Program-made: the position numbers and the translations under genes | The notes under the pieces: generated by a model | Seen by the model: the letters and a program-made list of their open reading frames with translations, nothing else | Database searches by the model: none | What the model was told of the DNA's origin: nothing | Shown here: positions 1-64,000 of the stretch, piece by piece | How the letters are laid out: the number at the start of each line of letters is the position of its first letter | How positions within the stretch are numbered: position 1 is the stretch's first letter | Assembly (NCBI RefSeq): GCF_021596945.1 | Contig: NZ_CP063779.1 | Location: 3,074,001 to 3,138,000, forward strand | Direction of reading: 5' to 3' | DNA: 64,000 nt | Source of the DNA: Mongoliitalea daihaiensis | GTDB taxonomy: Bacteria > Bacteroidota > Bacteroidia > Cytophagales > Cyclobacteriaceae

Positions 1-1439
1 GTAACGAAATAGGAAATATCTGAAGGCTCTTCCGTATAAAATTTAAGTGTAAGCCTGTTAATAAATGGGTTGGGATAAACGCTTATTTCAAAAGGGTTTG
101 AACCTTCTATCGGATTAATAGAGGTTATAGTGGATTTACGTAATTTCACTTCAAAAATTGTAGGATCTGCCTGAGTGGTTAAGGTTTGATTGACAGAAAA
201 TGGATTTAAGGAAGGACTTGATATCCCCCCGAAGATGTGCCCGATGGTAAACTCCTCAGCTTCTATGTCTTGAAGTTTGATAACTTTATTTGGAAACATT
301 GGTAGGGATAGATTAGGAATAAATTCTGCGCTCGTTCCTTGTAGTTTAGGCATTTCTTTAGGAAGTACAAACTCTTGAAAAGTATCATCTGAAAAGCGTG
401 TAACTCTGCTGATTGTTCTGACAAAAGGAACTAAGTCATCTTTGATTAAGCTGCCATTTTGGTAATAATATTGGCTTAATCCTCCAAAGAATAAGCTGTG
501 ATTTTGATTATTTTCTTCATCAAATAAAGCTACTTTGGCGCCATGATAGTGACTAAGGTATTGATTAAACCCTGTTCGAGGTTTATATCCATCTAAGCTT
601 ATATCTACTGGGTAAAGAAAAGGTAAGTCTGCATTGAGTTGAAAAACACCTGAAGAAATCATATAGCCCAATTCTCCTGATGGGAACACTTGTGGTACTA
701 AGTTAAAATCTCTTCTATGAAGATGCACCTGATCGGCATCCTCTTGATAGTCAAAAATTTGAAAGGCATTACCAGTGGATGTCTGGATTTTAAACCGTTT
801 GATTTGATTGGTGTAGCTCTGTACAAATGTTGGGTTTCCCATTGGATTGTATCTTCCATCAAATCGATGCCCGCCCACTAAAAGAAATGTATCTCCAAGT
901 TTCCCTAATTGTCCTCCTGTAACTGCGAATCGTTCATCATGAACTTGGTAGAAACTTTCGGAAATATCTTTTTCCAAAATGACAGCCTCAGTCAAACTAG
1001 CTAGGTCAATTACTGTAATAAATGGAAATGTGATGTGATTACCTTTGGAAGATGCGAATGCATAGCCACCGATAAAATAAAGTTTTTCTCCATCTTGAAA
1101 AAAATTCATATTGGTTGATTGAAGCTGTTCTTTTAAATCAGTAGGAAGATTTTCTATTGACGAAGTATAAACCAGGGATTTGTTAATATCTACTACAAAG
1201 ATTTGTCGGTTATTTTGGGATGCTGGAAAAGATGCATTGGCTTGTCTGGCATGAAGCCCATCTATTCTTCCTCCAATAAAGATCCATTTACCATCATGTT
1301 GCCCAAAAGCGTATGAGTGCAATCCAGGTAAGTTTGGTATGCTTAAAGGATTTAGTGAAACTTCATATGGAAAGGATTCCTCCTGCGCTTTTATTCCAAA
1401 AGCCACTAGAAGTAGTATCAAGGTTATAATCTTTTTCAT
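1..1439 (-). CDS. Kelch/beta-propeller-like secreted protein with T9SS sorting tail (C-terminus cut off by window edge)
   Basis: An open frame runs from the ATG at 1439 to the window edge, at least 479 residues. It starts with a signal peptide (MKKIITLILLLVAFGIKAQ). The body has repeated propeller-like blades with glycine pairs and aromatic residues (WIFIGGRIDG, KLYFIGGYAF, TFLLVGGHRF, LFFGGLSQYY), as in kelch or galactose-oxidase propellers. Near the edge it reads ISVYPNPF..LTLKF, the typical start of a type IX secretion C-terminal sorting domain, so only a few dozen residues are probably missing. It begins 2 bases after the stop of the upstream TonB receptor and is probably the last gene of a three-gene operon. 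Inference: a cell-surface protein working with that receptor. Substrate unknown. Confidence 0.8.
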   Translation of the reverse strand, partial: MKKIITLILLLVAFGIKAQEESFPYEVSLNPLSIPNLPGLHSYAFGQHDGKWIFIGGRIDGLHARQANASFPASQNNRQIFVVDINKSLVYTSSIENLPTDLKEQLQSTNMNFFQDGEKLYFIGGYAFASSKGNHITFPFITVIDLASLTEAVILEKDISESFYQVHDERFAVTGGQLGKLGDTFLLVGGHRFDGRYNPMGNPTFVQSYTNQIKRFKIQTSTGNAFQIFDYQEDADQVHLHRRDFNLVPQVFPSGELGYMISSGVFQLNADLPFLYPVDISLDGYKPRTGFNQYLSHYHGAKVALFDEENNQNHSLFFGGLSQYYYQNGSLIKDDLVPFVRTISRVTRFSDDTFQEFVLPKEMPKLQGTSAEFIPNLSLPMFPNKVIKLQDIEAEEFTIGHIFGGISSPSLNPFSVNQTLTTQADPTIFEVKLRKSTITSINPIEGSNPFEISVYPNPFINRLTLKFYTEEPSDISYFV

Positions 1440-1441
1440 CA

Positions 1442-3862
1442 CTAGAATCTGTAAGTGTAGCCTAATCTAAATACTTGAGTTTCGAAGAAGTCCGTTGAGT
1501 TTAACGTGAAATCATTCCCCTCAAGTTGATATTGAATTATCAGGGTATTGAAGATATCGGAAGCATTAAAGAATAATTCACCTTTGCCTTCTTGGATTTT
1601 CTTTGTCACTCCACCATCGATATGGTAGCGGGCCAAGATTCTACCTTGAGGGACAATATCCGGCGCCAAGTAAATGGCTGTTAATTGGAAATCTAAACTT
1701 CTTGGTAACTTAAATACCCCATTGAGCTTGACATTACCCGTAAGTGCTCTTTCTTCACCTCTTGAAAATGATATCCCATCAGGGTATGCATTGATCAAGT
1801 CAAAGGCTCCAATTCTGTTTTGGAAAATATTGGAGTTGGCATTTAAGGTAAAGACTTTGCTAAATTTTTGCGTCCAAACCAATTCAACACCTGTATTCCA
1901 TCCACGGTCTGCATTTTGATCTATAGCTACCAGTCTGGATGTACCTGGAACCTCCGTAATTATCCGAGTCAGGATATTTTGTGATGCTCTATGGTATACA
2001 GCACCATATACAAAGCCTTTGTCAAAAGATTGCTTGTATCCAGATTCTACAGATTGGGTAAATTGTGGTATCAGGGTAGGGTTACCAATACTTAAAATTT
2101 CAGGATCTGCGTAAGTTGGGAATGCACGGAGATTTTTTTCCTCTGGTCTATCAACCCTTCTGTTATAAAAGATGCTGAAATTGCTATTGTCCGAGAGATA
2201 ATAAGAAGCCCTCAGACTTGGAAAAGGCTCAAAATAATCAAATCCAGCACTTTCATAGACGGCATGATTGGGATCTACCAAATAATCAACTTTCACATAT
2301 TCTAGTCGAAGTCCTACTTCCAGTTCAAGTTTATTCCGTTCATAAATATAATTTCCATAGACAGCTGATAGCCATTCTCGGTACTCTGCACTTCCCGCCA
2401 ATTGAGGATCAAGAATAGAGTTGTTCCCCGGACTAAAGGTGATCAGATTTGGAAATACCCGTGAACGTTGTTTAGTTCCCAATTCCATTCTACCACTTCT
2501 CAACGGCTTCACATAGTCCATGGTAAAGTCAAAAATATTTTCATCCGCAATCAGTGCCGTCGTATCAGTACCAATAAAGTCTAATTCCTGATTGGTGAAG
2601 TAGAAAAGTTCGTCTTTCCTTCGGAAAGAGTAATTGAATGAGGTCGTGAGCGTATGCCCTGGCTGTAAAAAAGCGTATCGATGAGTTAGCGTTGCAAATA
2701 GGGTCTGATTTACTTCATCTTCATAGTACTGCCAAAGCCGAACCCTTCGATCTGTAGGTACATCAACATAGGCAATATCTCCCAGATCCACATAAGCTCT
2801 ATAATTGAACAAGCCTGAAAAAGTAAATGAATTACGTTCATTTGGATTCCAATCAAGGCCTGTTCTGAAATTATAAATAGGCTGTGTTCTATTTTCTATG
2901 TATTGTTGCTGTATATGTGTTCCATCATTGAAGATTCTATCGGTAAACTCATTTTTCATCAATTGCTGATGCCACAATACATCTCCTTGCAAAAATAAAT
3001 TAACCTTGTCCTTTCGGTAGTTAAGGGAAATAGATGGGTTGAGTTTAGGTGTGAATCTATACTGATCACGTAAACCAGGAAGACTTGTCTTTTTTTGAAA
3101 TAAGTTACCCACTCCTGCGATCATGCCTACATTTCCTCTCCAACCTTCTTCTTTTTCTTTTTTGAAAATAATGTTGATAATCCCCGCATTTCCTGTTGCA
3201 TCAAATTTGGATGAGGGATTATTGATGATTTCAATTCTCTCTATAGAGGATGCTGGAAAGTTTTCCAGTCCAGACTGGGCACCAATTCCAGTAATAGCTG
3301 TTTGCTTGCCATCCAATAGAATGGCTACTTTATCACTGCCACGAAGAAAGACCGTTCCATTTTGATCTATGGTAATTCCGGGTAAGTTTTGCATGGCTTG
3401 AAGTACCGAGCCACCTAATTGGCTAATATTATCTTCTAAGGTGAATACTTTTCTATCTAAAGCAGCCTCTACCTCTTCCCGAATTCCGGAAACCGTGAAG
3501 GCGTCGAGGTCTTCTGTCGTTTCTGATAAATAGATCGTTCCTAAGTCGATAAACTTACTAAGTCTTCCAACTTCGATGATTTCCGTTTTGGGCTGAAAAC
3601 CCACATAAGAGAAGCTAATTAAATACTTTCCAGGTTGCATAGGTGCAAGAGTAAAGATCCCAAGGTCATTGGTGACTGTTCCCGAAATAAAACTACTATC
3701 TGATGTAGCTTGTACCAATATATTCACATAGGGTAAGGACTCTCGATCATGCTGCCTTTTAACCGTTCCAGAAACGGTTACTTGCTGAGCCATCGCAGCG
3801 ATACTCAGCAGGAAAGGTAACAAGCTTACAAGAAATATTCGGGTTGGGTGTGTGGTTTGCAT
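1442..3862 (-). CDS. TonB-dependent outer-membrane receptor (outer membrane beta-barrel family)
   Basis: This 806-residue protein has a signal peptide (about 1-25, ending MAQ) and then a carboxypeptidase-regulatory-like beta-sandwich (about 26-115; VTVSGTVKRQ, GKYLISFSYVGFQ). A plug domain follows (about 130-235; LDGKQTAITG, IERIEIINNPSSKFDATG, GIINIIFKK), then a long barrel ending in aromatic YTYRF. The FDATGNAGIINI type plug and the length fit the outer-membrane beta-barrel family receptors common in Bacteroidetes rather than SusC. It should import a TonB-dependent ligand across the outer membrane; the ligand cannot be read from sequence. It lies 11 bases after the cytochrome-like gene and 2 bases before the propeller protein, an arrangement that looks like one transcript. 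Confidence 0.9.
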   Translation of the reverse strand: MQTTHPTRIFLVSLLPFLLSIAAMAQQVTVSGTVKRQHDRESLPYVNILVQATSDSSFISGTVTNDLGIFTLAPMQPGKYLISFSYVGFQPKTEIIEVGRLSKFIDLGTIYLSETTEDLDAFTVSGIREEVEAALDRKVFTLEDNISQLGGSVLQAMQNLPGITIDQNGTVFLRGSDKVAILLDGKQTAITGIGAQSGLENFPASSIERIEIINNPSSKFDATGNAGIINIIFKKEKEEGWRGNVGMIAGVGNLFQKKTSLPGLRDQYRFTPKLNPSISLNYRKDKVNLFLQGDVLWHQQLMKNEFTDRIFNDGTHIQQQYIENRTQPIYNFRTGLDWNPNERNSFTFSGLFNYRAYVDLGDIAYVDVPTDRRVRLWQYYEDEVNQTLFATLTHRYAFLQPGHTLTTSFNYSFRRKDELFYFTNQELDFIGTDTTALIADENIFDFTMDYVKPLRSGRMELGTKQRSRVFPNLITFSPGNNSILDPQLAGSAEYREWLSAVYGNYIYERNKLELEVGLRLEYVKVDYLVDPNHAVYESAGFDYFEPFPSLRASYYLSDNSNFSIFYNRRVDRPEEKNLRAFPTYADPEILSIGNPTLIPQFTQSVESGYKQSFDKGFVYGAVYHRASQNILTRIITEVPGTSRLVAIDQNADRGWNTGVELVWTQKFSKVFTLNANSNIFQNRIGAFDLINAYPDGISFSRGEERALTGNVKLNGVFKLPRSLDFQLTAIYLAPDIVPQGRILARYHIDGGVTKKIQEGKGELFFNASDIFNTLIIQYQLEGNDFTLNSTDFFETQVFRLGYTYRF

Positions 3863-3873
3863 CAGTCGTATTG

Positions 3874-4362
3874 TTATCTGATTTTAAAAGCTTCCCATTT
3901 CTTCATCCATTCATCGGAAGCTAAATCATTTTTATACAGGTAAGCTGCAATCATCTGAGCATCTTTAGTGTCCACATAGATGGCGGGCATCAATCCGAAA
4001 TTACGAATAGCCCCTTTCATTTTGGATTTTTCTTCCTGTGGATTCTTGACAAAAGTTACCACATCTTTTATAAAGACTTCTTTAGTTGTTTCAGTCTTAA
4101 GATAGTGTTCCCGTACTTTATGCATTGGAGGTGCAAGCCTGTTTTCTTTTCCTCCGGTCATGTCAGGATTATGACAAGTAAAGCATTGCTGAGCCATTAA
4201 TTTCAAAGCTTTAATATCCTCAGTTGATGAAATGGACTCTGGCTCTAAGGTGTTTAAGGTTAAGCCAATTTGGCTTATTGAGTTGGGAATAAAGGAAGTG
4301 ATTCCTACGCTTATGCCTACAGCAAATGCTATTAGCAGAGAGGTTTTTAGATGGGTGTTCAT
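3874..4362 (-). CDS. c-type cytochrome / haem-binding protein, membrane-anchored or exported
   Basis: A 162-residue protein with an N-terminal hydrophobic segment (about 7-25) serving as signal or anchor. A single CXXCH haem c motif is seen at residues 60-64 (CFTCH). A later methionine in GLMPAI (residue 125) is a likely sixth haem ligand, so the protein probably carries one haem in the periplasm. It is the first gene of the minus-strand operon with the TonB receptor and the propeller protein. Inference: it supplies electron transfer to the exported system, or is a redox sensor. No oxidase or peroxidase domain is present. The start ATG directly precedes the hydrophobic segment, so no other start is needed. 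Confidence 0.8.
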   Translation of the reverse strand: MNTHLKTSLLIAFAVGISVGITSFIPNSISQIGLTLNTLEPESISSTEDIKALKLMAQQCFTCHNPDMTGGKENRLAPPMHKVREHYLKTETTKEVFIKDVVTFVKNPQEEKSKMKGAIRNFGLMPAIYVDTKDAQMIAAYLYKNDLASDEWMKKWEAFKIR

Positions 4363-4794
4363 AATACTAATAAATTATGGCTGTTTTAAGTGTTGTGAAA
4401 CTTGAAAAACAAGTTTTCTTTTTTTACTTAGACATATTATTATTGAGTAGGTTTAATAATAGTTTTAAAATAATCACAGAATATTTTTAATTAAAATTAT
4501 TAAATTTTGTGTTGGTTAGAATTAAGAAAGTTGATTTCGGGGTGTAAAAAAAATGAAATCAGATCTAATTTAAATCTTCTTATTTATGAAGTTGAAATTA
4601 CTAAAAGCGATAAAAAATATCTATGACTTTTGTCACATGATCGGCATGGATTAGTGTTATTCTTTAATTAGGTAAAAAAAAGAAATAGTATGAAAAGGAT
4701 TTTTATTTCAGTAAAAATTAGTTGATAAATAATGGTGATTGATAACTGCTTATAATAAAAAGTAATAGTTTTTAGGACTAGTTTTGAAATAAGC
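4363..4794. other. AT-rich intergenic region upstream of the cytochrome/TonB operon
   Basis: No credible gene is seen in these 432 bases. Near the operon an inverted repeat AAACTTG-AAAAA-CAAGTTT-like (about 4395-4416; GAAACTTGAAAAACAAGTTT) lies 35-55 bases before the ATG and may be an operator. Further out there is TGACTTTTGTCA (TGAC..GTCA, about 4622-4633), a short dyad of unknown role. The region also contains the 3' end of the GT4 gene's surroundings, without a clear GC-rich terminator hairpin. Confidence 0.45.
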
Positions 4795-6087
4795 CTAGTT
4801 TTCAAGAGTGATTTTTTGCAGTAAACAGGAAAGTTCTCTCGTCAGGCTCCTCCTCGAAAACCGCTCTATGAAATCCACATGAGACATTTCCTCCTTAGGA
4901 TCAAAATTCACTAAGACATCCATAATTTGCGTTTCATCGCTTGGATCAAGAATCATCCCCGCGTGGGCTTGCTTGATGATATTCGCAGCATCCCCCTCAG
5001 GATCTCCCAATCCAAGGATCATTTTCCCACTCGCCATGTATTCAAACAATTTGCCAGGGATATTTCCTTGGGCATTCTTTGTTGTAGTCAATAGCAATAA
5101 TAACATATCTGCTGCTTGGTAAAATTCAAAAACCCGTTGATGTGAGACATAACCCACAAACTCCACATGGGCAGCAAGCCAAGCATCTTTCTTTACATAT
5201 TCTTCGGCAGCTATAGAAACCTTACCCACAAATCTCAATCGAACTGTTTTCGAGCCCTTTTCAAATGCTTTCTTGAAAGCATCCAAAAAGGGTAGGGGAT
5301 TGCGAATGGCATCAATGACTCCTGAGTACACGATTTCAATATCCTTTTCTTTCAAGGAATCTACGGCTGCTTCCTGGGGAAAATCAGCCCCATCAAAACC
5401 ATTGGTTAGGAGATGAATTTCTCGTTGAGCTAAATTGGCTAAGTCTCGCTGAAAGGTAGGGCTAATGGTTGTTATGGCATTGGCTTGTGTTAGCACTTTT
5501 TGCTCAAGTTTTCTGTGGTACTTGCGTACCCAAGGCAGCATAGGCAAGGTGTCTAGAAACTCCCACTGACTCCAAGGGTCTCTAAAGTCCGCTAGCCAAG
5601 GGGTCCCAGTTTTTTCATGTAACTTCATCCCGATTACATGCATGCTGTGGGGTGGACCTGTGGTAATGACAGCTTGGTATTGCCCTTTGCGGAAAGCATC
5701 TTCTAAAAAGCTTACCGAAGGATTTACCCAAAAGACCCGAGGATCTGGTATAAGGACATTAGCCCGCAACCAAATACTCAAGCGTTCAAAAAATGAAGGT
5801 TTTTTCTTCTCTAAAATTTTAGATGGATCTCCTACTTGTTGGCCTTTTAATTTTTTGAAAATGCCATAGGGTTCCCAGATCGGGAACTTTATTACCTCAA
5901 GACTGGGATCGATTTCTTTGGCTAAGCTATGGTCTTGTAGTTCAAAAGCTGGATTTTCGGGCGTGAAAATTACGGGTTCCCATCCGAACTCAGGAAGATA
6001 CTTAGCAAATTTCAACCAGCGTTGTACTCCAGAACCAGCAGATGGCGGCCAATAGTAGGTGATGATCAAAACGCGCTTGGAACTCAT
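4795..6087 (-). CDS. Glycosyltransferase family 4-like protein
   Basis: A 430-residue cytosolic GT-B fold protein. The N-terminus (RVLIITYYWPPSAGSGVQRW) is the typical GT4 beta-strand and glycine loop with the WPP..GG/SGVQR pattern. The acceptor domain contains TTGPPHSMHVIG. The C-terminal donor domain contains VYSGVIDAIRNPLPF, RFVGKVS and the GKLFEYMASGKMILG segment, in which the glutamate of the E-x7-E region binds the nucleotide sugar. It probably transfers a sugar to a surface polysaccharide or lipid-linked oligosaccharide; donor and acceptor are unknown. It lies 49 bases after the LuxR-type regulator gene on the same strand. This could be one transcript, but the functions do not obviously belong together. 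Confidence 0.88.
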   Translation of the reverse strand: MSSKRVLIITYYWPPSAGSGVQRWLKFAKYLPEFGWEPVIFTPENPAFELQDHSLAKEIDPSLEVIKFPIWEPYGIFKKLKGQQVGDPSKILEKKKPSFFERLSIWLRANVLIPDPRVFWVNPSVSFLEDAFRKGQYQAVITTGPPHSMHVIGMKLHEKTGTPWLADFRDPWSQWEFLDTLPMLPWVRKYHRKLEQKVLTQANAITTISPTFQRDLANLAQREIHLLTNGFDGADFPQEAAVDSLKEKDIEIVYSGVIDAIRNPLPFLDAFKKAFEKGSKTVRLRFVGKVSIAAEEYVKKDAWLAAHVEFVGYVSHQRVFEFYQAADMLLLLLTTTKNAQGNIPGKLFEYMASGKMILGLGDPEGDAANIIKQAHAGMILDPSDETQIMDVLVNFDPKEEMSHVDFIERFSRRSLTRELSCLLQKITLEN

Positions 6088-6136
6088 GTTGCAAATTAAA
6101 CCAAATACTAAGGAACTAACATGAGTTTTTTTGAAA

Positions 6137-9019
6137 TTAAAACTTCAAGATAAATTCCTGAAGGTTTTCGCTTCGCTCCAAGTTTAACTTTTTACGTAGG
6201 CGGTAGCGCGAGATTTCTACTCCTCTTGCAGAGATATTCATCAAGTGTGCAATTTCTTTGGTAGATAGATTCATTCTTAAGTAAGCAGAGAGTTTGATTT
6301 CCTGTGGGCTTAAACTTGGGAATGATTTTTTAAACCGTTCCATAAAATCTCCATGGACTTGATCAAAATGAATTTCAAATTGTTCCCAATCATTGTCTTC
6401 CGCTATATTTTTATCAATGCTATTGATGACTTTTTCTAACTCATTTTTGACTTCTTGATTTTTACTTTTTTTAATAATTTGGGAAAGTTGATTTTTGGTA
6501 TGATCAATAAATTCATTTTTGTTCAGTAAATGCATGGTAGCAGATGCCAGTTCTTTATTTTTACTTTGGATCTCTGCTTCTAATTTTTCGGTTTGAAGAC
6601 GGGCCAACTCTTGTTTGGATATTTCGAGATCAGTTTCTTTTTGATTCAGTTCCTCCTGTTGCTTGGCCGTGATTATTTTAGTTTTCTTTTGATATCGACG
6701 ATCTACTCTATTGAAGATTCCTATCAATAAAACAGCACTTCCCAAAAAGTAAATGAAATAAGCGAGACTGGTTCTATACCAAGGAGGAAGAATAGAGAAA
6801 GTAAAGGGGATAGCTTCTCCTATTTGTCCATAAATATCCTTGCTTTGCACATAGAATTTATAAGACCCCTCACGAAGATTGGTGTATTCTTTATCACTTT
6901 TAGCAGACCAATCACCAAATTCCTCTTCCAACCCATCAAGCCTCACTCTAAAATGTGTATTCAATTGGCTGTTGGGAATGCTGTTGGAGAATTCGAATCG
7001 GATGTCAGACTTATTGAAAGGCAAAACCAAATTTTTACCTTTTGTTTCCAGTCCAAATCTCTCCTCCATGAAGTCTATGTTTTTTCCTATAGCCACTAGT
7101 GAGTCAGACATGCCCGTAACGTGCACAGACCTGATAAAAGTTGGATAAGGAGGAGGCACTAGTTCGTTGATGGCTTTTTTATACCATATAAATCCTTCTT
7201 TTGCAGCGAACATCACTTCATTGGTGCGGAGTAAAGAGATGTTTTGAAGATCATCATTCAATAAAGGGAGTAAGCGATTAAATAGTTGTGTTGATTTTTG
7301 ATACGTCCCGTCTAATTGTTTTTCAAGTATGCCGATTTCATTGGATCCAATATAAAAAATGTTACCAACTGGATCCTCTACTAGGCTTGTGATCAAAATA
7401 TCTTCATTGAAATAAGAATTGATTAATTGTTCTTTTTCAAATTTATCCGTTCGTTGGTTGTATTGATAGAGACCAAATTCTGTAGTGAATATTAAACGAC
7501 CCCCGATCTTCCATACTGAATTTAATAAGTTAGTCGGTAATCCTTCTTTGTTTCCATAAAATTTTGCTTCTACAGAAGTAAGGTCATCAGAAAGGATTAA
7601 TTTATAAATTCCTTTGTAGCCGTGTGACATCCAAAGGTTACCATAATCATCGCGTTGAATGAGTCTTGATGACTCATTGAATCCATTTAATCTACGGACA
7701 AATTGATAGTTATCATTTACTTTTTGATAAAGGGCGACTCCGCTGTAAGTCCCAGCCAAGAAAAAGCCAGGGTGGTTTTCTAAGGCTAAAAAGTTCCAAA
7801 CCCCATCTAATCCATTCATTGGAATGGCTTCATTTTTATTTAGTACAAATCCACCGGCATTGTGTCCCAATAATAGGTCATTTCCAATGATTGAAAAACT
7901 GTAGGATTGCCCATCTGTGTTACTTACGCTTGATAATTCATTGGAATTTCTGGATATTTTTTTTACATGTATATTGGTTCCTAGATAAATATCATCTTGG
8001 AATTGTACAGCTGCATAGCCTGTCCCATTGATCCCAACATCTCTTCCGAAAACCCGGAAAGGCAGTCGAAGTTCCAATAGACTAATACCATTATTATGGC
8101 CAATCCATAAATTTCCATTGATATCTTCAAAAAGAGAAAGGATTGTATTGTTTCTTAGACCTCGTTCTTTATCCATGTTTAAGACGAGTTGACCGCTTTC
8201 ATCAAAAATAAAAAGTCCTTGGTATTGGGTCCCAATGGCAATGTTACCATTCTTCAATCGCAATACTGTATTGATAGAGCTGATACCTTTTGTTTTGGAG
8301 TTATTTTCAACGCGTACCTTTTGAGAAGCATAGTTCAGGAGATTGCCTCCAGCCATATAGATTTGTAATTGACCTGAATTAATTTCAAAAATCCCAGTGA
8401 TAACTTCATTATTGAATACGTCTGGATCTGATAGTTTGATCGTAGTTCCTCCGTTATTTAGTTTAAGTAGTCCAGCCTCATTGTCTTGAAAATAGAGCTG
8501 TTGATTGGTTTGGTGGAAACTCTGAAAATTACCTTTTGATTCTATCGTATGTTTGAGTGTTCCATGTTGATCAAAAATAAATATTGCATAGAATGAACAA
8601 AAAATCAAATCATCTTGGTGTTTGTATACTTTCCAAACTTCCTCAATATTTTGATATTCTAGTGGGAGTTTGGGTATCCAAGAAATGAACTCCAACAATC
8701 CTTTTTGATTTGGTCTAAAGTATCCTAGTTGGCCTTGACCTGCGACGTAAATACGGCCGTCATTTTCGATGTAGAGATCGCGTATCTTGGTACTGTTGGG
8801 GAGACCATAACGTTCCCAATTTCCCCCATCATATTCAAGTAAACCAAAATTATTTGCAGTGTAAATGATGCCATATTTGTTTTGGCTAATAGCATAATTC
8901 TGCATGCCCCCATCATATTCCTTACTGGAAAAATAATGGTAAAAAGGCAACCCCATTTCCTGTGCAGTTAGTTGAGTGCTCATGAATAGGAGTAAAATTA
9001 GATAATGATGTATGCGCAT
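6137..9019 (-). CDS. Membrane-bound propeller / Y_Y_Y / LuxR-type HTH transcriptional regulator
   Basis: A 960-residue protein. It has a signal peptide (about 1-19) and a long periplasmic two-component-regulator-type beta-propeller (about 20-680; repeats such as ILSLFEDINGNLWIGHNNGI and LIQRDDYGNLWMSHGYKGI). A Y_Y_Y domain (about 685-755; FRVRLDGLEEEFGDWS, EYTNLREGSYKFYV) and one membrane helix (about 758-778) come next. A cytosolic coiled coil (about 785-885) leads to a C-terminal GerE/LuxR-type helix-turn-helix (LSPQEIKLSAYLRMNLSTKEI, SARGVEISRYRLRKKL). No histidine kinase or receiver is present, so it should act as a one-component transmembrane regulator. It is divergent from the GH16 polysaccharide locus. 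Inference: it senses a beta-glucan oligosaccharide and controls that locus. Confidence 0.9.
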   Translation of the reverse strand: MRIHHYLILLLFMSTQLTAQEMGLPFYHYFSSKEYDGGMQNYAISQNKYGIIYTANNFGLLEYDGGNWERYGLPNSTKIRDLYIENDGRIYVAGQGQLGYFRPNQKGLLEFISWIPKLPLEYQNIEEVWKVYKHQDDLIFCSFYAIFIFDQHGTLKHTIESKGNFQSFHQTNQQLYFQDNEAGLLKLNNGGTTIKLSDPDVFNNEVITGIFEINSGQLQIYMAGGNLLNYASQKVRVENNSKTKGISSINTVLRLKNGNIAIGTQYQGLFIFDESGQLVLNMDKERGLRNNTILSLFEDINGNLWIGHNNGISLLELRLPFRVFGRDVGINGTGYAAVQFQDDIYLGTNIHVKKISRNSNELSSVSNTDGQSYSFSIIGNDLLLGHNAGGFVLNKNEAIPMNGLDGVWNFLALENHPGFFLAGTYSGVALYQKVNDNYQFVRRLNGFNESSRLIQRDDYGNLWMSHGYKGIYKLILSDDLTSVEAKFYGNKEGLPTNLLNSVWKIGGRLIFTTEFGLYQYNQRTDKFEKEQLINSYFNEDILITSLVEDPVGNIFYIGSNEIGILEKQLDGTYQKSTQLFNRLLPLLNDDLQNISLLRTNEVMFAAKEGFIWYKKAINELVPPPYPTFIRSVHVTGMSDSLVAIGKNIDFMEERFGLETKGKNLVLPFNKSDIRFEFSNSIPNSQLNTHFRVRLDGLEEEFGDWSAKSDKEYTNLREGSYKFYVQSKDIYGQIGEAIPFTFSILPPWYRTSLAYFIYFLGSAVLLIGIFNRVDRRYQKKTKIITAKQQEELNQKETDLEISKQELARLQTEKLEAEIQSKNKELASATMHLLNKNEFIDHTKNQLSQIIKKSKNQEVKNELEKVINSIDKNIAEDNDWEQFEIHFDQVHGDFMERFKKSFPSLSPQEIKLSAYLRMNLSTKEIAHLMNISARGVEISRYRLRKKLNLERSENLQEFILKF

Positions 9020-9061
9020 GAAATGGGTAAACTTAAACTAGTTTCGAAAATACATTTTTTT

Positions 9062-9222
9062 TTGATGTATTTGTGATTAATCTATCATTTCTTAGGAAAA
9101 TATGCATTTACACTACGAAAACGATTGAAATTCATGCCTTTTTTGCAGTTGATGTGTTTTTGTGAAAGTTATTTTGTTTCGTTGATGTAGTATTGATGTA
9201 CTCTTAGTTTTTGATTGATGTA
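9062..9222. promoter_or_regulatory. Five helically phased TTGATGT(A/G) direct repeats between the regulator and susC
   Basis: Copies begin at 9062, 9149 (TTGATGTG), 9182, 9193 and 9215. The start-to-start spacings are 87, 33, 22 and 11 (ordered 9062-9149, 9149-9182, 9193-9215, 9182-9193), all within one base of a multiple of 11. All are in the same orientation, toward susC, so a protein bound at each would lie on the same face of the helix. A weak promoter-like TAGTTTTTG (9205-9213) lies between the fourth and fifth copies. Inference: binding sites of the divergent LuxR-type regulator. The repeats and spacing are read directly; the assignment is not proven. Confidence 0.6.
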
Positions 9223-9264
9223 CAATCTTTCGGTCCTTGTGATAGTATTATAAATCCAAAATAC

Positions 9265-12200
9265 ATGAAAAAATTATTTACATTACTTTTGTTTTTGGGT
9301 ATTCAATTGTCATTGTTTGCTCAAACAGGGTCCATTCGAGGACAAGTACTCGACGAACGGGGTGATCCCATTCCAGGAGCCAGTATATTGAAGGTAGGCA
9401 CATCTACGGGAACAGTTACTGACCTAGACGGTAATTTTACCCTTGCTGCTGTACCAGGGGATCAATTAAGAGTTAGTTTTATTGGTTACTCAACCCAAAC
9501 GATTACCGTTGGAAACCAAGCAGAACTGATGATTCGTTTGAATGATGAAATATCATCACTTAACGAAGTGATCGTTGTAGGCTACGGTACAGCCACTAAA
9601 AAGGAACTTACAGGTGCGGTTTCACAAATCAAAGGTGAAGCAGTCGCAGACATGAATATGCCTAGATTAGATCAGGCCTTACAAGGGAAGCTTTCTGGGG
9701 TAACTATCACTACAAACTCCGGTGCACCAGGAGGTACATCTAATATCCGAATTCGAGGTTTAGGTACATTCGGTAACAACAATCCATTGATTTTGGTGGA
9801 TGGTGTTATTTTTGATGCAGCTGGTCTAAACTCGTTAAACCCCAATGATATTGAGTCTATCAATGTTTTGAAAGATGCCACTGCTGGTATTTATGGTGTG
9901 AGAGCGGCGAATGGTGTAATCATAGTGGAGACCAAGAAAGGTACAAAAAATCAAAAACCTTCGTTAGAATTTAGCAGCTATTACGGGGTTCAAGAGGCAG
10001 CAAGGCAATTGAATCTTTTAAATGCTAGTGAATATGCCATATTAGCGAATGAGGCATTTGCAGCAGGAGGAAATTTGCCACCTTTTGCAAACACTAATCT
10101 AGGAACAGGCACTGATTGGCAGCGAGAAATATTCCAGACTGCTCCCATTCAAGAACATATGCTTACTCTAAATGGAGGTTCTGAGAAGACATCCTATTCA
10201 ATTGGAGGGGGGTATTTTGGGCAGCAAGGTATCGTAGGTGGAGATCGCTCCAATTTTGAACGTTACAACGCGCGTATCAACTTTATTACGGAAATCGCTC
10301 CTAAGTTAAAGTTGACCTCAGTATTCTTGTATTCTCATGAGCGTTCTAGTGGTATTCCACAAGGAGGAATTGGTTCGGTATTATTTAATACAATCAATGC
10401 TTATCCAACAGAGCCGGTACGAGTGGGTAACCGATTTTCTTACCTAGAAAATGTACAAGATATTATTAATCCATTAGCCCAAATTGAAAACACTTTCAAT
10501 AATGCTGCTGTAAATAAAATCGTTGGAAAGCAGGAATTGTCTTACCAAATTGATGATCATTTTAGTATTAATGGTAGAGCGGGATACAATTTTGCATTGG
10601 TCGACGTAAAATCCTTTAGTCCTCTTGCTTGGTTTGGTCCAGGTAAGTTTGCCAACTCTGCAAGAAATGAGAATTTAGACCCAGTGTTGGTAGATGTAGG
10701 TGGTACTTTGATCGAGAGAGGAGCTAATGTCTTTGAATCAAGAGATTCCTTTTTGGACTACAACCTAGAGGCATTTTTGAATTATGATCGCTCATTTGAT
10801 AGCGATAATAGAGTGAAAGGTACCTTGGGAGTCAGTTACTTTGGCAATAGAAATATGGGGTTGAATGGGACAGCATTTAACATACCTAATAATGATGTAA
10901 GATTTGCTGATATTTCTGCCAATCAAGCGCCAGGCGGCTTTTTAAATCAAACAGGTTCTTTTCAAAGTATGCAGAAATTGGTTTCTGCTTTTGTGAGAGG
11001 AGAATATGAATATAAAGGACGTTATTCTATATCTGGTATTTTAAGAAGAGATGGTTCATCTAATTTTGGTCCAAACAACAGGATAGGTTATTTCCCGACA
11101 ATCTCTGGAGGTTGGATTATTTCGGATGAAAACTTCTTTAGTTCAAGAGTTATTGATTTCATGAAGCTAAGAGCTAGTTTTGGAGTATCAGGAAATGACC
11201 AAATCGGTTTATTTAGATATCGTGGATTGATGAATGGACTAGCTCGATATGTTTTCAATGATTTCATTGTTAATGGTGCAGCAATTGGGACATTCAGTAA
11301 CCCTGATCTAAAGTGGGAGACCACGCTTCAGACGAATATTGGTTTGGACTTTACCTTATTTAGAGAAATTGACTTTACAGCTAATTACTTTATTAAAGAT
11401 ACGAGAGACTTATTGTTCCAGCCGGAAGTTTCTGCATTGTTAGGTTCTTATGGGCCTGGTAGTTTTCCTCCGTTTATCAATGCTGGTAATGTTACCAACC
11501 GTGGGGTAGAATTGGAGATAGCGTATGCGACCAAGAGACCAAGTGGAGTAAATTTCAGTATTGATTACAACGTGACCTATATTAGGAACAGAGTGACCAA
11601 AGTACCTGAAGGTTTAGACTTTATACCGGGAGCTGGATTTGGAGTAGGTGGTAATATTGCTACACGTTTTCAAGAAGGGTTTCCAATCGGATATTTCGTA
11701 GGTTTTCAAACAGACGGAATCTGGCAAACTGCTGAGGAGATCGCATCAAGTCCGGTTGTTCAACCAGATGCTAGACCAGGTGATTTACGTTTTGTAGATG
11801 CAAATGGTGATGGAGTCATCAGTTTTAGTGATGAATCTGATTTGACATTCTTAGGTTCTCCTATACCAGATTTTATCATGGGTTTCAACTTTGCTGTAGA
11901 CTACAAAGGCTTTGATTTTTCTGCCAATATTTATGCAGCATTGGGTCAGGAAATTATTCGTAATTATGAAAGACAGCAGCCATTTGCCAATAAAATGGCT
12001 TACAATGTAAATCGATGGACTGGTCCTGGGACGACAAATGAAATTCCTCGCTTAACTACTGGTCAGACTAGAAATACCGTGTTTTCCGACTTCTATGTAG
12101 AAGACGGTTCATTTGCACGATTAAGAAATGTGCAGATTGGCTACACCTTGCCGGATGCTGTAACTGGTAAAGTCGGGATCCGTTCGATGAGGTTCTACAT

Positions 12201-12345
12201 TGCGGCAAACAACTTGTTGACCTTTACTAGATATATGGGCTTTGACCCAGATGTAGGATCTGGTAATCCATTGTTTGCAGGTGTTGATAATGGGATCTTC
12301 CCTCAAGCAAGAGTAATCATGGGTGGTTTAAATTTTAGATTCTAA
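9265..12345 (+). CDS. SusC/RagA-family TonB-linked outer-membrane transporter (laminarin-type PUL)
   Basis: The start chosen is the ATG at 9265, giving signal peptide MKKLFTLLLFLGIQLSLFAQ; the frame is open a further 18 codons upstream, but that would put a polar stretch before the signal peptide. The protein (1026 residues) has a carboxypeptidase-regulatory-like domain (about 22-100; GSIRGQVLDERGDPIPGAS). Next come a SusC-type plug (VIVVGYGTATKKELTGAVS, IRIRGLGT, PLILVDG, INVLKDATAGIYGVRAANG) and a barrel ending GGLNFRF. It moves oligosaccharides across the outer membrane in complex with the SusD encoded 5 bases downstream. The GH16 gene of the same cluster indicates a beta-1,3-glucan ligand. 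Confidence 0.95.
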   Translation: MKKLFTLLLFLGIQLSLFAQTGSIRGQVLDERGDPIPGASILKVGTSTGTVTDLDGNFTLAAVPGDQLRVSFIGYSTQTITVGNQAELMIRLNDEISSLNEVIVVGYGTATKKELTGAVSQIKGEAVADMNMPRLDQALQGKLSGVTITTNSGAPGGTSNIRIRGLGTFGNNNPLILVDGVIFDAAGLNSLNPNDIESINVLKDATAGIYGVRAANGVIIVETKKGTKNQKPSLEFSSYYGVQEAARQLNLLNASEYAILANEAFAAGGNLPPFANTNLGTGTDWQREIFQTAPIQEHMLTLNGGSEKTSYSIGGGYFGQQGIVGGDRSNFERYNARINFITEIAPKLKLTSVFLYSHERSSGIPQGGIGSVLFNTINAYPTEPVRVGNRFSYLENVQDIINPLAQIENTFNNAAVNKIVGKQELSYQIDDHFSINGRAGYNFALVDVKSFSPLAWFGPGKFANSARNENLDPVLVDVGGTLIERGANVFESRDSFLDYNLEAFLNYDRSFDSDNRVKGTLGVSYFGNRNMGLNGTAFNIPNNDVRFADISANQAPGGFLNQTGSFQSMQKLVSAFVRGEYEYKGRYSISGILRRDGSSNFGPNNRIGYFPTISGGWIISDENFFSSRVIDFMKLRASFGVSGNDQIGLFRYRGLMNGLARYVFNDFIVNGAAIGTFSNPDLKWETTLQTNIGLDFTLFREIDFTANYFIKDTRDLLFQPEVSALLGSYGPGSFPPFINAGNVTNRGVELEIAYATKRPSGVNFSIDYNVTYIRNRVTKVPEGLDFIPGAGFGVGGNIATRFQEGFPIGYFVGFQTDGIWQTAEEIASSPVVQPDARPGDLRFVDANGDGVISFSDESDLTFLGSPIPDFIMGFNFAVDYKGFDFSANIYAALGQEIIRNYERQQPFANKMAYNVNRWTGPGTTNEIPRLTTGQTRNTVFSDFYVEDGSFARLRNVQIGYTLPDAVTGKVGIRSMRFYIAANNLLTFTRYMGFDPDVGSGNPLFAGVDNGIFPQARVIMGGLNFRF

Positions 12346-12350
12346 GAGAC

Positions 12351-13817
12351 ATGAAAAAAATAAAAATATTTCTACTTGCAGTCAGCATGAGCTTTGTGTC
12401 ATGTGATGCTTGGTTGGATCTTGAACCTGAATTTGTTCAAGATGCAGAAAACTTTTTCCTCACCCCAGAGGACTATGAGCGGGCGGTAATTGGTGTGTAT
12501 GATTTGATGCAAGCAAACTACCTACATCTATGGATAGGCGAAATCGCATCAGATAATTCCATCGCTGGTGGAGAAAGTGTTAATGATACGCAAGGCTTAC
12601 ATGAAATTGATGGCATGCGTCATGGCGGAATCAATGCAGAATTAAGGAACGTCATGCGTTTTAATTATGCTGGTATCGGAAGAGCCAATTTTGTTTTCGA
12701 AAATGAGGATAACATTGACTTCCCACAGAAGGAGCGTTTAATGGCTGAAATATCTTTCATTAGGGCGTATTATTACTTTACCTTGGTAAAGTATTTTGGA
12801 GATATTCCATTAATTGTTGACAGAAGAGCTTCTATTAATGAAGTATTTCAATTAGACAGAACTCCAAGAGCCCAAGTTTATGCTCAAATAGAGCAAGATT
12901 TGGATAGAGCTATCCAAGTGTTGAATTGGACAAACCCTGAATTAGGAAGAATCACCAAAGGTGCTGCTATGGCCTTGAAAGGGAAGGTTTTATTGTACCA
13001 GAACAAATTTGGTGAAGCAGCGCAAGTTTTGGGTGATTTGATTACCACAAATGAGGCTGGTTATGCTTTGGTTCCAAATATGTCCACTATGTGGTTGGCC
13101 GTAAATCAAAATAGTTCTGAAGACGTATTTACCATACAGCATTCTGGATTGCAAGGTGGAGACTATGGTTGTTTGGTTTGTTTACAGGGAAATCCTGCAC
13201 CAGGTTTTCACGCTATTCGTAACTATGTTGGTCCTTTTTATGGAGATGGTAATAGTTACAACTTACCTACTCAGAATTTGTATGATTTCTTTGGAAATGA
13301 TCCAAGAAGAGACGTGACAATTTTGGATTTGGAGGCGTTCATTGCAGGCCAACCAAATGCTTCAGATATCACGTTTGCAATTGGAGCAGGTGGGCATACA
13401 GGTTATTTCAACAATAAGTACATCAAAAGAGATGCAGAAAGGGGACTTCCTGATGATGATTTGACCAGTCCCTTGAACTATCGGGCAATTCGATATGCGG
13501 ATGTTCTATTGATGGCAGCAGAGGCATTTGCTCAAACTGGTAACGATGCACGAGCACGGACAGAGTTGAACAAAGTGAGGCAAAGAGCTGGCGTAGCTGA
13601 TATTACAAGCGCGGGTACTCAATTGCTAGAAGATATCTACAGAGAGCGTAGATTAGAACTTTCAGGTGAAGGTTACAGATTTTGGGATTTGGTCCGGACA
13701 GGAAAGGCGTCAGAAGCCATTCAAGGATTCCAAGTTGGCAAACATGAGTTATTTCCAATTCCTCAAGTAGAAATAGACTTAGCGGGTGGTAGATGGAGTC
13801 AAAATCCTGGTTATTAA
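12351..13817 (+). CDS. SusD/RagB-family surface glycan-binding lipoprotein
   Basis: A 488-residue protein beginning with a lipoprotein signal peptide (MKKIKIFLLAVSMSFVSCD, lipobox cysteine at 19). The following acidic residues fit surface-exposed lipoproteins. It has the SusD features: an N-terminal LDLEPE segment, TPR-like helices including FIRAYYYFTLVKYFGDIPLI, and the C-terminal LNYRAIRYADVLLMAAEAF and IYRERRLELSGEGYRFWDLVRTG stretches, ending with FPIP..E. It forms the lid of the SusC channel and binds oligosaccharide on the cell surface. The gene begins 5 bases after susC, so the two are clearly cotranscribed. Confidence 0.95.
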   Translation: MKKIKIFLLAVSMSFVSCDAWLDLEPEFVQDAENFFLTPEDYERAVIGVYDLMQANYLHLWIGEIASDNSIAGGESVNDTQGLHEIDGMRHGGINAELRNVMRFNYAGIGRANFVFENEDNIDFPQKERLMAEISFIRAYYYFTLVKYFGDIPLIVDRRASINEVFQLDRTPRAQVYAQIEQDLDRAIQVLNWTNPELGRITKGAAMALKGKVLLYQNKFGEAAQVLGDLITTNEAGYALVPNMSTMWLAVNQNSSEDVFTIQHSGLQGGDYGCLVCLQGNPAPGFHAIRNYVGPFYGDGNSYNLPTQNLYDFFGNDPRRDVTILDLEAFIAGQPNASDITFAIGAGGHTGYFNNKYIKRDAERGLPDDDLTSPLNYRAIRYADVLLMAAEAFAQTGNDARARTELNKVRQRAGVADITSAGTQLLEDIYRERRLELSGEGYRFWDLVRTGKASEAIQGFQVGKHELFPIPQVEIDLAGGRWSQNPGY

Positions 13818-13824
13818 TTGAACG

Positions 13825-15306
13825 ATGATGAAAAAATATTTAAAAATAGCAGCTTTTCTCTTGCCCATTCTATTTGTATGGTCATGTGTAGAGGAATTTA
13901 GACTAGATGCTGAAGCACCTACTGTACAGGATGCAGGGTTCAGTTTCATACCGTCTACAGAAAGTGATAATATATTGGACTTTGTAGGTGACGGTGACTT
14001 CTTCTTGATGGTTTGGGATCTTGGTAATGGTGTACGAACAGAAGGAAGAAGAGTAAGAGGTTTTTACCCGTTGGCAGGTACTTATACGGTTACATTGACA
14101 GTATATGATAAAGGAGGAAGCTCCAGCTTTAGCCAAGATGTAATTATTGAAGAGACAGACCCTACATTGTTGGATAGACCAATATTCAATCTTTTGACAG
14201 GTGGCGTTGATGCGGTAGAAGGCAAGACTTGGGTAATTGACTCTGCGAGATTGGGTCACCTTGGTGTTGGACCTGCTACTAGCTTCTTTCCTGATTTCTA
14301 TCAGGCTCAGCCTAACGAAAAAGTAGGTAGTGGAATGTATAATTCGCGATACACTTTTAAATTGACAGGATTTGAGTTTGACTGGAATACTAATGGTCTT
14401 GTGTACTTAAACGGAGCTCAGGGTTCTGCTTTTCCAGGTGCTTTTGATCCAGGGGTAGGTGATCTATCAGCTCCTTTTGTGTCCCCAGGAGGATTGAATT
14501 GGAATATTTTGGAAGAAGAAAGTCCTTTCCCTGTGTTGACTGTCACCAATCCTGGTTTTATTGGTTACTTTACGGGTGTTAGATCCTATCAGTTGGTGGT
14601 CTTGGAAGAAAATCAAATGTTCTTAAGATTTAGGGATGGCGCAAATGAAGATCTATTCTGGTACGTGCGCTTGATACCGGCTGGTTTTGCTGGTCAGCCT
14701 GATCCAGAACCAGAGCCCGAACCAGAACCAGAGCCAGAAAATCCAGATGTAAATCTTTCTCTCAATGATTTGATAGGTAGCGGAACAAAAGCTTGGAAGT
14801 TAAAACCTGCTGCGGGTGCTTTCGGAGTTGGTCCTTCTCCTGGTAGCGATGCATTCTTCCCGAACGGACCTAGTATTGCTGGAGATCGCCCATGTTTATT
14901 TAACGACCTATATATCTTTAAAGAGGGTGGGGTGTATGAGTATAATGCTCAAGGTGATATTTATGCGGAAGATTACATGGGTATTTCAGGTGGAGGGTGT
15001 CAACCAGAAGCAAATCTAGCTGGTACTCCTGGTGCTGCATGGGCTTCGGGAACGCATCAATTCAGCTTTGAGCCGTCTTCTGGTAACAATCGTGCGAAAA
15101 TTACCGTTACAGGTACAGGTGCTTTCATTGCTTTGCCTAAGGCATTCAATGGAGGGGAATACACAGCTGGTCCTCCAAGGGCCAATGAGTCTGTGACATA
15201 CGATGTATTAAATTATGATCCAGCTACGCAAGAACTAACGTTAGTGATTGCTATCAATCCTGCTAGCGACTTATGGTGGACATTCGTTTTGATTCCTGAT
15301 AATTAA
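13825..15306 (+). CDS. PKD-domain surface glycan-binding lipoprotein with duplicated C-terminal module
   Basis: A 493-residue lipoprotein (signal peptide ending VWSC, cysteine near 21). A PKD-like domain (about 30-112; WDLGNG, GFYPLAGTYTVTLTVYD) comes first. Then a module (about 130-290) contains KTWVIDSARLGHLGVGP. An acidic proline-rich linker DPEPEPEPEPEPEN (about 293-306) separates it from a second copy of the module (about 312-493; KAWKLKPAAGAFGVGP). The two modules share the W..D/K....GVGP pattern and an equally placed tryptophan near the end (DLFWYVRLIPA, DLWWTFVLIPD), pointing to internal duplication. Its place between susD and GH16 and its architecture fit a SusE/F-like surface glycan-binding protein. 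The glucan specificity is inferred from context. Confidence 0.82.
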   Translation: MMKKYLKIAAFLLPILFVWSCVEEFRLDAEAPTVQDAGFSFIPSTESDNILDFVGDGDFFLMVWDLGNGVRTEGRRVRGFYPLAGTYTVTLTVYDKGGSSSFSQDVIIEETDPTLLDRPIFNLLTGGVDAVEGKTWVIDSARLGHLGVGPATSFFPDFYQAQPNEKVGSGMYNSRYTFKLTGFEFDWNTNGLVYLNGAQGSAFPGAFDPGVGDLSAPFVSPGGLNWNILEEESPFPVLTVTNPGFIGYFTGVRSYQLVVLEENQMFLRFRDGANEDLFWYVRLIPAGFAGQPDPEPEPEPEPEPENPDVNLSLNDLIGSGTKAWKLKPAAGAFGVGPSPGSDAFFPNGPSIAGDRPCLFNDLYIFKEGGVYEYNAQGDIYAEDYMGISGGGCQPEANLAGTPGAAWASGTHQFSFEPSSGNNRAKITVTGTGAFIALPKAFNGGEYTAGPPRANESVTYDVLNYDPATQELTLVIAINPASDLWWTFVLIPDN

Positions 15307-15311
15307 TTAGT

Positions 15312-16445
15312 ATGAAGGGTGTAAAATTCAAACAAATCCTACTACTTTTTCTTGCAGCAGCCCTACTTTGGGGCTGCGAGCAAGAAGAAGTAGATTTAAA
15401 AGTATTATTGCCTACAAATTTACAAATTGAAGTTGAGCAAGGTGAAAGAGGAAATGTAACAGTAAGTTTTTCAGCGCAAAATGCTAACTTTTTTAGGGTT
15501 GGTTTTGGCGTGGACGAGCAATTGCCTGAATTGGCAACAGGCAATCAAATGTCCTTTACTTATAGAGAAGCAGGTACATTTACGATTACCGTTCAAGCGC
15601 ATACTACTGAAAATGATTTTATTTCCGATACCCGTCAAGTAGAAATTTCGAGTGCAGCACTTGGTTTAGGGATTCCTACCACTGGTTTTGTAAGTCCTGA
15701 AAGTTATGAGGGCTATCGCTTAGTATGGAGAGATGAATTTAATGGTAGTGCATTATCTCAAGATTGGACTTATGATTTGGGTGATGGCTGTGCAAATAGC
15801 CTTTGCGGATGGGGCAACAATGAACTTCAATGGTACACAGATCGAAGGGAAAATGTTAGATTAGAAGGTGGAAATCTAATCATTACCGCTAGGAGAGAAA
15901 ATTTAGGGGGCAGACAATTCACCTCTTCGAGAATCAAAACAGAAGGCCGTCAGTCCTTCCAATTTGGAAGAATAGATATCAGGGCAGTTTTACCAAAGGG
16001 TCAAGGTATATGGCCTGCTCTTTGGATGCTTGGTGATAATATCAGGACTGTAGGTTGGCCTGCTTGTGGAGAAATTGATATCATGGAAATGGTAGGAGGT
16101 CCTGCAACAGCTCGTAATAATGAAGTTCATGGAACGGTACATTGGGACAATAATGGATCATGGGCCAATACCGGCGGATCCACTACTTTGAGACAAGGTA
16201 TTTTCAATGATAACTTTCATGTTTTTTCTATTATCTGGGATGAACAGCGGATTGTTTGGTTATTAGATAACGTTGCATTCCATACTGTAGATATTACACC
16301 TGCTGCACTTTCAGAACTTAGAGAGTCTTTCTTCTTTTTATTCAACATTGCAGTAGGGGGAAATTGGCCTGGAGATCCTGATGGAACTACTACCTTCCCT
16401 CAGCAGATGGTAGTAGATTATGTAAGAGTATTTCAGAGATTATAA
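15312..16445 (+). CDS. Glycoside hydrolase family 16 endo-beta-1,3-glucanase (laminarinase-like), lipoprotein
   Basis: A 377-residue lipoprotein (signal peptide ending LLWGC, cysteine at about 22). A short Ig/PKD-like domain (about 30-115; GTFTITVQAHT) precedes a GH16 catalytic domain (about 130-377). The catalytic signature GEIDIMEMVGG places the nucleophile at Glu254, the assisting Asp at 256 and the acid/base at Glu259. The surrounding WPALWMLG, WPACGEIDIME and HGTVHWD motifs are those of bacterial laminarinases and lichenases. It should cut beta-1,3-glucans (laminarin type, possibly mixed-linkage) at the cell surface, feeding products to SusC/D. It is the last gene of the cluster and is followed by a strong terminator. 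No accessory GH3, GH17 or GH30 gene is in the window. Confidence 0.93.
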   Translation: MKGVKFKQILLLFLAAALLWGCEQEEVDLKVLLPTNLQIEVEQGERGNVTVSFSAQNANFFRVGFGVDEQLPELATGNQMSFTYREAGTFTITVQAHTTENDFISDTRQVEISSAALGLGIPTTGFVSPESYEGYRLVWRDEFNGSALSQDWTYDLGDGCANSLCGWGNNELQWYTDRRENVRLEGGNLIITARRENLGGRQFTSSRIKTEGRQSFQFGRIDIRAVLPKGQGIWPALWMLGDNIRTVGWPACGEIDIMEMVGGPATARNNEVHGTVHWDNNGSWANTGGSTTLRQGIFNDNFHVFSIIWDEQRIVWLLDNVAFHTVDITPAALSELRESFFFLFNIAVGGNWPGDPDGTTTFPQQMVVDYVRVFQRL

Positions 16446-16462
16446 GTAACCTATTAAACTAC

Positions 16463-16498
16463 AAAAAAAGCAGTGTTCGAAAGAGCACTGCTTTTTTT
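16463..16498 (+). terminator. Intrinsic terminator of the laminarin-type PUL
   Basis: The stem GCAGTGTTC (16470-16478) pairs with GAGCACTGC (16483-16491) around a GAAA tetraloop, with one G-U pair. It is flanked by an A run upstream and a run of seven T downstream, 17 bases after the GH16 stop. Confidence 0.9.
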
Positions 16499-16604
16499 GT
16501 TGCTTGGATTTTTAAAATCAACATAGCATGAACACTTCGAATAGAAGCTCAAATATTTTTACAAGCCATCGCTTGGCGACTTTTTTTCAACTCAGCATAA
16601 TGAA

Positions 16605-16638
16605 AACAAAAAACCCGATCAAATTTTTGATCGGGTTT
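16605..16638 (-). terminator. Intrinsic terminator after ald
   Basis: AAACCCGATCAAA (16611-16623) pairs perfectly with TTTGATCGGGTTT (16626-16638). On the minus strand the hairpin is followed by TTTTTTGTTTTC, and it lies 28 bases after the ald stop codon. Confidence 0.85.
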
Positions 16639-16665
16639 AATTGTGCTTAACGGATTCTTTTAAGA

Positions 16666-17784
16666 TCAGTCAATCAAGTATTTTTCGACAGGTACATAGC
16701 TCATATCAAAGGCGTCTGCTACCGCTTTGTATACAATTTCACCATTGATCACATTTAGACCAGGAACAAGCTCAGCATTTTCTTGAGCTGCTCTTTTCCA
16801 ACCTTTATCTGCCAATTGAATAGCGTAAGGAAGCGTGGCGTTGGTCAAAGCTAATGTAGAAGTGTATGGCACAGCTCCAGGCATATTGGCTACACAGTAA
16901 TGCACTACATCATCAATAATATAGGTTGGATTCTCATGCGTAGTTGGTGTACATGTTTCGATGCAACCTCCTTGGTCTACGGCTACATCCACCAATACTG
17001 TACCTGGTTTCATTTCTTTCAACATGTCCCGAGTAATTAGGTGAGGAGCTTTTGCACCTGGAATTAATACAGCACCTACGATCAAATCTGAATCTTTGAT
17101 CATTGCACGGATATTATACTCATTAGACATCATGGTTTTTACATTGGCAGGCATGACATCAGCCAAATATCTCATTCTTGCTAAAGATACATCCATAATC
17201 GTTACATCTGCTCCAAGACCGGCAGCCATCCAAGCTGCTTGAGTACCAACAATACCACCACCTAAAATCAAAACTTTGGCAGGTAAAACACCTGGTACGC
17301 CACCCAAAAGAATTCCTCTACCTTTCAAAGGCTTTTCTAAATAGTTAGCTCCTTTTTGAACAGACATTCTTCCTGCTACTTCGGACATAGGAACCAATAG
17401 CGGTAATGATCTATCTGCTTTCTCGACTGTCTCATAAGCTAAGCAGACAGCCTTGCTTTCTACCATTGCTTTGGTTAAAGGTTCATAGGAAGCAAAGTGA
17501 AAATAGGTGAATAACAACTGATTTTCTTTGATCAATTTATATTCGGGTTCAATAGGTTCTTTTACCTTTATGATCATTTCAGCAATGGCATATACATCCT
17601 CAATGCTTGAAAGGATTACAGCACCTGCTTGTTCGTATTCTTCATCAGAAAAACCGCTACCTACACCTGCTGTATGTTGTACATAGACTTGATGACCTCT
17701 TTTTACAAGTTCTTTTGCACCGGCAGGGGTCAAAGCCACTCTGTTTTCATTGTTTTTGATTTCCTTGGGAACGCCTATTATCAT
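16666..17784 (-). CDS. ald: Alanine dehydrogenase
   Basis: 372 residues from the ATG at 17784, the usual length for this family. The frame is open 12 codons further, but those residues (MQNCYLNPNVSK) precede the conserved MIIGVPKEIKNNENRVALTP start. The N-terminal catalytic domain includes the lysine and histidine regions of the family (FTYFHFASYEPLT). The Rossmann segment is VLILGGGIVGTQAAWMAAGLGADVTIMD, which binds NAD(H). The C-terminal signatures are DVAVDQGGC and VANMPGAVPYTST. The enzyme reversibly deaminates L-alanine to pyruvate and ammonia in the cytosol. The gene stands alone, with its own promoter region, a palindromic operator candidate and a terminator. Control by amino-acid or nitrogen supply is plausible but not shown. 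Confidence 0.96.
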   Translation of the reverse strand: MIIGVPKEIKNNENRVALTPAGAKELVKRGHQVYVQHTAGVGSGFSDEEYEQAGAVILSSIEDVYAIAEMIIKVKEPIEPEYKLIKENQLLFTYFHFASYEPLTKAMVESKAVCLAYETVEKADRSLPLLVPMSEVAGRMSVQKGANYLEKPLKGRGILLGGVPGVLPAKVLILGGGIVGTQAAWMAAGLGADVTIMDVSLARMRYLADVMPANVKTMMSNEYNIRAMIKDSDLIVGAVLIPGAKAPHLITRDMLKEMKPGTVLVDVAVDQGGCIETCTPTTHENPTYIIDDVVHYCVANMPGAVPYTSTLALTNATLPYAIQLADKGWKRAAQENAELVPGLNVINGEIVYKAVADAFDMSYVPVEKYLID

Positions 17785-17817
17785 CTTGCTAACATTTGGG
17801 TTTAAATAACAATTTTG

Positions 17818-17858
17818 CAAAGATAATATGGGAAAGCATTACATAGGTCAAAACCTAT
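17818..17858 (-). promoter_or_regulatory. ald promoter with palindromic operator candidate
   Basis: On the minus strand a perfect -7 element TATCTTTG (plus 17818-17825) lies 33 bases before the ald ATG, with TTTG 23 bases upstream. That upstream TTTG sits in the middle of a perfect inverted repeat ATAGGT-cAAA-ACCTAT (17843-17858). A protein bound there would cover the -33 element, which is a typical repressor position. Confidence 0.55.
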
Positions 17859-18141
17859 TATATATTTTGAATGAGGTATGAAAATCGTTAAAAATTGAAA
17901 TTAAATTTTTTTTAAAGCGTCTAAACCTGATAAAATTTTAAAAAGGGCTTTAAAATAATTGAAAATTTGGAAATTTTTTTACTTAAATTTCCCCTTCTAT
18001 TGTATGGGTATTTTTCTAAATATCGAAATTATAAAATCAGTAAAACCTAATTTTGCGATATAAAATTTTAAAAAAAAATAATCTACTTATTTTTATCAAA
18101 ATATTTTATCGATTTTTTAAAAAAAGAAATGGAATTAACTG

Positions 18142-18172
18142 TTTGTAAACAATTCAAAAATTTCTATTTTTG
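18142..18172 (+). promoter_or_regulatory. Consensus Bacteroidetes promoter of the E1 dehydrogenase gene
   Basis: TTTG (18142-18145), 19 bases, then TATTTTTG (18165-18172) match the TTTG-N19-TAnnTTTG consensus exactly. This gives a leader of roughly 47 bases before the ATG at 18226. The rest of the 17859-18225 region is very AT-rich, with poly-A and poly-T runs and no gene. Confidence 0.75.
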
Positions 18173-18225
18173 GAATAACTGCGTGTAGCAGTTAAACCCA
18201 AAATAATTTAGAGATTCGTTTAATC

Positions 18226-20640
18226 ATGACTTCAGTGGCTTCTATTTCAACAAACAAAAAGTCAAAAGTTTTAGATAAAGAACTTTTGTTAAAAGAGTAT
18301 CGACTAGCTCATGAAAGCCGACAGGCTTCGCTCATAGGGAGGAAAGAGGTGTTTATGGGCAAGGCCAAGTTTGGTATTTTTGGAGATGGTAAGGAGTTGG
18401 CGCAGTTGGCTATGGCTAGGCACTTTCAAAACGGAGATTTTCGTGCCGGATACTACAGAGACCAAACGTTCATGTTTGCCATCGGCCAATTGACCATACG
18501 CGAGTATTTCGCACAATTATACGCCCATACTTCGGTAGAAGCTGAACCTGCTTCTGGAGGACGTTTGATGAATGGTCATTTTGGCACACGATCCTTGGAT
18601 GAGGACGGGCAATGGAAGAATTTAATGGAAATGAAAAATTCATCTTCTGACATTTCTCCAACTGCCGGACAAATGCCCAAATTATTGGGACTGGCCATGG
18701 CGTCCAAATTATATAGAAATAATGAATCACTTCATCCCATGACCCAATTTTCCAATAAAGGGAATGAAGTGGCTTGGGGAACCATAGGAAATGCATCTAC
18801 ATCTGAAGGGATGTTTTTTGAAGCGATCAATGCGGCAGGAGTCATGCAAGTACCAATGGTAGTTTCCGTTTGGGATGATGGCTACGGAATATCTGTGCCA
18901 AATGAATATCATACCACCAAGGGAAGTATTTCGGAAATTCTGAAAGGACTCCAACGGAACGATGATCAAAAAGGATTTGAGATTTTTGTTGTCAAAGGTT
19001 GGGATTTTGAAGCCTTGGATAAGGCTTTTGAAAATGCTTCCAGAATAGCAAGGGAAGAGCATGTTCCGGTACTCATACATGTGATTGAGGTGACACAGCC
19101 ACAAGGACATTCTACATCAGGTTCTCATGAGCGCTACAAATCAAAGGAGCGATTGGATTGGGAGAAAGACCATGATTGTCTTGTAAAATTTAAAGATTAC
19201 CTCTTAGTCAATGGAGTTGCCACAGAGGCGGACTTATTTCAAATTGAAAATGAAGCGAAAGTCTATGCTAAAAAAGAAAAAGATGCTGCATGGGCAGCAT
19301 TCAGTTCCGACATCAAACAGGAATTGCAAGAAGCTGTACAATTGATCAGAGCAGCAGCACCTCAAGCATCCGAATCAGCTGCTTTGTTACAATTAGCGGA
19401 TGATTTACAAAAGACATTGAATCCAATCCGGAAGGATGTGGTCTCCACCGTAAGAAGAGCTTTGTGGGCGATGCGCAAAGATGCAGAAGCTGTAAAAGCT
19501 GAACTTAGACATTGGTTTAAAGAACTTTCAGTGCTCAATGAAGATAGGTATAATAGTCACTTATATTCTCAATCCACTGATCAATACGCGAATGTTGCCA
19601 TAGTTCCTGTACGATATGATGAAGGGGCACCTTTGGTAGATGGAAGAGAAGTGTTGCAAGCATGTTTTGATAAAATTCTTGAACGTGACCCTAGATTCCT
19701 TGCTTTTGGTGAAGACGTTGGTAAAATTGGTGATGTAAATCAAGCTTTTTCAGGATTGCAAGCAAAGTATGGTGATTTGCGTGTATTTGACACCTCTATT
19801 CGAGAAGTAACGATTATTGGGCAAGGTATCGGTGCGGCATTGAGAGGGCTTAGACCTATGGCTGAAATTCAGTATTTGGATTATATCCATTATGCCTTGA
19901 TGACCTTATCGGATGATTTGGCTTCCTTAACATACCGAACCAAAGGCGGACAAAAAGCACCTTTGATTGTACGTACAAGAGGACATCGTCTGGAAGGTGT
20001 ATGGCATGCAGGTTCTCCAATAGGTATGTTGCTACATTCTCTTAGAGGGATGCTTCTTTGCGTGCCTAGAGATATGACCCAAGCTGCAGGAATGTATAAT
20101 ACACTGATGGAAGCTGACGAGCCTGCCTTGGTTATTGAATGCCTGAATGGCTACCGTTTGAAAGAGCGAATGCCATCCAATATCGGTGAGTTTAAAGTAG
20201 CTTTGGGGCAACCTGAAATTTTGAGAGCAGGGGCGGATTTAACCGTTGTGACCTATGGCTCTATGTGTAGGATTATCATGGATGCAGCAGAAGAATTAGC
20301 TGAGATGGGAATTGAATTGGAAGTAATCGATGTGCAAACCTTATTGCCTTTTGATGTGCATCATAGCATAGTTGACTCCATCAAGAAAACCAACCGTGTA
20401 TTGTTTGCAGACGAAGATGTACCAGGTGGAGCGTCGGCCTATATGATGCAAAAAGTAGTGGAAGAACAAAAAGCCTACTATCACTTAGACTCAGAGCCTG
20501 TTACCATTGCGGCTAAAGCCCATAGGCCAGCATATTCATCTGATGGAGATTATTTCTCAAAGCCATCTGTAGATGATGTGGTAGAGACTGTTTACAGGAT
20601 GTTTCATGAAGTAGATCCTGTAAGATTCCCGGAAATTTAA
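18226..20640 (+). CDS. 2-oxoacid (branched-chain type) dehydrogenase E1, fused alpha and beta subunits
   Basis: 804 residues. The alpha half (about 20-400) has YYRDQTFMFAIGQLT, HFGTRS, and the thiamine-diphosphate loop GNASTSEGMFFEAIN followed by VWDDGYGISVP. The beta half (about 455-804) has FLAFGEDVGKIGDVNQAFSG, FDTSIREVTIIGQGIGAAL, RTRGHRLEGVWHAGSP and the C-terminal transketolase-type domain VVTYGSMCRIIMDAAEEL and DEDVPGGASAYM. The two halves are separate proteins in many bacteria; the single-chain form is common in Bacteroidetes and is usually called 2-oxoisovalerate dehydrogenase. It decarboxylates branched-chain 2-oxoacids and hands the acyl group to an E2 lipoyl enzyme not encoded here. 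This provides precursors for the iso-fatty acids of these bacteria. Confidence 0.92.
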   Translation: MTSVASISTNKKSKVLDKELLLKEYRLAHESRQASLIGRKEVFMGKAKFGIFGDGKELAQLAMARHFQNGDFRAGYYRDQTFMFAIGQLTIREYFAQLYAHTSVEAEPASGGRLMNGHFGTRSLDEDGQWKNLMEMKNSSSDISPTAGQMPKLLGLAMASKLYRNNESLHPMTQFSNKGNEVAWGTIGNASTSEGMFFEAINAAGVMQVPMVVSVWDDGYGISVPNEYHTTKGSISEILKGLQRNDDQKGFEIFVVKGWDFEALDKAFENASRIAREEHVPVLIHVIEVTQPQGHSTSGSHERYKSKERLDWEKDHDCLVKFKDYLLVNGVATEADLFQIENEAKVYAKKEKDAAWAAFSSDIKQELQEAVQLIRAAAPQASESAALLQLADDLQKTLNPIRKDVVSTVRRALWAMRKDAEAVKAELRHWFKELSVLNEDRYNSHLYSQSTDQYANVAIVPVRYDEGAPLVDGREVLQACFDKILERDPRFLAFGEDVGKIGDVNQAFSGLQAKYGDLRVFDTSIREVTIIGQGIGAALRGLRPMAEIQYLDYIHYALMTLSDDLASLTYRTKGGQKAPLIVRTRGHRLEGVWHAGSPIGMLLHSLRGMLLCVPRDMTQAAGMYNTLMEADEPALVIECLNGYRLKERMPSNIGEFKVALGQPEILRAGADLTVVTYGSMCRIIMDAAEELAEMGIELEVIDVQTLLPFDVHHSIVDSIKKTNRVLFADEDVPGGASAYMMQKVVEEQKAYYHLDSEPVTIAAKAHRPAYSSDGDYFSKPSVDDVVETVYRMFHEVDPVRFPEI

Positions 20641-20702
20641 CAAATAAAAATAGTCCAAGTAGTTGATTGGAATTTCAATGAAAGTCTGACAATCTAACGT
20701 TT

Positions 20703-20737
20703 AAGCCCTCTATCCTCCTCGGATGAGGGCTTTTGTT
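20703..20737 (+). terminator. Intrinsic terminator after the E1 gene
   Basis: AAGCCCTC pairs with GAGGGCTT, with a second inner pairing ATCC/GGAT around TCCTC, followed by TTTTGTTTT. It sits in the short convergent gap between this gene and glgX. Confidence 0.8.
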
Positions 20738-20749
20738 TTGGAAAGATTT

Positions 20750-22861
20750 TTACAAGCCATTATTTTTAATACTTCCCATAGCGATGACTATGCTGTGGGC
20801 TTTGACGTGGTACTGTGTTTCCATGATCCAAGGAGAATCTTTCCATTGCGCAATGTCATGTGGGCTATCTTTTGCGGTATCGATCCACCGTTTCCACCGT
20901 ATAGGGGAGTCATTTACCTGTTTTGGCAATTCAAAAGTAAGGTCTTCAACATAAGCGTTGACCATGTAATGCATGGCCATTTGCCCACTAAGGGAGGAAA
21001 ATGTTGCAGCAATGGCATGTGAATTTTTTCTCCAATCAGGTTGTCCAATCCTGATGCCATGCCATTCAATTAGAGGTTTTTGAAGGAATTCCAGTAAACT
21101 CAAATTAAATCCCCGTTGAGAAGTTTCACGCATTAATCGTTTTTGAATCAGGATTTTGACAAAACGGAACATGTCTTGATTTTTCTCTACCAGGTCCCAA
21201 TCAAACCATGAAATCTCATTATCCTGACAATAGGCGTTGTTATTGCCTTGTTGGCTTCGACATACTTCATCTCCCATCAAAATCATTGGAGCTCCCAAGG
21301 AAAGGATATTGATGACATGGAAATTTTTAATCTGTCTCTTTCGTAAGCGATTGATCAACTTATTATTAGTTGGTCCTTCTATTCCAAAATTATAGCTGAA
21401 ATTTTCATTATTCCCATCTCTATTGCCTTCATTATTGGCAAGATTGTTTTTGTGATTGTAAGAAACTACATCCATCAAGGTAAACCCATCATGGCAGGAG
21501 ACGAAGTTTATACTTTGCTCAGCTTCCCTGTTTTTGGCTGCGTAGATATCAGGACTTCCGATGACGCGGGTGACAAAGTCACTTATTTTTCCAGTATCTC
21601 CTCTAAGAAATGAACGCACATCATCTCTGAATTTCCCATTCCACTCCTTCCAGCTATCACCAATGAAGGAACCTACTTGATACAAACCTGCTGCATCCCA
21701 AGCTTCTGCAATCAGCTTGGTGCCGGCCAATATTGGATCAGATTCTATATCCCAAAGGATGGGAGGATTTTCTATGGGATTCCCTCTTTCATCTCTCGAT
21801 AAGATGGAAGCTAAGTCAAATCTAAATCCATCCACGTGCATGTCCCTCACCCAAAAATGCAATGCTGAAAGGATCATTCTCCTAACAATGGATTGGTTGG
21901 CGTTCAAAGTATTGCCTGTGCCGGAATAATTTTTGTACTTGGACTTGTCTTTTTCTAAAATGTAAAAAATACTGTTGTCAATACCTTTGAAAGAATAGGT
22001 GGGCCCATCTTCTTTGTTTTCAGCAGTATGGTTGAATACCACATCGAGTATGACCTCTATTCCTTCATTGTGCAATGCTTTGACCATATCCCTGAATTCA
22101 TCCAATACTTTGAGGCTATTTGGTTCGGTTGAAAAACCCTGATGCGGTGCAAAAAACGAAACAGGACTATACCCCCAATAATTGATCATCCCAGGAGGTG
22201 CATCTTGGGTGTCAAATTGAAATATAGGTAAGAGTTCTACTGCAGTAATCCCTAAATCTTTCAAATAAGGGATCTTTTCTACCAAACCTGCAAATGTTCC
22301 CCGTTTTTCGGGGGATATACCTGAATTGGGATGCTTGGTAAAGCCACCCACATGCATTTCATAGATGACTGTACGCGAAAATGGAGTTCTTGGGTGTGAA
22401 TCCCCATCCCAATCATAATTGTTGATGTCTACAATGACATTCTTCATGCTGTGAAGACCACCTTTTCCAAGTTTTGTATGTGCTTTTCTACTGTATTGCT
22501 CGGGAATCACTACTGCTTTGGCATATGGGTCTAAGATCACTTTGGATGAGTCAAAGAAGTGGCCGTTTTCGGGTTCGTATGGGCCATGAATTCTATAAGC
22601 ATAAATCAATCCTTCATAAGCACCTTCCAAAAAGATATGCCAATAGTGGTAGGTTTTGTTATATTTCGGGTTTAATGTGAAGACTTCAGCTGGATATATT
22701 TCATTGATATGGTTGAAGATGAGCAACTCGACTAAGGTCGCATGCTTGGAAAAAATACAAAAATTAACTCCACCTTCCATGAGGGTAGGTCCAATAGGAA
22801 AACTTTGACCTTGAAGTGGATTGAATCTTGATTTTTCGGATTGGATATTTCGTATAAACAT
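20750..22861 (-). CDS. glgX: Glycogen debranching enzyme / isoamylase (GlgX-like, GH13)
   Basis: 703 residues from the ATG at 22861. An upstream GTG at 22900 would add 13 residues and is not needed. An N-terminal CBM48-like domain (about 10-120; NFCIFSKHATLVELLIF, YAYRIHGPYEPENGHFFD) leads to the GH13 barrel. Catalytic residues are visible: the nucleophile Asp in VDGFRFDLASIL, the acid/base Glu in LIAEAWDAAG and the third Asp in SCHDGFTLMD. The family hydrolyses alpha-1,6 branches of glycogen-type glucans in the cytosol. No glgA, glgB or glgC is nearby. Instead it follows the GT2 synthase by 72 bases on the same strand and may be cotranscribed with it. Confidence 0.92.
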   Translation of the reverse strand: MFIRNIQSEKSRFNPLQGQSFPIGPTLMEGGVNFCIFSKHATLVELLIFNHINEIYPAEVFTLNPKYNKTYHYWHIFLEGAYEGLIYAYRIHGPYEPENGHFFDSSKVILDPYAKAVVIPEQYSRKAHTKLGKGGLHSMKNVIVDINNYDWDGDSHPRTPFSRTVIYEMHVGGFTKHPNSGISPEKRGTFAGLVEKIPYLKDLGITAVELLPIFQFDTQDAPPGMINYWGYSPVSFFAPHQGFSTEPNSLKVLDEFRDMVKALHNEGIEVILDVVFNHTAENKEDGPTYSFKGIDNSIFYILEKDKSKYKNYSGTGNTLNANQSIVRRMILSALHFWVRDMHVDGFRFDLASILSRDERGNPIENPPILWDIESDPILAGTKLIAEAWDAAGLYQVGSFIGDSWKEWNGKFRDDVRSFLRGDTGKISDFVTRVIGSPDIYAAKNREAEQSINFVSCHDGFTLMDVVSYNHKNNLANNEGNRDGNNENFSYNFGIEGPTNNKLINRLRKRQIKNFHVINILSLGAPMILMGDEVCRSQQGNNNAYCQDNEISWFDWDLVEKNQDMFRFVKILIQKRLMRETSQRGFNLSLLEFLQKPLIEWHGIRIGQPDWRKNSHAIAATFSSLSGQMAMHYMVNAYVEDLTFELPKQVNDSPIRWKRWIDTAKDSPHDIAQWKDSPWIMETQYHVKAHSIVIAMGSIKNNGL

Positions 22862-22933
22862 GAAAAACCTTAGTGAATAATTTATAGGATAAATTTTCAC
22901 TAAGGTAAGGATTGGACAGAAAGAAAAGTGATT

Positions 22934-24382
22934 CTATTGAATATTTTTGGGAAGTTCTCTCGTAAGCCAGCCCCTTCTATTTGCTGTAGCTATCGCATAA
23001 GGCGTAATCCAAAACAGTGAAAAAGTATAATAGATTGAATAGAAGTAGGCCCATTTTGCATCTTCAAACTCCCGCTTGTATGCATAAAAAAATGCGGGAA
23101 TACTTGAAAAAACAAGAATTCCAATAAGCATACTGGTTAGGATTAAAAACGGTTGAATACTTAAGAGAACAATCAATAAAAGTAAAGCGGGGTATGCCAT
23201 CAATACTTTGATCCATTGGTTCAATAGGAGTATTCGGGTACCTATTTTGGAGCCTTCTCTAAAATTAGAAAAGGCGAATTTGCTTAACATGATATTCTCA
23301 CGCACATTACTTCTTTCCCACCGAATATACATTTTACTCAAATTTTTGTATTTGTCAGGGATCTTGGTGAGTACTTCTGCATTTTTCTGAAATAGTACTT
23401 CATAACCTTGTTTCAAAATCATATTGGTCATAGCCCGATCTTCCCCTATGTCCGTTTGTTGCCCTAAAAAGCGTTGATTGATCCAATCAGGAAGACAATT
23501 CATTACAGCTTCTTTTCTATAAGCGGCCAATGCACCGGGCGTGCATAAGACTGAACCAAATACACTCTGTGCAGATCGAATAAACTCAAAGCTAAACGCA
23601 AAACTGACATTTAACATTTTTGGGATAAAGCCATCTTTTTTATTTAAGACCAGTACATTACCTGCTACAGCCCCACACTTAGGATTGACAACGAAAGGAC
23701 TCGCCATATTTCTGAGGGTATTTTTACGAATGATGGAGTCACTATCGATTGTAATAAAAATATCGCCGCTACCTGCGTGAAAGGCTCTGTATAACGCATG
23801 TCTTTTTCCCTTGTTATGTGGTTGTTGCAGAATAGTGATATTTCCGATCAACTCTCTTTTCGCTTTTTGCATCCAGGCCCAAGTGTCGTCCTTACTGCCG
23901 TCATCGATCGTAATGATTTCTAATTTTTTCAACGGATAATTGGAATTTACGATGCTTTTGAGCGTATCATAAACTTGCATGCCTTCATTATAGGCCGGTA
24001 CGATGATCGTACAAACAGGTAACTCATCGTCAGAAACGGATTCGATCGGTTTGTAAAATTTATAAGCAATGGTGATAAAGGCTAGAAAAGAAAGCTTGAA
24101 AGCTAAAATAATCATGGAAAGCATCAAGGTGTAATATCCCCAAGAAGAAGCCAACCGCTGGGTGCGGAATAGCTTAAAATCCGACCAAAAAAAGATTAAG
24201 GAAGAAACAGTGGCTACGAATACCAGTAAAACCAAGCCCCAGAGTAAAAAGTTTTGGTGGGGAAAAGGAGCCACTGCAACATTTTTAAACGGCAATCTGC
24301 TGGGTAAATTAGTAGGTAAAATAAACTTGCTTATCTCTTTGCTTCGGGTAACGACTGAACTACGCTCTTGTCTGATTAGCAT
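22934..24382 (-). CDS. Membrane glycosyltransferase family 2 (processive polysaccharide synthase type)
   Basis: 482 residues. Two membrane helices come first (about 45-66 and 83-108). The cytosolic GT2 domain has CTIIVPAYNEG, ITIDDGSKDDTW (UDP-binding Asp), TIDSDSI (DxD metal site), GEDRAMTNMIL (catalytic base Asp) and a MYIRWERSN segment in the place of the QxxRW motif. Further helices close the C-terminus (about 385-460). This layout is that of hyaluronan/chitin/PNAG-type synthases that polymerise and export a glycan. The product is unknown. No outer-membrane export partner is adjacent. It is the first gene of a probable operon with glgX and shares an intergenic region with the hybrid kinase. 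That region holds sigma-54 type signals. Confidence 0.88.
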   Translation of the reverse strand: MLIRQERSSVVTRSKEISKFILPTNLPSRLPFKNVAVAPFPHQNFLLWGLVLLVFVATVSSLIFFWSDFKLFRTQRLASSWGYYTLMLSMIILAFKLSFLAFITIAYKFYKPIESVSDDELPVCTIIVPAYNEGMQVYDTLKSIVNSNYPLKKLEIITIDDGSKDDTWAWMQKAKRELIGNITILQQPHNKGKRHALYRAFHAGSGDIFITIDSDSIIRKNTLRNMASPFVVNPKCGAVAGNVLVLNKKDGFIPKMLNVSFAFSFEFIRSAQSVFGSVLCTPGALAAYRKEAVMNCLPDWINQRFLGQQTDIGEDRAMTNMILKQGYEVLFQKNAEVLTKIPDKYKNLSKMYIRWERSNVRENIMLSKFAFSNFREGSKIGTRILLLNQWIKVLMAYPALLLLIVLLSIQPFLILTSMLIGILVFSSIPAFFYAYKREFEDAKWAYFYSIYYTFSLFWITPYAIATANRRGWLTRELPKNIQ

Positions 24383-24411
24383 ATAATGTTGGTTTAATTT
24401 TCCAACCTATG

Positions 24412-24427
24412 TCCAAACCCTGTACCA
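24412..24427 (-). promoter_or_regulatory. Candidate sigma-54 promoter of the GT2-glgX operon
   Basis: The minus strand reads TGGTACAGGGTTTGGA, against the consensus TGGCAC-N5-TTGCA. The -24 part has 5 of 6 matches and the -12 part 4 of 5. The usually invariant -12 GC is GG here, which weakens the case. It lies about 30 bases before the ATG and 64-100 bases from the shared palindromes. Confidence 0.4.
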
Positions 24428-24490
24428 GATGTAAAAAGTGTATTTTTTTTAGGTTTGAGCATGTATACCACAGTAATGTGTGGTTTTATT

Positions 24491-24527
24491 CCCCATTTTG
24501 GGGCTGCATCCTGTGTCCCAAAGTGGG
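24491..24527. promoter_or_regulatory. Paired palindromes, candidate upstream activator sites of the NtrC-type regulator
   Basis: CCCCATTTTGGGG (24491-24503) and CCCAAAGTGGG (24517-24527) are two inverted repeats of the same design with centres 25 bases apart. They lie between the divergent GT2 and histidine-kinase genes, upstream of both candidate -24/-12 promoters. Related sequences occur at 29920-29974 and 35094-35131. Confidence 0.55.
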
Positions 24528-24557
24528 TAAAAAATGGATTCATAGTTTTTTTAGCTA

Positions 24558-24573
24558 TGGATTGATTTTTGCA
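24558..24573 (+). promoter_or_regulatory. Candidate sigma-54 promoter of the hybrid histidine kinase gene
   Basis: TGGATTGATTTTTGCA matches TGGCAC-N5-TTGCA with the -24 GG and -12 GC correctly 10 bases apart, a perfect -12 TTGCA and 4 of 6 at -24. A start about 11 bases on would give a leader of some 43 bases before the ATG at 24627. Confidence 0.55.
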
Positions 24574-24626
24574 TGCTACGATGATGCAGATAAAAACAAG
24601 ATTTTTAAGAGTAAATTATCCATCAA

Positions 24627-27158
24627 ATGTCTCAAAAAACAACCCATCAGTCAAAATTTCAAATAGGTAACAAAGTAATTATTGGCTTTTTGCTAGCAGC
24701 AGTTTTGGTTGTCGGAGTCTCAGTAATTACATTTTTCAGCATTCAAAAATTATTGTCAACCGTAGAAAACCTTACAGAGCCAAATGAAAAGCTCGAGCAG
24801 TTGAACGGGTTGATGGCAGATGTATATTTATTGGACATGTCCAAGACTGAACGAACATCTGATAAAGATTCTGTTTTGGAAGAGACCGAACGGAGAATCA
24901 AGGAGCGGCTTGACTGGTTAAAAAGACTGGCAGATGATCCCCTTGAAGTTCAAAGTTTGGAAAAGATTAGCATGGATTTATCCGAATTATTAGTTGTTTA
25001 TGCAGGTTTGGAAGAGGTGCGGTACAATTTGACGAGTCGAACATTCAGTGAAGAAGCGCTCGTGAATATCGAGCGAAGAATTAAGCGACAGCAGGAATTG
25101 AGTGAAATGCAGTTTTTGGGGAGAATTCGAGAAAGAGATTTTTTGACCGAAATCACCCTTCCTGAGAAAAAAAATGACTCTTTGCCATCGATCGACGAAG
25201 ACCTTGAATTGGACGAGGATTTTGTGGAGTTTTTCAAAGAACTTGGGGAACAAGAAGGGAGGAAAACCAGCGAACGTAAATCCAATGAGCGAGCAGAAAG
25301 CACAGATGCTGCTTTGGAAGCTTTAAAAACCTTTATGACCAAAATGTATCAGGATGAGCAGCGATTGAGGCAAAACTTTATCATCCTAGAAACTCGTCTG
25401 ATCAATAAGAATAAGGATGTGTTTTATCAAATTCAGCAGTTGATTGCTACCATGCAAGTAGAATTGCTCGCAGAATACAAAGCAAAAAACGATTCTGCCT
25501 ACGAGCTTACCTATGTGGTTTCTGTTATTTTAGGCATTTTGATATTTTTAGGTGTAGCTGGCTCCCTGGGATTTGTCAATAGTATTTTAACCGAAATTAA
25601 GAAGGGGATTTCGTATCGATCCAAATTAGAGGAAGCGAAGCAAAAATCGGATGACTTAGCAAAAGCGAAGCAGGATTTTTTAGCTAATATGAGTCACGAA
25701 ATCCGCAACCCCTTACATGCTATACAAGGCTATCAACAAGCGCTTGAAAGAACTACCCTTGACGAACAGCAAATTGAATACCTGAAAATGATGGGGTACG
25801 CATCGGATACATTGATTGGTATAGTCAATGATATTTTAGATTTTTCAAAACTAGAGGCAGGTAAAATTAATATAGAAAAATTAAGCTTTGATGCAGCATC
25901 TTTGTTTGTTACCATCAGAAACTTTTATGCTTTACGGGCAAGAGAAAAACAATTGGCTTTTTCTTGGCAAATGGATTTGCCAGAGGGGGGTTGGTTAGTA
26001 GGTGATCAATTGCGGATCAGTCAAATTATGAATAACCTGTTGAGTAATGCCTTGAAATTCACTTCTCAGGGCTTTATAAAAACTTCCTTGACCATAGATG
26101 CCGAGCAATGGTTGATTATTGAAGTTGAGGATACAGGTATGGGTATGTCAGACGAGGTTCAGGCAACTATTTTTCAAGAATTTCATCAAGGGGATTCCTC
26201 CATTACCCGAAACTTTGGAGGTACAGGCCTAGGTTTAGCAATCACCAAGAGATTGGTGGAGTTATTAGACGGTGAAATTACCTTCCGGTCTGAACAAGGC
26301 ACTGGAACCACCTTCCGGGTTATTTTACCGATTGAACTTGGGGAGGCATCTGAGATTGACACTTTGGAGAGGACAAGTCAGCTGATTTCATTGGAAGGGT
26401 ATCAGATTTTATTGGTAGATGATGATAGCATAGGTTTGCGCTTGTTGAGAAATCTCTTGGAGTCTAAAGGAGCCACTGTAATGGATTTCAATGGAGGGGT
26501 GGAGGTGTTGGATAATCTTGATACGGATGTACCCTTGGACCTTGCCATTGTGGATATACAAATGCCCCAGGTAAGTGGCATTGATGTGCTACATTTTTTA
26601 CAAAATCAGCCGCTTTATCAAGAGATTCCTGTTCTAGCCATGACTGCAAATGTTTTTGTTGAAGAAGAGCGAAAACTTAGCAAGGAAGGCTTTACTTCTT
26701 TGTTATTGAAGCCCTTCAGTGAATCACAGTTGATGGCTAAACTAGCGCAATTGGGGATTGGTAATAGCAAAGAAAGTGTTGATCAACATGATCAACAGGA
26801 AGGGGATTCTAAAGAGCCGTGTTCTCTATACACTAAGGAAGATGTAGCGAAGTTTTGTTTGGGAGATGAAGAGCTTGTGGTAGAGATCATGGGAGATATT
26901 ATTGTGGCAACAGAAAAAGACCTGCTTATTTTGCAAGAAAGTCTTCCTAATGCCAATTTCAATAGGATAAGAGAAGTGACACATCAGCTTTCTAGTCGAT
27001 TACGCCAAATACGAGCAGGAAGTGCTGAATTGGCCAAATCCATTGAAATCGCTATCAAAAATGGAGAAAACACTAAGGTGCATAAAGAAGTGGAGCAGCT
27101 GATTGAAGAAGTAAGTCATGTCTTAGCTGTGTTAAAGAAAGATTTCGCTGTTACTTGA
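24627..27158 (+). CDS. Hybrid sensor histidine kinase with receiver and Hpt domains
   Basis: 843 residues. The order is: membrane helix (about 17-38); a large charged, mainly helical periplasmic region (about 40-290); second membrane helix (about 295-318); coiled linker; HisKA with phospho-accepting His at about 357 (NMSHEIRNP). Then comes an HATPase (NNLLSNALKF, DTGMGMSDE, GTGLGLAI, GTGTTFRVILP). A receiver follows (VDDD near 598, phospho-Asp near 643 in DIQMP), then a C-terminal Hpt domain (His near 786 in VTHQLSSRLRQI). This is a complete internal phosphorelay without an output domain. The divergent synthase operon and the nearby NtrC-type and lone-receiver genes are likely partners (inference). 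Confidence 0.93.
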   Translation: MSQKTTHQSKFQIGNKVIIGFLLAAVLVVGVSVITFFSIQKLLSTVENLTEPNEKLEQLNGLMADVYLLDMSKTERTSDKDSVLEETERRIKERLDWLKRLADDPLEVQSLEKISMDLSELLVVYAGLEEVRYNLTSRTFSEEALVNIERRIKRQQELSEMQFLGRIRERDFLTEITLPEKKNDSLPSIDEDLELDEDFVEFFKELGEQEGRKTSERKSNERAESTDAALEALKTFMTKMYQDEQRLRQNFIILETRLINKNKDVFYQIQQLIATMQVELLAEYKAKNDSAYELTYVVSVILGILIFLGVAGSLGFVNSILTEIKKGISYRSKLEEAKQKSDDLAKAKQDFLANMSHEIRNPLHAIQGYQQALERTTLDEQQIEYLKMMGYASDTLIGIVNDILDFSKLEAGKINIEKLSFDAASLFVTIRNFYALRAREKQLAFSWQMDLPEGGWLVGDQLRISQIMNNLLSNALKFTSQGFIKTSLTIDAEQWLIIEVEDTGMGMSDEVQATIFQEFHQGDSSITRNFGGTGLGLAITKRLVELLDGEITFRSEQGTGTTFRVILPIELGEASEIDTLERTSQLISLEGYQILLVDDDSIGLRLLRNLLESKGATVMDFNGGVEVLDNLDTDVPLDLAIVDIQMPQVSGIDVLHFLQNQPLYQEIPVLAMTANVFVEEERKLSKEGFTSLLLKPFSESQLMAKLAQLGIGNSKESVDQHDQQEGDSKEPCSLYTKEDVAKFCLGDEELVVEIMGDIIVATEKDLLILQESLPNANFNRIREVTHQLSSRLRQIRAGSAELAKSIEIAIKNGENTKVHKEVEQLIEEVSHVLAVLKKDFAVT

Positions 27159-27202
27159 GTCTTTTGCCTTGTGTTCTCTAAAACCTGAGGCTATCCGAGG
27201 AA

Positions 27203-27559
27203 TCAAATTCCTTGGATAACTTCGAGTAATTCTATTGGATTTATAGGTTTGGCAATAAAAGCATCTGCACCCTTGGCGATTGCTAGGTGTGCGATTCCTT
27301 CATCTCCATACCGAGTCATGATGACCACTTTGGTAGTTGGGTTTTTCTCTTTGATAATTTGCAATATTTCAATACCATCCATATCCGGTAACCTATAATC
27401 GAAAATACCAATCGAAAACTCTTCTTGTTCAATTAGTTTGAGAGCTGTTTTGCCATCTTGGGCATCTTTTACTAAAAAGCCTTTTTTACTCAAAAATCGA
27501 GTTAATAGTTTACAAAAGACGTTGTCATCTTCTACGATCAAAATATTTGTATTCATCAT
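27203..27559 (-). CDS. Stand-alone response regulator receiver protein
   Basis: 118 residues forming one complete receiver domain: acidic pair ILIVEDDN at the start, phospho-acceptor Asp in GIFDYRLPDMDG, switch Thr in VIMTRYGD, and the invariant Lys in FIAKPINP. There is no output domain. Its sequence around the active site (DYRLPD, KPINP) resembles the receiver of the NtrC-type regulator at 30357 (DYWLPD, KPINP), so the two may read the same phosphorelay. It is the last gene of the minus-strand run after the ATP-grasp-like gene (33-base gap). Two adjacent ATG codons (27559, 27556) are possible starts. Confidence 0.92.
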   Translation of the reverse strand: MMNTNILIVEDDNVFCKLLTRFLSKKGFLVKDAQDGKTALKLIEQEEFSIGIFDYRLPDMDGIEILQIIKEKNPTTKVVIMTRYGDEGIAHLAIAKGADAFIAKPINPIELLEVIQGI

Positions 27560-27592
27560 GACTTTAAATTTAAGTGGAAATTAAGCATTCAA

Positions 27593-28966
27593 TTATTTGT
27601 TACCAAAGGTTCTGATGGCATTTTGATCAATGGCATATACAGCCATAGCACTTTGAACAAAGCCTTTGATCAATTCATCCACCCCAAGACCTAACTGTCC
27701 GAAATTCCGAATATCAAAGAGCATCAGCCGCTCATCTGCATAGGTCCAGCCGTCGTCACCTTTGATAGAAAGGTTCGTTCCGTATACTTCCCAAGAGTTC
27801 ATGTCCTGTGGAAGCGGTTGATTTAATGGGTAGCCAGATCTTCGGGAGTAAACAGCCAAGGGACGGATGCCCTCCTCTGTAGCATGCATCATTAATCTCA
27901 AGTCAAATGCATAGCTTCTGCCCTTATTGTCAGGAATAGTTCCCACATGATACCATGCTTGTGTTGGGTCCAATCCTTTGTTATAATTGCTATGAATTAG
28001 TTGTTGAATTAAATAAGTGTCTTTTGGGTCAATCTGGCTTAAAGCAAAAGCCAATTCTTTTTCAGAAACAACCGTATATACCCCTTGACCTGCATTGGAA
28101 TCAGGAACTTTGATCACCATATTTCCTCCCATAATATCGAAGTATTTTTTCAATTCATGGTAGGGCACATTGGTGAAGGTCTTGGGGGTAAAAATACTGA
28201 TTCCTTCCTCTTTGAATTCATTATTGAAGTGATCGTATGCACCACTTGCTACTTCTTTATTTCTTCCTCCTGCCAGACATGCCTCGATTGGATTCAAGAT
28301 AAGTGTTTTGGTTTTTTGTGGCAACCTGGTCCATGGTTCCTGTGTGACATAGCGAAAGGCAGCGCGGATTGGAGTCCATTCCTCCCGGTGATTACGGATA
28401 TGCATGATTCCTTCTTTGAAGTGTACAGGTGGATTGGTATCAGCCTTGTCAAATTTAGCTAAGTACACATTTTCCCCAAATACATCTGCAATGGTTGCTG
28501 CATAGCCAACATTTTCCATAGGGTTTTTATCATAGATCACTGCCAAGCTCCCCTCCATGTTTTGCGCATCTACCATTGGCTTGAATGTCTTTTCAATCAG
28601 GCGTTTATACCCACCTTGCTCAACATTCAGGTCTAATAGTGGCATGGACTTTTGACCGGAAGGGCAGGAGTTGGTCTCAATTACAGCAAGTTTTCTATTC
28701 CCCTCATGATTGGTCACATGCATCAAGTCCGTTCCCGCCCATCTAAAATAAGTGGGTTGGTACGTCAAAACTTTTAGTATGGCTTGTGGATTACAAGAGG
28801 GATGCAGACGCTGATAGCGTTCTACCATCTGCTGATGGGAAAGGTTGAGGAAGTAAGAAACCAAAGGATGTATATTGGAGTTGAGCACTCTGGGGTACCA
28901 ATGCTCTGTCGCCTCAAAATCACCTGATTCAACTAAATGGACATTTTTGGAAATCGAAAGTCTCAT
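27593..28966 (-). CDS. Putative ATP-grasp superfamily enzyme, function unknown
   Basis: 457 residues, no signal peptide or membrane segment. The C-terminal half carries ATP-grasp-like elements in order: NMVIKVPDSNAGQGVY (nucleotide-binding Lys and glycine loop), TYLIQQLI (hinge), AFDLRLMM (D-x-R, metal/phosphate site) and TNLSIKG (metal-binding Asn region). The N-terminal half has VIETNSCPSGQKSMPLL, possibly a substrate site. Such enzymes form amide or ester bonds to carboxylates using ATP. I do not recognise the specific family. It sits between a TauE-like permease gene and a lone receiver, 20-34 bases apart, so the three are probably an operon. A role in making a small peptide-like compound is possible but unproven. 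Confidence 0.65.
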   Translation of the reverse strand: MRLSISKNVHLVESGDFEATEHWYPRVLNSNIHPLVSYFLNLSHQQMVERYQRLHPSCNPQAILKVLTYQPTYFRWAGTDLMHVTNHEGNRKLAVIETNSCPSGQKSMPLLDLNVEQGGYKRLIEKTFKPMVDAQNMEGSLAVIYDKNPMENVGYAATIADVFGENVYLAKFDKADTNPPVHFKEGIMHIRNHREEWTPIRAAFRYVTQEPWTRLPQKTKTLILNPIEACLAGGRNKEVASGAYDHFNNEFKEEGISIFTPKTFTNVPYHELKKYFDIMGGNMVIKVPDSNAGQGVYTVVSEKELAFALSQIDPKDTYLIQQLIHSNYNKGLDPTQAWYHVGTIPDNKGRSYAFDLRLMMHATEEGIRPLAVYSRRSGYPLNQPLPQDMNSWEVYGTNLSIKGDDGWTYADERLMLFDIRNFGQLGLGVDELIKGFVQSAMAVYAIDQNAIRTFGNK

Positions 28967-28985
28967 ATGTTCTTTATTCTTATTA

Positions 28986-29738
28986 TTAACTTAAGTTGAT
29001 TAGTTCCTGAATGTAATCTTTGTTTTTCCAAAGCATCAGGATTCCACTGAGGACCATGGAGGCCACCACTATTTTTCTGAAAAACAATTCAGAAATTTTT
29101 GCAAGGATTAATTTTCCGAAGTAAACGGCTATCATGGAAGAAATTCCGATCATGATTCCGAATTTCAAAACTTCTCCCGTAACAAACCCAAAATATGCAT
29201 AGCTGATAATTTTTGTGATGTGAAGGACGATCGCATTGGCCGACCGGGTGCCCAATAAGCTTTCCTTACTGATACCATAATTAAGGTATGCGGAATTCAT
29301 CAAAGGCCCAACACCACCAATGAGGCCTGACAAAAAGGCCACGACAAGACCCATGGGAGCAAAATGCCAGGCTTTCACCTGAAATCCTGTTTTACGTTGC
29401 TTTTTATTCCATTGAAAAACGGTCGAAAGCAATAAAAGACCAATTAAAATTTGTAGAAAATCAGCAGATAGACTCGCAAACATTCTTGCTCCCAGTAATG
29501 AACCAATAATTGTGGAAGGGAAAAGCCATCCAAATAATTTCCAATCGATATACTTCCAAAAGAAAAAAACTTTGGAAGTACTACTCATACCTATACTGAT
29601 TGCCATTACAGGAGCTACAGCTTTGACACCTACAACCACCGCAACAAGTGGCATAAGCAACAAGCTTGCTCCACCTCCAGTCAAGGTGCTTAGGATGAAT
29701 ACTATAAAGGCGCCAATTAAAACGAGTATTAGTTGCAT
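28986..29738 (-). CDS. TauE/SafE-family membrane permease
   Basis: About 250 residues from the ATG at 29738; another in-frame ATG at 29762 would add eight polar residues. The protein has roughly seven to eight membrane helices and the family's paired glycine-rich half-repeats: STLTGGGASLLLMPLV near the start and SGLIGGVGPLMNSAYL in the middle. TauE/SafE proteins export sulfite or sulfo-organic anions, or act as general organic-anion permeases. The substrate here is unknown. It is the first gene of the minus-strand run with the ATP-grasp-like enzyme and the receiver, so it might export or import that enzyme's product or substrate. A second, differently regulated TauE-family gene is at 37881. 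Confidence 0.88.
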   Translation of the reverse strand: MQLILVLIGAFIVFILSTLTGGGASLLLMPLVAVVVGVKAVAPVMAISIGMSSTSKVFFFWKYIDWKLFGWLFPSTIIGSLLGARMFASLSADFLQILIGLLLLSTVFQWNKKQRKTGFQVKAWHFAPMGLVVAFLSGLIGGVGPLMNSAYLNYGISKESLLGTRSANAIVLHITKIISYAYFGFVTGEVLKFGIMIGISSMIAVYFGKLILAKISELFFRKIVVASMVLSGILMLWKNKDYIQELINLS

Positions 29739-29823
29739 GAATAAGCTTTGTTTAAAAAGCATGCAGTCTTCAGTCTCTTGAAATAGAATCCTTTAAAATC
29801 ACATGCGGAACGAGTTCTAAATA

Positions 29824-29839
29824 TGAAAATACCGTGCCT
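29824..29839 (-). promoter_or_regulatory. Candidate sigma-54 promoter of the TauE / ATP-grasp / receiver operon
   Basis: The minus strand reads AGGCACGGTATTTTCA, matching TGGCAC-N5-TTGCA at 9 of 11 defined positions (first base A, and T for G in the -12 element). It lies 62-101 bases before the possible ATG codons and 81-150 bases from the palindromic sites at 29920-29974. Confidence 0.5.
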
Positions 29840-29919
29840 AAATTGTTTTAATGTTTAATTTTTAACGGAAATTTAGATTTAATGATTAAACTATCAAGAA
29901 TTACCATGTGTAAGTGTGA

Positions 29920-29974
29920 CCCAATTTGAGGTATTTTTACACAGTTTTAAAAAGTCTCTTTGTCCCAATGTTTT
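29920..29974. promoter_or_regulatory. Candidate upstream activator sites between divergent sigma-54 promoters
   Basis: CCCAATTTGAGG (29920-29931) is an imperfect palindrome of the CCCAA..TGGG type. GTCCCAATG (29962-29970) repeats the left half of the site at 35120. They lie between candidate sigma-54 promoters pointing both ways. Apart from these signals and the small ORF at 30078, the 29763-30356 gap holds no gene that I can see. Confidence 0.4.
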
Positions 29975-30050
29975 TAAAAGAACCTGTTTTTTTAGAATAA
30001 AAGTGATTTTTTGATAGAAAAAGCAAAACTTTATTTTGAATTGAATCTAC

Positions 30051-30066
30051 TGGAACGATTTCTGTT
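30051..30066 (+). promoter_or_regulatory. Weak candidate sigma-54 promoter of the 52-residue ORF
   Basis: TGGAACGATTTCTGTT has a near-consensus -24 part (TGGAAC) but GT in place of GC ten bases later. It lies 12 bases before the small ORF and about 80 bases after the GTCCCAATG half-site. Confidence 0.3.
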
Positions 30067-30077
30067 TTTCTAAGAGT

Positions 30078-30236
30078 ATGAAAAAGAGGATTCTCATCTA
30101 TATTTTCCTTCTACTAAATCTATTGATTATTGGACTTGCCTTAACAGATGTAGGGAACAAAATCATTTGGCATACTACACAGCCAGTTGAGCAATTTCAA
30201 GCGAACGAAGTAGAGCAACAATTCTATGTGCAATAG
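30078..30236 (+). CDS. Small membrane-anchored or secreted peptide, 52 residues, unknown
   Basis: The frame is ATG at 30078 to TAG at 30236. The peptide starts KKR and then has a strongly hydrophobic helix (about 5-22, ILIYIFLLLNLLIIGLAL). A polar tail rich in Gln and Glu ends it (QPVEQFQANEVEQQFYVQ). The positive-inside pattern points to a single-pass inner-membrane protein or an uncleaved signal anchor with the tail outside. It lies 120 bases before the NtrC-type regulator gene and just after a candidate sigma-54 promoter. The frame is convincing by composition (a hydrophobic core directly after basic residues), but no homologue is known to me. It could be a regulator or an accessory of the kinase. 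Confidence 0.5.
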   Translation: MKKRILIYIFLLLNLLIIGLALTDVGNKIIWHTTQPVEQFQANEVEQQFYVQ

Positions 30237-30356
30237 TTGTTGCTTTGGGAGTGGTTTTACACTTTTGGAGTGGGCTGAATAAAAACCGAACTTTATTTCT
30301 TCATTTCATGATTAAATAGCTATTATTGATAAGTTTTCTTTGAAGCAGACGAGCGA

Positions 30357-31706
30357 ATGAAAAAAATTTTACTGATTGAGGATGACTTGAGTTATCAAAA
30401 GCTTATTAAAAGTTTTTTGACCAAACAAAGCTTCCAAGTTTTTTCTTGTGAACAAAAAAAAGAAGCTTTCAAATGGCTGGAACAAGAAAAAATCGATCTT
30501 GTAATCACTGATTACTGGCTTCCTGACGGGACAGGATTAGATATTTTGAAACAAATCAAAATAAGCTATCCAGCTCTCAAGGTAATTTTTATTTCCAATT
30601 ATTCAGAAGTACGCATTGCAGTAAAAGCGATGAAGGTGGGCGCGTTTGAGTATATCACTAAGCCTATCAATCCTGATGAATTGCTTCAGACAATCAAGCA
30701 AGCATTGAATACTAAAGAGGAGAGCTCTGCACAATCTCAAGAACTCACTTTTGTGGTCGGGAAAAGTCAATCCTTCAAAAAGATTTTCAAGCACGTGGAA
30801 TTGGTGGCCCCCACTGATCTCTCAGTGCTACTCATTGGAGAAACTGGGACTGGTAAAGAATATTTGGCAAGAAAAATCCATGCCTTATCCAATAGAGGCT
30901 CTGGTCCTTTTGTTGCAGTGGATTGCGGTGCCATATCGAGTGACTTGTCAAGTTCAGAATTTTTTGGACATGTCAAAGGAGCATTTACGGGTGCAGTAGG
31001 GGATAAGACGGGATACCTTGAGTTTGCGAATGGAGGAACCTTGTTTTTGGATGAAATAGGAAATCTTCAACCAGAAATTCAATCCAAACTATTACGTGCT
31101 TTACAGGAGCGCTCGGTTAAAAAAGTAGGATCCAATCAGGAAGTACCCCTAGATATCCGGATTATTGCTGCCACCAATGAAGATTTGGAAAATCAACAGC
31201 AATCAAATTTCCGTTTGGATCTATATCATAGAATCAACGAATTCAGAATAGATGTACCGCCTCTTAGAGATAGAAAAGAAGACATTGCCTTGTTTACTGA
31301 GCATTTTCTTCAACAAAGTAATGTACAGTTTAACAAATCGGTGGAAGGATTGAGTGAACAAGTAGCACGTGTTTTTTTTCAACATACATGGCAAGGAAAT
31401 CTTAGAGAACTAAAGAATATATTGAGAAGAGCAGTACTGTTAGCTGAAGCAAGCAAAATAACAGAAGACTTATTACCTGCTGATTTTTTAAAAAGCCCTA
31501 AAACGATGGACGAATCCCCCAATAATCTCTCAGATTATTCTATTACAGATGTTGGTTCTTTTAAAGAGCATACAGAGATTTTGGAAGAAAAATTGATATC
31601 GGAGGCTTTAGAGCTTTTTCGTCATAATAAATCGAAAGCAGCAGCTCATTTGGGTATTGACAGAAAAACCTTGTATTTAAAAATGAAAAAATTTGGAATA
31701 AATTAA
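30357..31706 (+). CDS. Sigma-54-dependent response regulator, NtrC family
   Basis: 449 residues. The receiver domain spans about 1-120 (acidic pair ED at 8-9, phospho-Asp 52 in TDYWLPDG, Lys in TKPINP). The AAA+ activator domain spans about 130-370, with Walker A GETGTGKE (161-168), the sigma-54 contacting GAFTGA loop (208-213), Walker B GGTLFLDEIG (226-235) and arginine-finger region. A C-terminal Fis-type helix-turn-helix covers about 410-449 (KSKAAAHLGIDRKTLYLKM). All catalytic elements are intact, so it should open sigma-54 promoters once phosphorylated. The kinase at 24627 is the obvious candidate partner. Candidate binding palindromes and -24/-12 promoters occur at neighbouring genes on both sides. 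Confidence 0.96.
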   Translation: MKKILLIEDDLSYQKLIKSFLTKQSFQVFSCEQKKEAFKWLEQEKIDLVITDYWLPDGTGLDILKQIKISYPALKVIFISNYSEVRIAVKAMKVGAFEYITKPINPDELLQTIKQALNTKEESSAQSQELTFVVGKSQSFKKIFKHVELVAPTDLSVLLIGETGTGKEYLARKIHALSNRGSGPFVAVDCGAISSDLSSSEFFGHVKGAFTGAVGDKTGYLEFANGGTLFLDEIGNLQPEIQSKLLRALQERSVKKVGSNQEVPLDIRIIAATNEDLENQQQSNFRLDLYHRINEFRIDVPPLRDRKEDIALFTEHFLQQSNVQFNKSVEGLSEQVARVFFQHTWQGNLRELKNILRRAVLLAEASKITEDLLPADFLKSPKTMDESPNNLSDYSITDVGSFKEHTEILEEKLISEALELFRHNKSKAAAHLGIDRKTLYLKMKKFGIN

Positions 31707-31727
31707 AGTTTAGATGAAGTGTTTAAA

Positions 31728-31754
31728 GGCAGCCAAGATTGGCTGCCTTTTTTT
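31728..31754 (+). terminator. Intrinsic terminator after the NtrC-type regulator
   Basis: GGCAGCCAA pairs with TTGGCTGCC around a two-base GA, so the innermost pairs probably open. A run of seven T follows. It lies about 20 bases after the stop codon, in the convergent gap before the TonB receptor gene. Confidence 0.88.
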
Positions 31755-31763
31755 GGTTGGGGT

Positions 31764-34700
31764 TTAATTGAAAATATATCTAACGCCTAATTGCATCTGC
31801 CAAACATCACCTATGTTGGCTGTTCTAACAAATGAATTGCGAGGAATCTCTCCACCTGATGGATTGAGGCGATAGGTAGGCACATTGGTTATCGGATCAA
31901 TATTGACAATGCCGATAGGGCTTTCATTGGCAATGATTTGACCAGTTCCCCAATTGTTATTGAGCATATTGGTGAAGTTGAAAACATCCGCACGCAATTG
32001 CAAGGTATTTCTCTTGCCCCCTACATTGATGAAGAATTCCTGCATGAATGATAAATCCAATCTACCGACTAAGGGAAATTGAACTGCATTTCTCACGGCA
32101 TACATACCTCTTCTTGAATTAAGATGGGAGTCTTGTTGGATAAATTCATTGAAAATATCCCGTTGGTCTTGAGCCGTATAGCTTATGCCATTTAAGGTGA
32201 ATGGTTCAAACTGCATCTCTTGCAATTGGGATTCGGTTGGTACAAATATCAAATCATTTCCTGCTATCAAATCCCCATTGATATCAGTGTTATAGACATA
32301 CGAATCTACACCTTGATTTCTAAGTTCATAAAACAAGGAAATGGTAGAGGCGTAATTTTTCCCATATTCTTTTTTATAACCTACTGAACTGATCAATCGA
32401 TGTCTTTGGTCATCTAGAGAGAACCCAAGTTCAGGGAAATTCCCTCCTCTTACGGAGTGGATGTTTTCATACGATAAAAAATGCTGCGTATTTCCATCTA
32501 CCATGTTTTTGGCTTCGGCATACGTATAAGCTGCCATAGCATGAAGACCGTTGTCAAAATATTTTTTCAATTGGAATGTCAAACTGTAAGAGTATCCCTT
32601 TGATGTATTATCCATAACTACAGCATTGGTAATAGTTGGATTTCTCCGATTAGCTTCATCTGAGAAACCATATAGTGGGCGATTGTCCGGTCCTGCTAAG
32701 TTTCTCGATGATGGTAGTAAATTTGCATCATAGAAAATCAAATCATGCACCTGTGAAGTGTAAATACCTTCTACAGTAGCCACAATTCCGCCCCATATTT
32801 CTTTATCAATTCCTATGTTTGTTCGCCACACTTGCGGATTTCTAAATCGGGGATCTATGTACGCTAGATCGTAAGTTTCAGGTCTGCCTCCATTCTGAGG
32901 AATGTAAGCATTTGGATCTGGATTGAATGGGAAATTCGTTGTATTGTCTTCTCTGATTTGGCCTTGCAGCATCCCATTGGTATTGACCATATTGGAAATG
33001 TTGACATAAATTGGTCTACCGGAGAATAACCCCGTCCCCCCTCTGATTTGGAAAGTTCGATCACCTGTCACATCCCAATTGAAGCCAAGCCGTGGACTCC
33101 ACATAAATTGCGGTTCGGGAAGTCTATCTGTTCTGATTTCAATAGGTTCTCCATTGGGCCTTCTAAAATCAAGCGTTGCAGCTTCAGGATTAAGTAGAGC
33201 TGTTTGATCATAGAATGGCACATCTAATCTAACTCCTAGTGTCAACTTAAAATTATTCGTAACATTGATCTCATCTTGTACATAGGCACTTGCAATGTAT
33301 GCCCTGGTCACTGCTGTTGGTACAGATCCATCGGCAAGAGCTGAGAATTGTCGTTGAAATCTCCTTAATTCAATTGCTTCTCCTGCCGCATCCCGATAAA
33401 AATCATCCAAAGAATTGTAGACATAATGACCAAAGAAGGTAGGAGTAAAGGTGTATTCGAAATTAAAGAGTTCAAAATTTACCCCTGCGGTAAGGGTATG
33501 GTTATTTAAGTAAGCTGAAAAATTATTTTGAAACTGCCAAACATCCGAGTTGAGTGCTCTATTAGGTGAAAGTAAATCTGTACCGAATGTGATGTAATTT
33601 CTTCCATCCTGCAATATATCTACCATAGGGAAATCTCCGCCTTCCCAACTTCTGAAGTTTCTATTGGAGGTAAGCCCAAATCGTAATTCATTAGAAAATC
33701 TGTTCCCGAATGATGAGTTGAGTTCAATGATACCTGAATAAATATTATCGTTCAATAAGTAATTTGAATTTTGGAAATTGAGTGAAAATAGGTTTTGGTT
33801 TCTTCCACCAAATCCCAAAGATGTACGTGCCACTGGTCTATCTCTTGAAGAAATCAAGGTATTGAATCGGGCGCTTAGATGATGGTTTTCATTGATGTTA
33901 TAGTCGAATTTGATCAAAAATTTGTCAGAAACTGTAGGTAAATTATAATCCTCGTACAATCCTGGGTCATAGTCAAAATTGGAAACCAAGAAATTCCTCA
34001 ATTCATCCATATCAGATTGTAGTACTCGGGTTACATTGGCGCCTGTTCTTCCTGGTGCGCTTGCAACAAATGGGGAATTGGGATCTGATCTTCGTTCGGA
34101 TTCTGCCGAAACGAAAAAGAATAACTTGTTTTTGATAATTGGACCACCCAATCTAAATCCGTACTGCTGCACATTGAAATCACTGGTGACTACTTCGGTT
34201 CCTCTTGCGTTGGATCCGACAAGTCTTTCATTCCTGTTGGTTATAAATGCAGAACCTCTAAATTCATTATCTCCGGACCGTGTGATTGCATTAATAGCAG
34301 CACCGGTAAATCCACCTTGGGTTACATCATAAGGGGCAATGTTTACTTGTATTTCTTCAATAGCATCCAGAGAAATAGGAGTAGAGTTGGTTGGAGCCCC
34401 AGGGATTGATCCGGAAAGTCCAAAAGCATTGTTGAAAATACTACCATCCAAAGAAAAGTTGATAGCCTTAGGGTCCTGTCCGGCAAAAGACTCTCCGTTG
34501 GATTGAGGAGTCAATCGGGTAAAATCCTGCACGCTTCTGCTGAGGGTAGGCATCGTTGTTAATGACTCTCTATTGATAGTAGTTGCAGCACCTGTTCGTT
34601 CATCATTGAGCAAGTTGTCCCTAAATCCAGCGACAACAACGGCATCTAATTCAAAATCTTCATCACTCATCTTTGTATTTAAAACGTAGCGTTGCCCCAA

Positions 34701-35006
34701 AGCCAAATTTATGTTTTCATATACTTTAGTTTCAAACCCAATAAAGGAAACTTCAACCCTGTAGGGCCCCCCAGTACGCATGTTGGGGATGGTGAAGCGG
34801 CCATTTGTTTGGGTGACCATCGTGTAAGATGTTCCAGAAGGTGTATGGAGAGCTTGAATGGTTGCCCCAGGTAGTGGTTCATCCATATCATCAGTGATGA
34901 GTCCTGTCATTCCAGCACTCGTGACTCCCTGAGCCTTGGTATTGTTGTAACTTACAAAAAGTACAAGCAATAACCCTAAAGAAATTATGGTAGTAATTTT
35001 TCTCAT
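31764..35006 (-). CDS. Oar-like TonB-dependent receptor with carboxypeptidase-regulatory-like domain
   Basis: 1080 residues. A signal peptide (about 1-25, ending TKAQ) precedes a carboxypeptidase-regulatory-like domain (about 28-118; GMTGLITDDMDEPLPGATI, VEVSFIGFET). A plug follows (DAVVVAGFRDN, LTPQSNGESFAGQDP, FSLDGSIFNNAFGLSG, IEEIQVNIAPYDVTQGGFTGAAINAITRSG is the plug end), then a large barrel ending LGVRYIFN. The APYDVTQGGFTGAAIN type plug and the length are those of Oar-like proteins, known from myxobacterial development and adhesion and common in Bacteroidetes. They are linked to protein export or adhesion as often as to uptake. A good -24/-12 promoter and clustered palindromes lie upstream, so it may belong to the sigma-54 regulon. 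Confidence 0.9.
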   Translation of the reverse strand: MRKITTIISLGLLLVLFVSYNNTKAQGVTSAGMTGLITDDMDEPLPGATIQALHTPSGTSYTMVTQTNGRFTIPNMRTGGPYRVEVSFIGFETKVYENINLALGQRYVLNTKMSDEDFELDAVVVAGFRDNLLNDERTGAATTINRESLTTMPTLSRSVQDFTRLTPQSNGESFAGQDPKAINFSLDGSIFNNAFGLSGSIPGAPTNSTPISLDAIEEIQVNIAPYDVTQGGFTGAAINAITRSGDNEFRGSAFITNRNERLVGSNARGTEVVTSDFNVQQYGFRLGGPIIKNKLFFFVSAESERRSDPNSPFVASAPGRTGANVTRVLQSDMDELRNFLVSNFDYDPGLYEDYNLPTVSDKFLIKFDYNINENHHLSARFNTLISSRDRPVARTSLGFGGRNQNLFSLNFQNSNYLLNDNIYSGIIELNSSFGNRFSNELRFGLTSNRNFRSWEGGDFPMVDILQDGRNYITFGTDLLSPNRALNSDVWQFQNNFSAYLNNHTLTAGVNFELFNFEYTFTPTFFGHYVYNSLDDFYRDAAGEAIELRRFQRQFSALADGSVPTAVTRAYIASAYVQDEINVTNNFKLTLGVRLDVPFYDQTALLNPEAATLDFRRPNGEPIEIRTDRLPEPQFMWSPRLGFNWDVTGDRTFQIRGGTGLFSGRPIYVNISNMVNTNGMLQGQIREDNTTNFPFNPDPNAYIPQNGGRPETYDLAYIDPRFRNPQVWRTNIGIDKEIWGGIVATVEGIYTSQVHDLIFYDANLLPSSRNLAGPDNRPLYGFSDEANRRNPTITNAVVMDNTSKGYSYSLTFQLKKYFDNGLHAMAAYTYAEAKNMVDGNTQHFLSYENIHSVRGGNFPELGFSLDDQRHRLISSVGYKKEYGKNYASTISLFYELRNQGVDSYVYNTDINGDLIAGNDLIFVPTESQLQEMQFEPFTLNGISYTAQDQRDIFNEFIQQDSHLNSRRGMYAVRNAVQFPLVGRLDLSFMQEFFINVGGKRNTLQLRADVFNFTNMLNNNWGTGQIIANESPIGIVNIDPITNVPTYRLNPSGGEIPRNSFVRTANIGDVWQMQLGVRYIFN

Positions 35007-35037
35007 TGGTAGCTTATGTTGGTTTTAAAAACTTAAT

Positions 35038-35053
35038 GGCATTTACTGTGCCG
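35038..35053 (-). promoter_or_regulatory. Candidate sigma-54 promoter of the Oar-like receptor gene
   Basis: The minus strand reads CGGCACAGTAAATGCC. The -24 element GGCAC is exact, and GC follows 10 bases later in ATGC. It lies about 32 bases before the ATG and 41-78 bases from the palindrome cluster. The sequence is partly self-complementary, so it also gives a weaker match on the plus strand. Confidence 0.55.
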
Positions 35054-35093
35054 ATGCCAATTTTCGCGAAATGAGGCAGTTTCAATCCATTTA

Positions 35094-35131
35094 TTGGGGA
35101 TTCTACTGTTGGGATAATGCCCCAATGTGGG
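35094..35131. promoter_or_regulatory. Cluster of CCCAA/TTGGG activator-site-like elements
   Basis: Three elements are seen: TTGGGGA (35094-35100), GTTGGGA (35108-35114) and the palindrome CCCCAATGTGGG (35120-35131). The last is nearly identical to CCCAAAGTGGG at 24517. The first two are half-sites in the opposite orientation. Confidence 0.5.
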
Positions 35132-35202
35132 TTTCCATGAAACAATTTTTTTATTCCCTACAAAAAAGATAGGAAAAGAATAGTATTGAAAAAAATTCAC
35201 AT

Positions 35203-35237
35203 TAGTTTTGCAAAATAAAACATACAAAAACTATAGG
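35203..35237 (+). promoter_or_regulatory. Promoter and Rrf2-type operator of the TonB receptor gene
   Basis: A perfect -7 element TAGTTTTG (35203-35210) is followed by ATACAAAAACTATAGG (35222-35237). The latter matches the operator consensus CTATAAAAATTATAGG at 13 of 16 bases and lies directly before the ATG at 35240. A bound protein would cover the transcription start, a repressor position. No well-placed -33 TTG is seen. Confidence 0.55.
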
Positions 35238-35239
35238 AT

Positions 35240-37801
35240 ATGTATAAATTTAATACACTGTTGCTGCTGATATTTTTATTATTGGCGTTTGCTCCATCTT
35301 ATGCCCAACAAGTTGTCCAAGGAAAAATAGTGGATGAAAAAGGAGAAGCGATTCCTGCAGCTTCCATCTTTATCCCTCCTGGAAATATTTTTGGAATCTC
35401 TGATTTGGAGGGTTTGTTTACATTGACTGGAGAAATCAACTTTCCTGTGACTATTCAAGTCTCTTTGGTTGGTTACAAGGCAAAAAAGATTACTGTCAAT
35501 CGAGAAAATGCGGCTTCTAGATTAGATATTATATTAGAGGACGATTTCGAATTGGCAGAGGTGCTCATTACTTCCCGACGTAGACAGGAAGAAATTCAGG
35601 CAGTTCCCATTGCAGTGTCTGTCATAGGTGGGGCTTTGGTAGAAGATGCCCAAGCTTTTAATGTCAATCGCCTAAAAGAATTGGTTCCTTCTGTACAGTT
35701 GTATTCCTCCAACCCACGGAATACTACCTTGAACATTAGAGGTTTGGGCTCAACTTTCGGATTGACCAATGATGGAATTGATCCAGGAGTTGGTTTTTAT
35801 GTGGATGGAGTATTTTTTGCACGTCCTGCGGTTACGGCCTTGGATTTTATAGATGTGGACCAAATCGAAGTGTTAAGAGGGCCTCAAGGAACACTATTTG
35901 GGAAAAATACAACAGCAGGTGCATTCAATATTACCACCCGTAGGCCGAGATTTCAACCGGATGCGACCATTGAATCTAGTTTTGGGAACTATGGTTTTGT
36001 CCAAACCAGAGGATCTATCACAGGTCCATTATCTCAAAAATTGGCAGGAAGACTTTCTTTTTCGGGTACAAGAAGAGATGGCTTGATTTACAATGTAGCT
36101 ACTCAAAAATTCACCAATGATTTGAATAATCTAGGGGTACGGGGACAATTGTTGTACGTGCCATCTGAAAAAGTAGAGGTGTTGGTAGCGGGAGATGTCA
36201 CCCGACAGCGACCGAATGGTTTTGCTCAAGTAGTGGCAGGAGTAGTCGAAACACAACGAGCACCTTTTCGGCAGTTCAATACTATTATTCAAGATTTAAA
36301 CTATTCCTTGCCAAGTATGAATCCATTTGATCGTCTTATTGATCATGATACTCCATGGAGATCTGGAAATGATGTTGGTGGGGTCTCGGTCAATGTAGAT
36401 GCAGATCTTTGGGGTGGGACCTTGACTTCCACAAGTGCTTGGAGATATTGGAATTGGGACCCTTCCAATGACCGGGATTTTACAGGTTTACAAGCGCTAA
36501 GTCTTTCTCAAGCACCCTCTCGCCATGATCAGTGGTCGCAGGAAATACGTTATGCTGGTGATTTCAATTCCAGACTCAGCGGAGTAATAGGTGTATTTGC
36601 TTTATGGCAAGATTTAAAGTCAGATCCTTTCCATACCGAAGAGTCAGGAATTCATCAGTGGAGATTTGTTCAAAACAACCAAAACCCATTGTGGAGAACT
36701 CCGGGGTTATTGGATGGATTTGGGATCAGAACAACCAACCGCTTGCAATCCTTTAGTGGAGCGGTATTCGGACAGTTGGATTGGAAGATCAGTGACAAAG
36801 TAAGTCTCCTACCCGGAATCAGATGGAACTACGATGAAAAGCAGGTGTATTTTAATCGGGAAACGTATGGCGGTCTTCAAACCGATGACCCTGTGTTGAT
36901 CGCCTTGCAACAATCGGTCTATAATGATCAGGAGTTTCAGGCAATGGTGGACGAATCAAATTTTTCTGGTCAGGTAACCCTGGCTTACAGGCCGACATCC
37001 AAGATCAATACCTTTGGTACATTTTCTACCAATTTTAAGCCAGTGGGGATTAATTTGGGAGGATTACCCAGAGAAAATGGGCGAACGATGATTGAATTGG
37101 CGAGAATAGAACCCGAGTTTGTCACGCATATCGAAGGAGGAATCAAAACTTCCCCAACTTCTAAAAGTACAGCTAACCTTACCTTGTTTAATACATCCAT
37201 TCAAAATTTTCAGACATTAGTTCAGACTCCGGACTTATCAGTGAATAGAGGATACCTTGCCAATGCCGAGGAAGTCAACGTTGCCGGGGCAGAGTTGGAT
37301 GTGTCACTAAAAATACGTTCAAATATCCAGCTATTTGGAGCACTAGCCTATACGGATGCCAGATATGTAAAGTTTACCAATGCTCCTGTTCCATTGGAGG
37401 AAGTAGGAGGGGAGAGCTTCAAGGATATCTCAGGAGGTAGGCTGCCGGGCATATCAAGATGGGCAGGTTCAGCAGGAGGAGAATGGAGCCACCAATCAAA
37501 ATTTTTAGGACTTAAAGGGGAAGTCTTTGTTGCTACCGAACTATTTTTCCGTTCTGAGTTTTCCAGCAGTCCCTCACCATCCCGCTATTTGAATATTGAT
37601 GGCTATGGAGTTATGAATGCAAGAGCTGGATTTAGAGGAGACTATGGATTTACGCTCTTTGTATGGTCAAGAAATCTGACGGATACGCAGTATTTTGAAC
37701 AATTGCTACCTGGAGCAGGCAATGTGGGCCATTTTGCAGCAGTTCTTGGAGACCCACGCACAGTTGGGTTTACCGTGAGGTTTAATTTTGTTGAAAAATA
37801 A
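35240..37801 (+). CDS. TonB-dependent receptor, probably for a sulfur-containing or related ligand
   Basis: 853 residues. A signal peptide (about 1-22, ending SYAQ) leads to a carboxypeptidase-regulatory-like domain (about 23-110). A classical plug follows (LITSRRRQEEIQAVPIAVSVI is its TonB-box end, then LNIRGLGSTFG, GFYVDGVFFARP, IEVLRGPQGTLFGKNTTAGAFNITT) and a barrel ending FTVRFNFVEK. The strict LRGPQGTLFGKNTTAG signature is that of ordinary ligand-gated receptors rather than SusC. It is followed by a TauE/SafE permease and an Rrf2 repressor gene. Operators shared with the permease suggest uptake of a sulfur compound such as a sulfonate (inference from neighbours only). Confidence 0.92.
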   Translation: MYKFNTLLLLIFLLLAFAPSYAQQVVQGKIVDEKGEAIPAASIFIPPGNIFGISDLEGLFTLTGEINFPVTIQVSLVGYKAKKITVNRENAASRLDIILEDDFELAEVLITSRRRQEEIQAVPIAVSVIGGALVEDAQAFNVNRLKELVPSVQLYSSNPRNTTLNIRGLGSTFGLTNDGIDPGVGFYVDGVFFARPAVTALDFIDVDQIEVLRGPQGTLFGKNTTAGAFNITTRRPRFQPDATIESSFGNYGFVQTRGSITGPLSQKLAGRLSFSGTRRDGLIYNVATQKFTNDLNNLGVRGQLLYVPSEKVEVLVAGDVTRQRPNGFAQVVAGVVETQRAPFRQFNTIIQDLNYSLPSMNPFDRLIDHDTPWRSGNDVGGVSVNVDADLWGGTLTSTSAWRYWNWDPSNDRDFTGLQALSLSQAPSRHDQWSQEIRYAGDFNSRLSGVIGVFALWQDLKSDPFHTEESGIHQWRFVQNNQNPLWRTPGLLDGFGIRTTNRLQSFSGAVFGQLDWKISDKVSLLPGIRWNYDEKQVYFNRETYGGLQTDDPVLIALQQSVYNDQEFQAMVDESNFSGQVTLAYRPTSKINTFGTFSTNFKPVGINLGGLPRENGRTMIELARIEPEFVTHIEGGIKTSPTSKSTANLTLFNTSIQNFQTLVQTPDLSVNRGYLANAEEVNVAGAELDVSLKIRSNIQLFGALAYTDARYVKFTNAPVPLEEVGGESFKDISGGRLPGISRWAGSAGGEWSHQSKFLGLKGEVFVATELFFRSEFSSSPSPSRYLNIDGYGVMNARAGFRGDYGFTLFVWSRNLTDTQYFEQLLPGAGNVGHFAAVLGDPRTVGFTVRFNFVEK

Positions 37802-37825
37802 TTCATATTAAAAATATAGGATTTG

Positions 37826-37877
37826 TTGGGTAATGCTAAATTTTACCTTAAGTTTGAAGTCTATAAAAATTATAGGG
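37826..37877 (+). promoter_or_regulatory. Promoter and Rrf2-type operator of the TauE/SafE gene
   Basis: TTG (37826-37828), 20 bases, then TAAGTTTG (37849-37856) form a good Bacteroidetes promoter. The inverted repeat CTATAA-AAA-TTATAG (37861-37875, then GG) covers the expected start site and ends 3 bases before the ATG at 37881. A weaker half-match, AAAAATATAGGA, lies at 37810-37821. Confidence 0.7.
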
Positions 37878-37880
37878 ATT

Positions 37881-38753
37881 ATGGAAAGATTGGTACTTAC
37901 GATTAAAGATCAGCCATTTTGGTTTTTATTTTTCTTGGCGAGTTTTATGGTACTAGTCAGCCTATCTTTCCATACCTTTTCCGATTTGCTAGATTTTCAA
38001 ACCCTTGATAGAGAAATGTTTTTTTGGTTTCTTTTGGTAGGATTTATTGCACAGACCATAGATGGAGCCTTGGGGATGGCCTATGGAGTAAGTTCCAATT
38101 CCATATTATTGGGGATTGGAATTCCACCGGCAGTCGCAAGCGCTTGGGTGCATATTGCACAAGTTTTTACGAGTCTGGCATCTGGGATATCGCATATGAA
38201 ACTGGGTAATGTGGACTGGTCCTTGGCCAAGCGGTTATTGATTCCAGGGGTGTTGGGTGCTGTAATTGGTGCATTTTTTCTTTCTTCCATTGATGGTAAT
38301 CAAGTGAAGCCTTACATAGCAGTCTATCTGATGGTCATGGGAGGGATTATCATCAGAAAAGTATTCAGAAAGCCAAAGAAAGCTTTTGATAAGCAGGCCA
38401 AATCTTTACCTTACCTAGCCACTGTGGGTGGATTTGTTGACTCCATTGGAGGTGGGGGATGGGGCCCTGTTGTAAATTCTACGTTGATGGGTAAAGGTCA
38501 GGTTCCCCGAAAGGCTATCGGAACTGGTAACTTTGTGGAGATATTCGTCTCCCTAGCAAGCGCTAGTACTTTTTTCTTTTTTGTCCATGAATTAAGTTTA
38601 GCGCCAATTTTAGGGTTGATAATAGGCGGTGTAATTGCCTCACCTTTTGCAGCGTTGATCTGTAAAAAGTTAAATCCTAAAGTCTTGATGTTCATGGTTG
38701 GCATGCTGGTAATTGGCTTGAGTATCCGGACCTTTTATTTGTCTATAGTGTAA
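37881..38753 (+). CDS. TauE/SafE-family permease
   Basis: 290 residues from the ATG at 37881. This start is chosen because a promoter and operator lie directly before it; the frame is open to an ATG at 37833, but that one would be upstream of the predicted transcription start. The protein has about eight membrane helices with the two glycine-rich half-repeat motifs: FIAQTIDGALGMAYGVSSNS and ATVGGFVDSIGGGGWGPVVNS. The GGGGWGPV form is typical of putative sulfite or sulfonate-linked exporters. Flanked by a TonB receptor and an Rrf2 regulator with matching operators, it probably moves sulfite or a related anion released from an imported sulfur compound. The substrate is inferred. Confidence 0.9.
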   Translation: MERLVLTIKDQPFWFLFFLASFMVLVSLSFHTFSDLLDFQTLDREMFFWFLLVGFIAQTIDGALGMAYGVSSNSILLGIGIPPAVASAWVHIAQVFTSLASGISHMKLGNVDWSLAKRLLIPGVLGAVIGAFFLSSIDGNQVKPYIAVYLMVMGGIIIRKVFRKPKKAFDKQAKSLPYLATVGGFVDSIGGGGWGPVVNSTLMGKGQVPRKAIGTGNFVEIFVSLASASTFFFFVHELSLAPILGLIIGGVIASPFAALICKKLNPKVLMFMVGMLVIGLSIRTFYLSIV

Positions 38754-38794
38754 TTACCATTGAATTCTGTATTTTGGGGCATAATTATATCGTT

Positions 38795-39205
38795 ATGCTC
38801 TCTAAAAAAGCAAAATATGCCCTCAAAACAATTCTTTATTTACATGCTCAGCATGGCAAGGGCCCAATAGCAGCTAAAACCATTGCAGAGTCAGAAAAGA
38901 TTCCATATAAATTTTTAGAAAATATTCTGAGAGAACTCAAAAGTCACCAAGTAGTTAAGAGCACGAGAGGAGCGGTAGGAGGCTACACTTTAGCAAAAAA
39001 TCCAGAAGAAATTACTGTTGCTCAATTGATGAGGATGATTGATGGTCCTATCGCATTAATCCCATGTGTCTCCGAGAAATTCTACGAGTCTTGTGGGGAA
39101 TGTACCGATGAGGAAACCTGTTCTATCCGAAAGCTTTTTGCCCGTTTGCGTTTTCAGATGGTGAAAGTCCTTGATTGTTCCATTGTGGAGTTGAGTCAGT
39201 TATGA
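38795..39205 (+). CDS. Rrf2-family transcriptional regulator
   Basis: 136 residues from the ATG at 38795; the frame extends to a TTG 21 bases earlier, which the family does not need. The N-terminal winged helix MLSKKAKYALKTILYLH, with recognition segment KIPYKFLENILRELKSHQVV and wing RGAVGGYTLAK, is typical of Rrf2/CymR/IscR proteins. The C-terminal half has four cysteines (IPCVSEKFYESCGECTDEETC, written here as C-x8-C-x2-C-x5-C), a pattern suited to an iron-sulfur cluster or a cysteine switch. It probably senses sulfur or Fe-S status and represses the TonB receptor and TauE/SafE genes through the CTATAA-AAA-TTATAG operators. No clear copy of the operator precedes its own gene. Confidence 0.93.
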   Translation: MLSKKAKYALKTILYLHAQHGKGPIAAKTIAESEKIPYKFLENILRELKSHQVVKSTRGAVGGYTLAKNPEEITVAQLMRMIDGPIALIPCVSEKFYESCGECTDEETCSIRKLFARLRFQMVKVLDCSIVELSQL

Positions 39206-39226
39206 GGAAACGAATAGTTTTTATCT

Positions 39227-39367
39227 TCAAAGGTTTCTCTCTATTTTTTCATCAGGAGTTCTTTTCTCTTCAACATGTTGCTCCACTTTCCCAAGGTAGT
39301 AGGACACTTTAAAAGGATACCTCTGCTCTTTTAAAAGCTCATAAAATTTGACACTTGCTAGGCACAC
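39227..39367 (-). CDS. Possible small membrane protein or gene remnant
   Basis: On the minus strand an open frame runs between TAA (39395-39397) and TGA (39227-39229). From a GTG at 39367 it gives about 46 residues: a short hydrophobic start and a charged tail with YPFKVSYYLGKVEQHVEEK. There is no ATG, so it may be the 3' end of a decayed gene. Composition looks protein-like, but I recognise no family. The rest of the 39206-39509 gap holds only the operator and promoter of the next gene. Confidence 0.25.
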   Translation of the reverse strand: MCLASVKFYELLKEQRYPFKVSYYLGKVEQHVEEKRTPDEKIERNL

Positions 39368-39429
39368 TAATCCAATCAGTAGTGCCTCTTTGGCTTAATT
39401 TGAAAAAATGCATTTAAATCCTTTAATAA

Positions 39430-39482
39430 CCTATAAAAATTATAGGGTAATTAGGATAAATAAATTTTCCTTTCTACTTTTG
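39430..39482 (+). promoter_or_regulatory. Perfect Rrf2-type operator and -7 element before the 151-residue gene
   Basis: CCTATAA-AAA-TTATAGG (39430-39446) is a perfect inverted repeat, the best copy in the window. A perfect -7 TACTTTTG lies at 39475-39482. Here the operator lies about 28 bases upstream of -7, over the -33 region, which itself lacks TTG. That would suit activation as well as repression. Confidence 0.6.
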
Positions 39483-39509
39483 GGTCATTGATTCTAAACT
39501 CTATCCTTT

Positions 39510-39965
39510 ATGTCACAAGTAGCAAAAAGCATTGTATATCCACAGTTGAGTGTTCAGTCCACTTCTCAAGTGGAACAGGTAACCACTTTAGCCGATTGGT
39601 TTCATTCTTGTGCTTGGATACAAGTTGATTCCACAGGATCTTTTTCATTTCCTAATTTCCCTGAAAAGAAAGAGGTTTTTCAGGTTTTTTATTGTTCTGT
39701 AAAGGAAAGTAAGATAAAGCATTTACTAAAAACCATTTTGTCGTTGGGAGGTCTTTCAGGGAAGTTAATTGATTATCAAAAGGAGAATGATTCGTTTATT
39801 TTTCGCCTTTACAAGCATGAAGAGCAGGCGTTACTGATTCAGTTAAAGAGGATCGAAAATTATCTATCAAAAGAGTTGCGGTTTAAGCGTGTTCTTGCGC
39901 AAGTAATTTTCAATGAGAGGAAACATCGCGCGCAAGAGCGTTTATTGAGAAATGAATTATTTTAA
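39510..39965 (+). CDS. Hypothetical protein of 151 residues, probable Rrf2 regulon member
   Basis: I do not recognise this protein. It has no signal peptide or membrane helix, so it is probably cytosolic. Two cysteines (FHSCAWIQV, VFYCSVKES) and a mixed alpha/beta pattern fill the first 100 residues. The C-terminal third is a long, strongly basic helix (LKRIENYLSKELRFKRVLAQ, then NERKHRAQERLLRN). Such a tail could bind nucleic acid or a partner protein. The start ATG is 28 bases after a good -7 element, and a perfect copy of the operator shared with the TonB and TauE/SafE genes lies upstream. That ties it by regulation to the putative sulfur unit. Confidence 0.75.
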   Translation: MSQVAKSIVYPQLSVQSTSQVEQVTTLADWFHSCAWIQVDSTGSFSFPNFPEKKEVFQVFYCSVKESKIKHLLKTILSLGGLSGKLIDYQKENDSFIFRLYKHEEQALLIQLKRIENYLSKELRFKRVLAQVIFNERKHRAQERLLRNELF

Positions 39966-40092
39966 TTGTTTGGTGTTTTAGATTTATAGTTAAAGGGAAG
40001 GATCTTTTGATTTTTCCCTTTTTTCATTTGATTTTCCGAACTATTAAGCAAATTTTGTAGTTGGTTACAAAAAAAATCTATCCCATTCCACG

Positions 40093-41484
40093 ATGAATCA
40101 ATACAACGATCTGATCCAACAGACATTTGATTTCCCCACAAAGGAGTTTCATGTTGAAAATAATGAATTACATTTCAACGGAGTGAATTTGATGGAAATC
40201 ATCAATGCGTATGGAACGCCCTTAAAACTGAGTTATCTTCCAAAAATTTCTGAAAACATTCAGAATGCGAAGACGTATTTTGGGAATGCGATAGAAAAAC
40301 ACGACTATAAAGGTAAGTACACCTATTGTTATTGTACCAAGTCCTCTCATTTCAGTTTTGTCTTAGATGAAGCCTTGAAAAATGACATCCATATCGAAAC
40401 CTCCAGTACTTTCGATATTCATTTGGTCCGCTCCTTATTTGCTCAAGGAAAAATCAACAAACAGACTTACATTGTTTGCAATGGTTTCAAGCGTGAATTA
40501 TATCGACAATACATCGCGGAGTTATTGAACGATGGTTTTGTCAATTGCATTCCTGTATTAGACAACTTAACTGAAATTGACTATTACTTGGAGCATGTCA
40601 ACGTTCCTTTTCAAGTAGGTATTCGCATTGCAGCGGATGAAGAACCAAAGTTTGGCTTTTACACTTCTCGATTGGGTGTTCGCTACAGCGATATCATCAA
40701 TCTCTATGAGGAAAAAATCAAAAATAATCCTCAGGTAAGCTTAAAAATGCTTCATTTCTTCCTCAATTCAGGAATCAAGGATACAGCGTACTACTGGTCT
40801 GAATTGACGCGCTTTATTCAGAAATATGTGGATTTGAAAAAAATTGCTCCTTCCTTGGATACAATGGATATCGGTGGCGGTTGGCCAATTAAGTATAATG
40901 TCTTTTTCGATTATGACTATCAGTATATGGCTGAACAAATCGTGAAAAATATCAAATGGATGTGTGCTAAAAACCATACAGATGAACCACATATTTTCAC
41001 AGAGTTTGGTTCGTATACGGTAGGAGAGAGTGGGGCTGTGCTTTATTCTGTTTTGGACGAGAAGCTTCAAAATGACAAAGAACTTTGGTATATGATTGAT
41101 GGATCATTCATCACTCAACTACCGGATAGCTGGGGATTGAATCAAAAGTATATCATGCTTGCAGTCAATAATTGGGATGAGGAATACCACAACATCAACT
41201 TGGGTGGCTTGACCTGCGATAGCATGGATTATTATAATTCAGAAGCGCATCAATTCAATATTTACTTGCCTAAGATTCAAGAAGGGCAAAAGCAGTATAT
41301 AGGTTTTTTCCATACAGGTGCTTACCAAGAGTCTTTGGGCGGGTATGGAGGAATTCAACATTGTTTGATTCCGGCTCCAAAGCATGTGATTATCGATAGA
41401 AATCCTGATGGAAGCATTAAGCATTGGCTATTTGCACCAGAGCAGACCTCAGAAAGTATGATGAAGGTGTTGGGGTATCAATAA
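40093..41484 (+). CDS. speA: Arginine decarboxylase, Bacteroidetes type (PLP fold III)
   Basis: 463 residues. The protein has an alanine-racemase-like PLP barrel and a C-terminal beta domain, as in ornithine/arginine/diaminopimelate decarboxylases. The PLP lysine is expected in YTYCYCTKSSHF. The phosphate-binding glycine loop is in LDTMDIGGGWPIKYN. FTEFGSYTVGESGAV is the E-x-G-R-like substrate loop, and CDSMDYY is the conserved C-D-s-x-D segment with the catalytic cysteine. The length is shorter than the 630-residue SpeA of enterobacteria but usual for Bacteroidetes. It makes agmatine for spermidine synthesis. Genes for later steps are not adjacent. A strong terminator follows. Confidence 0.85.
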   Translation: MNQYNDLIQQTFDFPTKEFHVENNELHFNGVNLMEIINAYGTPLKLSYLPKISENIQNAKTYFGNAIEKHDYKGKYTYCYCTKSSHFSFVLDEALKNDIHIETSSTFDIHLVRSLFAQGKINKQTYIVCNGFKRELYRQYIAELLNDGFVNCIPVLDNLTEIDYYLEHVNVPFQVGIRIAADEEPKFGFYTSRLGVRYSDIINLYEEKIKNNPQVSLKMLHFFLNSGIKDTAYYWSELTRFIQKYVDLKKIAPSLDTMDIGGGWPIKYNVFFDYDYQYMAEQIVKNIKWMCAKNHTDEPHIFTEFGSYTVGESGAVLYSVLDEKLQNDKELWYMIDGSFITQLPDSWGLNQKYIMLAVNNWDEEYHNINLGGLTCDSMDYYNSEAHQFNIYLPKIQEGQKQYIGFFHTGAYQESLGGYGGIQHCLIPAPKHVIIDRNPDGSIKHWLFAPEQTSESMMKVLGYQ

Positions 41485-41500
41485 CTACTAGTAAACTTAG

Positions 41501-41533
41501 AAAAAAGGCGGTTTCGATTTCCGCCTTTTTTTG
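41501..41533 (+). terminator. Intrinsic terminator after the arginine decarboxylase gene
   Basis: AAAAAAGGCGG pairs with CCGCCTTTTTTT around TTTCGATTT, 17 bases after the stop. Confidence 0.9.
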
Positions 41534-41612
41534 TGAAAAATTGGTTAATCTATGCTGCAATTTCTTTAAAAGTATACAAACTTCTTTGTTCTTTATTATA
41601 AACTAACATCCA

Positions 41613-41924
41613 ATGATGCCTCATCTAATACTTTGTGTTGCGTTTTTCTTTCTATTTGACCTTAATGGTATAAAAGTTGTTTACTTAGAAACAAAGCCCG
41701 ATGATACCTCAGAAATGATATCTATGGAGTTAAAGGGTGTGGACTCTTTAGAGCGTTGTGAATCTATCATTCGAAGATTAGAAAAACTCTTAGTGAAAAA
41801 AGCCAAGGAGGAAAATAAAGAATTTGTGCACATATATATTGATGAACAGGTCCGTCCCCAAATCCAAACAGAGAGTCAGTTTGGTAGAATCGGAAGCGTT
41901 CGTGTATTATACTTCATCAAGTAA
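41613..41924 (+). CDS. Small hypothetical protein, about 103 residues
   Basis: Two successive ATG codons (41613, 41616) can start it. A short hydrophobic N-terminus (HLILCVAFFFLFDL) could be a signal or anchor. A conserved-looking alpha/beta domain follows, with a charged helix (DSLERCESIIRRLEKLLVKK) and two strands (EFVHIYIDEQVRP, SVRVLYFIK). Composition and the alternation of helix and strands argue for a real gene. I do not recognise the family. It lies alone between the speA terminator and a long perfect palindrome starting 2 bases after its stop. Confidence 0.6.
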   Translation: MMPHLILCVAFFFLFDLNGIKVVYLETKPDDTSEMISMELKGVDSLERCESIIRRLEKLLVKKAKEENKEFVHIYIDEQVRPQIQTESQFGRIGSVRVLYFIK

Positions 41925-41926
41925 TC

Positions 41927-41963
41927 ATCATTAAATAATTAAAATTTTTAATTATTTAATGAT
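41927..41963. repeat. Perfect AT-only 18-bp inverted repeat with one-base centre
   Basis: The left arm 41927-41944 (ATCATTAAATAATTAAAA) is the exact reverse complement of 41946-41963, with T at 41945 between. It begins just after the preceding stop codon and lies about 115 bases before the next ATG. It could be an unusual terminator, an operator for the downstream three-gene set, or a cruciform. The rest of the 41964-42077 leader is AT-rich and featureless. Confidence 0.7.
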
Positions 41964-42077
41964 ACTGTAGAAAAGGTCAAACGTTAAAAATTGATAAATG
42001 GTCACAAAATTGAATAAAATTCTTCTTAAAATTGTAATTCAATTCTAAATCAAAATTGTGTTTTTTAAATAAAGTTT

Positions 42078-44045
42078 ATGAGATTACTTTCCATTGCAAT
42101 TATTCTACAAACGATTTTATTGATCTTCTTGGGAAATGATGTGTTTGCCCAACGAGAATACAAAGGCGAATATAAGTTCAATGGGTTGGATGGTACAGCA
42201 ACTTTTCAGTTTAATGAGGGTGCAGAAGGGGCAGTGATCAAACAAGGAGAGTTTTATTTTCTACGAAAAGAGCAAGATCCTGATGATAAAACCAGGTATT
42301 ATAAAACAGAAATTAATGGAATTTATAATAGGGATGTTAAATCAGGGTTATGGGAATACTTGGATGAAGATCATCAAATAGATCCTCAAGATGTTATGGA
42401 CTTCAACCTCATATATGATCTAAAAAGCAGTCAGATAAAAATTAAAGCCAACTATAGCCAAGGTACTCCCAATGGACGCTGGATATTTGAGGAAAATGAA
42501 TTTTCTGAGGGAGTACTCCGAAAAAAGGCAGAGGCAGAAGAATTCGAATTCAGTGCCGGAGATATCAAAGGAAAATTTCAATTTAAATCCTTCGTAGGCA
42601 GAAATACACATTTCATTCGGGGAGAGCTTAAGGATGGAGGAATTATGCATGGGGAATGGACCTTTGTTTACGATCGGGATGGTATGCTGATTAGCGAAAT
42701 AAGGAATTATGAGAATGGATTTTTAATCGGTTTAGTTCAGAGAGATCTACTTGAGAATGAGGTCCTAGAGGAGATTGTCTTTTTTGAAACAATCAAGAAA
42801 TTAAAACAAATCAATGCGGAAGAAAATAAAGGCTTTAGGATAGCTGATAAAAGCTTTGGTATTTTTTTTAACGATGGGTTTTTGTCTGACAATATTGCTT
42901 TTCAGGCGCAAGTTGACGGGAACAAATTCATGGCCGATTTTCTAGTAAAGATTTTACAGTATGATGATCAATATGTAAATCCATCCAAAGAATTAAAGGA
43001 ATACCCTATTCATACAAAAAAGTTTGTCTTTGAATTGAGTAGGTCTCAGCAGCGAATCATTGAAGAACTCCCAAGTAGGTTTGATCAACTCAAACGTTCA
43101 ACAGAATCGTATAAAGACAGGAATGCTTTAAGGTTAAATAGACAACGTTCTGACAGTTTATCGTTTGCTTACAGCTTTTTCGATTATCAATTCAATAAGT
43201 TGAAAGCGTTTGATGAGTTGATGAATCTTTTTAAATCAAAAGACATACAGTTTTATGATGTGGTCAACATGGCAGAAGAGGGTTTATCCTTTCTTTCATC
43301 CACCGATACGATTGCCTACCAATATGATGAAGAAAATAGGACGCGCGTAGTAGCGTATAAAACCCAGGATTTTTCTACTGATTTTTTTGCTGGACTAGAT
43401 GCTTACATTTCAGAAATTAGCACAATTAATGGTGAATACACACGCTATGTGGATAGCCAATTATCTTTGATTGAACAAGATGCTGATTTAAAAGAGTTGG
43501 AGAATTCGATCAAATCATCCAAAGATAAGCTTTTAGCTAAATTCGATAGCTTAGAAAATAAAGATGAGTCCACGGTTTTGATGCTGCAGGCCATCAAAAA
43601 CAATATATTGATAGCTAATTTTGATAAAATCAACGAGCGATATGCCAAAGCTGAGAAGTTTGCTGAGAAAAAAGCAGAGGCAGATTTGATGTTGGATTTA
43701 ATTGATGAGATGAGCGAACAGTTTGTCTCAGTATCGAGGTTAACAAAAAATTGGGAGAAGCTTGATGAGATGTATATGGAAAATGTGTTCAATCCATACG
43801 TATACACACGCTACGATCAACGTACCAAAGCGCGCTTATTTGAAAGTGCTGAGCGATTGTATGAATATTATTTGCAGTCTATTCAAGAAGAACAAGATTA
43901 CACTCAAATAAAAGTTTGGACTAGAAAAGTGCAAGACCTGATACTTCGAATGGCAGATTTAAGGAATCAAGATACCAGAACAATTGAAAGGAAGCTCAAT
44001 CGTAGAACTTCGCCGAGTAAAATCGAATCGGCATTGGAGCTTTAA
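42078..44045 (+). CDS. Exported MORN-like / coiled-coil protein of unknown function
   Basis: 655 residues with a signal peptide (about 1-25, ending VFAQ). Residues about 26-240 have repeated G-x-W/F-x-F/Y strands (GEYKFNG, KSGLWEYLDED, NGRWIFEEN, KGKFQFKSF, MHGEWTFVYDRDG) resembling MORN or toxin-immunity-type repeats. From about 300 to the end the protein is almost wholly helical and highly charged (LKELENSIKSSKDKLLAKFD, AEKFAEKKAEADLMLDLID), suggesting a long coiled coil. It is probably periplasmic or surface bound. It is followed after 10 bases by a DUF2490-like protein and then a small barrel protein, so the three probably form one exported complex or pathway. No family beyond that is recognised. 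Confidence 0.75.
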   Translation: MRLLSIAIILQTILLIFLGNDVFAQREYKGEYKFNGLDGTATFQFNEGAEGAVIKQGEFYFLRKEQDPDDKTRYYKTEINGIYNRDVKSGLWEYLDEDHQIDPQDVMDFNLIYDLKSSQIKIKANYSQGTPNGRWIFEENEFSEGVLRKKAEAEEFEFSAGDIKGKFQFKSFVGRNTHFIRGELKDGGIMHGEWTFVYDRDGMLISEIRNYENGFLIGLVQRDLLENEVLEEIVFFETIKKLKQINAEENKGFRIADKSFGIFFNDGFLSDNIAFQAQVDGNKFMADFLVKILQYDDQYVNPSKELKEYPIHTKKFVFELSRSQQRIIEELPSRFDQLKRSTESYKDRNALRLNRQRSDSLSFAYSFFDYQFNKLKAFDELMNLFKSKDIQFYDVVNMAEEGLSFLSSTDTIAYQYDEENRTRVVAYKTQDFSTDFFAGLDAYISEISTINGEYTRYVDSQLSLIEQDADLKELENSIKSSKDKLLAKFDSLENKDESTVLMLQAIKNNILIANFDKINERYAKAEKFAEKKAEADLMLDLIDEMSEQFVSVSRLTKNWEKLDEMYMENVFNPYVYTRYDQRTKARLFESAERLYEYYLQSIQEEQDYTQIKVWTRKVQDLILRMADLRNQDTRTIERKLNRRTSPSKIESALEL

Positions 44046-44055
44046 TTTATAACAT

Positions 44056-44877
44056 ATGCTACGTACAACTAATTTTATATTTACTGCAATTTTGATTTTT
44101 TTTATGGGGATTCACCTGAATACCTATGCTCAAGACGTAGTAGTACCATCAGGACGGACAAATGTTCAAACAACAACTGAAAATTGGAATGGGCTTTACC
44201 TCAAGCTTCGGTTATCCGAAAAATGGTGGTGGTACCAAGAAAATCATTACCGAAGGAGAAATAGTTTAGACAACCCTTGGGATTTTGTAGGTAGGATGAG
44301 TCAGCTCTATAATAGATTTGGATTCACCTACTTATTTACAGATAACTTTGAAGTCACTTTTGGTCCTACCATTGTATGGCAGTTTTCTCCCGATCGAGGA
44401 AATCCTGATTTTTTGGATTCTGTCTTGGATACACGATTTTGGCATCAATGGTTGTTTACGCAAGGTGTAGGGCCAGTGAAAGTTTTGCATCAGTTTCGAT
44501 TTGAACACCGCTTCCAACGGGGTAATGAAGTGGGCTCAGCATATGAGTTTAAAAACAGATGGAGGTATAAGATTACAGGTTATATTCCTTTGAATAAACC
44601 AAGAATGGAAAACAAAACATTTTTTGTAGCACCATCTAATGAATTCTTTTTTCAATCGAATAGACAGACATGGAATATTTTTGAAGAGAACCGAGTGTAC
44701 ACTGCTATTGGGTATACTTTTAATAATTATATGTTTTTTGGTGGGCATATGTGGACCTATGGGCCAACAGCTATTCCAGGCACCTATCGAAACAGACACA
44801 TGATCCGATTAAACGTCATGTATACCATTGACTTTAGAGGAAATAGAAAACCAATAACCAGAGATTTCGCATTTTAA
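44056..44877 (+). CDS. DUF2490-like outer-membrane beta-barrel protein
   Basis: 273 residues with a signal peptide (about 1-25, ending TYAQ). The body shows alternating aromatic strands typical of a small outer-membrane barrel: SEKWWWYQENHYRRR, FGFTYLFTDNFEVTFGPTIV, HQFRFEHRFQRG, FFFQSNRQTWN, GYTFNNYMFFGGHM and a C-terminal strand LNVMYTIDF. This pattern is that of DUF2490 proteins in Bacteroidetes, whose function is unknown. It lies between the MORN-like/coiled-coil gene and another small barrel gene with gaps of about 10 bases. Confidence 0.82.
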   Translation: MLRTTNFIFTAILIFFMGIHLNTYAQDVVVPSGRTNVQTTTENWNGLYLKLRLSEKWWWYQENHYRRRNSLDNPWDFVGRMSQLYNRFGFTYLFTDNFEVTFGPTIVWQFSPDRGNPDFLDSVLDTRFWHQWLFTQGVGPVKVLHQFRFEHRFQRGNEVGSAYEFKNRWRYKITGYIPLNKPRMENKTFFVAPSNEFFFQSNRQTWNIFEENRVYTAIGYTFNNYMFFGGHMWTYGPTAIPGTYRNRHMIRLNVMYTIDFRGNRKPITRDFAF

Positions 44878-44886
44878 GCAGCAGAT

Positions 44887-45354
44887 ATGAAAAAAATTAG
44901 TCTACTGATTTTGTTTTTATTGGTTTCTTCCGGTATTCACGCTCAATACAAAGGACAGTGGAGGGCAATACATGCCTACGAAATACCAACTGATACTCCA
45001 TTTTTAGGGTTAAACTTTACTGGAGAGTATTTTCCGCTTAATTATTTTTCTATTGCTTCTGGATTTACTTTTTTTACTCCTGCTACTGGTAATGCCAGAG
45101 GATTTGATATCAATGCTCGCTATTACCTCACTGAAAAAGAGCGAGAATGGTACGTGACTGCTGGTTACGGTTTTTACAGAAGGGTGTTTGAATTTAATCC
45201 AATTGGAAGATTTGATTTTAATTCATTGAATCTCGGAGCTGGAGGAATGATCAAATTGTCAGATGAAATCGGACTCAACCCTGAAATCCGTTTTCAAGCA
45301 TTTGGAAGAAATGCAATGGTTTTCAAGCTTGGGGTAGTCTATTTCATTAACTAG
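44887..45354 (+). CDS. Small outer-membrane beta-barrel-like protein
   Basis: 155 residues with a signal peptide (about 1-20, ending IHAQ). The remainder is about eight amphipathic strands with G-Y/F-G turns (GLNFTGEYFPLNYFS, WYVTAGYGFYRRVF, NLGAGGMIKLSDEIGL) and a C-terminal aromatic strand (FKLGVVYFIN), matching an eight-stranded OmpX/OmpA-type barrel. It is the third gene of the exported set. Its last 8 bases overlap the 3' end of the convergent PLP-enzyme gene, so no room is left for a terminator between them. Confidence 0.8.
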   Translation: MKKISLLILFLLVSSGIHAQYKGQWRAIHAYEIPTDTPFLGLNFTGEYFPLNYFSIASGFTFFTPATGNARGFDINARYYLTEKEREWYVTAGYGFYRRVFEFNPIGRFDFNSLNLGAGGMIKLSDEIGLNPEIRFQAFGRNAMVFKLGVVYFIN

Positions 45355-46447
45355 CTCCCTCAGCATGATCTATATGAAGGCCATTAATGGTATAATATGA
45401 TTTCATACAATCAGCCGTCATGCAGCTGTGAATAGGTAAGATTCCTATCAGATCCCCAACGGAGACCTGTTGCAATAATTCATCAGAAGCCTTGATTATC
45501 CCATGCTCTTGAGATACACTCTTGACATAAGAGCGCTGCTTCGGAATTTCCCATGCAGCACCTTCACGCAAATAAACTACTTCTCCATAGTTTTTACTGC
45601 CATCGGGTTCGTACAAAACATCCTTGGACAAATGTACCCCACCTCCATGGACGAGGATTTCACCTTTCTCCACTTGGATATCCACTATCGGAACGGCTAG
45701 TGCAACAGCTATGTCAGCCAAGCTACAGCTGCCAATACCGACCTGCGTAACATCATAAAACATAAAATTACCTGGCCCTAATTGATCAATATCTCCAAAA
45801 TCATCCATCACCGAACAGCCGGGGGTATCCCCAATTCTGGTTTTAATAGTTGGATACTTAGCGATGTATAAAGCCTTTAATTCGGCTAAAGCAAGCCTGC
45901 TTTCTTCATAAATACCGACAATATCTTTGGTATAGTAGCTATGTCCCGGATGGATATAAAACCCTCGGAATGAAAATAAGGGATTCTTCTCAGCTGCGGC
46001 AAGTATCTCATCAATAATGGCTGTTTGCTGGTATGGAACACCCGTTCGTCCATATCCCGCGTCTATTTCAATAAAAAAACCAGCTGCTGAAGTTAACTTC
46101 TCTGCGACTAGTTGCGTGACTACTGGATTCACCAATTGAATGGATAGTTTTTGTTGAGAAGCCAACTCGTTGAAGGCGTTAATCTCACGAGGATTAAATG
46201 GAAATGCAATATGGATAGTACTCCAACCCTTATTGGAAAAATAGGATGCCATTTTGAGTGAAGAGACCGTTATTTCGCGAATGCCAACCTCTCTGGACCA
46301 TTCACCCACGATATGTGACTGAGCAGTTTTCATGTGGGGGATCAGTTCCATACCATGCTTAGCTGCTTTCTCAGCCATGCGGGAAATATTTCTTCTGCAA
46401 ATTTTTTCGTCTATCAAAAGAGTAGGAGAGGTGATGGTTTCGAGCAT
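45347..46447 (-). CDS. D-threonine aldolase / D-serine dehydratase-like PLP enzyme (alanine racemase fold)
   Basis: 366 residues from the ATG at 46447; the frame extends 17 codons to a less suitable start. The N-terminus TSPTLLIDEKICRRNISRM and the PLP lysine in LIPHMKTAQSH are typical. FIEIDAGYGRTGV, GFYIHPGHSYY and RIGDTPGCS are barrel signatures. The C-terminal HSCMTADCMKSYY gives the His and Cys that bind the metal in D-threonine aldolase and D-serine dehydratase. It should cleave or deaminate a D-beta-hydroxy amino acid in the cytosol. The exact substrate cannot be settled from sequence. It is a single gene, overlapping the barrel gene at its 3' end. Confidence 0.88.
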   Translation of the reverse strand: MLETITSPTLLIDEKICRRNISRMAEKAAKHGMELIPHMKTAQSHIVGEWSREVGIREITVSSLKMASYFSNKGWSTIHIAFPFNPREINAFNELASQQKLSIQLVNPVVTQLVAEKLTSAAGFFIEIDAGYGRTGVPYQQTAIIDEILAAAEKNPLFSFRGFYIHPGHSYYTKDIVGIYEESRLALAELKALYIAKYPTIKTRIGDTPGCSVMDDFGDIDQLGPGNFMFYDVTQVGIGSCSLADIAVALAVPIVDIQVEKGEILVHGGGVHLSKDVLYEPDGSKNYGEVVYLREGAAWEIPKQRSYVKSVSQEHGIIKASDELLQQVSVGDLIGILPIHSCMTADCMKSYYTINGLHIDHAEGAS

Positions 46448-46659
46448 ATGCGTCTTTTTTTGAAAGACCCAAAGTAAAGATATTTTTAGGGAACGCAAAA
46501 TGCAGCATCAATGGACAAAGAAACGACAGCTAACAGGGAAGTAATCAGATAAGCACTATTCATCACCAACCTATCATCTAATACCTAGACACTAAATTTC
46601 CCTTGGATTATCAACCTTTCCAAGCTATTTTCGTCCCTTAGTTAAAACATTCAGAAAAT

Positions 46660-47094
46660 ATGTACATAGGATTAAAGCATTTGCATTCGGGTTTGGCTTA
46701 TCTGGCCTTGGCAGCGCTCTTGATAGTGATGATTTATGCATTGGTAGGTGCACTAGGAAAGCGTGAATTCTCAGAAAAAGATCGAAAATTTGCCATGATT
46801 GCCTTCATTCTCTCTCACCTTCAGCTTTTAATTGGTTTGATATTATATTTTGTAAGCCCAATTGGTTTCTCATTATTAACCGGAGGTGGAGCTATGGGAG
46901 ATAAGGTTGCACGTTTGACAGCCTTGGAGCATCCTGTCATTAACATAATTGCCATCGCAGTGATCTCAGTAGGTTATATTCGTGCCAAAAAGTTGACCGA
47001 AAGCACAGCTAAGTTCCGCTCCATCTACATGATGTATGGAATTGGTTTAGTATTGATTCTCTCTAGGATTCCTTGGCAAAGCTGGCTTGGTTAA
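46660..47094 (+). CDS. Small four-helix membrane protein, cytochrome b-like
   Basis: 144 residues with four predicted membrane helices (about 10-30, 45-68, 88-107, 121-138). Histidines stand near helix ends (LKHLHSG, LSHLQLL, LEHPVIN), the arrangement seen in small b-type haem proteins. Haem binding is not shown. Similar Bacteroidetes proteins are annotated as cytochrome B or hypothetical. It stands alone and is followed by a strong terminator. The 212 bases before it hold no other gene. Confidence 0.75.
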   Translation: MYIGLKHLHSGLAYLALAALLIVMIYALVGALGKREFSEKDRKFAMIAFILSHLQLLIGLILYFVSPIGFSLLTGGGAMGDKVARLTALEHPVINIIAIAVISVGYIRAKKLTESTAKFRSIYMMYGIGLVLILSRIPWQSWLG

Positions 47095-47140
47095 GCCATC
47101 GCTCCGCTGCTTCCAAGTAAGCAGATTGAATCGCATCTAA

Positions 47141-47179
47141 AAAAAAGCATCCAACCAACATAGGTTGGATGCTTTTTTT
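47141..47179 (+). terminator. Intrinsic terminator after the four-helix membrane protein gene
   Basis: GCATCCAACC (47147-47156) pairs perfectly with GGTTGGATGC (47163-47172), preceded by A and followed by seven T. Confidence 0.92.
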
Positions 47180-47364
47180 ATTATGAGATCTATCCGCATT
47201 CCTATCAGTAGCCATTTATCATTTCACGAAGTTTTTTTCAATTCGCTATGTTCGCAAGACTGTGGACGATTAGCTGCATAATGATGAGTGAAATATTTAC
47301 ATACAGATGTCATTGCTTACAATCCCAGTTATTTTTTTATTTCATTTACAAGTATAACAGTAGG

Positions 47365-47516
47365 ACTGATTTTTTGAATCAGTTCTTGTTGGAAAAAAGA
47401 AAAGCCTTCAAAATAAAATTTTGACTTCATTTAACTGCCAAAATATTCTATTTTTCAAACGGTATTTAATAAAAAATTTATAAAAGACAATTATTGTTTA
47501 GCAATTATTTGCTAAA
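47365..47516. promoter_or_regulatory. Two inverted repeats upstream of the second susC
   Basis: ACTGATT-TTTTG-like-AATCAGT (47365-47383) and the perfect dyad TTTAGCAATTATTTGCTAAA (47497-47516; 8-bp arms, TTAT centre) lie about 230 and 100 bases before the ATG. The second is well placed to be an operator. A near-match to the -7 element, TACTATTTG with one extra base, occurs near 47556. Otherwise the 47180-47614 region is AT-rich with no gene. Confidence 0.45.
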
Positions 47517-47614
47517 ATTGTAGTAAAACGTAGGAGATAAACAGATAGTTGCTTCTACTATTTGCTGCCTAATGAACCTATTGAAAATCATTTTAACTAA
47601 CCCAATATAAAAGT

Positions 47615-50593
47615 ATGTCAGACAATTACAACATTGTGCAGAGCATTCGAAAGTTGCTTTTGCTTACTTCCTTTACCTTTCTAGCATTCTCCCAGTTGGC
47701 CTTCAGTCAGCAGGCGTATACACTGAAAGGTAAAATTACTGATAGCCGGTCCGGTGAGGAGGTGTTTGGAGCCACGGTAGCCATAACTGGAACGAGCATT
47801 GGTGCTGTTTCGGACTTGGACGGGAATTATGTATTAAGTGTTAATCAAGGACCTGGGCAAATACGTTTGGTTGTGAGAGCGATAGGGTATGCCACACGTA
47901 ACCTGGAGATTACCTTGGGGAATCAAACGGAGATCACCAATAATTTTGCATTGAATCCTGATCTGATGAACTTAGATGAAGTTATCATCACGGGTACATC
48001 TGCGGGCACATCTCGTAGGCAACTCGGAAACGCGATTGCTACTGTAGGTCAACGAGAGTTAGAAGAAACAGGTGCAATTGCAGTCGATCAAGCATTGTCA
48101 GGGAAAATTGCAGGTGCTTTGGTACAGCAAAATTCAGGAGATCCTGCGGGTGGTATTTCGGTTCGTTTACGAGGAGCAAGTACCATTACAGGAAGCTCAG
48201 ATCCATTGTATATCATTGATGGTGTTCTAATCAACAATAATAGTAATCAGTTGGTAGACATCGGCGGTACAGCTCAAAATAGACTCGTAGATATCAACCC
48301 AGCTGATATCGAGCGGATTGAAGTGTTGAAGGGTGCAGCTGCTGCGGCAATCTATGGTTCCCGAGCCAGTAACGGGGTCGTGCAAATTTTCACAAAAAGA
48401 GGGAAGACTGGAAAGCCACAATTTAATTTTTCTACTGCTTTCCGTTCCAATGAATTAAGAAGAAAAATCCCTTATAATCAAGTTCCATTGGATTGGACAG
48501 TTCCTGGAAATCGCAACAATTTTGAAACTTTTCCTGTCGAGCGTTTTGATTATCAGGACTTGATTTTCCGTACTGCTTATGGTACAGAAAATAATCTTTC
48601 GGTGAGTGGAGGGTCTGAAAAGACCAAATATTTTGGTTCCCTTGGATATTTGAATAATGGAGGAATCATTCAAAATACAAATTTTGAGCGCTTTGGTGCC
48701 CGATTAAATGTGGACCAAACAGTCAGCGATTGGTTGAAATTCAGCTTTGGAGTCAATTACAGCCGCAGTCAAAGTGCGGATATGCCCAACGGTGGAATCA
48801 ATGCAGTAGATGGGGCTTTGACAGGTTTTGTATTTTCCAACAACCGTGTCAATCCAAGACCTGATGCATCGGGAGTGTATCCTGCGACCTCATTATTGGT
48901 GCCACGTTCCAATCCATTGGAAGCTGTCAATCGGTTTGACTATGGTCAGACGACCAACCGTGCGATCACTAACCTGACGATCAATGCGAATCCTACGGAA
49001 AAACTCAACATCACATACATTCTTGGTTTTGATTATTACAATCAATCTGCTTTTGGATTTATTCCTGTGGGAAATACTTCTTCCAATGCTTTGGGATGGG
49101 CTACCAGAGGAGATGCCAATGTGTATCAATTCAATAATGATTTGAATATCAGCTATGAGACAGATCTTTCTTCCAGCATTAGATCTACCACAGTCGTGGG
49201 AGGTACCTGGCAACGAGACGGCTTCACCAGAATTGGGCTCACTTCGGACAGACTTGCTCCGACCGTACGTACAGCCATTGGAGGGACCATCATCGGTGCA
49301 ATTGACAGCAGAAGCGATGTTTCTTACTGGGGTGGTTTTGTACAACAAACCTTTGGGATCAAAGAAAAATTGTTTTTAACTGGCGCCTTACGATTGGACG
49401 GTGCATCTGTATTTGGACCAGAGGAACGGACACAGCTTTATGGAAAAGCGAGCGGATCTTACGTAATTTCCCAAGAGGAATTCTTTAAAAGAACTTTTGG
49501 TAATAATATCAGTAACTTAAAGCTACGTGCTTCATGGGGTCAGGCAGGTAACTTAACCGCAATTGGAGCTTTTGACCGATTTTTGAATTACAACCCTTTT
49601 GCCTTAGGAGGTGTGAGTGGGGTAGTTTCTTCTACTTTGTTGGGGAATGAAAATCTTGCGCCGGAAATCATGGAAGAGTTTGAATATGGTATGGATGCCA
49701 GTTTTTGGAATGACCGGATAGGCTTGGAGTTTTCTGTGTTCAACCAGCAAATTTCAGATCTTTTATTGCAAAGAGAAGTGGCTTCCTCTACAGGTTTCAC
49801 TACTAGATTTGAAAATGTGGGAAGGATGCAAAATAAAGGGATTGAATTGCTTTTACGCATCAATCCTGTGAGAACCAAAGATTTTAACTGGGATATCACC
49901 ACCACCTACACTCGCATTAGAAACGAAGTATTGGAAGTGGTAGGAGAGCAAGTGGTACTTCCAGGAAGTTTTGGTACTTCGGTGGTTAGAGCTGGAGAAC
50001 CTATTGGAGTCTTTTTCCAAGGGTTTTATGCCAGGGATGCGAATGGAAATATTGCACTGAATGCCGATGGTTTTCCATTTAGAGGGGTAACGGAAGAGGG
50101 AAGAAATGTAAAAGTAATCGGTGATCCAAACCCGGATTGGTTTGGTTCGGTCATCAATGATTTCAGCTATAAAAATTTCTCATTCAGAATGCAGTGGGAT
50201 GCTGTGATCGGTTTTGATGTATTCAATTGGAACAGGAGATTGTTGGATAATGCCTTGTTTGGAGGAGGCGTAAATGCTGGACGGGAACTGTTGGGAGAAA
50301 TCCCGAAAGGAACAGGAGGAGTGCAAGCAGGTATTTTTGAAGAGTTTGTGGAAGATGGTTCCTTTGTCAAATTACGGGAATTGGCCATCGGGTATAATTA
50401 TAAACCTCGTGGAAATGGTATCCAAAATGTACGCTTCAGCCTTATTGGTAGAAATATTCTTTCGATTGATAATTATACTGGTTGGGATCCTGAAATCAAT
50501 ACGCCGGGACAAAGCAATGGAGTCAGAGGTTTTGACTTTGGTGGGGTTCCAATTCCGAGAACCATTCAGTTGGGTGTAAATCTGACTTTCTAA
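47615..50593 (+). CDS. SusC/RagA-family TonB-linked outer-membrane transporter
   Basis: 992 residues. A signal peptide (about 1-32, ending AFSQ) precedes a carboxypeptidase-regulatory-like domain (about 33-120; YTLKGKITDSRSGEEVFGAT). A SusC-type plug follows (EVIITGTSAGTSRRQLGNAI, IRLRGAST-like VRLRGASTITG, PLYIIDGVLI, IEVLKGAAAAAIYGSRASNG) and a barrel ending QLGVNLTF. Its stop codon overlaps an ATG in a TAATG arrangement with the susD frame. Unlike the first pair in this window there is no carbohydrate enzyme nearby, so the ligand may be a peptide, a glycan cut by enzymes elsewhere, or another oligomer. Confidence 0.95.
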   Translation: MSDNYNIVQSIRKLLLLTSFTFLAFSQLAFSQQAYTLKGKITDSRSGEEVFGATVAITGTSIGAVSDLDGNYVLSVNQGPGQIRLVVRAIGYATRNLEITLGNQTEITNNFALNPDLMNLDEVIITGTSAGTSRRQLGNAIATVGQRELEETGAIAVDQALSGKIAGALVQQNSGDPAGGISVRLRGASTITGSSDPLYIIDGVLINNNSNQLVDIGGTAQNRLVDINPADIERIEVLKGAAAAAIYGSRASNGVVQIFTKRGKTGKPQFNFSTAFRSNELRRKIPYNQVPLDWTVPGNRNNFETFPVERFDYQDLIFRTAYGTENNLSVSGGSEKTKYFGSLGYLNNGGIIQNTNFERFGARLNVDQTVSDWLKFSFGVNYSRSQSADMPNGGINAVDGALTGFVFSNNRVNPRPDASGVYPATSLLVPRSNPLEAVNRFDYGQTTNRAITNLTINANPTEKLNITYILGFDYYNQSAFGFIPVGNTSSNALGWATRGDANVYQFNNDLNISYETDLSSSIRSTTVVGGTWQRDGFTRIGLTSDRLAPTVRTAIGGTIIGAIDSRSDVSYWGGFVQQTFGIKEKLFLTGALRLDGASVFGPEERTQLYGKASGSYVISQEEFFKRTFGNNISNLKLRASWGQAGNLTAIGAFDRFLNYNPFALGGVSGVVSSTLLGNENLAPEIMEEFEYGMDASFWNDRIGLEFSVFNQQISDLLLQREVASSTGFTTRFENVGRMQNKGIELLLRINPVRTKDFNWDITTTYTRIRNEVLEVVGEQVVLPGSFGTSVVRAGEPIGVFFQGFYARDANGNIALNADGFPFRGVTEEGRNVKVIGDPNPDWFGSVINDFSYKNFSFRMQWDAVIGFDVFNWNRRLLDNALFGGGVNAGRELLGEIPKGTGGVQAGIFEEFVEDGSFVKLRELAIGYNYKPRGNGIQNVRFSLIGRNILSIDNYTGWDPEINTPGQSNGVRGFDFGGVPIPRTIQLGVNLTF

Positions 50594-50631
50594 TGATAAT
50601 CAAGAAATTCAATGATCAAAAATTTCAATAT

Positions 50632-51963
50632 ATGAAACGATCTCAACATACATTGGCAGCTCTATTCCTAAGCCTGATTTTGGTGATAGGCGTCAGCTGC
50701 GAAACCGAATTTACGAATCCCAATGCACCCACAGATGCACAGGTGCTCAACTCAAGGGAGGGTCTGTTTGCACTTGGCGTGGGAATCAAACAAGTGTATT
50801 CCACATCTGGCATTCGATTTATGGTAGAAAATAATGCAGTAACCACACGAGAAGCTGCCATTACGACGACTTTTATCAATATGATAGAATTGGAGGAAGG
50901 TGGAGATGCCTTGCAGGACTTCAATGCCAACGTGGAAGGCCTTTGGGCTACCATGTTGCGGGTAATGTCCATGAGCGAAGATTTGATTCAAGGGGCTGAG
51001 CGAGTTGATTTAGCACCAAGTACACGAGCAAATCTAATTGCCTATGGCTCTTGGTTTAAGGCGATGGCTATTGGCGCATTGACCCAAAACTATAGCCAAG
51101 TAGTTATTCAGACCAATCGAAACAATCAAGCACAGTTTGTTACAAGAGAACAGGCCTATCAAGAAGCTATCCGCCTATTGGAAGTGGCAAGAACCAACCT
51201 TGCAGGAGATATCAGTACGGAGTTTAGCAATGCCCTGCTTCGTGGCAATATTGACATACGAAATGCTGTCAATGCGTATTTAGCCCGATTCAATTTATTT
51301 GCTGGGAATTATGATGCTGCGATTACAGCGGCTAATGCAGTGAATAGAGCATCTACTTCCGTATTTGCATACGATCAATTGAATCAGAACCCGGTGTGGG
51401 CACGTGTTTTCTTAAACAATGCTCCTAATTTTAGACCACGAGATAATTTTGGTCTACCGGCTATTTTCAATTTGGACCCAGCCGATGGAAGGTTTGAGTT
51501 TTACTTAGTCCCTTCTGAGGCGGTCAATATCAACGGATTCCCCTTAGAAACATTGGCAGGATTTTTCACTACAGATACGGGTCCGATTCCTGTGTATTTG
51601 CCTGGTGAAATGCCTCTCATCATTGCAGAAGCAAATTTGAGAAAGCCTTCTCCGGATATGGCGGCAGCAGTAGCTGCGATCAATGAAGTGCGAACCAAGA
51701 CTAATGATCCATTTGGAATCAATGCTGGCCTTAGTCCATACACTGGTGCAATGACCATCGAAGCTTTATTAAATGAAGTGTATGTCAATAGAAGGTTGGA
51801 ATTGTTCCTAACAGGGGTGAGTTTGGCCGATAGTAGAAGATTCAATCGTCCTGCTCCAACGGGTTCTCGACAGTTTCAAGAAGAAAGAAATAGAAATTTC
51901 TATCCTTTCCCCTTACGTGAACGAAACAACAACCCGAACACACCAGCCAATCCACCTATTTAA
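50632..51963 (+). CDS. SusD/RagB-family surface lipoprotein
   Basis: 443 residues from the ATG at 50632, which gives a normal lipoprotein signal (MKRSQHTLAALFLSLILVIG then VSC). The ATG at 50593, overlapping the susC stop, would add 13 polar residues before it. The protein has TPR-like helices (SWFKAMAIGALTQNYSQVVI, YLARFNLFAGNYDAAITAAN) and the C-terminal PLIIAEANLR, INEVRTKTN and VNRRLELFLTGVSLADSRRF segments of SusD. It is shorter and more diverged than the 488-residue SusD of the laminarin-type locus. It forms the lid of the SusC encoded upstream. Confidence 0.92.
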   Translation: MKRSQHTLAALFLSLILVIGVSCETEFTNPNAPTDAQVLNSREGLFALGVGIKQVYSTSGIRFMVENNAVTTREAAITTTFINMIELEEGGDALQDFNANVEGLWATMLRVMSMSEDLIQGAERVDLAPSTRANLIAYGSWFKAMAIGALTQNYSQVVIQTNRNNQAQFVTREQAYQEAIRLLEVARTNLAGDISTEFSNALLRGNIDIRNAVNAYLARFNLFAGNYDAAITAANAVNRASTSVFAYDQLNQNPVWARVFLNNAPNFRPRDNFGLPAIFNLDPADGRFEFYLVPSEAVNINGFPLETLAGFFTTDTGPIPVYLPGEMPLIIAEANLRKPSPDMAAAVAAINEVRTKTNDPFGINAGLSPYTGAMTIEALLNEVYVNRRLELFLTGVSLADSRRFNRPAPTGSRQFQEERNRNFYPFPLRERNNNPNTPANPPI

Positions 51964-51978
51964 CCTTTGTTAATAAAG

Positions 51979-52007
51979 AAGCTACTTTGAAAAGAGTAGC
52001 TTTTTTT
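51979..52007 (+). terminator. Intrinsic terminator after the second SusC/SusD pair
   Basis: AAGCTACT pairs with AGTAGCTT around TTGAAAAG, followed by a run of seven T. Confidence 0.85.
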
Positions 52008-52045
52008 ATGCCTTTAATCATACCTTCATATAAATACAAAGTCTA

Positions 52046-52753
52046 ATGAGTCAAACAATTGAAAGCTGGAAGGCAAATGCAAAGGAGTGGATTCATATTG
52101 TGCATACCAACAGCATTCCTTCAAGGGCAATCACCAATCCAGCCATCATGGCAACAGTGCTACAAAGCTGCCATGGGAAGAGTGTCCTAGATCTTGGTTG
52201 TGGAGAGGGATGGCTTTGCCGCGCACTGCAAAAGGAGGGTTTACGGACCTTTGGCATTGATGGTACATGGGACTTAATTGAAGCGGCTAAAAAACAGGGT
52301 TTGTCAGACTCTTTTGAATGCTTGAGTTTTGAAGAGATCATTGCTTGGTCCAAAAAGAAAATCACATATCCATTGTTGGATCAATTGGCTAATCAGCCTT
52401 TCGATGGCTTGATATTTAATTTTTGCTTGTATGGGGATGTTGATTCGGAAGCACTGCTGCGTGCAGTACAACCGTTGGTAAGGCAAGATGGAAAAGTCTA
52501 CATCCAAACCCTCCATCCCTTAGCGATGCTTGCAATGGGGTTGCGGTATGAAAGTCAGTGGATGGCAGATGCTTGGAAAGGATTGCCTGGGAATTTCACA
52601 AATGGACATCCTTGGTATGCCCGTACGCTACAGGACTGGATGTTGCTTTTTAGAAATTCTGGTTTTCAATTACAGCAGTTGTTAGAGCCACAAGGAAAGG
52701 AGCTTAACCAACCCTCCAGTATAATCTTTGTACTCTCGAGTCTGCCAAAGTAA
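52046..52753 (+). CDS. Class I SAM-dependent methyltransferase
   Basis: 235 residues, cytosolic. The SAM-binding motif I VLDLGCGEGWLCRAL, acidic motif II RTFGIDGTWDLIEAAK, and the post-motif strand FDGLIFNFCLYGDVD are all present. So is a later YIQTLHPLAML segment. The acceptor is unknown; the fold is that of small-molecule (UbiE-like) methyltransferases rather than of DNA or rRNA enzymes. It lies alone between two terminators and is therefore not part of the SusC/SusD transcript. Confidence 0.9.
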   Translation: MSQTIESWKANAKEWIHIVHTNSIPSRAITNPAIMATVLQSCHGKSVLDLGCGEGWLCRALQKEGLRTFGIDGTWDLIEAAKKQGLSDSFECLSFEEIIAWSKKKITYPLLDQLANQPFDGLIFNFCLYGDVDSEALLRAVQPLVRQDGKVYIQTLHPLAMLAMGLRYESQWMADAWKGLPGNFTNGHPWYARTLQDWMLLFRNSGFQLQQLLEPQGKELNQPSSIIFVLSSLPK

Positions 52754-52788
52754 AAGTGTTTGTCAGATTCCAGTGAGTGGGAATAACA

Positions 52789-52819
52789 AAAAGCCAGTCC
52801 TAATTTCGGACTGGCTTTT
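52789..52819. terminator. Bidirectional intrinsic terminator between the methyltransferase and subtilase genes
   Basis: AAAAGCCAGTCC (52789-52800) is the exact complement of GGACTGGCTTTT (52808-52819), so it can work on both strands for the two convergent genes. Confidence 0.88.
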
Positions 52820-52839
52820 ATGTTTAAAGGATTGAATTC

Positions 52840-54408
52840 TTAGAAATTTATGGTGACTGCGCTCGAACAATTGTTGCTTCCAGCTTCACAAACGGTGTAA
52901 GTTAATGATCCACCACCTCTAAAGTTGGTCTGATCTGTGTAGCTGCCAGAATTGCTGACTGTTGCAATTTTAGTACCATTTCGGAAGATGTCTACTTGTG
53001 CACTAGCCGCACCTGACCAGCTTAAAGAAGCTCTCCAACGTCCTTGTACTTTTGTACCTGAACCGCTCAGCTGAATACCGTCAGCAGGCTCCTCAGGCTC
53101 TGGTTCTGGATCTGGAGTTGGATTTTCAGGTTCTGGCTCTGGATCAGGAGTAGTGCTGCCACTTCCCAAGGAATACAACATATGGTTATTTACAGAACTT
53201 GAATTAGTTACAACATTCTTGGTAGAGGTTTCAGTTAAGAAATTATAAACTGCTTGAGCACTAGCTGAAGGACTTCCTTGCAAGAATAAGGCTGCTACAC
53301 CAGCTACGTGAGGAGAGGCCATGGATGTTCCAGAAATCGTATTGATAGCTGTAGAACTTGTATGCCAAGCAGCTGTAATAGATGAACCTGGAGCAAAAAT
53401 GTCCACGCAATTTCCAAAGTTGGAGAAAGAAGAGCGAGTGTCATTGTTAACGGTGGAACCCACAGTATAGGCTCTAGGAGCTCCAGCAGGAGATGCATTG
53501 CATGCATTGGCATTGCTGTTTCCAGCGGCCACTATCACAGGAACCCCTGCATCGTACATTCTGGCAACCGCATCATTTACAGAAGTACTGCTACCGCCAC
53601 CTAAAGACATGTTTGCTACAGTAGGCCCATTTGCTTGCGCTGCTACCCAGTCCATACCAGCGATCACACCACTAAAAGAACCTGAACCTCTGCAATCCAA
53701 TACGCGCACACCAACCAAGGTTACATTTTTTGCAACGCCATAGGTGGTACCACCTACGGTCCCTGCCACGTGAGTTCCGTGACCATTGCAATCTTCTGAA
53801 TTACCTCCAAATGCATCGAAGCCTCTTTGAGCTCTTCCGCCAAATTCCACATGATCGGTACGAATACCTGTATCGATAATATATGCTGTTACTCCTTGAC
53901 CTGTGGAAGTGTAGGTATATGTACCATTTAAAGGTAGGCTACGCTGATCGATTCTATCCAAACCCCAGGTAGCATTCGTTTGGGTAGTTGAATAAGCGTG
54001 TACATACCCATCTTGCTCGATATAATGTACTGCTGGATCATTTTTTAATAAAGCTACCTGATTATCTGTTAAGGAAACAGCAAATCCAGGCATCAAGTTA
54101 CCAAATACTACATCTACTGCTTCATCCGCAACATCATAGCGGGATAAGATACCACTAGCAACTTCACGCATACCTGCTTGTACAAGCTCATAGTTGTCAG
54201 ATTTTCTAAAATTCAAGGTTTCCTCATGGAGGACTACAATGTATTTGCCTGGAATGGGACCTTCCAGTTTGTCGATAGATGCCATGTCTGCATCAAGAAT
54301 CATGGATCGGTCTTCTTGTTTTTCCTGACAAGAAGCTGCGAGAAAGACCAAACCAAGAAGAAATGCTCCCCATTTGGTTGGCCATTGAGCGTATTTTTTT
54401 GTAAACAT
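52840..54408 (-). CDS. Secreted S8-family serine peptidase (subtilase, proteinase K/aqualysin-like)
   Basis: 522 residues from the ATG at 54408, which gives a lipoprotein-type signal ending LAASC; the frame is open 33 codons further in AT-rich sequence without need. An inhibitor-I9 propeptide (about 45-130; GKYIVVLHEE, NDPAVHYIEQDG) precedes the catalytic domain. The triad is visible in VTAYIIDTGIRTDH (Asp), DCNGHGTHVAGT (His) and ISGTSMASPHVAG (Ser), with oxyanion Asn in VIVAAGNSNAN. After the domain come a DPEPEPEPENPTPDPEPEPE linker and an Ig-like C-terminal domain with two cysteines (YTVCEAGSNNC). It should digest proteins outside the cell or on its surface. The linker resembles that of the PUL binding protein at 13825. 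Confidence 0.95.
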   Translation of the reverse strand: MFTKKYAQWPTKWGAFLLGLVFLAASCQEKQEDRSMILDADMASIDKLEGPIPGKYIVVLHEETLNFRKSDNYELVQAGMREVASGILSRYDVADEAVDVVFGNLMPGFAVSLTDNQVALLKNDPAVHYIEQDGYVHAYSTTQTNATWGLDRIDQRSLPLNGTYTYTSTGQGVTAYIIDTGIRTDHVEFGGRAQRGFDAFGGNSEDCNGHGTHVAGTVGGTTYGVAKNVTLVGVRVLDCRGSGSFSGVIAGMDWVAAQANGPTVANMSLGGGSSTSVNDAVARMYDAGVPVIVAAGNSNANACNASPAGAPRAYTVGSTVNNDTRSSFSNFGNCVDIFAPGSSITAAWHTSSTAINTISGTSMASPHVAGVAALFLQGSPSASAQAVYNFLTETSTKNVVTNSSSVNNHMLYSLGSGSTTPDPEPEPENPTPDPEPEPEEPADGIQLSGSGTKVQGRWRASLSWSGAASAQVDIFRNGTKIATVSNSGSYTDQTNFRGGGSLTYTVCEAGSNNCSSAVTINF

Positions 54409-54833
54409 AAATAGATTGATGGTTATAAATTTATAAAATGAATTTTCGATTATAGCGAATAAAATTTTTAAAAACAAAAAATAAAGTTTGGTTAATTTTA
54501 ATTTCAATAGCTTATTCAGTCTAATATATGGTCAAATTCTTTTTTTTTAGTTTAAAATGCAAGTAGATACTTTTATCTTTTCTTCAGAAGTAGAAAAAAC
54601 TTGTAAAATAAAATGGCAAAATTCAATTATTTAAAGCAACACACATGTGAATGCTTTTAGAGTTTTATTTTTCCATCCAAAGCAATGTAAAATTTCGTAT
54701 TTTTGACCTGCGAAAAAAAATAAACCAAAGATCCGTACTTTCGGGTCTGACTTAAAGATTGGCTTTGAAATAAGAAAATAATTTACATTCATTCATACAA
54801 GCTGTTTAGACAGTAGCAAAAAAAAAGATACCA
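54409..54833. other. AT-rich divergent intergenic region between the subtilase and ROK genes
   Basis: No gene is seen. A perfect -7 element TATTTTTG (54698-54705) faces the ROK gene, with no obvious -33 TTTG at the right distance. If it is used, the leader would be about 120 bases. Long A and T runs fill the rest. Confidence 0.4.
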
Positions 54834-55481
54834 TTGAAAATACTCACATTAGACGTAGGCGGAACCAATATTAAAGCAAAAATTGAAGGACCGGAAGATC
54901 GGAGAAAGTTTCCTTCCGGCACACATATCACACCCGAAATCATGGTTTCCGGAGTTCAGGAAATGGTCAGCGATTGGGAATTTGACGTCATATCTATCGG
55001 ATTTCCCGGGATCATTAAGGGAGGAAAAATCATCAACGAACCAGCAAATTTGGGCAATGGATGGGCAGGATTTGATTTTGAAAAAACTTTTGGCAAACCT
55101 GTCAAATTAATGAACGATGCAGCTATGCAGGCCTTGGGGTCCTATCAAGGATCAGGAGTCTTATTGTTTTTAGGATTGGGAACCGGTTTGGGTTCAGCGG
55201 TGGTGGTTGATGGCACTGTGCTCCCGATGGAATTGGCACATTTGAGTTATAGAAGCGGCACATTTGAAGACTATGTAGGTTTCCGTGGGATGGAAAAATA
55301 TGGAAAAGAAGAATGGCAGCAGCATGTCTTTGCGGTGGTAGAGCGATTCAAAGCAGCTTTTCTTCCGGATGATATTGTTTTGGGTGGTGGCAAATCCAAG
55401 TACTTGACAGAAGTGCCCCAAGGCTGTAGACTGGGTAACAATAAGCTTGCCTATGAGGGCGGTTTCAGACTATGGACCTAA
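54834..55481 (+). CDS. ROK-family sugar kinase, polyphosphate-glucokinase-like
   Basis: 215 residues with a TTG start; no ATG is available before the conserved phosphate-binding strand ILTLDVGGTNIKAKI. The second ATP/phosphate loop is LLFLGLGTGLGSAVV and the catalytic base is in VKLMNDAAMQAL (Asp). LGGGKSKY is the adenosine motif. The zinc motif (C-x-C-G-x-x-G-C) of full-length ROK repressors and glucokinases is absent, and the protein is shorter than the usual 250-300. Both features recall polyphosphate/ATP glucokinases. It should phosphorylate glucose or a related hexose, and might serve glucose released from laminarin. It overlaps the possible first start of the next gene by 10 bases. Confidence 0.82.
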   Translation: MKILTLDVGGTNIKAKIEGPEDRRKFPSGTHITPEIMVSGVQEMVSDWEFDVISIGFPGIIKGGKIINEPANLGNGWAGFDFEKTFGKPVKLMNDAAMQALGSYQGSGVLLFLGLGTGLGSAVVVDGTVLPMELAHLSYRSGTFEDYVGFRGMEKYGKEEWQQHVFAVVERFKAAFLPDDIVLGGGKSKYLTEVPQGCRLGNNKLAYEGGFRLWT

Positions 55482-55483
55482 GC

Positions 55484-56035
55484 ATGGTAAGGGTATTTGC
55501 TGTACTTTTCTTCCTCTTAGCTATTCAGGCGCAGGCACAAGAGGTCAAGTTTGGATTGGGGGTAGGGCAGGCCCTGATCAAAGGAGAACAGTCCAAGGAG
55601 CGAGTGGCAGGTATTCGCTACCATGCCCTTTACGAATATCAGCCCTACCGGTCTCCTATTGCTTTTGGCTTTACGGCCTCCTTGATGGAGTCTGATGCAG
55701 CTTATACACGTCCTAATGGAGAGTTTAATGAACGCATGCGCATCATTCCGGTTGCCTTTGCGCCCAAGTTGATGTTCAGTGAATACGACTCCAAAGCTTT
55801 TGTAAAAGCCATGATCGGTGCCCAACAAACCAGGTCTACTGTCACTGCTGATAACTTTAATCGACAAAGGCAAGAGTACGGTTTCTATGGAGGTGTCGGG
55901 GCAGGGGTTGAATTGGGAATTACCAGTTTTCTGTTTGCTATTTTGGAATACGAACTCAGCGTAGTCGGATCCAGGCTCGTCAATAATCCAGTGATCCATT
56001 CTGCTCAGGTAGCCATTGGTATCAAATTCAATTGA
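55484..56035 (+). CDS. Outer-membrane beta-barrel-like protein
   Basis: 183 residues from the ATG 2 bases after the ROK stop; an ATG at 55472 overlapping the ROK gene would add four residues. The signal peptide ends QAQAQ. The rest is a series of amphipathic strands (KFGLGVGQALIKGE, GIRYHALYEYQPY, IAFGFTASLMESDA, FAPKLMFSEYDS, GFYGGVGAGVELGI) with a final strand AQVAIGIKFN, typical of a small eight-stranded barrel. It is tightly coupled to the ROK gene. Function unknown. Confidence 0.8.
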   Translation: MVRVFAVLFFLLAIQAQAQEVKFGLGVGQALIKGEQSKERVAGIRYHALYEYQPYRSPIAFGFTASLMESDAAYTRPNGEFNERMRIIPVAFAPKLMFSEYDSKAFVKAMIGAQQTRSTVTADNFNRQRQEYGFYGGVGAGVELGITSFLFAILEYELSVVGSRLVNNPVIHSAQVAIGIKFN

Positions 56036-56078
56036 TCGTGAACTGTATCTTCGGTGCAGATGTTTGTTAATCAATCTT

Positions 56079-56543
56079 ATGCTTATGAACACTCTTAAAA
56101 AATCCTTCATAGTCCTTGCTTGCATGATGCTTTCCACTGGTTTGCTCTTAGCTCAAGACCAAATCGAGTGGTTGACTTTTGAGGAAGCCGCCGAAAAAAC
56201 TACGCAGCAACCAAAAATGGTCTTTGTGGATGTGTACACCGATTGGTGTGGTTGGTGTAAAAAAATGGATAAAGAAACATTTGCTGACCCGGCCGTGGTG
56301 ACTTATATCAATGCTAATTTTTATGCAGTCAAGCTCAATGCAGAGAAAACCGATCGTGAGATCAGTTTTAGAGGGCAGACCTACACGGAGGCTACTATGG
56401 CCAAAGCTATGCGCGTATCCTCTTACCCCAACTTTATCATCATGGATGCTTCCATGGAAAACATTACCCAATACCCAGGATACAGAAAACCAGAGCCTTT
56501 TTTAGAGGGCTTAACAGCGATTTTAGAGCGCTTTGGTAAGTAA
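56079..56543 (+). CDS. Exported thioredoxin-fold protein
   Basis: About 154 residues from the ATG at 56079 (or 56085). The longer frame would overlap the preceding gene and lacks a signal, whereas this start gives a signal peptide ending LLLAQ. The thioredoxin-like domain has the redox motif YTDWCGWCKKMDKETF and the cis-proline segment VSSYPNFIIMD. It resembles the DUF255/thioredoxin_7-type proteins that act as periplasmic disulfide reductases or chaperone-like carriers. It lies 43 bases after the barrel gene and 33 bases before mnmE. Confidence 0.88.
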   Translation: MLMNTLKKSFIVLACMMLSTGLLLAQDQIEWLTFEEAAEKTTQQPKMVFVDVYTDWCGWCKKMDKETFADPAVVTYINANFYAVKLNAEKTDREISFRGQTYTEATMAKAMRVSSYPNFIIMDASMENITQYPGYRKPEPFLEGLTAILERFGK

Positions 56544-56576
56544 TCTATTCACCTACGGATCCTATTTCATCTGATT

Positions 56577-57959
56577 ATGAGTTTTGCATTGCATCAAAAA
56601 GAAGATACTATCATAGCCTTGGCAACCCCACAGGGAGTAGGAGCCATTGCGGTCATCCGCTTGTCGGGTAAGGATGCTATCAAGCTCACGAATGAGGTTT
56701 TTAAAGGGAAGGACTTGGAGAAACAAGCCTCTCACACCATTCACTTTGGCACGATTCGGGATGGGGAAAAGATCATAGATGAGGTATTGGTATCCCTGTT
56801 TATTGCACCTAAATCTTTCACGAAGGAAAATGTGGTGGAAATTTCCACCCATGGTTCATCCTATATCGTCAATCAAGTGCTCAAGCTCTTGATTCGCAAA
56901 GGTGCTCGTCCGGCCAAACCGGGTGAGTTTACCCAGCGTGCTTTTTTAAACGGGCAGTTTGACCTAGCCCAGGCCGAGGCTGTAGCAGATTTGATCCATT
57001 CCGATTCCGAAGCTTCCCATCAGGCGGCTTTGAGTCAGATGCGAGGAGGCTTTTCCAATGAAATCAGTCGCTTGCGGGCCGAATTGATCCATTTTGCATC
57101 TATGATCGAGTTAGAATTGGATTTTACAGAGGAAGATGTAGAGTTCGCCTCGAGGGACGACCTGAGAACATTAGTGGAGGCCTTGCTGAAAGTGGTGGAA
57201 TTACTGATTGGATCCTTCGATCTAGGAAACGTTATTAAAAATGGGGTACCAACTGTAATTGCTGGTAAACCCAATGCGGGAAAATCCACCTTGTTGAATG
57301 CTCTTTTGAACGAGGAAAAGGCAATTGTATCCGATATTGCGGGAACTACCCGAGATTTTATCGAGGATGAGATCAATATTGGAGGCGTGATTTTTCGATT
57401 TATCGATACGGCAGGTCTGCGGGAGACTACGGATGTGATTGAAGCGATCGGTGTCAGTCGAACGCAGGAAAAGATGAAAACGGCTTCGTTGATTTTGTAT
57501 CTGTTTGATTTGACCGATACTTCCATGGTGGAGATTCACCGAGATGTCAATAAGTTGGAAAATTTGGGTGTTCCTTTCTTAAAAGTGGCCAACAAAATCG
57601 ATAAAGCAGCTCCTGCAATTTTGGAAGAGCTTCAAAGGACGTATAAGGATACGATTTTTATTTCCGCAGGGCAGAAGGAAAACTTGGATGATTTGAAAAG
57701 AAGGATTTTGGAGTTGGTGAATCTAGACAAGTTCAAGACTGGCAATACCATTGTGACCAATATCCGCCACTACGATTCCTTGAACAAAACAAGGGAATCA
57801 TTGATCGATGTGTTGACAGGCTTGGATAACGAAGTGACCAATGATTTCTTAGCGATGGATATCCGAAGGTCATTACATTATTTAGGAGAGATTACAGGCG
57901 AGATCACGACAGATGATTTATTGGCGAACATCTTCTCTAAGTTCTGTATCGGGAAGTAA
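56577..57959 (+). CDS. mnmE: tRNA modification GTPase MnmE
   Basis: 460 residues, the usual length. The N-terminal folate-binding domain (about 1-120) has DTIIALATPQGVGAIAVIRLSG and KPGEFTQRAFLNGQ. The helical domain is interrupted by the G domain with P-loop GKPNAGKSTLLN (about 229), G2 AGTTRDF, G3 DTAGLRE and G4 NKID. The C-terminus is FCIGK, whose cysteine is essential. With MnmG it makes 5-carboxymethylaminomethyl-uridine at tRNA position 34. The frame is complete and ends one base before the repeat-rich region. Confidence 0.98.
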   Translation: MSFALHQKEDTIIALATPQGVGAIAVIRLSGKDAIKLTNEVFKGKDLEKQASHTIHFGTIRDGEKIIDEVLVSLFIAPKSFTKENVVEISTHGSSYIVNQVLKLLIRKGARPAKPGEFTQRAFLNGQFDLAQAEAVADLIHSDSEASHQAALSQMRGGFSNEISRLRAELIHFASMIELELDFTEEDVEFASRDDLRTLVEALLKVVELLIGSFDLGNVIKNGVPTVIAGKPNAGKSTLLNALLNEEKAIVSDIAGTTRDFIEDEINIGGVIFRFIDTAGLRETTDVIEAIGVSRTQEKMKTASLILYLFDLTDTSMVEIHRDVNKLENLGVPFLKVANKIDKAAPAILEELQRTYKDTIFISAGQKENLDDLKRRILELVNLDKFKTGNTIVTNIRHYDSLNKTRESLIDVLTGLDNEVTNDFLAMDIRRSLHYLGEITGEITTDDLLANIFSKFCIGK

Positions 57960-57991
57960 GCTCGCAGAAAGCGCGGAATCCACGGAAAAAA
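57960..57991. repeat. Partial copy of the tandem-repeat tail, abutting mnmE
   Basis: GCTCGCAGAAAGCGCGGAAT and the following CCACGGAA match, with few changes, the element at 58397-58425. This indicates that the duplicated unit once extended to the mnmE stop. The next part, 57992-58179, holds no gene and only faint similarity. Confidence 0.55.
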
Positions 57992-58179
57992 TGGATGTCC
58001 ACTAATGGCACGAAGGGGGTGCGAACTCCACAGTATATGCTGAAAATCAGGGATTAATTTTGTTTCATGGCTCCTTGGAGGCGGTCCAGAGGTTTCACAG
58101 ATACAGGGATTTCTGTCGGTAGGAGAATTGAGAAAGCCAAATCTAAAACCTGCCTGTCGCAATTTTGGTCTACCCCCCA

Positions 58180-58800
58180 AATTCTAAAATCAACTCTTGC
58201 TACGAATGGAAGAAAGAGATCCTATAGTAACCTGACATTTAGGGGCGTAGCCCTGTGATCTTCGTAGAGAAAATCATGGATGATGTGCTCAGAGGCGCGT
58301 AGCGCTGAGATCTTCTCTCGCTTGATGACTTATTTAGACACCAATTGAGACTATGATTTTTACAGGTTCGCAGATTTTTTGCTGACGCAAAGAAGGGCTC
58401 GCAGAAGGCGCGGAATCCGCGGAATCCTCGGAAATAATGCGAAATTTTATCTTAAGGTCTTTAAAACTTCGAAACATTCTCACCAATAAAAAACCAAATC
58501 TAAATTCTAAAATCAACTCTTGCTACGAATGGAAGGAAGAGATCCTATAGTAACCTGATATTTAGGGGCGTAGCCCTGTTATCTTCGTAGAGAAAATGAA
58601 GGATAAGGTGGTCAGAGGCGCGTAGCGCTGAGATCTTCTCTCGCTTGATGACTTATTTAGACACCAATTGAGACTATGATTTTTACAGGTTCGCAGATTT
58701 TTTGCTGACGCAAATAGGGGTGGGCTCGCTGAAGGCGCGGAATCCGCGGAAGTCAAAGAAATAAGATGAAATTTTATCTCAGGGTATCTAAGATTTGGAA
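58180..58800. repeat. Tandem direct repeat, unit about 323 bp, two copies
   Basis: Copy A starts at 58180 and copy B at 58503 with the same AATTCTAAAATCAACTCTTG. They remain about 90% alike by eye to about 58790. Each unit contains two related hairpin elements: AGGGGCGTAGCCCTG..GATCTTC and AGAGGCGCGTAGCGCTGAGA. Each also has TTCGCAGATTTTTTGCTGAC and a CGCGGA-A-TCCGCG palindrome. Short open frames in the units are not preserved and look spurious. Such GC-richer hairpin repeats in AT-rich Bacteroidetes resemble REP/BIME-type intergenic repeats. Confidence 0.8.
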
Positions 58801-58879
58801 AGCTTATGGCTGGAGCTAATTCAATTGAAACCATGGGGTTGTGGCGGTCCCATGGTTACAAGATGTCGGATGTTCCTTT

Positions 58880-59152
58880 TCATAGATGTAGAAGCATTAT
58901 GTGTACTACTTTGAAAGCAAGTTTATCAATAGGTGAAAAAATAATTCTAGATTTCATTGCGGCCTTGGTTTGTGTAAGCACTAGGGTTAACAGTTTAGGT
59001 GGGGACAAATTATCAGAAAGAACTGTCCTAAGGCTTTCTTCTTCTGCTTCATTTTTCAAAATCACTTGATCCGTAAGGAAGCGGTTGGTTCTGACTAAGG
59101 TTATTCCATTTTTAGTAGCTCCTTTTACAGCAGCTGTAGATGATTTATTCAT
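58880..59152 (-). CDS. Possible hypothetical protein of 90 residues
   Basis: The frame from the ATG at 59152 has a protein-like, Lys- and Glu-containing composition (TNRFLTDQVILKNEAEEESL, SDNLSPPKLLTLVLTQTKAA). There is no signal peptide. I recognise no family, and it lies in a repeat-rich region, so it could equally be a remnant. The opposite strand also has an open frame of similar length but poorer composition. The rest of 58801-59320 shows nothing. Confidence 0.3.
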   Translation of the reverse strand: MNKSSTAAVKGATKNGITLVRTNRFLTDQVILKNEAEEESLRTVLSDNLSPPKLLTLVLTQTKAAMKSRIIFSPIDKLAFKVVHIMLLHL

Positions 59153-59320
59153 ATTTTCATTTTCAACTCGCGCTATCAGGATTTTTTTATTGGATGGAAT
59201 TGGGTAGGTTTAAAGAATTGAAAATACTGCAACTAAAGTCAGATTGATCGATCCTACTCAGGGAACATTTGTGAGTTTATCCAGATAGATAAGTTAGTTA
59301 CCGCCAATTTTAGAAAAGCC

Positions 59321-60397
59321 GTGAAAGAAAGAATAATCGGAATTGATATCGCAAGAGCATTAGCTGTTTTTGGAATGATAATCGTTAATTTTAAAATTGT
59401 ACTTGGCGAAAATGGTTTGAATTGGGTCAAATCATTTGCAAGTGCTTTTGATGGAAAGGCATCAGCAACTTTCGTCGTTTTAGCAGGTATTGGACTTGCT
59501 TTGATGACAAATTCAGCATTGAGAACTAATGATTTCCAAAAAATACAAATAGCCCGAATAAAAATTGCCAAAAGAGCCTTGTTTCTTTTCATTATTGGTC
59601 TTTCGTATATTGTAATTTGGCCAGCGGATATCTTGCATTTTTATGGAGTTTATATGCTCTTTATTTTAATTTTGTTAACGAGCAATGGGAAAACTATTAT
59701 TATTTCGACAATTGGATTAATCCTGATCTACCCATTTATTTTAGGAGTTTTGGATTATGAAAATGGTTGGGATTTTGAAACTTTACACTATCTCGATTTT
59801 TGGACATTTAATGGTTTTTTTAGAAATCTACTCTTCAATGGTTTTCACCCAGTAATTCCTTGGGCTTCTTTTATGCTTTTTGGTTTTTGGTTTGGTAAAC
59901 AGGATTTAAGAAACGACCGATTCATCAAAAAAGCCTTTTGGGTTAGTTCCATCGCTTTTGTTGTAATTTTAATTTTATCACACGTGTCAATTTCATTTTT
60001 ATCAAAAGGAAATGAGCAAACAGTAAATGAATTATCACAAATAATTGGAACAAATCCAATGCCACCATTGCCAATATATATGGCTAATGGAATTGCAATT
60101 TCCATATCAATTATATCAGCTTGTATCATAATCGGTAAAATATTTTCAAAAAATAAATTACTCTTGGCTTTAAATAAAACAGGGCAACTGGCTTTAACTT
60201 TTTATGTCGCTCACGTAATTATCGGGATGGGAATTATTGAGGCGATTAACCCAGAAAAAATGGGGAATTATCCAATAGAATTTTCAGTGGGTTATGCTTT
60301 ATTATTCAGTTTCTTATGTATATTTTTTGCAACTTTTTGGTTAAAACGCAGAGAAAATGGACCAGTAGAATGGGTAATGAAAAAAATAATTGGTTAA
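59321..60397 (+). CDS. DUF418-like multi-helix membrane protein
   Basis: 358 residues with a GTG start directly before the conserved KERIIGIDIARALAVFGMII. The protein has about nine membrane helices. Typical family features are an N-terminal G-x-D-x-x-R-x-x-A-x-x-G motif, GHFHPV-like NGFHPVIPWASFMLFGFWFG, and a C-terminal GQLALTFYVAHVIIGMG. DUF418/heparan-N-acetyltransferase-like proteins are thought to transfer acyl groups across the membrane; the substrate is unknown. Its last three codons overlap the start of a 410-bp direct repeat, so the repeat supplies its stop codon. Confidence 0.82.
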   Translation: MKERIIGIDIARALAVFGMIIVNFKIVLGENGLNWVKSFASAFDGKASATFVVLAGIGLALMTNSALRTNDFQKIQIARIKIAKRALFLFIIGLSYIVIWPADILHFYGVYMLFILILLTSNGKTIIISTIGLILIYPFILGVLDYENGWDFETLHYLDFWTFNGFFRNLLFNGFHPVIPWASFMLFGFWFGKQDLRNDRFIKKAFWVSSIAFVVILILSHVSISFLSKGNEQTVNELSQIIGTNPMPPLPIYMANGIAISISIISACIIIGKIFSKNKLLLALNKTGQLALTFYVAHVIIGMGIIEAINPEKMGNYPIEFSVGYALLFSFLCIFFATFWLKRRENGPVEWVMKKIIG

Positions 60398-60798
60398 AAA
60401 AACTGGGTGCATATAGAAAGTTTTGATAGTGATATTAGACAGCTATTTTTTTTGGAGCCTTTTACTCTAGTATCCGTTGTTTGTGAGAGTTGAGATGTTT
60501 TTGAGCAATGCATGCAAATCACGGTCAGTTAAAAGCTTGATAAGACAATCGTGGCACCGGAACCACTTTAGAGATTGAGTCGCATATACGATACTCAACG
60601 AGTCCTGGGTCTAGCATCTTGCAAAAGGTCCATTGTAGCCGGTCTATTCCTTGGATGTGGTTCCTGGAAATTTGTTAGCCATCTGATAACAAATACAACA
60701 AAATTTACTAATTTTAGTAGGGTTGTAAAACAGTTGAATAAAGAAAAATAAAAGCCTGTTTTTACAGCTTGTCCCATGAGATTGGTGGCTTACGTTAG
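60389..60798. repeat. 410-bp direct repeat, copy 1
   Basis: The sequence from ATTGGTTAAAAAAACTGG to GTTA recurs at 62523-62932 with no net insertion or deletion (offset 2134) and about 95% identity by eye. It contains a conserved hairpin TTTGTTA-GCCATCTGA-TAACAAA and, next to it, TACAAC..TACTAATTTTAGTA..GTTGTA (nested stems). Likeness stops right after GTTA. Open frames inside differ between copies by amino-acid-changing or stop mutations, so the unit is probably non-coding. Confidence 0.88.
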
Positions 60799-61185
60799 CT
60801 GACTTGCAAAAAAATATCATGAGTTACCGTTTTGGTAACTATATAAATTACATTTACTATAATTAATTAATGCAAGATTTTGAGAGTTAATGTCAAAAGA
60901 ACACTCAGGGCTACAATAAAGCACTTGAAAAAAATTTGAATTGATTTTTGATGCAAAACAGAGAATATCCAAAGGCGCTGGGCTAATTTCAGCTTGGATG
61001 CAGCTTTTGTTGGAGAACAGTCGGGTGGTTCAAAGTAAATGGAAAGTTTACCATCTTTAATTAGTCGGGAGTAGATTGGAAGGGGAGGGCTCCGAATGCC
61101 TGCCTATCGTACCCAAGCCTGATACTGTTGTAGATAATGGTGAGAATAATTGTCTTAAATCACTTGAACTGTATGATTTAAAAAA
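60799..61185. other. Intergenic stretch between repeat copy 1 and the DUF2254-like gene
   Basis: No gene is seen in these 387 bases. A small hairpin GTTACC-GTTTT-GGTAAC lies near 60825-60841. The rest is mixed AT-rich sequence with no clear promoter match. Confidence 0.4.
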
Positions 61186-62517
61186 ATGAAAAAACTATTA
61201 TTTAAGTGGGATAAATTAAGTGGGACTTTCTGGTTTATTCCAGTGATGATCATCATTATTTCAATTCTCCTATCATTTAGCTTAGTGTATTTGGATAGTA
61301 TTTTTACTTTGCCGCAAAATAGCCTTGGCCGTCTCTTTGTTGTGAATAGTTCGGATTCTGCCCGGATTATTTTGTCCACTATTTCTGGGGCAATGTTGGG
61401 AGTGGCTGGGACTGTATTTTCCATCACACTTGTGGTCCTTACGCTGGCATCTTCTCAATTCGGCCCGAGTCTAATCAAAAATTTTATGTATGTTAGGTTG
61501 AATCAGGTAGTATTAGGTTCGTATATTTCAACTTATCTCTATTGTCTGCTAGTTTTAAATGCTATAAAAGATGGAGAAAACTATACTTTTATCCCTTCCA
61601 TATCCATAATCATGGCGATTGTAATCGCCATAGCCAATATTGTTTTACTAATCATTTTTATCCATCGGATTGCTGTAAGCATTCAAGCAGATAAAGTGAT
61701 ATCTGATATTTCAATCTTTATATCTCAACAGCTTGAAACCTTGTTTCCTGAAAAAATAGAGGAGAAAAAAGAATTTGAAGATAATGATGATCTAATTTCC
61801 GCTTTTAAAAAGCGCATTCCTATAAATTCTCCTAAAAGCGGTTATCTTCAGTACATTGATAATGAAGCGTTGATAGAAATGTTAGGAGACCGTGATTCAT
61901 TACTGGAGTTGTATTACAGGCCTGGAGGGCACCTAGTGGAAGGACTAGAGATTGGGGTGCTCTATTTGAATGAAAATTGGGAAAAACCGGAGTTTACAAG
62001 CATTTTCGAGCATTTGGTGATAGGTAAAACAAAAACATCTCAACAAGACCTTGAATTCTCTATCTATCAAATGGTTGAAATAGCTTCCCGTGCACTTTCG
62101 CCAGGAGTTAATGATCCATTCACAGCGATCTCTTGCATTGATAACCTGACAACTACTATGTGCTATCTGGCCAAAGCTAAATTTCCTTCAAAATATCGTT
62201 TTGATAGTAAGGGTAATCTCAGGATTATTGCGGATGTATTGAATTTTGAGGGAGTTTTAGATGCTGCTTTCAACCAAATCCGACAGTATTCAATAGGAAG
62301 TATAGCTGTTATCATTAGATTAATGAAAGCATTAGTAACCATATATAAATTCACAAGCAAAGAAAACCATAAAAAAGCTGTCATGAAGCATGCCGAGATG
62401 GTTTTAAGATTAGGTAAGGAAACTATCAAAGAGCTGAATGACCTAACTGACTTAACGAATATAGCAGAAGAAATTTTAAAGGATGGTTTAGCCATGGGGA
62501 TTAAACGTACGGAGTGA
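61186..62517 (+). CDS. DUF2254-like membrane protein
   Basis: 443 residues. Four membrane helices fill the first half (about 17-38, 62-88, 105-125, 138-160). The segment AMLGVAGTVFSITLVVLTLA and QFGPSLIKNFM is characteristic of DUF2254 predicted membrane proteins. The C-terminal half is cytosolic and contains SGYLQYIDNEALIEM, VEIASRALSPGVNDPFTAIS and CIDNLTT, also family signatures. Function unknown; it may be a channel or a sensor. It is flanked by the two 410-bp repeats. Confidence 0.9.
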   Translation: MKKLLFKWDKLSGTFWFIPVMIIIISILLSFSLVYLDSIFTLPQNSLGRLFVVNSSDSARIILSTISGAMLGVAGTVFSITLVVLTLASSQFGPSLIKNFMYVRLNQVVLGSYISTYLYCLLVLNAIKDGENYTFIPSISIIMAIVIAIANIVLLIIFIHRIAVSIQADKVISDISIFISQQLETLFPEKIEEKKEFEDNDDLISAFKKRIPINSPKSGYLQYIDNEALIEMLGDRDSLLELYYRPGGHLVEGLEIGVLYLNENWEKPEFTSIFEHLVIGKTKTSQQDLEFSIYQMVEIASRALSPGVNDPFTAISCIDNLTTTMCYLAKAKFPSKYRFDSKGNLRIIADVLNFEGVLDAAFNQIRQYSIGSIAVIIRLMKALVTIYKFTSKENHKKAVMKHAEMVLRLGKETIKELNDLTDLTNIAEEILKDGLAMGIKRTE

Positions 62518-62522
62518 TTCCT

Positions 62523-62932
62523 ATTGGTTAAAAAAACTGGGTGCATATAGAAAGTTTTGATAGTGATATTAGACAGCTATTTTTTTTGGAGCCTTTTACT
62601 CTAGTATCCGTTGTTTGTGAGAGTTGAGATGTTTTTGAGCAATGCACGCAAATCACGGTTAGTTAAATGCTTGATAAGACAATCGTGGTACCGGAACCAC
62701 TTTAAAGAATGAGTCGCATATACGATACTCAACGAGTCCTGGGTCTAGCTTCTTGCAAAAGGTCCATTGTAGCCGGTCTATTCCTTGGATATGGTTCCTA
62801 GAAATTTGTTGGCCATATGGTAACAAATACAACAAAATTTACTAATTTTAGTAGGGTTGTAAAACAGTTGAATAAAGAAAAATAAGGGCCTGTTTTTACA
62901 GCTTATCCCATGAGGTTGGTGGCTTGCGTTAC
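62523..62932. repeat. 410-bp direct repeat, copy 2
   Basis: This is the second copy of the 60389-60798 element, starting 6 bases after the DUF2254-like stop codon and ending in GTTA. The hairpin arms are partly preserved (TTTGTT..AACAAA). Beyond the end the two copies differ but keep a xxTGACxxGCA pattern. Confidence 0.88.
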
Positions 62933-62970
62933 GTGACAAGCATAAAAAGACAAAAGATTAACCGTTGAAA

Positions 62971-64000
62971 ATGAAAGTTATATTTTTGATTATTGTTCTG
63001 ATTCACGGACTAATCCATCTGCTTGGATTTGTCAAAGGCTTTGAATTGAGAGAAGTCAAAGAATTAACACTTCCTATTTCAAAGCCAATGGGGGTTGGTT
63101 GGTTGACTTCAACATTCCTATTTTTGACGTATGGATCATTGCACTTATTAAATTCCAAATATGCTTGGCTAATAGGACTTGTTGCAGTAATTCTTTCACA
63201 AGTGCTAATTATCTTTTTTTGGAAAGACGCAAAGTTCGGGACTATACCCAATAGTATCATTTTGGTGGTTTCAATAGTTTCATTTGGTTATTATAACTTT
63301 CAGAAAGTCATTCAACAAGAGACAACACAGTTGCTCAATAAAAATGTCACTATAGAAAACAGAACTTTACTTGAAAGTGATTTAACCAATTTACCCGAAC
63401 CGGTAAAAAAATGGTTGAAAAATTCAGGCGTAATAGGAAAACCACTTATAAGTTATGGCAAAGTAACTCAAGTGGCTGAAATGCAAATGAAACCAGAGCA
63501 AGACAATTGGTTGACGGCAACAGCGATACAATATACAAGTATTGACAATCCTGGATTTATATGGTCAGTAGATGCGAGAATGAATAGCTTGTTGCACTTT
63601 CAAGGACGAGATAAGTTTGAGGATGGCAAGGGCGAAATGCTGATTAAATTGAACTCCTTATTCAACATTGTAAACGAGCGGGGAGAAAAATTAGATGAAG
63701 GCACATTGCAGCGTTACCTTGGTGAAATGGTTTGGTTTCCTTCTTTGGCTTTGAGTTCATACATAACTTGGGAACAACTCGACGAGAATAAAGCAAAAGC
63801 GACCATGACCTACAAAGGAACTTCTGGCAGCGGGACATTTCATTTTAATTCAAATGGTGACATTACAAAATATTCGGCATTGCGTTATAAAGGCAACGAA
63901 ATTGACGCAAAAAGGCACGATTGGGAAATGAACATATTGGATTATAAATCATTTGAAGGTATAAAAGTTCCAACAAAAATGACATCTACTTGGAAGCTCG
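62971..64000 (+). CDS. DUF6544-like membrane protein (3' end cut off by window edge)
   Basis: The frame from the ATG at 62971 is open to the window end (at least 343 residues). The N-terminal part has three or four membrane helices (about 1-18, 45-60, 67-86, 92-108). From about 125 on it is a soluble domain (NLPEPVKKWLKNSGVIGKP, RGDKFEDG-like GRDKFEDGKGEMLIKLNSLF, GEMVWFPSLALSSYITWEQL, IKVPTKMTSTW). These match the DUF6544/DUF6920 family of Bacteroidetes, whose function is unknown. It begins 39 bases after the GTTA end of repeat copy 2. Confidence 0.8.
   Translation, partial: MKVIFLIIVLIHGLIHLLGFVKGFELREVKELTLPISKPMGVGWLTSTFLFLTYGSLHLLNSKYAWLIGLVAVILSQVLIIFFWKDAKFGTIPNSIILVVSIVSFGYYNFQKVIQQETTQLLNKNVTIENRTLLESDLTNLPEPVKKWLKNSGVIGKPLISYGKVTQVAEMQMKPEQDNWLTATAIQYTSIDNPGFIWSVDARMNSLLHFQGRDKFEDGKGEMLIKLNSLFNIVNERGEKLDEGTLQRYLGEMVWFPSLALSSYITWEQLDENKAKATMTYKGTSGSGTFHFNSNGDITKYSALRYKGNEIDAKRHDWEMNILDYKSFEGIKVPTKMTSTWKL

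Follow-up and report, generated by a model that had tools for sequence, protein, structure and literature searches.

The 64,000-nucleotide stretch of Mongoliitalea daihaiensis DNA analyzed here (the window) carries a gene for a membrane regulator and, divergent from it, a susC-susD-PKD-GH16 operon (Table 1). The PKD-domain protein is, judging by its place in the operon, a probable surface glycan-binding protein, and the GH16 protein is matched by NCBIfam endo-beta-glucanase models below their cut-offs. Between the regulator and susC lies an intergenic region of 245 bp in which repeats and candidate promoter elements were located.

Table 1. Genes, repeats and candidate promoter elements at the regulator/susC locus (positions in the window)
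Feature	Position	Strand	Basis or remark
960-aa membrane regulator: N-terminal signal-like helix, propeller, Y_Y_Y, TM helix, coiled coil, LuxR/GerE HTH	6137..9019	-	Pfam, AlphaFold, Foldseek
TATTTTCG, candidate regulator -7 box	9045..9052	-	by eye
Putative regulator-proximal half-site TTGATGTA, 120 bp upstream of core	9062..9069	+	about 20 bp upstream of the regulator's likely -7 box
Putative second, weaker operator repeat TTGATGTGTTTTTGTGAAA, 33 bp upstream of core	9149..9167	+	copy 9149 is its first half
Putative core operator, 11-bp direct repeat TTGATGTAGTA-TTGATGTA	9182..9200	+	earlier copies 9182 and 9193; conservation
TTTTTG, candidate susC -33 box	9208..9213	+	T-run plus G conserved at +26..+31 from core
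Fifth TTGATGTA copy, within predicted susC promoter spacer	9215..9222	+	alignment of 29 family promoters
TTG, 3' end of candidate susC -7 box (TAnnTTTG)	9237..9239	+	conserved at +55..+57
susC, SusC/RagA TonB-linked transporter, ATG at 9265	9265..12345	+	TIGR04056, 827.9 bits
susD	12351..13817	+	PF07980, PF14322
PKD-domain protein	13825..15306	+	PF18911, PF00801
GH16 beta-glucanase with PKD domain	15312..16445	+	PF00722

Pfam detects Reg_prop repeats and a GerE domain (PF00196, 27.5 bits, cut-off 23.5) in the regulator, together with a Y_Y_Y match that narrowly misses its cut-off of 26.6 with 24.6 bits. Domains of the histidine kinase, receiver or AraC type were not found by Pfam, in agreement with the initial annotation, which had assigned the protein a LuxR/GerE rather than an AraC domain. 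The AlphaFold model (mean pLDDT 83.6) predicts a helix at the N terminus, a large region built of strands only, a long helical segment at 751-794, a further helix at 803-851 (with low confidence at about 790-808) and four helices at 905-959, the number expected of a GerE HTH. The best Foldseek match of the sensor is the periplasmic domain of BT4663 (TMt 0.75), consistent with a propeller plus Y_Y_Y sensor. Comparison of the regulator sequence with solved structures returned four matches, two of them HTCS sensors and two weak ones to RpoN.

Five copies of TTGATGT(A/G) start at 9062, 9149, 9182, 9193 and 9215, all on the plus strand, at the coordinates given by the initial annotation. That annotation had considered chance an inadequate explanation, and rightly so: not one of 10,000 dinucleotide-preserving shuffles of the intergenic region (9020-9264) reached five TTGATGTR. 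In shuffles of the same region, any 7-mer of at least three letters occurred five times in 3 of 10,000 rounds and a 7-mer with four copies in one 11-bp register in none of 10,000; this non-chance result for 7-mers depends on the exclusion of low-complexity words, since 116 of 5,000 shuffles contain some 7-mer at least five times when words of one or two letters are allowed. Over the 64-kb window TTGATGTR is found 12 times on both strands, compared with 6.6 expected from shuffles, and five of the 12 lie inside these 161 bases. The proposal that all copies are spaced by multiples of 11 bp is right for the last four, which share one register, and wrong for the first interval of 87. The DNA helix has 10.5 bp per turn. 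One helix face, as originally suggested, fits the 11-bp distance and roughly the 33-bp distance, while 120 bp corresponds to about 11.5 turns, so that same-face phasing cannot be claimed for the half-site at 9062.

Homologs of the regulator at E <= 1e-60 were identified in 70 of 118 family genomes. The family promoter scan comprised 30 loci including our own, one of which (L052) was without its 5' end, leaving 29 promoters for alignment. The 19-mer core TTGATGTAGTATTGATGTA is present at a score of at least 15/19 in 28 of these 29 (own included; the remaining one, L041, scores 14) and is retained down to 41% identity of the regulator protein. When the promoters are anchored on the core, a second repeat TGATGAGTTTTTGTGAAA at -33..-15 is conserved column by column, and a T-run ending in G at +26..+31 and a TTG at +55..+57 are shared as well. 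Repeats are therefore present at the orthologous loci, on which the initial annotation had staked its reading of them as an operator for a divergent LuxR-type membrane regulator beside a beta-glucan PUL, and their conservation supports that reading at the level of sequence.

The same alignment speaks against the five equivalent phased sites that had been proposed. Four of the five copies do share one 11-bp register, as a single five-site array with cooperative regulator binding would have it. Conservation, however, is unequal across the aligned promoters: the 9215 copy appears in only two of the 29 rows (L006 and L031, our own and the sister species), the 9149 copy is one half of a degenerate second repeat, and the 9062 copy is a conserved half-site of its own, at a spacing other than a multiple of 11. 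We therefore rejected five equal sites and regard such an array as very improbable. The arrangement that we favor instead consists of two direct repeats 33 bp apart and, at a distance of 120 bp from the core, a half-site that stands by itself, and the functional core, on this evidence, is the 11-bp direct repeat at 9182-9200.

A wider set of promoters allowed the individual elements to be counted. The named loci are the best 80 of 229 from the genome collection; 79 of them have upstream DNA, and 63 of the 79 contain the core at a score of at least 15/19. Removal of near-duplicates left 73 of 108 promoters, 60 of them with the core. Among these 60, TGATGAGTTTTTGTGAAA at 13/18 or better occupies the second-repeat offset in 35, and the offset of the 9215 copy (+33 or +34) is used 13 times, as part of a second site in other clades. 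The proximal TTGATGTA element, at 7/8 or better and -119 to -122 from the core, is found in 29 of the 60, compared with a maximum of 4 in 200 shuffles, and 18 of the 60 are without a match. Its distance to the core has a standard deviation of 1.3 in the 32 promoters with a match at 117-124, a window chosen after the peak had been seen and outside which 16 of the 48 counted matches fall. In the same 32 promoters the distance to the regulator start ranges from 39 to 96 (standard deviation 15.5). Many of these 32 rows display, by eye, a TATATTG/TATCTTG-like box on the regulator strand about 20 bp downstream of the proximal site, and since the half-site lies about 20 bp upstream of that box we propose autoregulation.

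Candidate promoter elements of susC can be placed relative to the core. The G of the candidate -7 box is kept in 15 of the 29 aligned promoters, and its TA part is not conserved. The sigma-A -7 box is described as located at -12 to -5 (PMC9723704), which puts the predicted transcription start of susC near 9244; relative to it the core would span about -63 to -45 and the second repeat about -96 to -78. A word directly before the susC start codon, AAATCCAAAA at 9252-9261, is kept in many of the 29 promoters. This word is a possible translation signal; atypical translation initiation sequences are reported for the phylum (PMC9723704).

Loci with and without an adjacent PUL differ in the core. A SusC, SusD, PKD or GH16 homolog lies within 2.5 kb of the regulator in 68 of the 79 named loci (SusC in 65 of the 68). 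The core is present in 63 of these 68, the other five scoring 14/19, and in none of the 11 named loci without adjacent glucan operon genes (Fisher 4.8e-10, a value uncorrected for kinship). Eight of the 11 genomes lacking the adjacent PUL have no SusC homolog at E <= 1e-150, and the remaining three hold six unlinked SusC-homolog loci. Two of the six, in two genomes, are preceded by the core: one (L251) scores 18/19 and has a second copy 33 bp further along, and the other (L253) scores 17/19, while the core is absent from the other four. In Cecembia lonarensis an exact core precedes a SusE-GH16 pair. The core goes with the target promoter and not with the regulator gene. As a separate observation, six Algoriphagus loci (L067, L068, L071, L101, L114 and L116) keep the regulator ortholog and miss the adjacent PUL, and their genomes contain no SusC homolog at E <= 1e-150; these orthologs may have new targets.

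An exact search for TTGATGTRNNNTTGATGTR detected three sites in the 4.8-Mb genome of M. daihaiensis, and its reversed pattern none. The first is the one in the regulator/susC gap; the second precedes a gene whose 1602-aa product has three CBM4_9 stretches as well as a type IX sorting tail; and after the third come a short transporter fragment and then a beta-1,3-glucan phosphorylase of GH149 (1580.8 bits, cut-off 1150). The sister species (G020) has the same three core sites, at regulator/susC, GH149 and CBM4. These results also bear on a more trivial explanation of the repeats, namely chance words in AT-rich intergenic DNA or promoter boxes repeated without any regulator. The region is indeed only 28% G+C and the susC promoter itself contains T-runs, yet neither the shuffles of the region nor the conservation of the repeats in diverged promoters agrees with this, and the only three exact genomic copies of the core all precede glucan genes. 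A chance origin was rejected by shuffling and orthologue comparison, and we give this explanation next to no weight against that of a conserved operator.

Two observations concern the Mongoliitalea loci themselves. The open reading frame between the trans operator and GH149 (L005:8743-9150, G000:C1) matches Sugar_tr at 346-451 of 452, its C-terminal quarter only, and in the sister species GH149 directly follows the trans operator without an intervening frame; from its sequence this frame looks like a transporter remnant. A stretch of the G020 regulator DNA was also found in Mongoliitalea lutea (L081).

For the regulon only exact matches were used, because a relaxed search of our own genome with two mismatches (24 matches, compared with 10 for the reversed pattern) was too noisy. 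Searched for as an exact 16-base word, the core matches at 34 places in 26 of the 118 family genomes. The reversed-pattern control gave 6 matches and is not independent, since the reversed pattern is part of TGATGTAGTAATGATGTAGT and 5 of the 6 fall in genomes with a TGATGTAGTAATGATGTA site. Eighteen of the 34 matches adjoin a regulator homolog, one is located immediately beyond the 3' end of a distant homolog, and the 15 others represent 14 promoters in trans. Eleven of these 14 are glucan-related: they precede GH149 (two), CBM4 proteins (three), GH16 or GH16-like proteins (five) and SusE (one), the CBM4 assignment in G070 being based on 39-47% identity by tblastn to the CBM4 protein. One further promoter (G086) precedes a PF10091 gene, which we take to be GH144-type, next to a paralogous regulator. 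The last two, inside susD in G034 and before a photolyase-like gene in G072, look like chance matches. The same site stands before unlinked genes of one pathway, as an operator of a beta-1,3-glucan regulon should.

A second site was sought from -48 to +59 in the 14 trans promoters plus four more. In 12 of the 18 (two ties) the highest-scoring additional match is located exactly at +33 or -33, and in one at -34; with shuffled flanks a second site at +33/-33 occurred in 0.5 promoters on average and in at most 3 of 18 over 500 rounds. Six of these second sites score at least 15/18, a value reached by no shuffle at that offset, and the other half score only 12-14 of 18. The two promoters judged to be chance (G034 and G072) have no second site at +33/-33. 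Periods of TGATGTA pairs were counted in the family among the 150 matches listed. Period 11 is the commonest with 36 pairs, 16 of them hand-marked as beside a regulator, compared with 4, 5 and 2 pairs at periods 10, 13 and 14. Because two period-19 pairs (G103:C35 and G111:C182) lie within about 300 bp of a homolog, the hand-marked zeros for other periods are inexact. Periods 9, 12, 15 and 18 are also raised (18-22 pairs each, among the same 150 matches), probably due to codon phase.

The core becomes rarer beside more diverged homologs of the regulator. Among 40 more distant family homologs it is present in 16 of 17 at 37% identity or more and in 6 of 23 below that. In the phylum-wide sample, homologs at E <= 1e-80 were identified in 51 of 296 genomes, and the core at 7 of 26 loci scanned, 5 of them outside the family. 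In 130 non-redundant promoters the core accompanies 77 of 93 regulators with the recognition helix RG[VI]EI[SAGC] and 7 of 37 others, a helix class that was drawn after the data had been seen and is confounded by descent. In our own genome one other match to the regulator covers the HTH region, and its recognition helix differs.

The operator of the glucan genes might instead be bound by another transcription factor, the adjacent regulator being a mere neighbor. Binding of the regulator to the core is a prediction, the presence of the core goes with the target promoter and not with the regulator gene, and in G086 an exact core adjoins a different, paralogous regulator. Against this, core presence tracks the recognition helix, the sole other HTH-covering match in our genome has a different helix, and 25 of the 26 family genomes with an exact core have a regulator homolog (E <= 1e-60), compared with 70 of 118 overall, two counts that are not independent because 18 of the 34 exact matches lie beside such a homolog. 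On balance we consider another factor unlikely and the adjacent regulator the better candidate.

The G086 locus (L171) deserves separate description. An exact core lies between the paralogous regulator, which is split over two frames, and the PF10091 gene; the sensor is 26% and the HTH 57% identical to ours, and the helix reads RGVEIK. This is probably a case of the same operator serving another glucan, and the exact core beside an RGVEIK helix appears, from sequence, to count against a simple helix-operator code. Variant words were seen near other homologs. Two loci from another family of the class (L238 and L242), with helix GGVELA, are without the core and contain TTGATGTGTTTTTGTA-like words that resemble the second repeat of the window at 9149. 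By eye, L220 has a variant operator TTGACGTAGTGTTGACGTA, in L209, L211 and L214 TTGTAGTA precedes a TTGATGTA half-site by 22 bp, and L207 has two TTGATGTAGT words 19 bp apart, all near distant homologs.

Taken together, the repeats most probably serve as operator for a beta-1,3-glucan regulon, with the adjacent membrane-bound regulator as its likely activator. Starting from the sites, their conservation and spacing and the target genes, all found by computation, we infer regulator binding, activation, a glucan signal, autorepression and the promoter boxes. Periplasmic glucan oligosaccharides would bind the propeller/Y_Y_Y sensor, and the signal would pass through the TM helix and coiled coil. 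Cytosolic LuxR-type HTHs could then bind head-to-tail with an 11-bp period, one per TTGATGTA half-site, one HTH dimer occupying the core and a second the weaker repeat 33 bp upstream. Since the candidate -33 box begins shortly downstream of the core, bound regulator could recruit RNA polymerase to susCD-PKD-GH16, and it may do so in trans at the GH149 and CBM4 genes. In the regulator's own promoter the 9062 half-site would overlie the -33/spacer region, where it probably limits regulator expression; judging from this placement, the regulator probably represses its own gene.

A bolder model, which we consider possible if rather doubtful, is a fixed nucleoprotein complex of two head-to-tail HTH dimers 33 bp apart and a third half-site 120 bp away on the regulator's promoter, perhaps with a DNA loop held at the membrane, in which HTH and operator would be conserved as a module through changes of sensor and glycan. 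If this were true, the recognition helix could reveal the type of operator used by PUL regulators throughout the Bacteroidota.

Laminarin, a beta-1,3-glucan, is described as a major algal carbon store (PMC13188888). Regulators of this kind occur in many Bacteroidota (70 of 118 family genomes and 51 of 296 in the phylum sample), and we found no operator for propeller/Y_Y_Y/LuxR regulators in the open-licence papers that we searched. With a defined operator, regulon members outside the PUL such as the GH149 phosphorylase, GH16 and CBM proteins can be listed, and regulator-target pairs may be predicted from sequence in many related bacteria. It also bears on how a membrane-tethered HTH reaches spaced sites.

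The closest parallel for the site itself is ComA of Bacillus subtilis, a protein with a LuxR-type HTH that binds direct repeats TTGCGG-5-TTGCGG (PMC4797271), which are likewise tandem half-sites in the same orientation with an 11-bp period. This direct-repeat site is linked to type II activation (PMC4797271). ComA differs in being a response regulator and in also having an inverted repeat site, whereas the M. daihaiensis regulator is a one-component membrane protein and its putative operator has two direct repeats at a distance of 33 bp and another half-site sequence. SusR-like regulators of Bacteroides resemble the present protein as membrane proteins whose sensor is periplasmic and whose HTH is C-terminal, and their predicted operators are widely spaced direct repeats, as here (PMC3878776). 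The predicted SusR sites are 67 or 77 bp apart between centers, compared with 11, 33 and 120 bp here, and the account of those sites mentions no 11-bp pair (PMC3878776). HTCSs of PULs such as BT4663 have a sensor fold in common with our regulator (TMt 0.75) and combine a histidine kinase, a receiver and an AraC HTH in one chain, unlike our regulator by Pfam.

Among beta-glucan systems, HTCSs are described for beta-1,3-glucan loci of gut Bacteroides, with one legend naming a SusR-like regulator (PMC7157763). The regulator treated in PMC12125979 is a different one. Formosa laminarin loci contain GH149 and GH16 (PMC6246565), and that paper uses neither the word LuxR nor the word promoter. Laminarin PULs of Muricauda have a LuxR-annotated first gene together with GH16 and GH149; their description in PMC13188888 gives no operator or regulon, both of which are proposed here. 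GH149 lies within these Muricauda PULs (PMC13188888), whereas in M. daihaiensis it lies outside the PUL.
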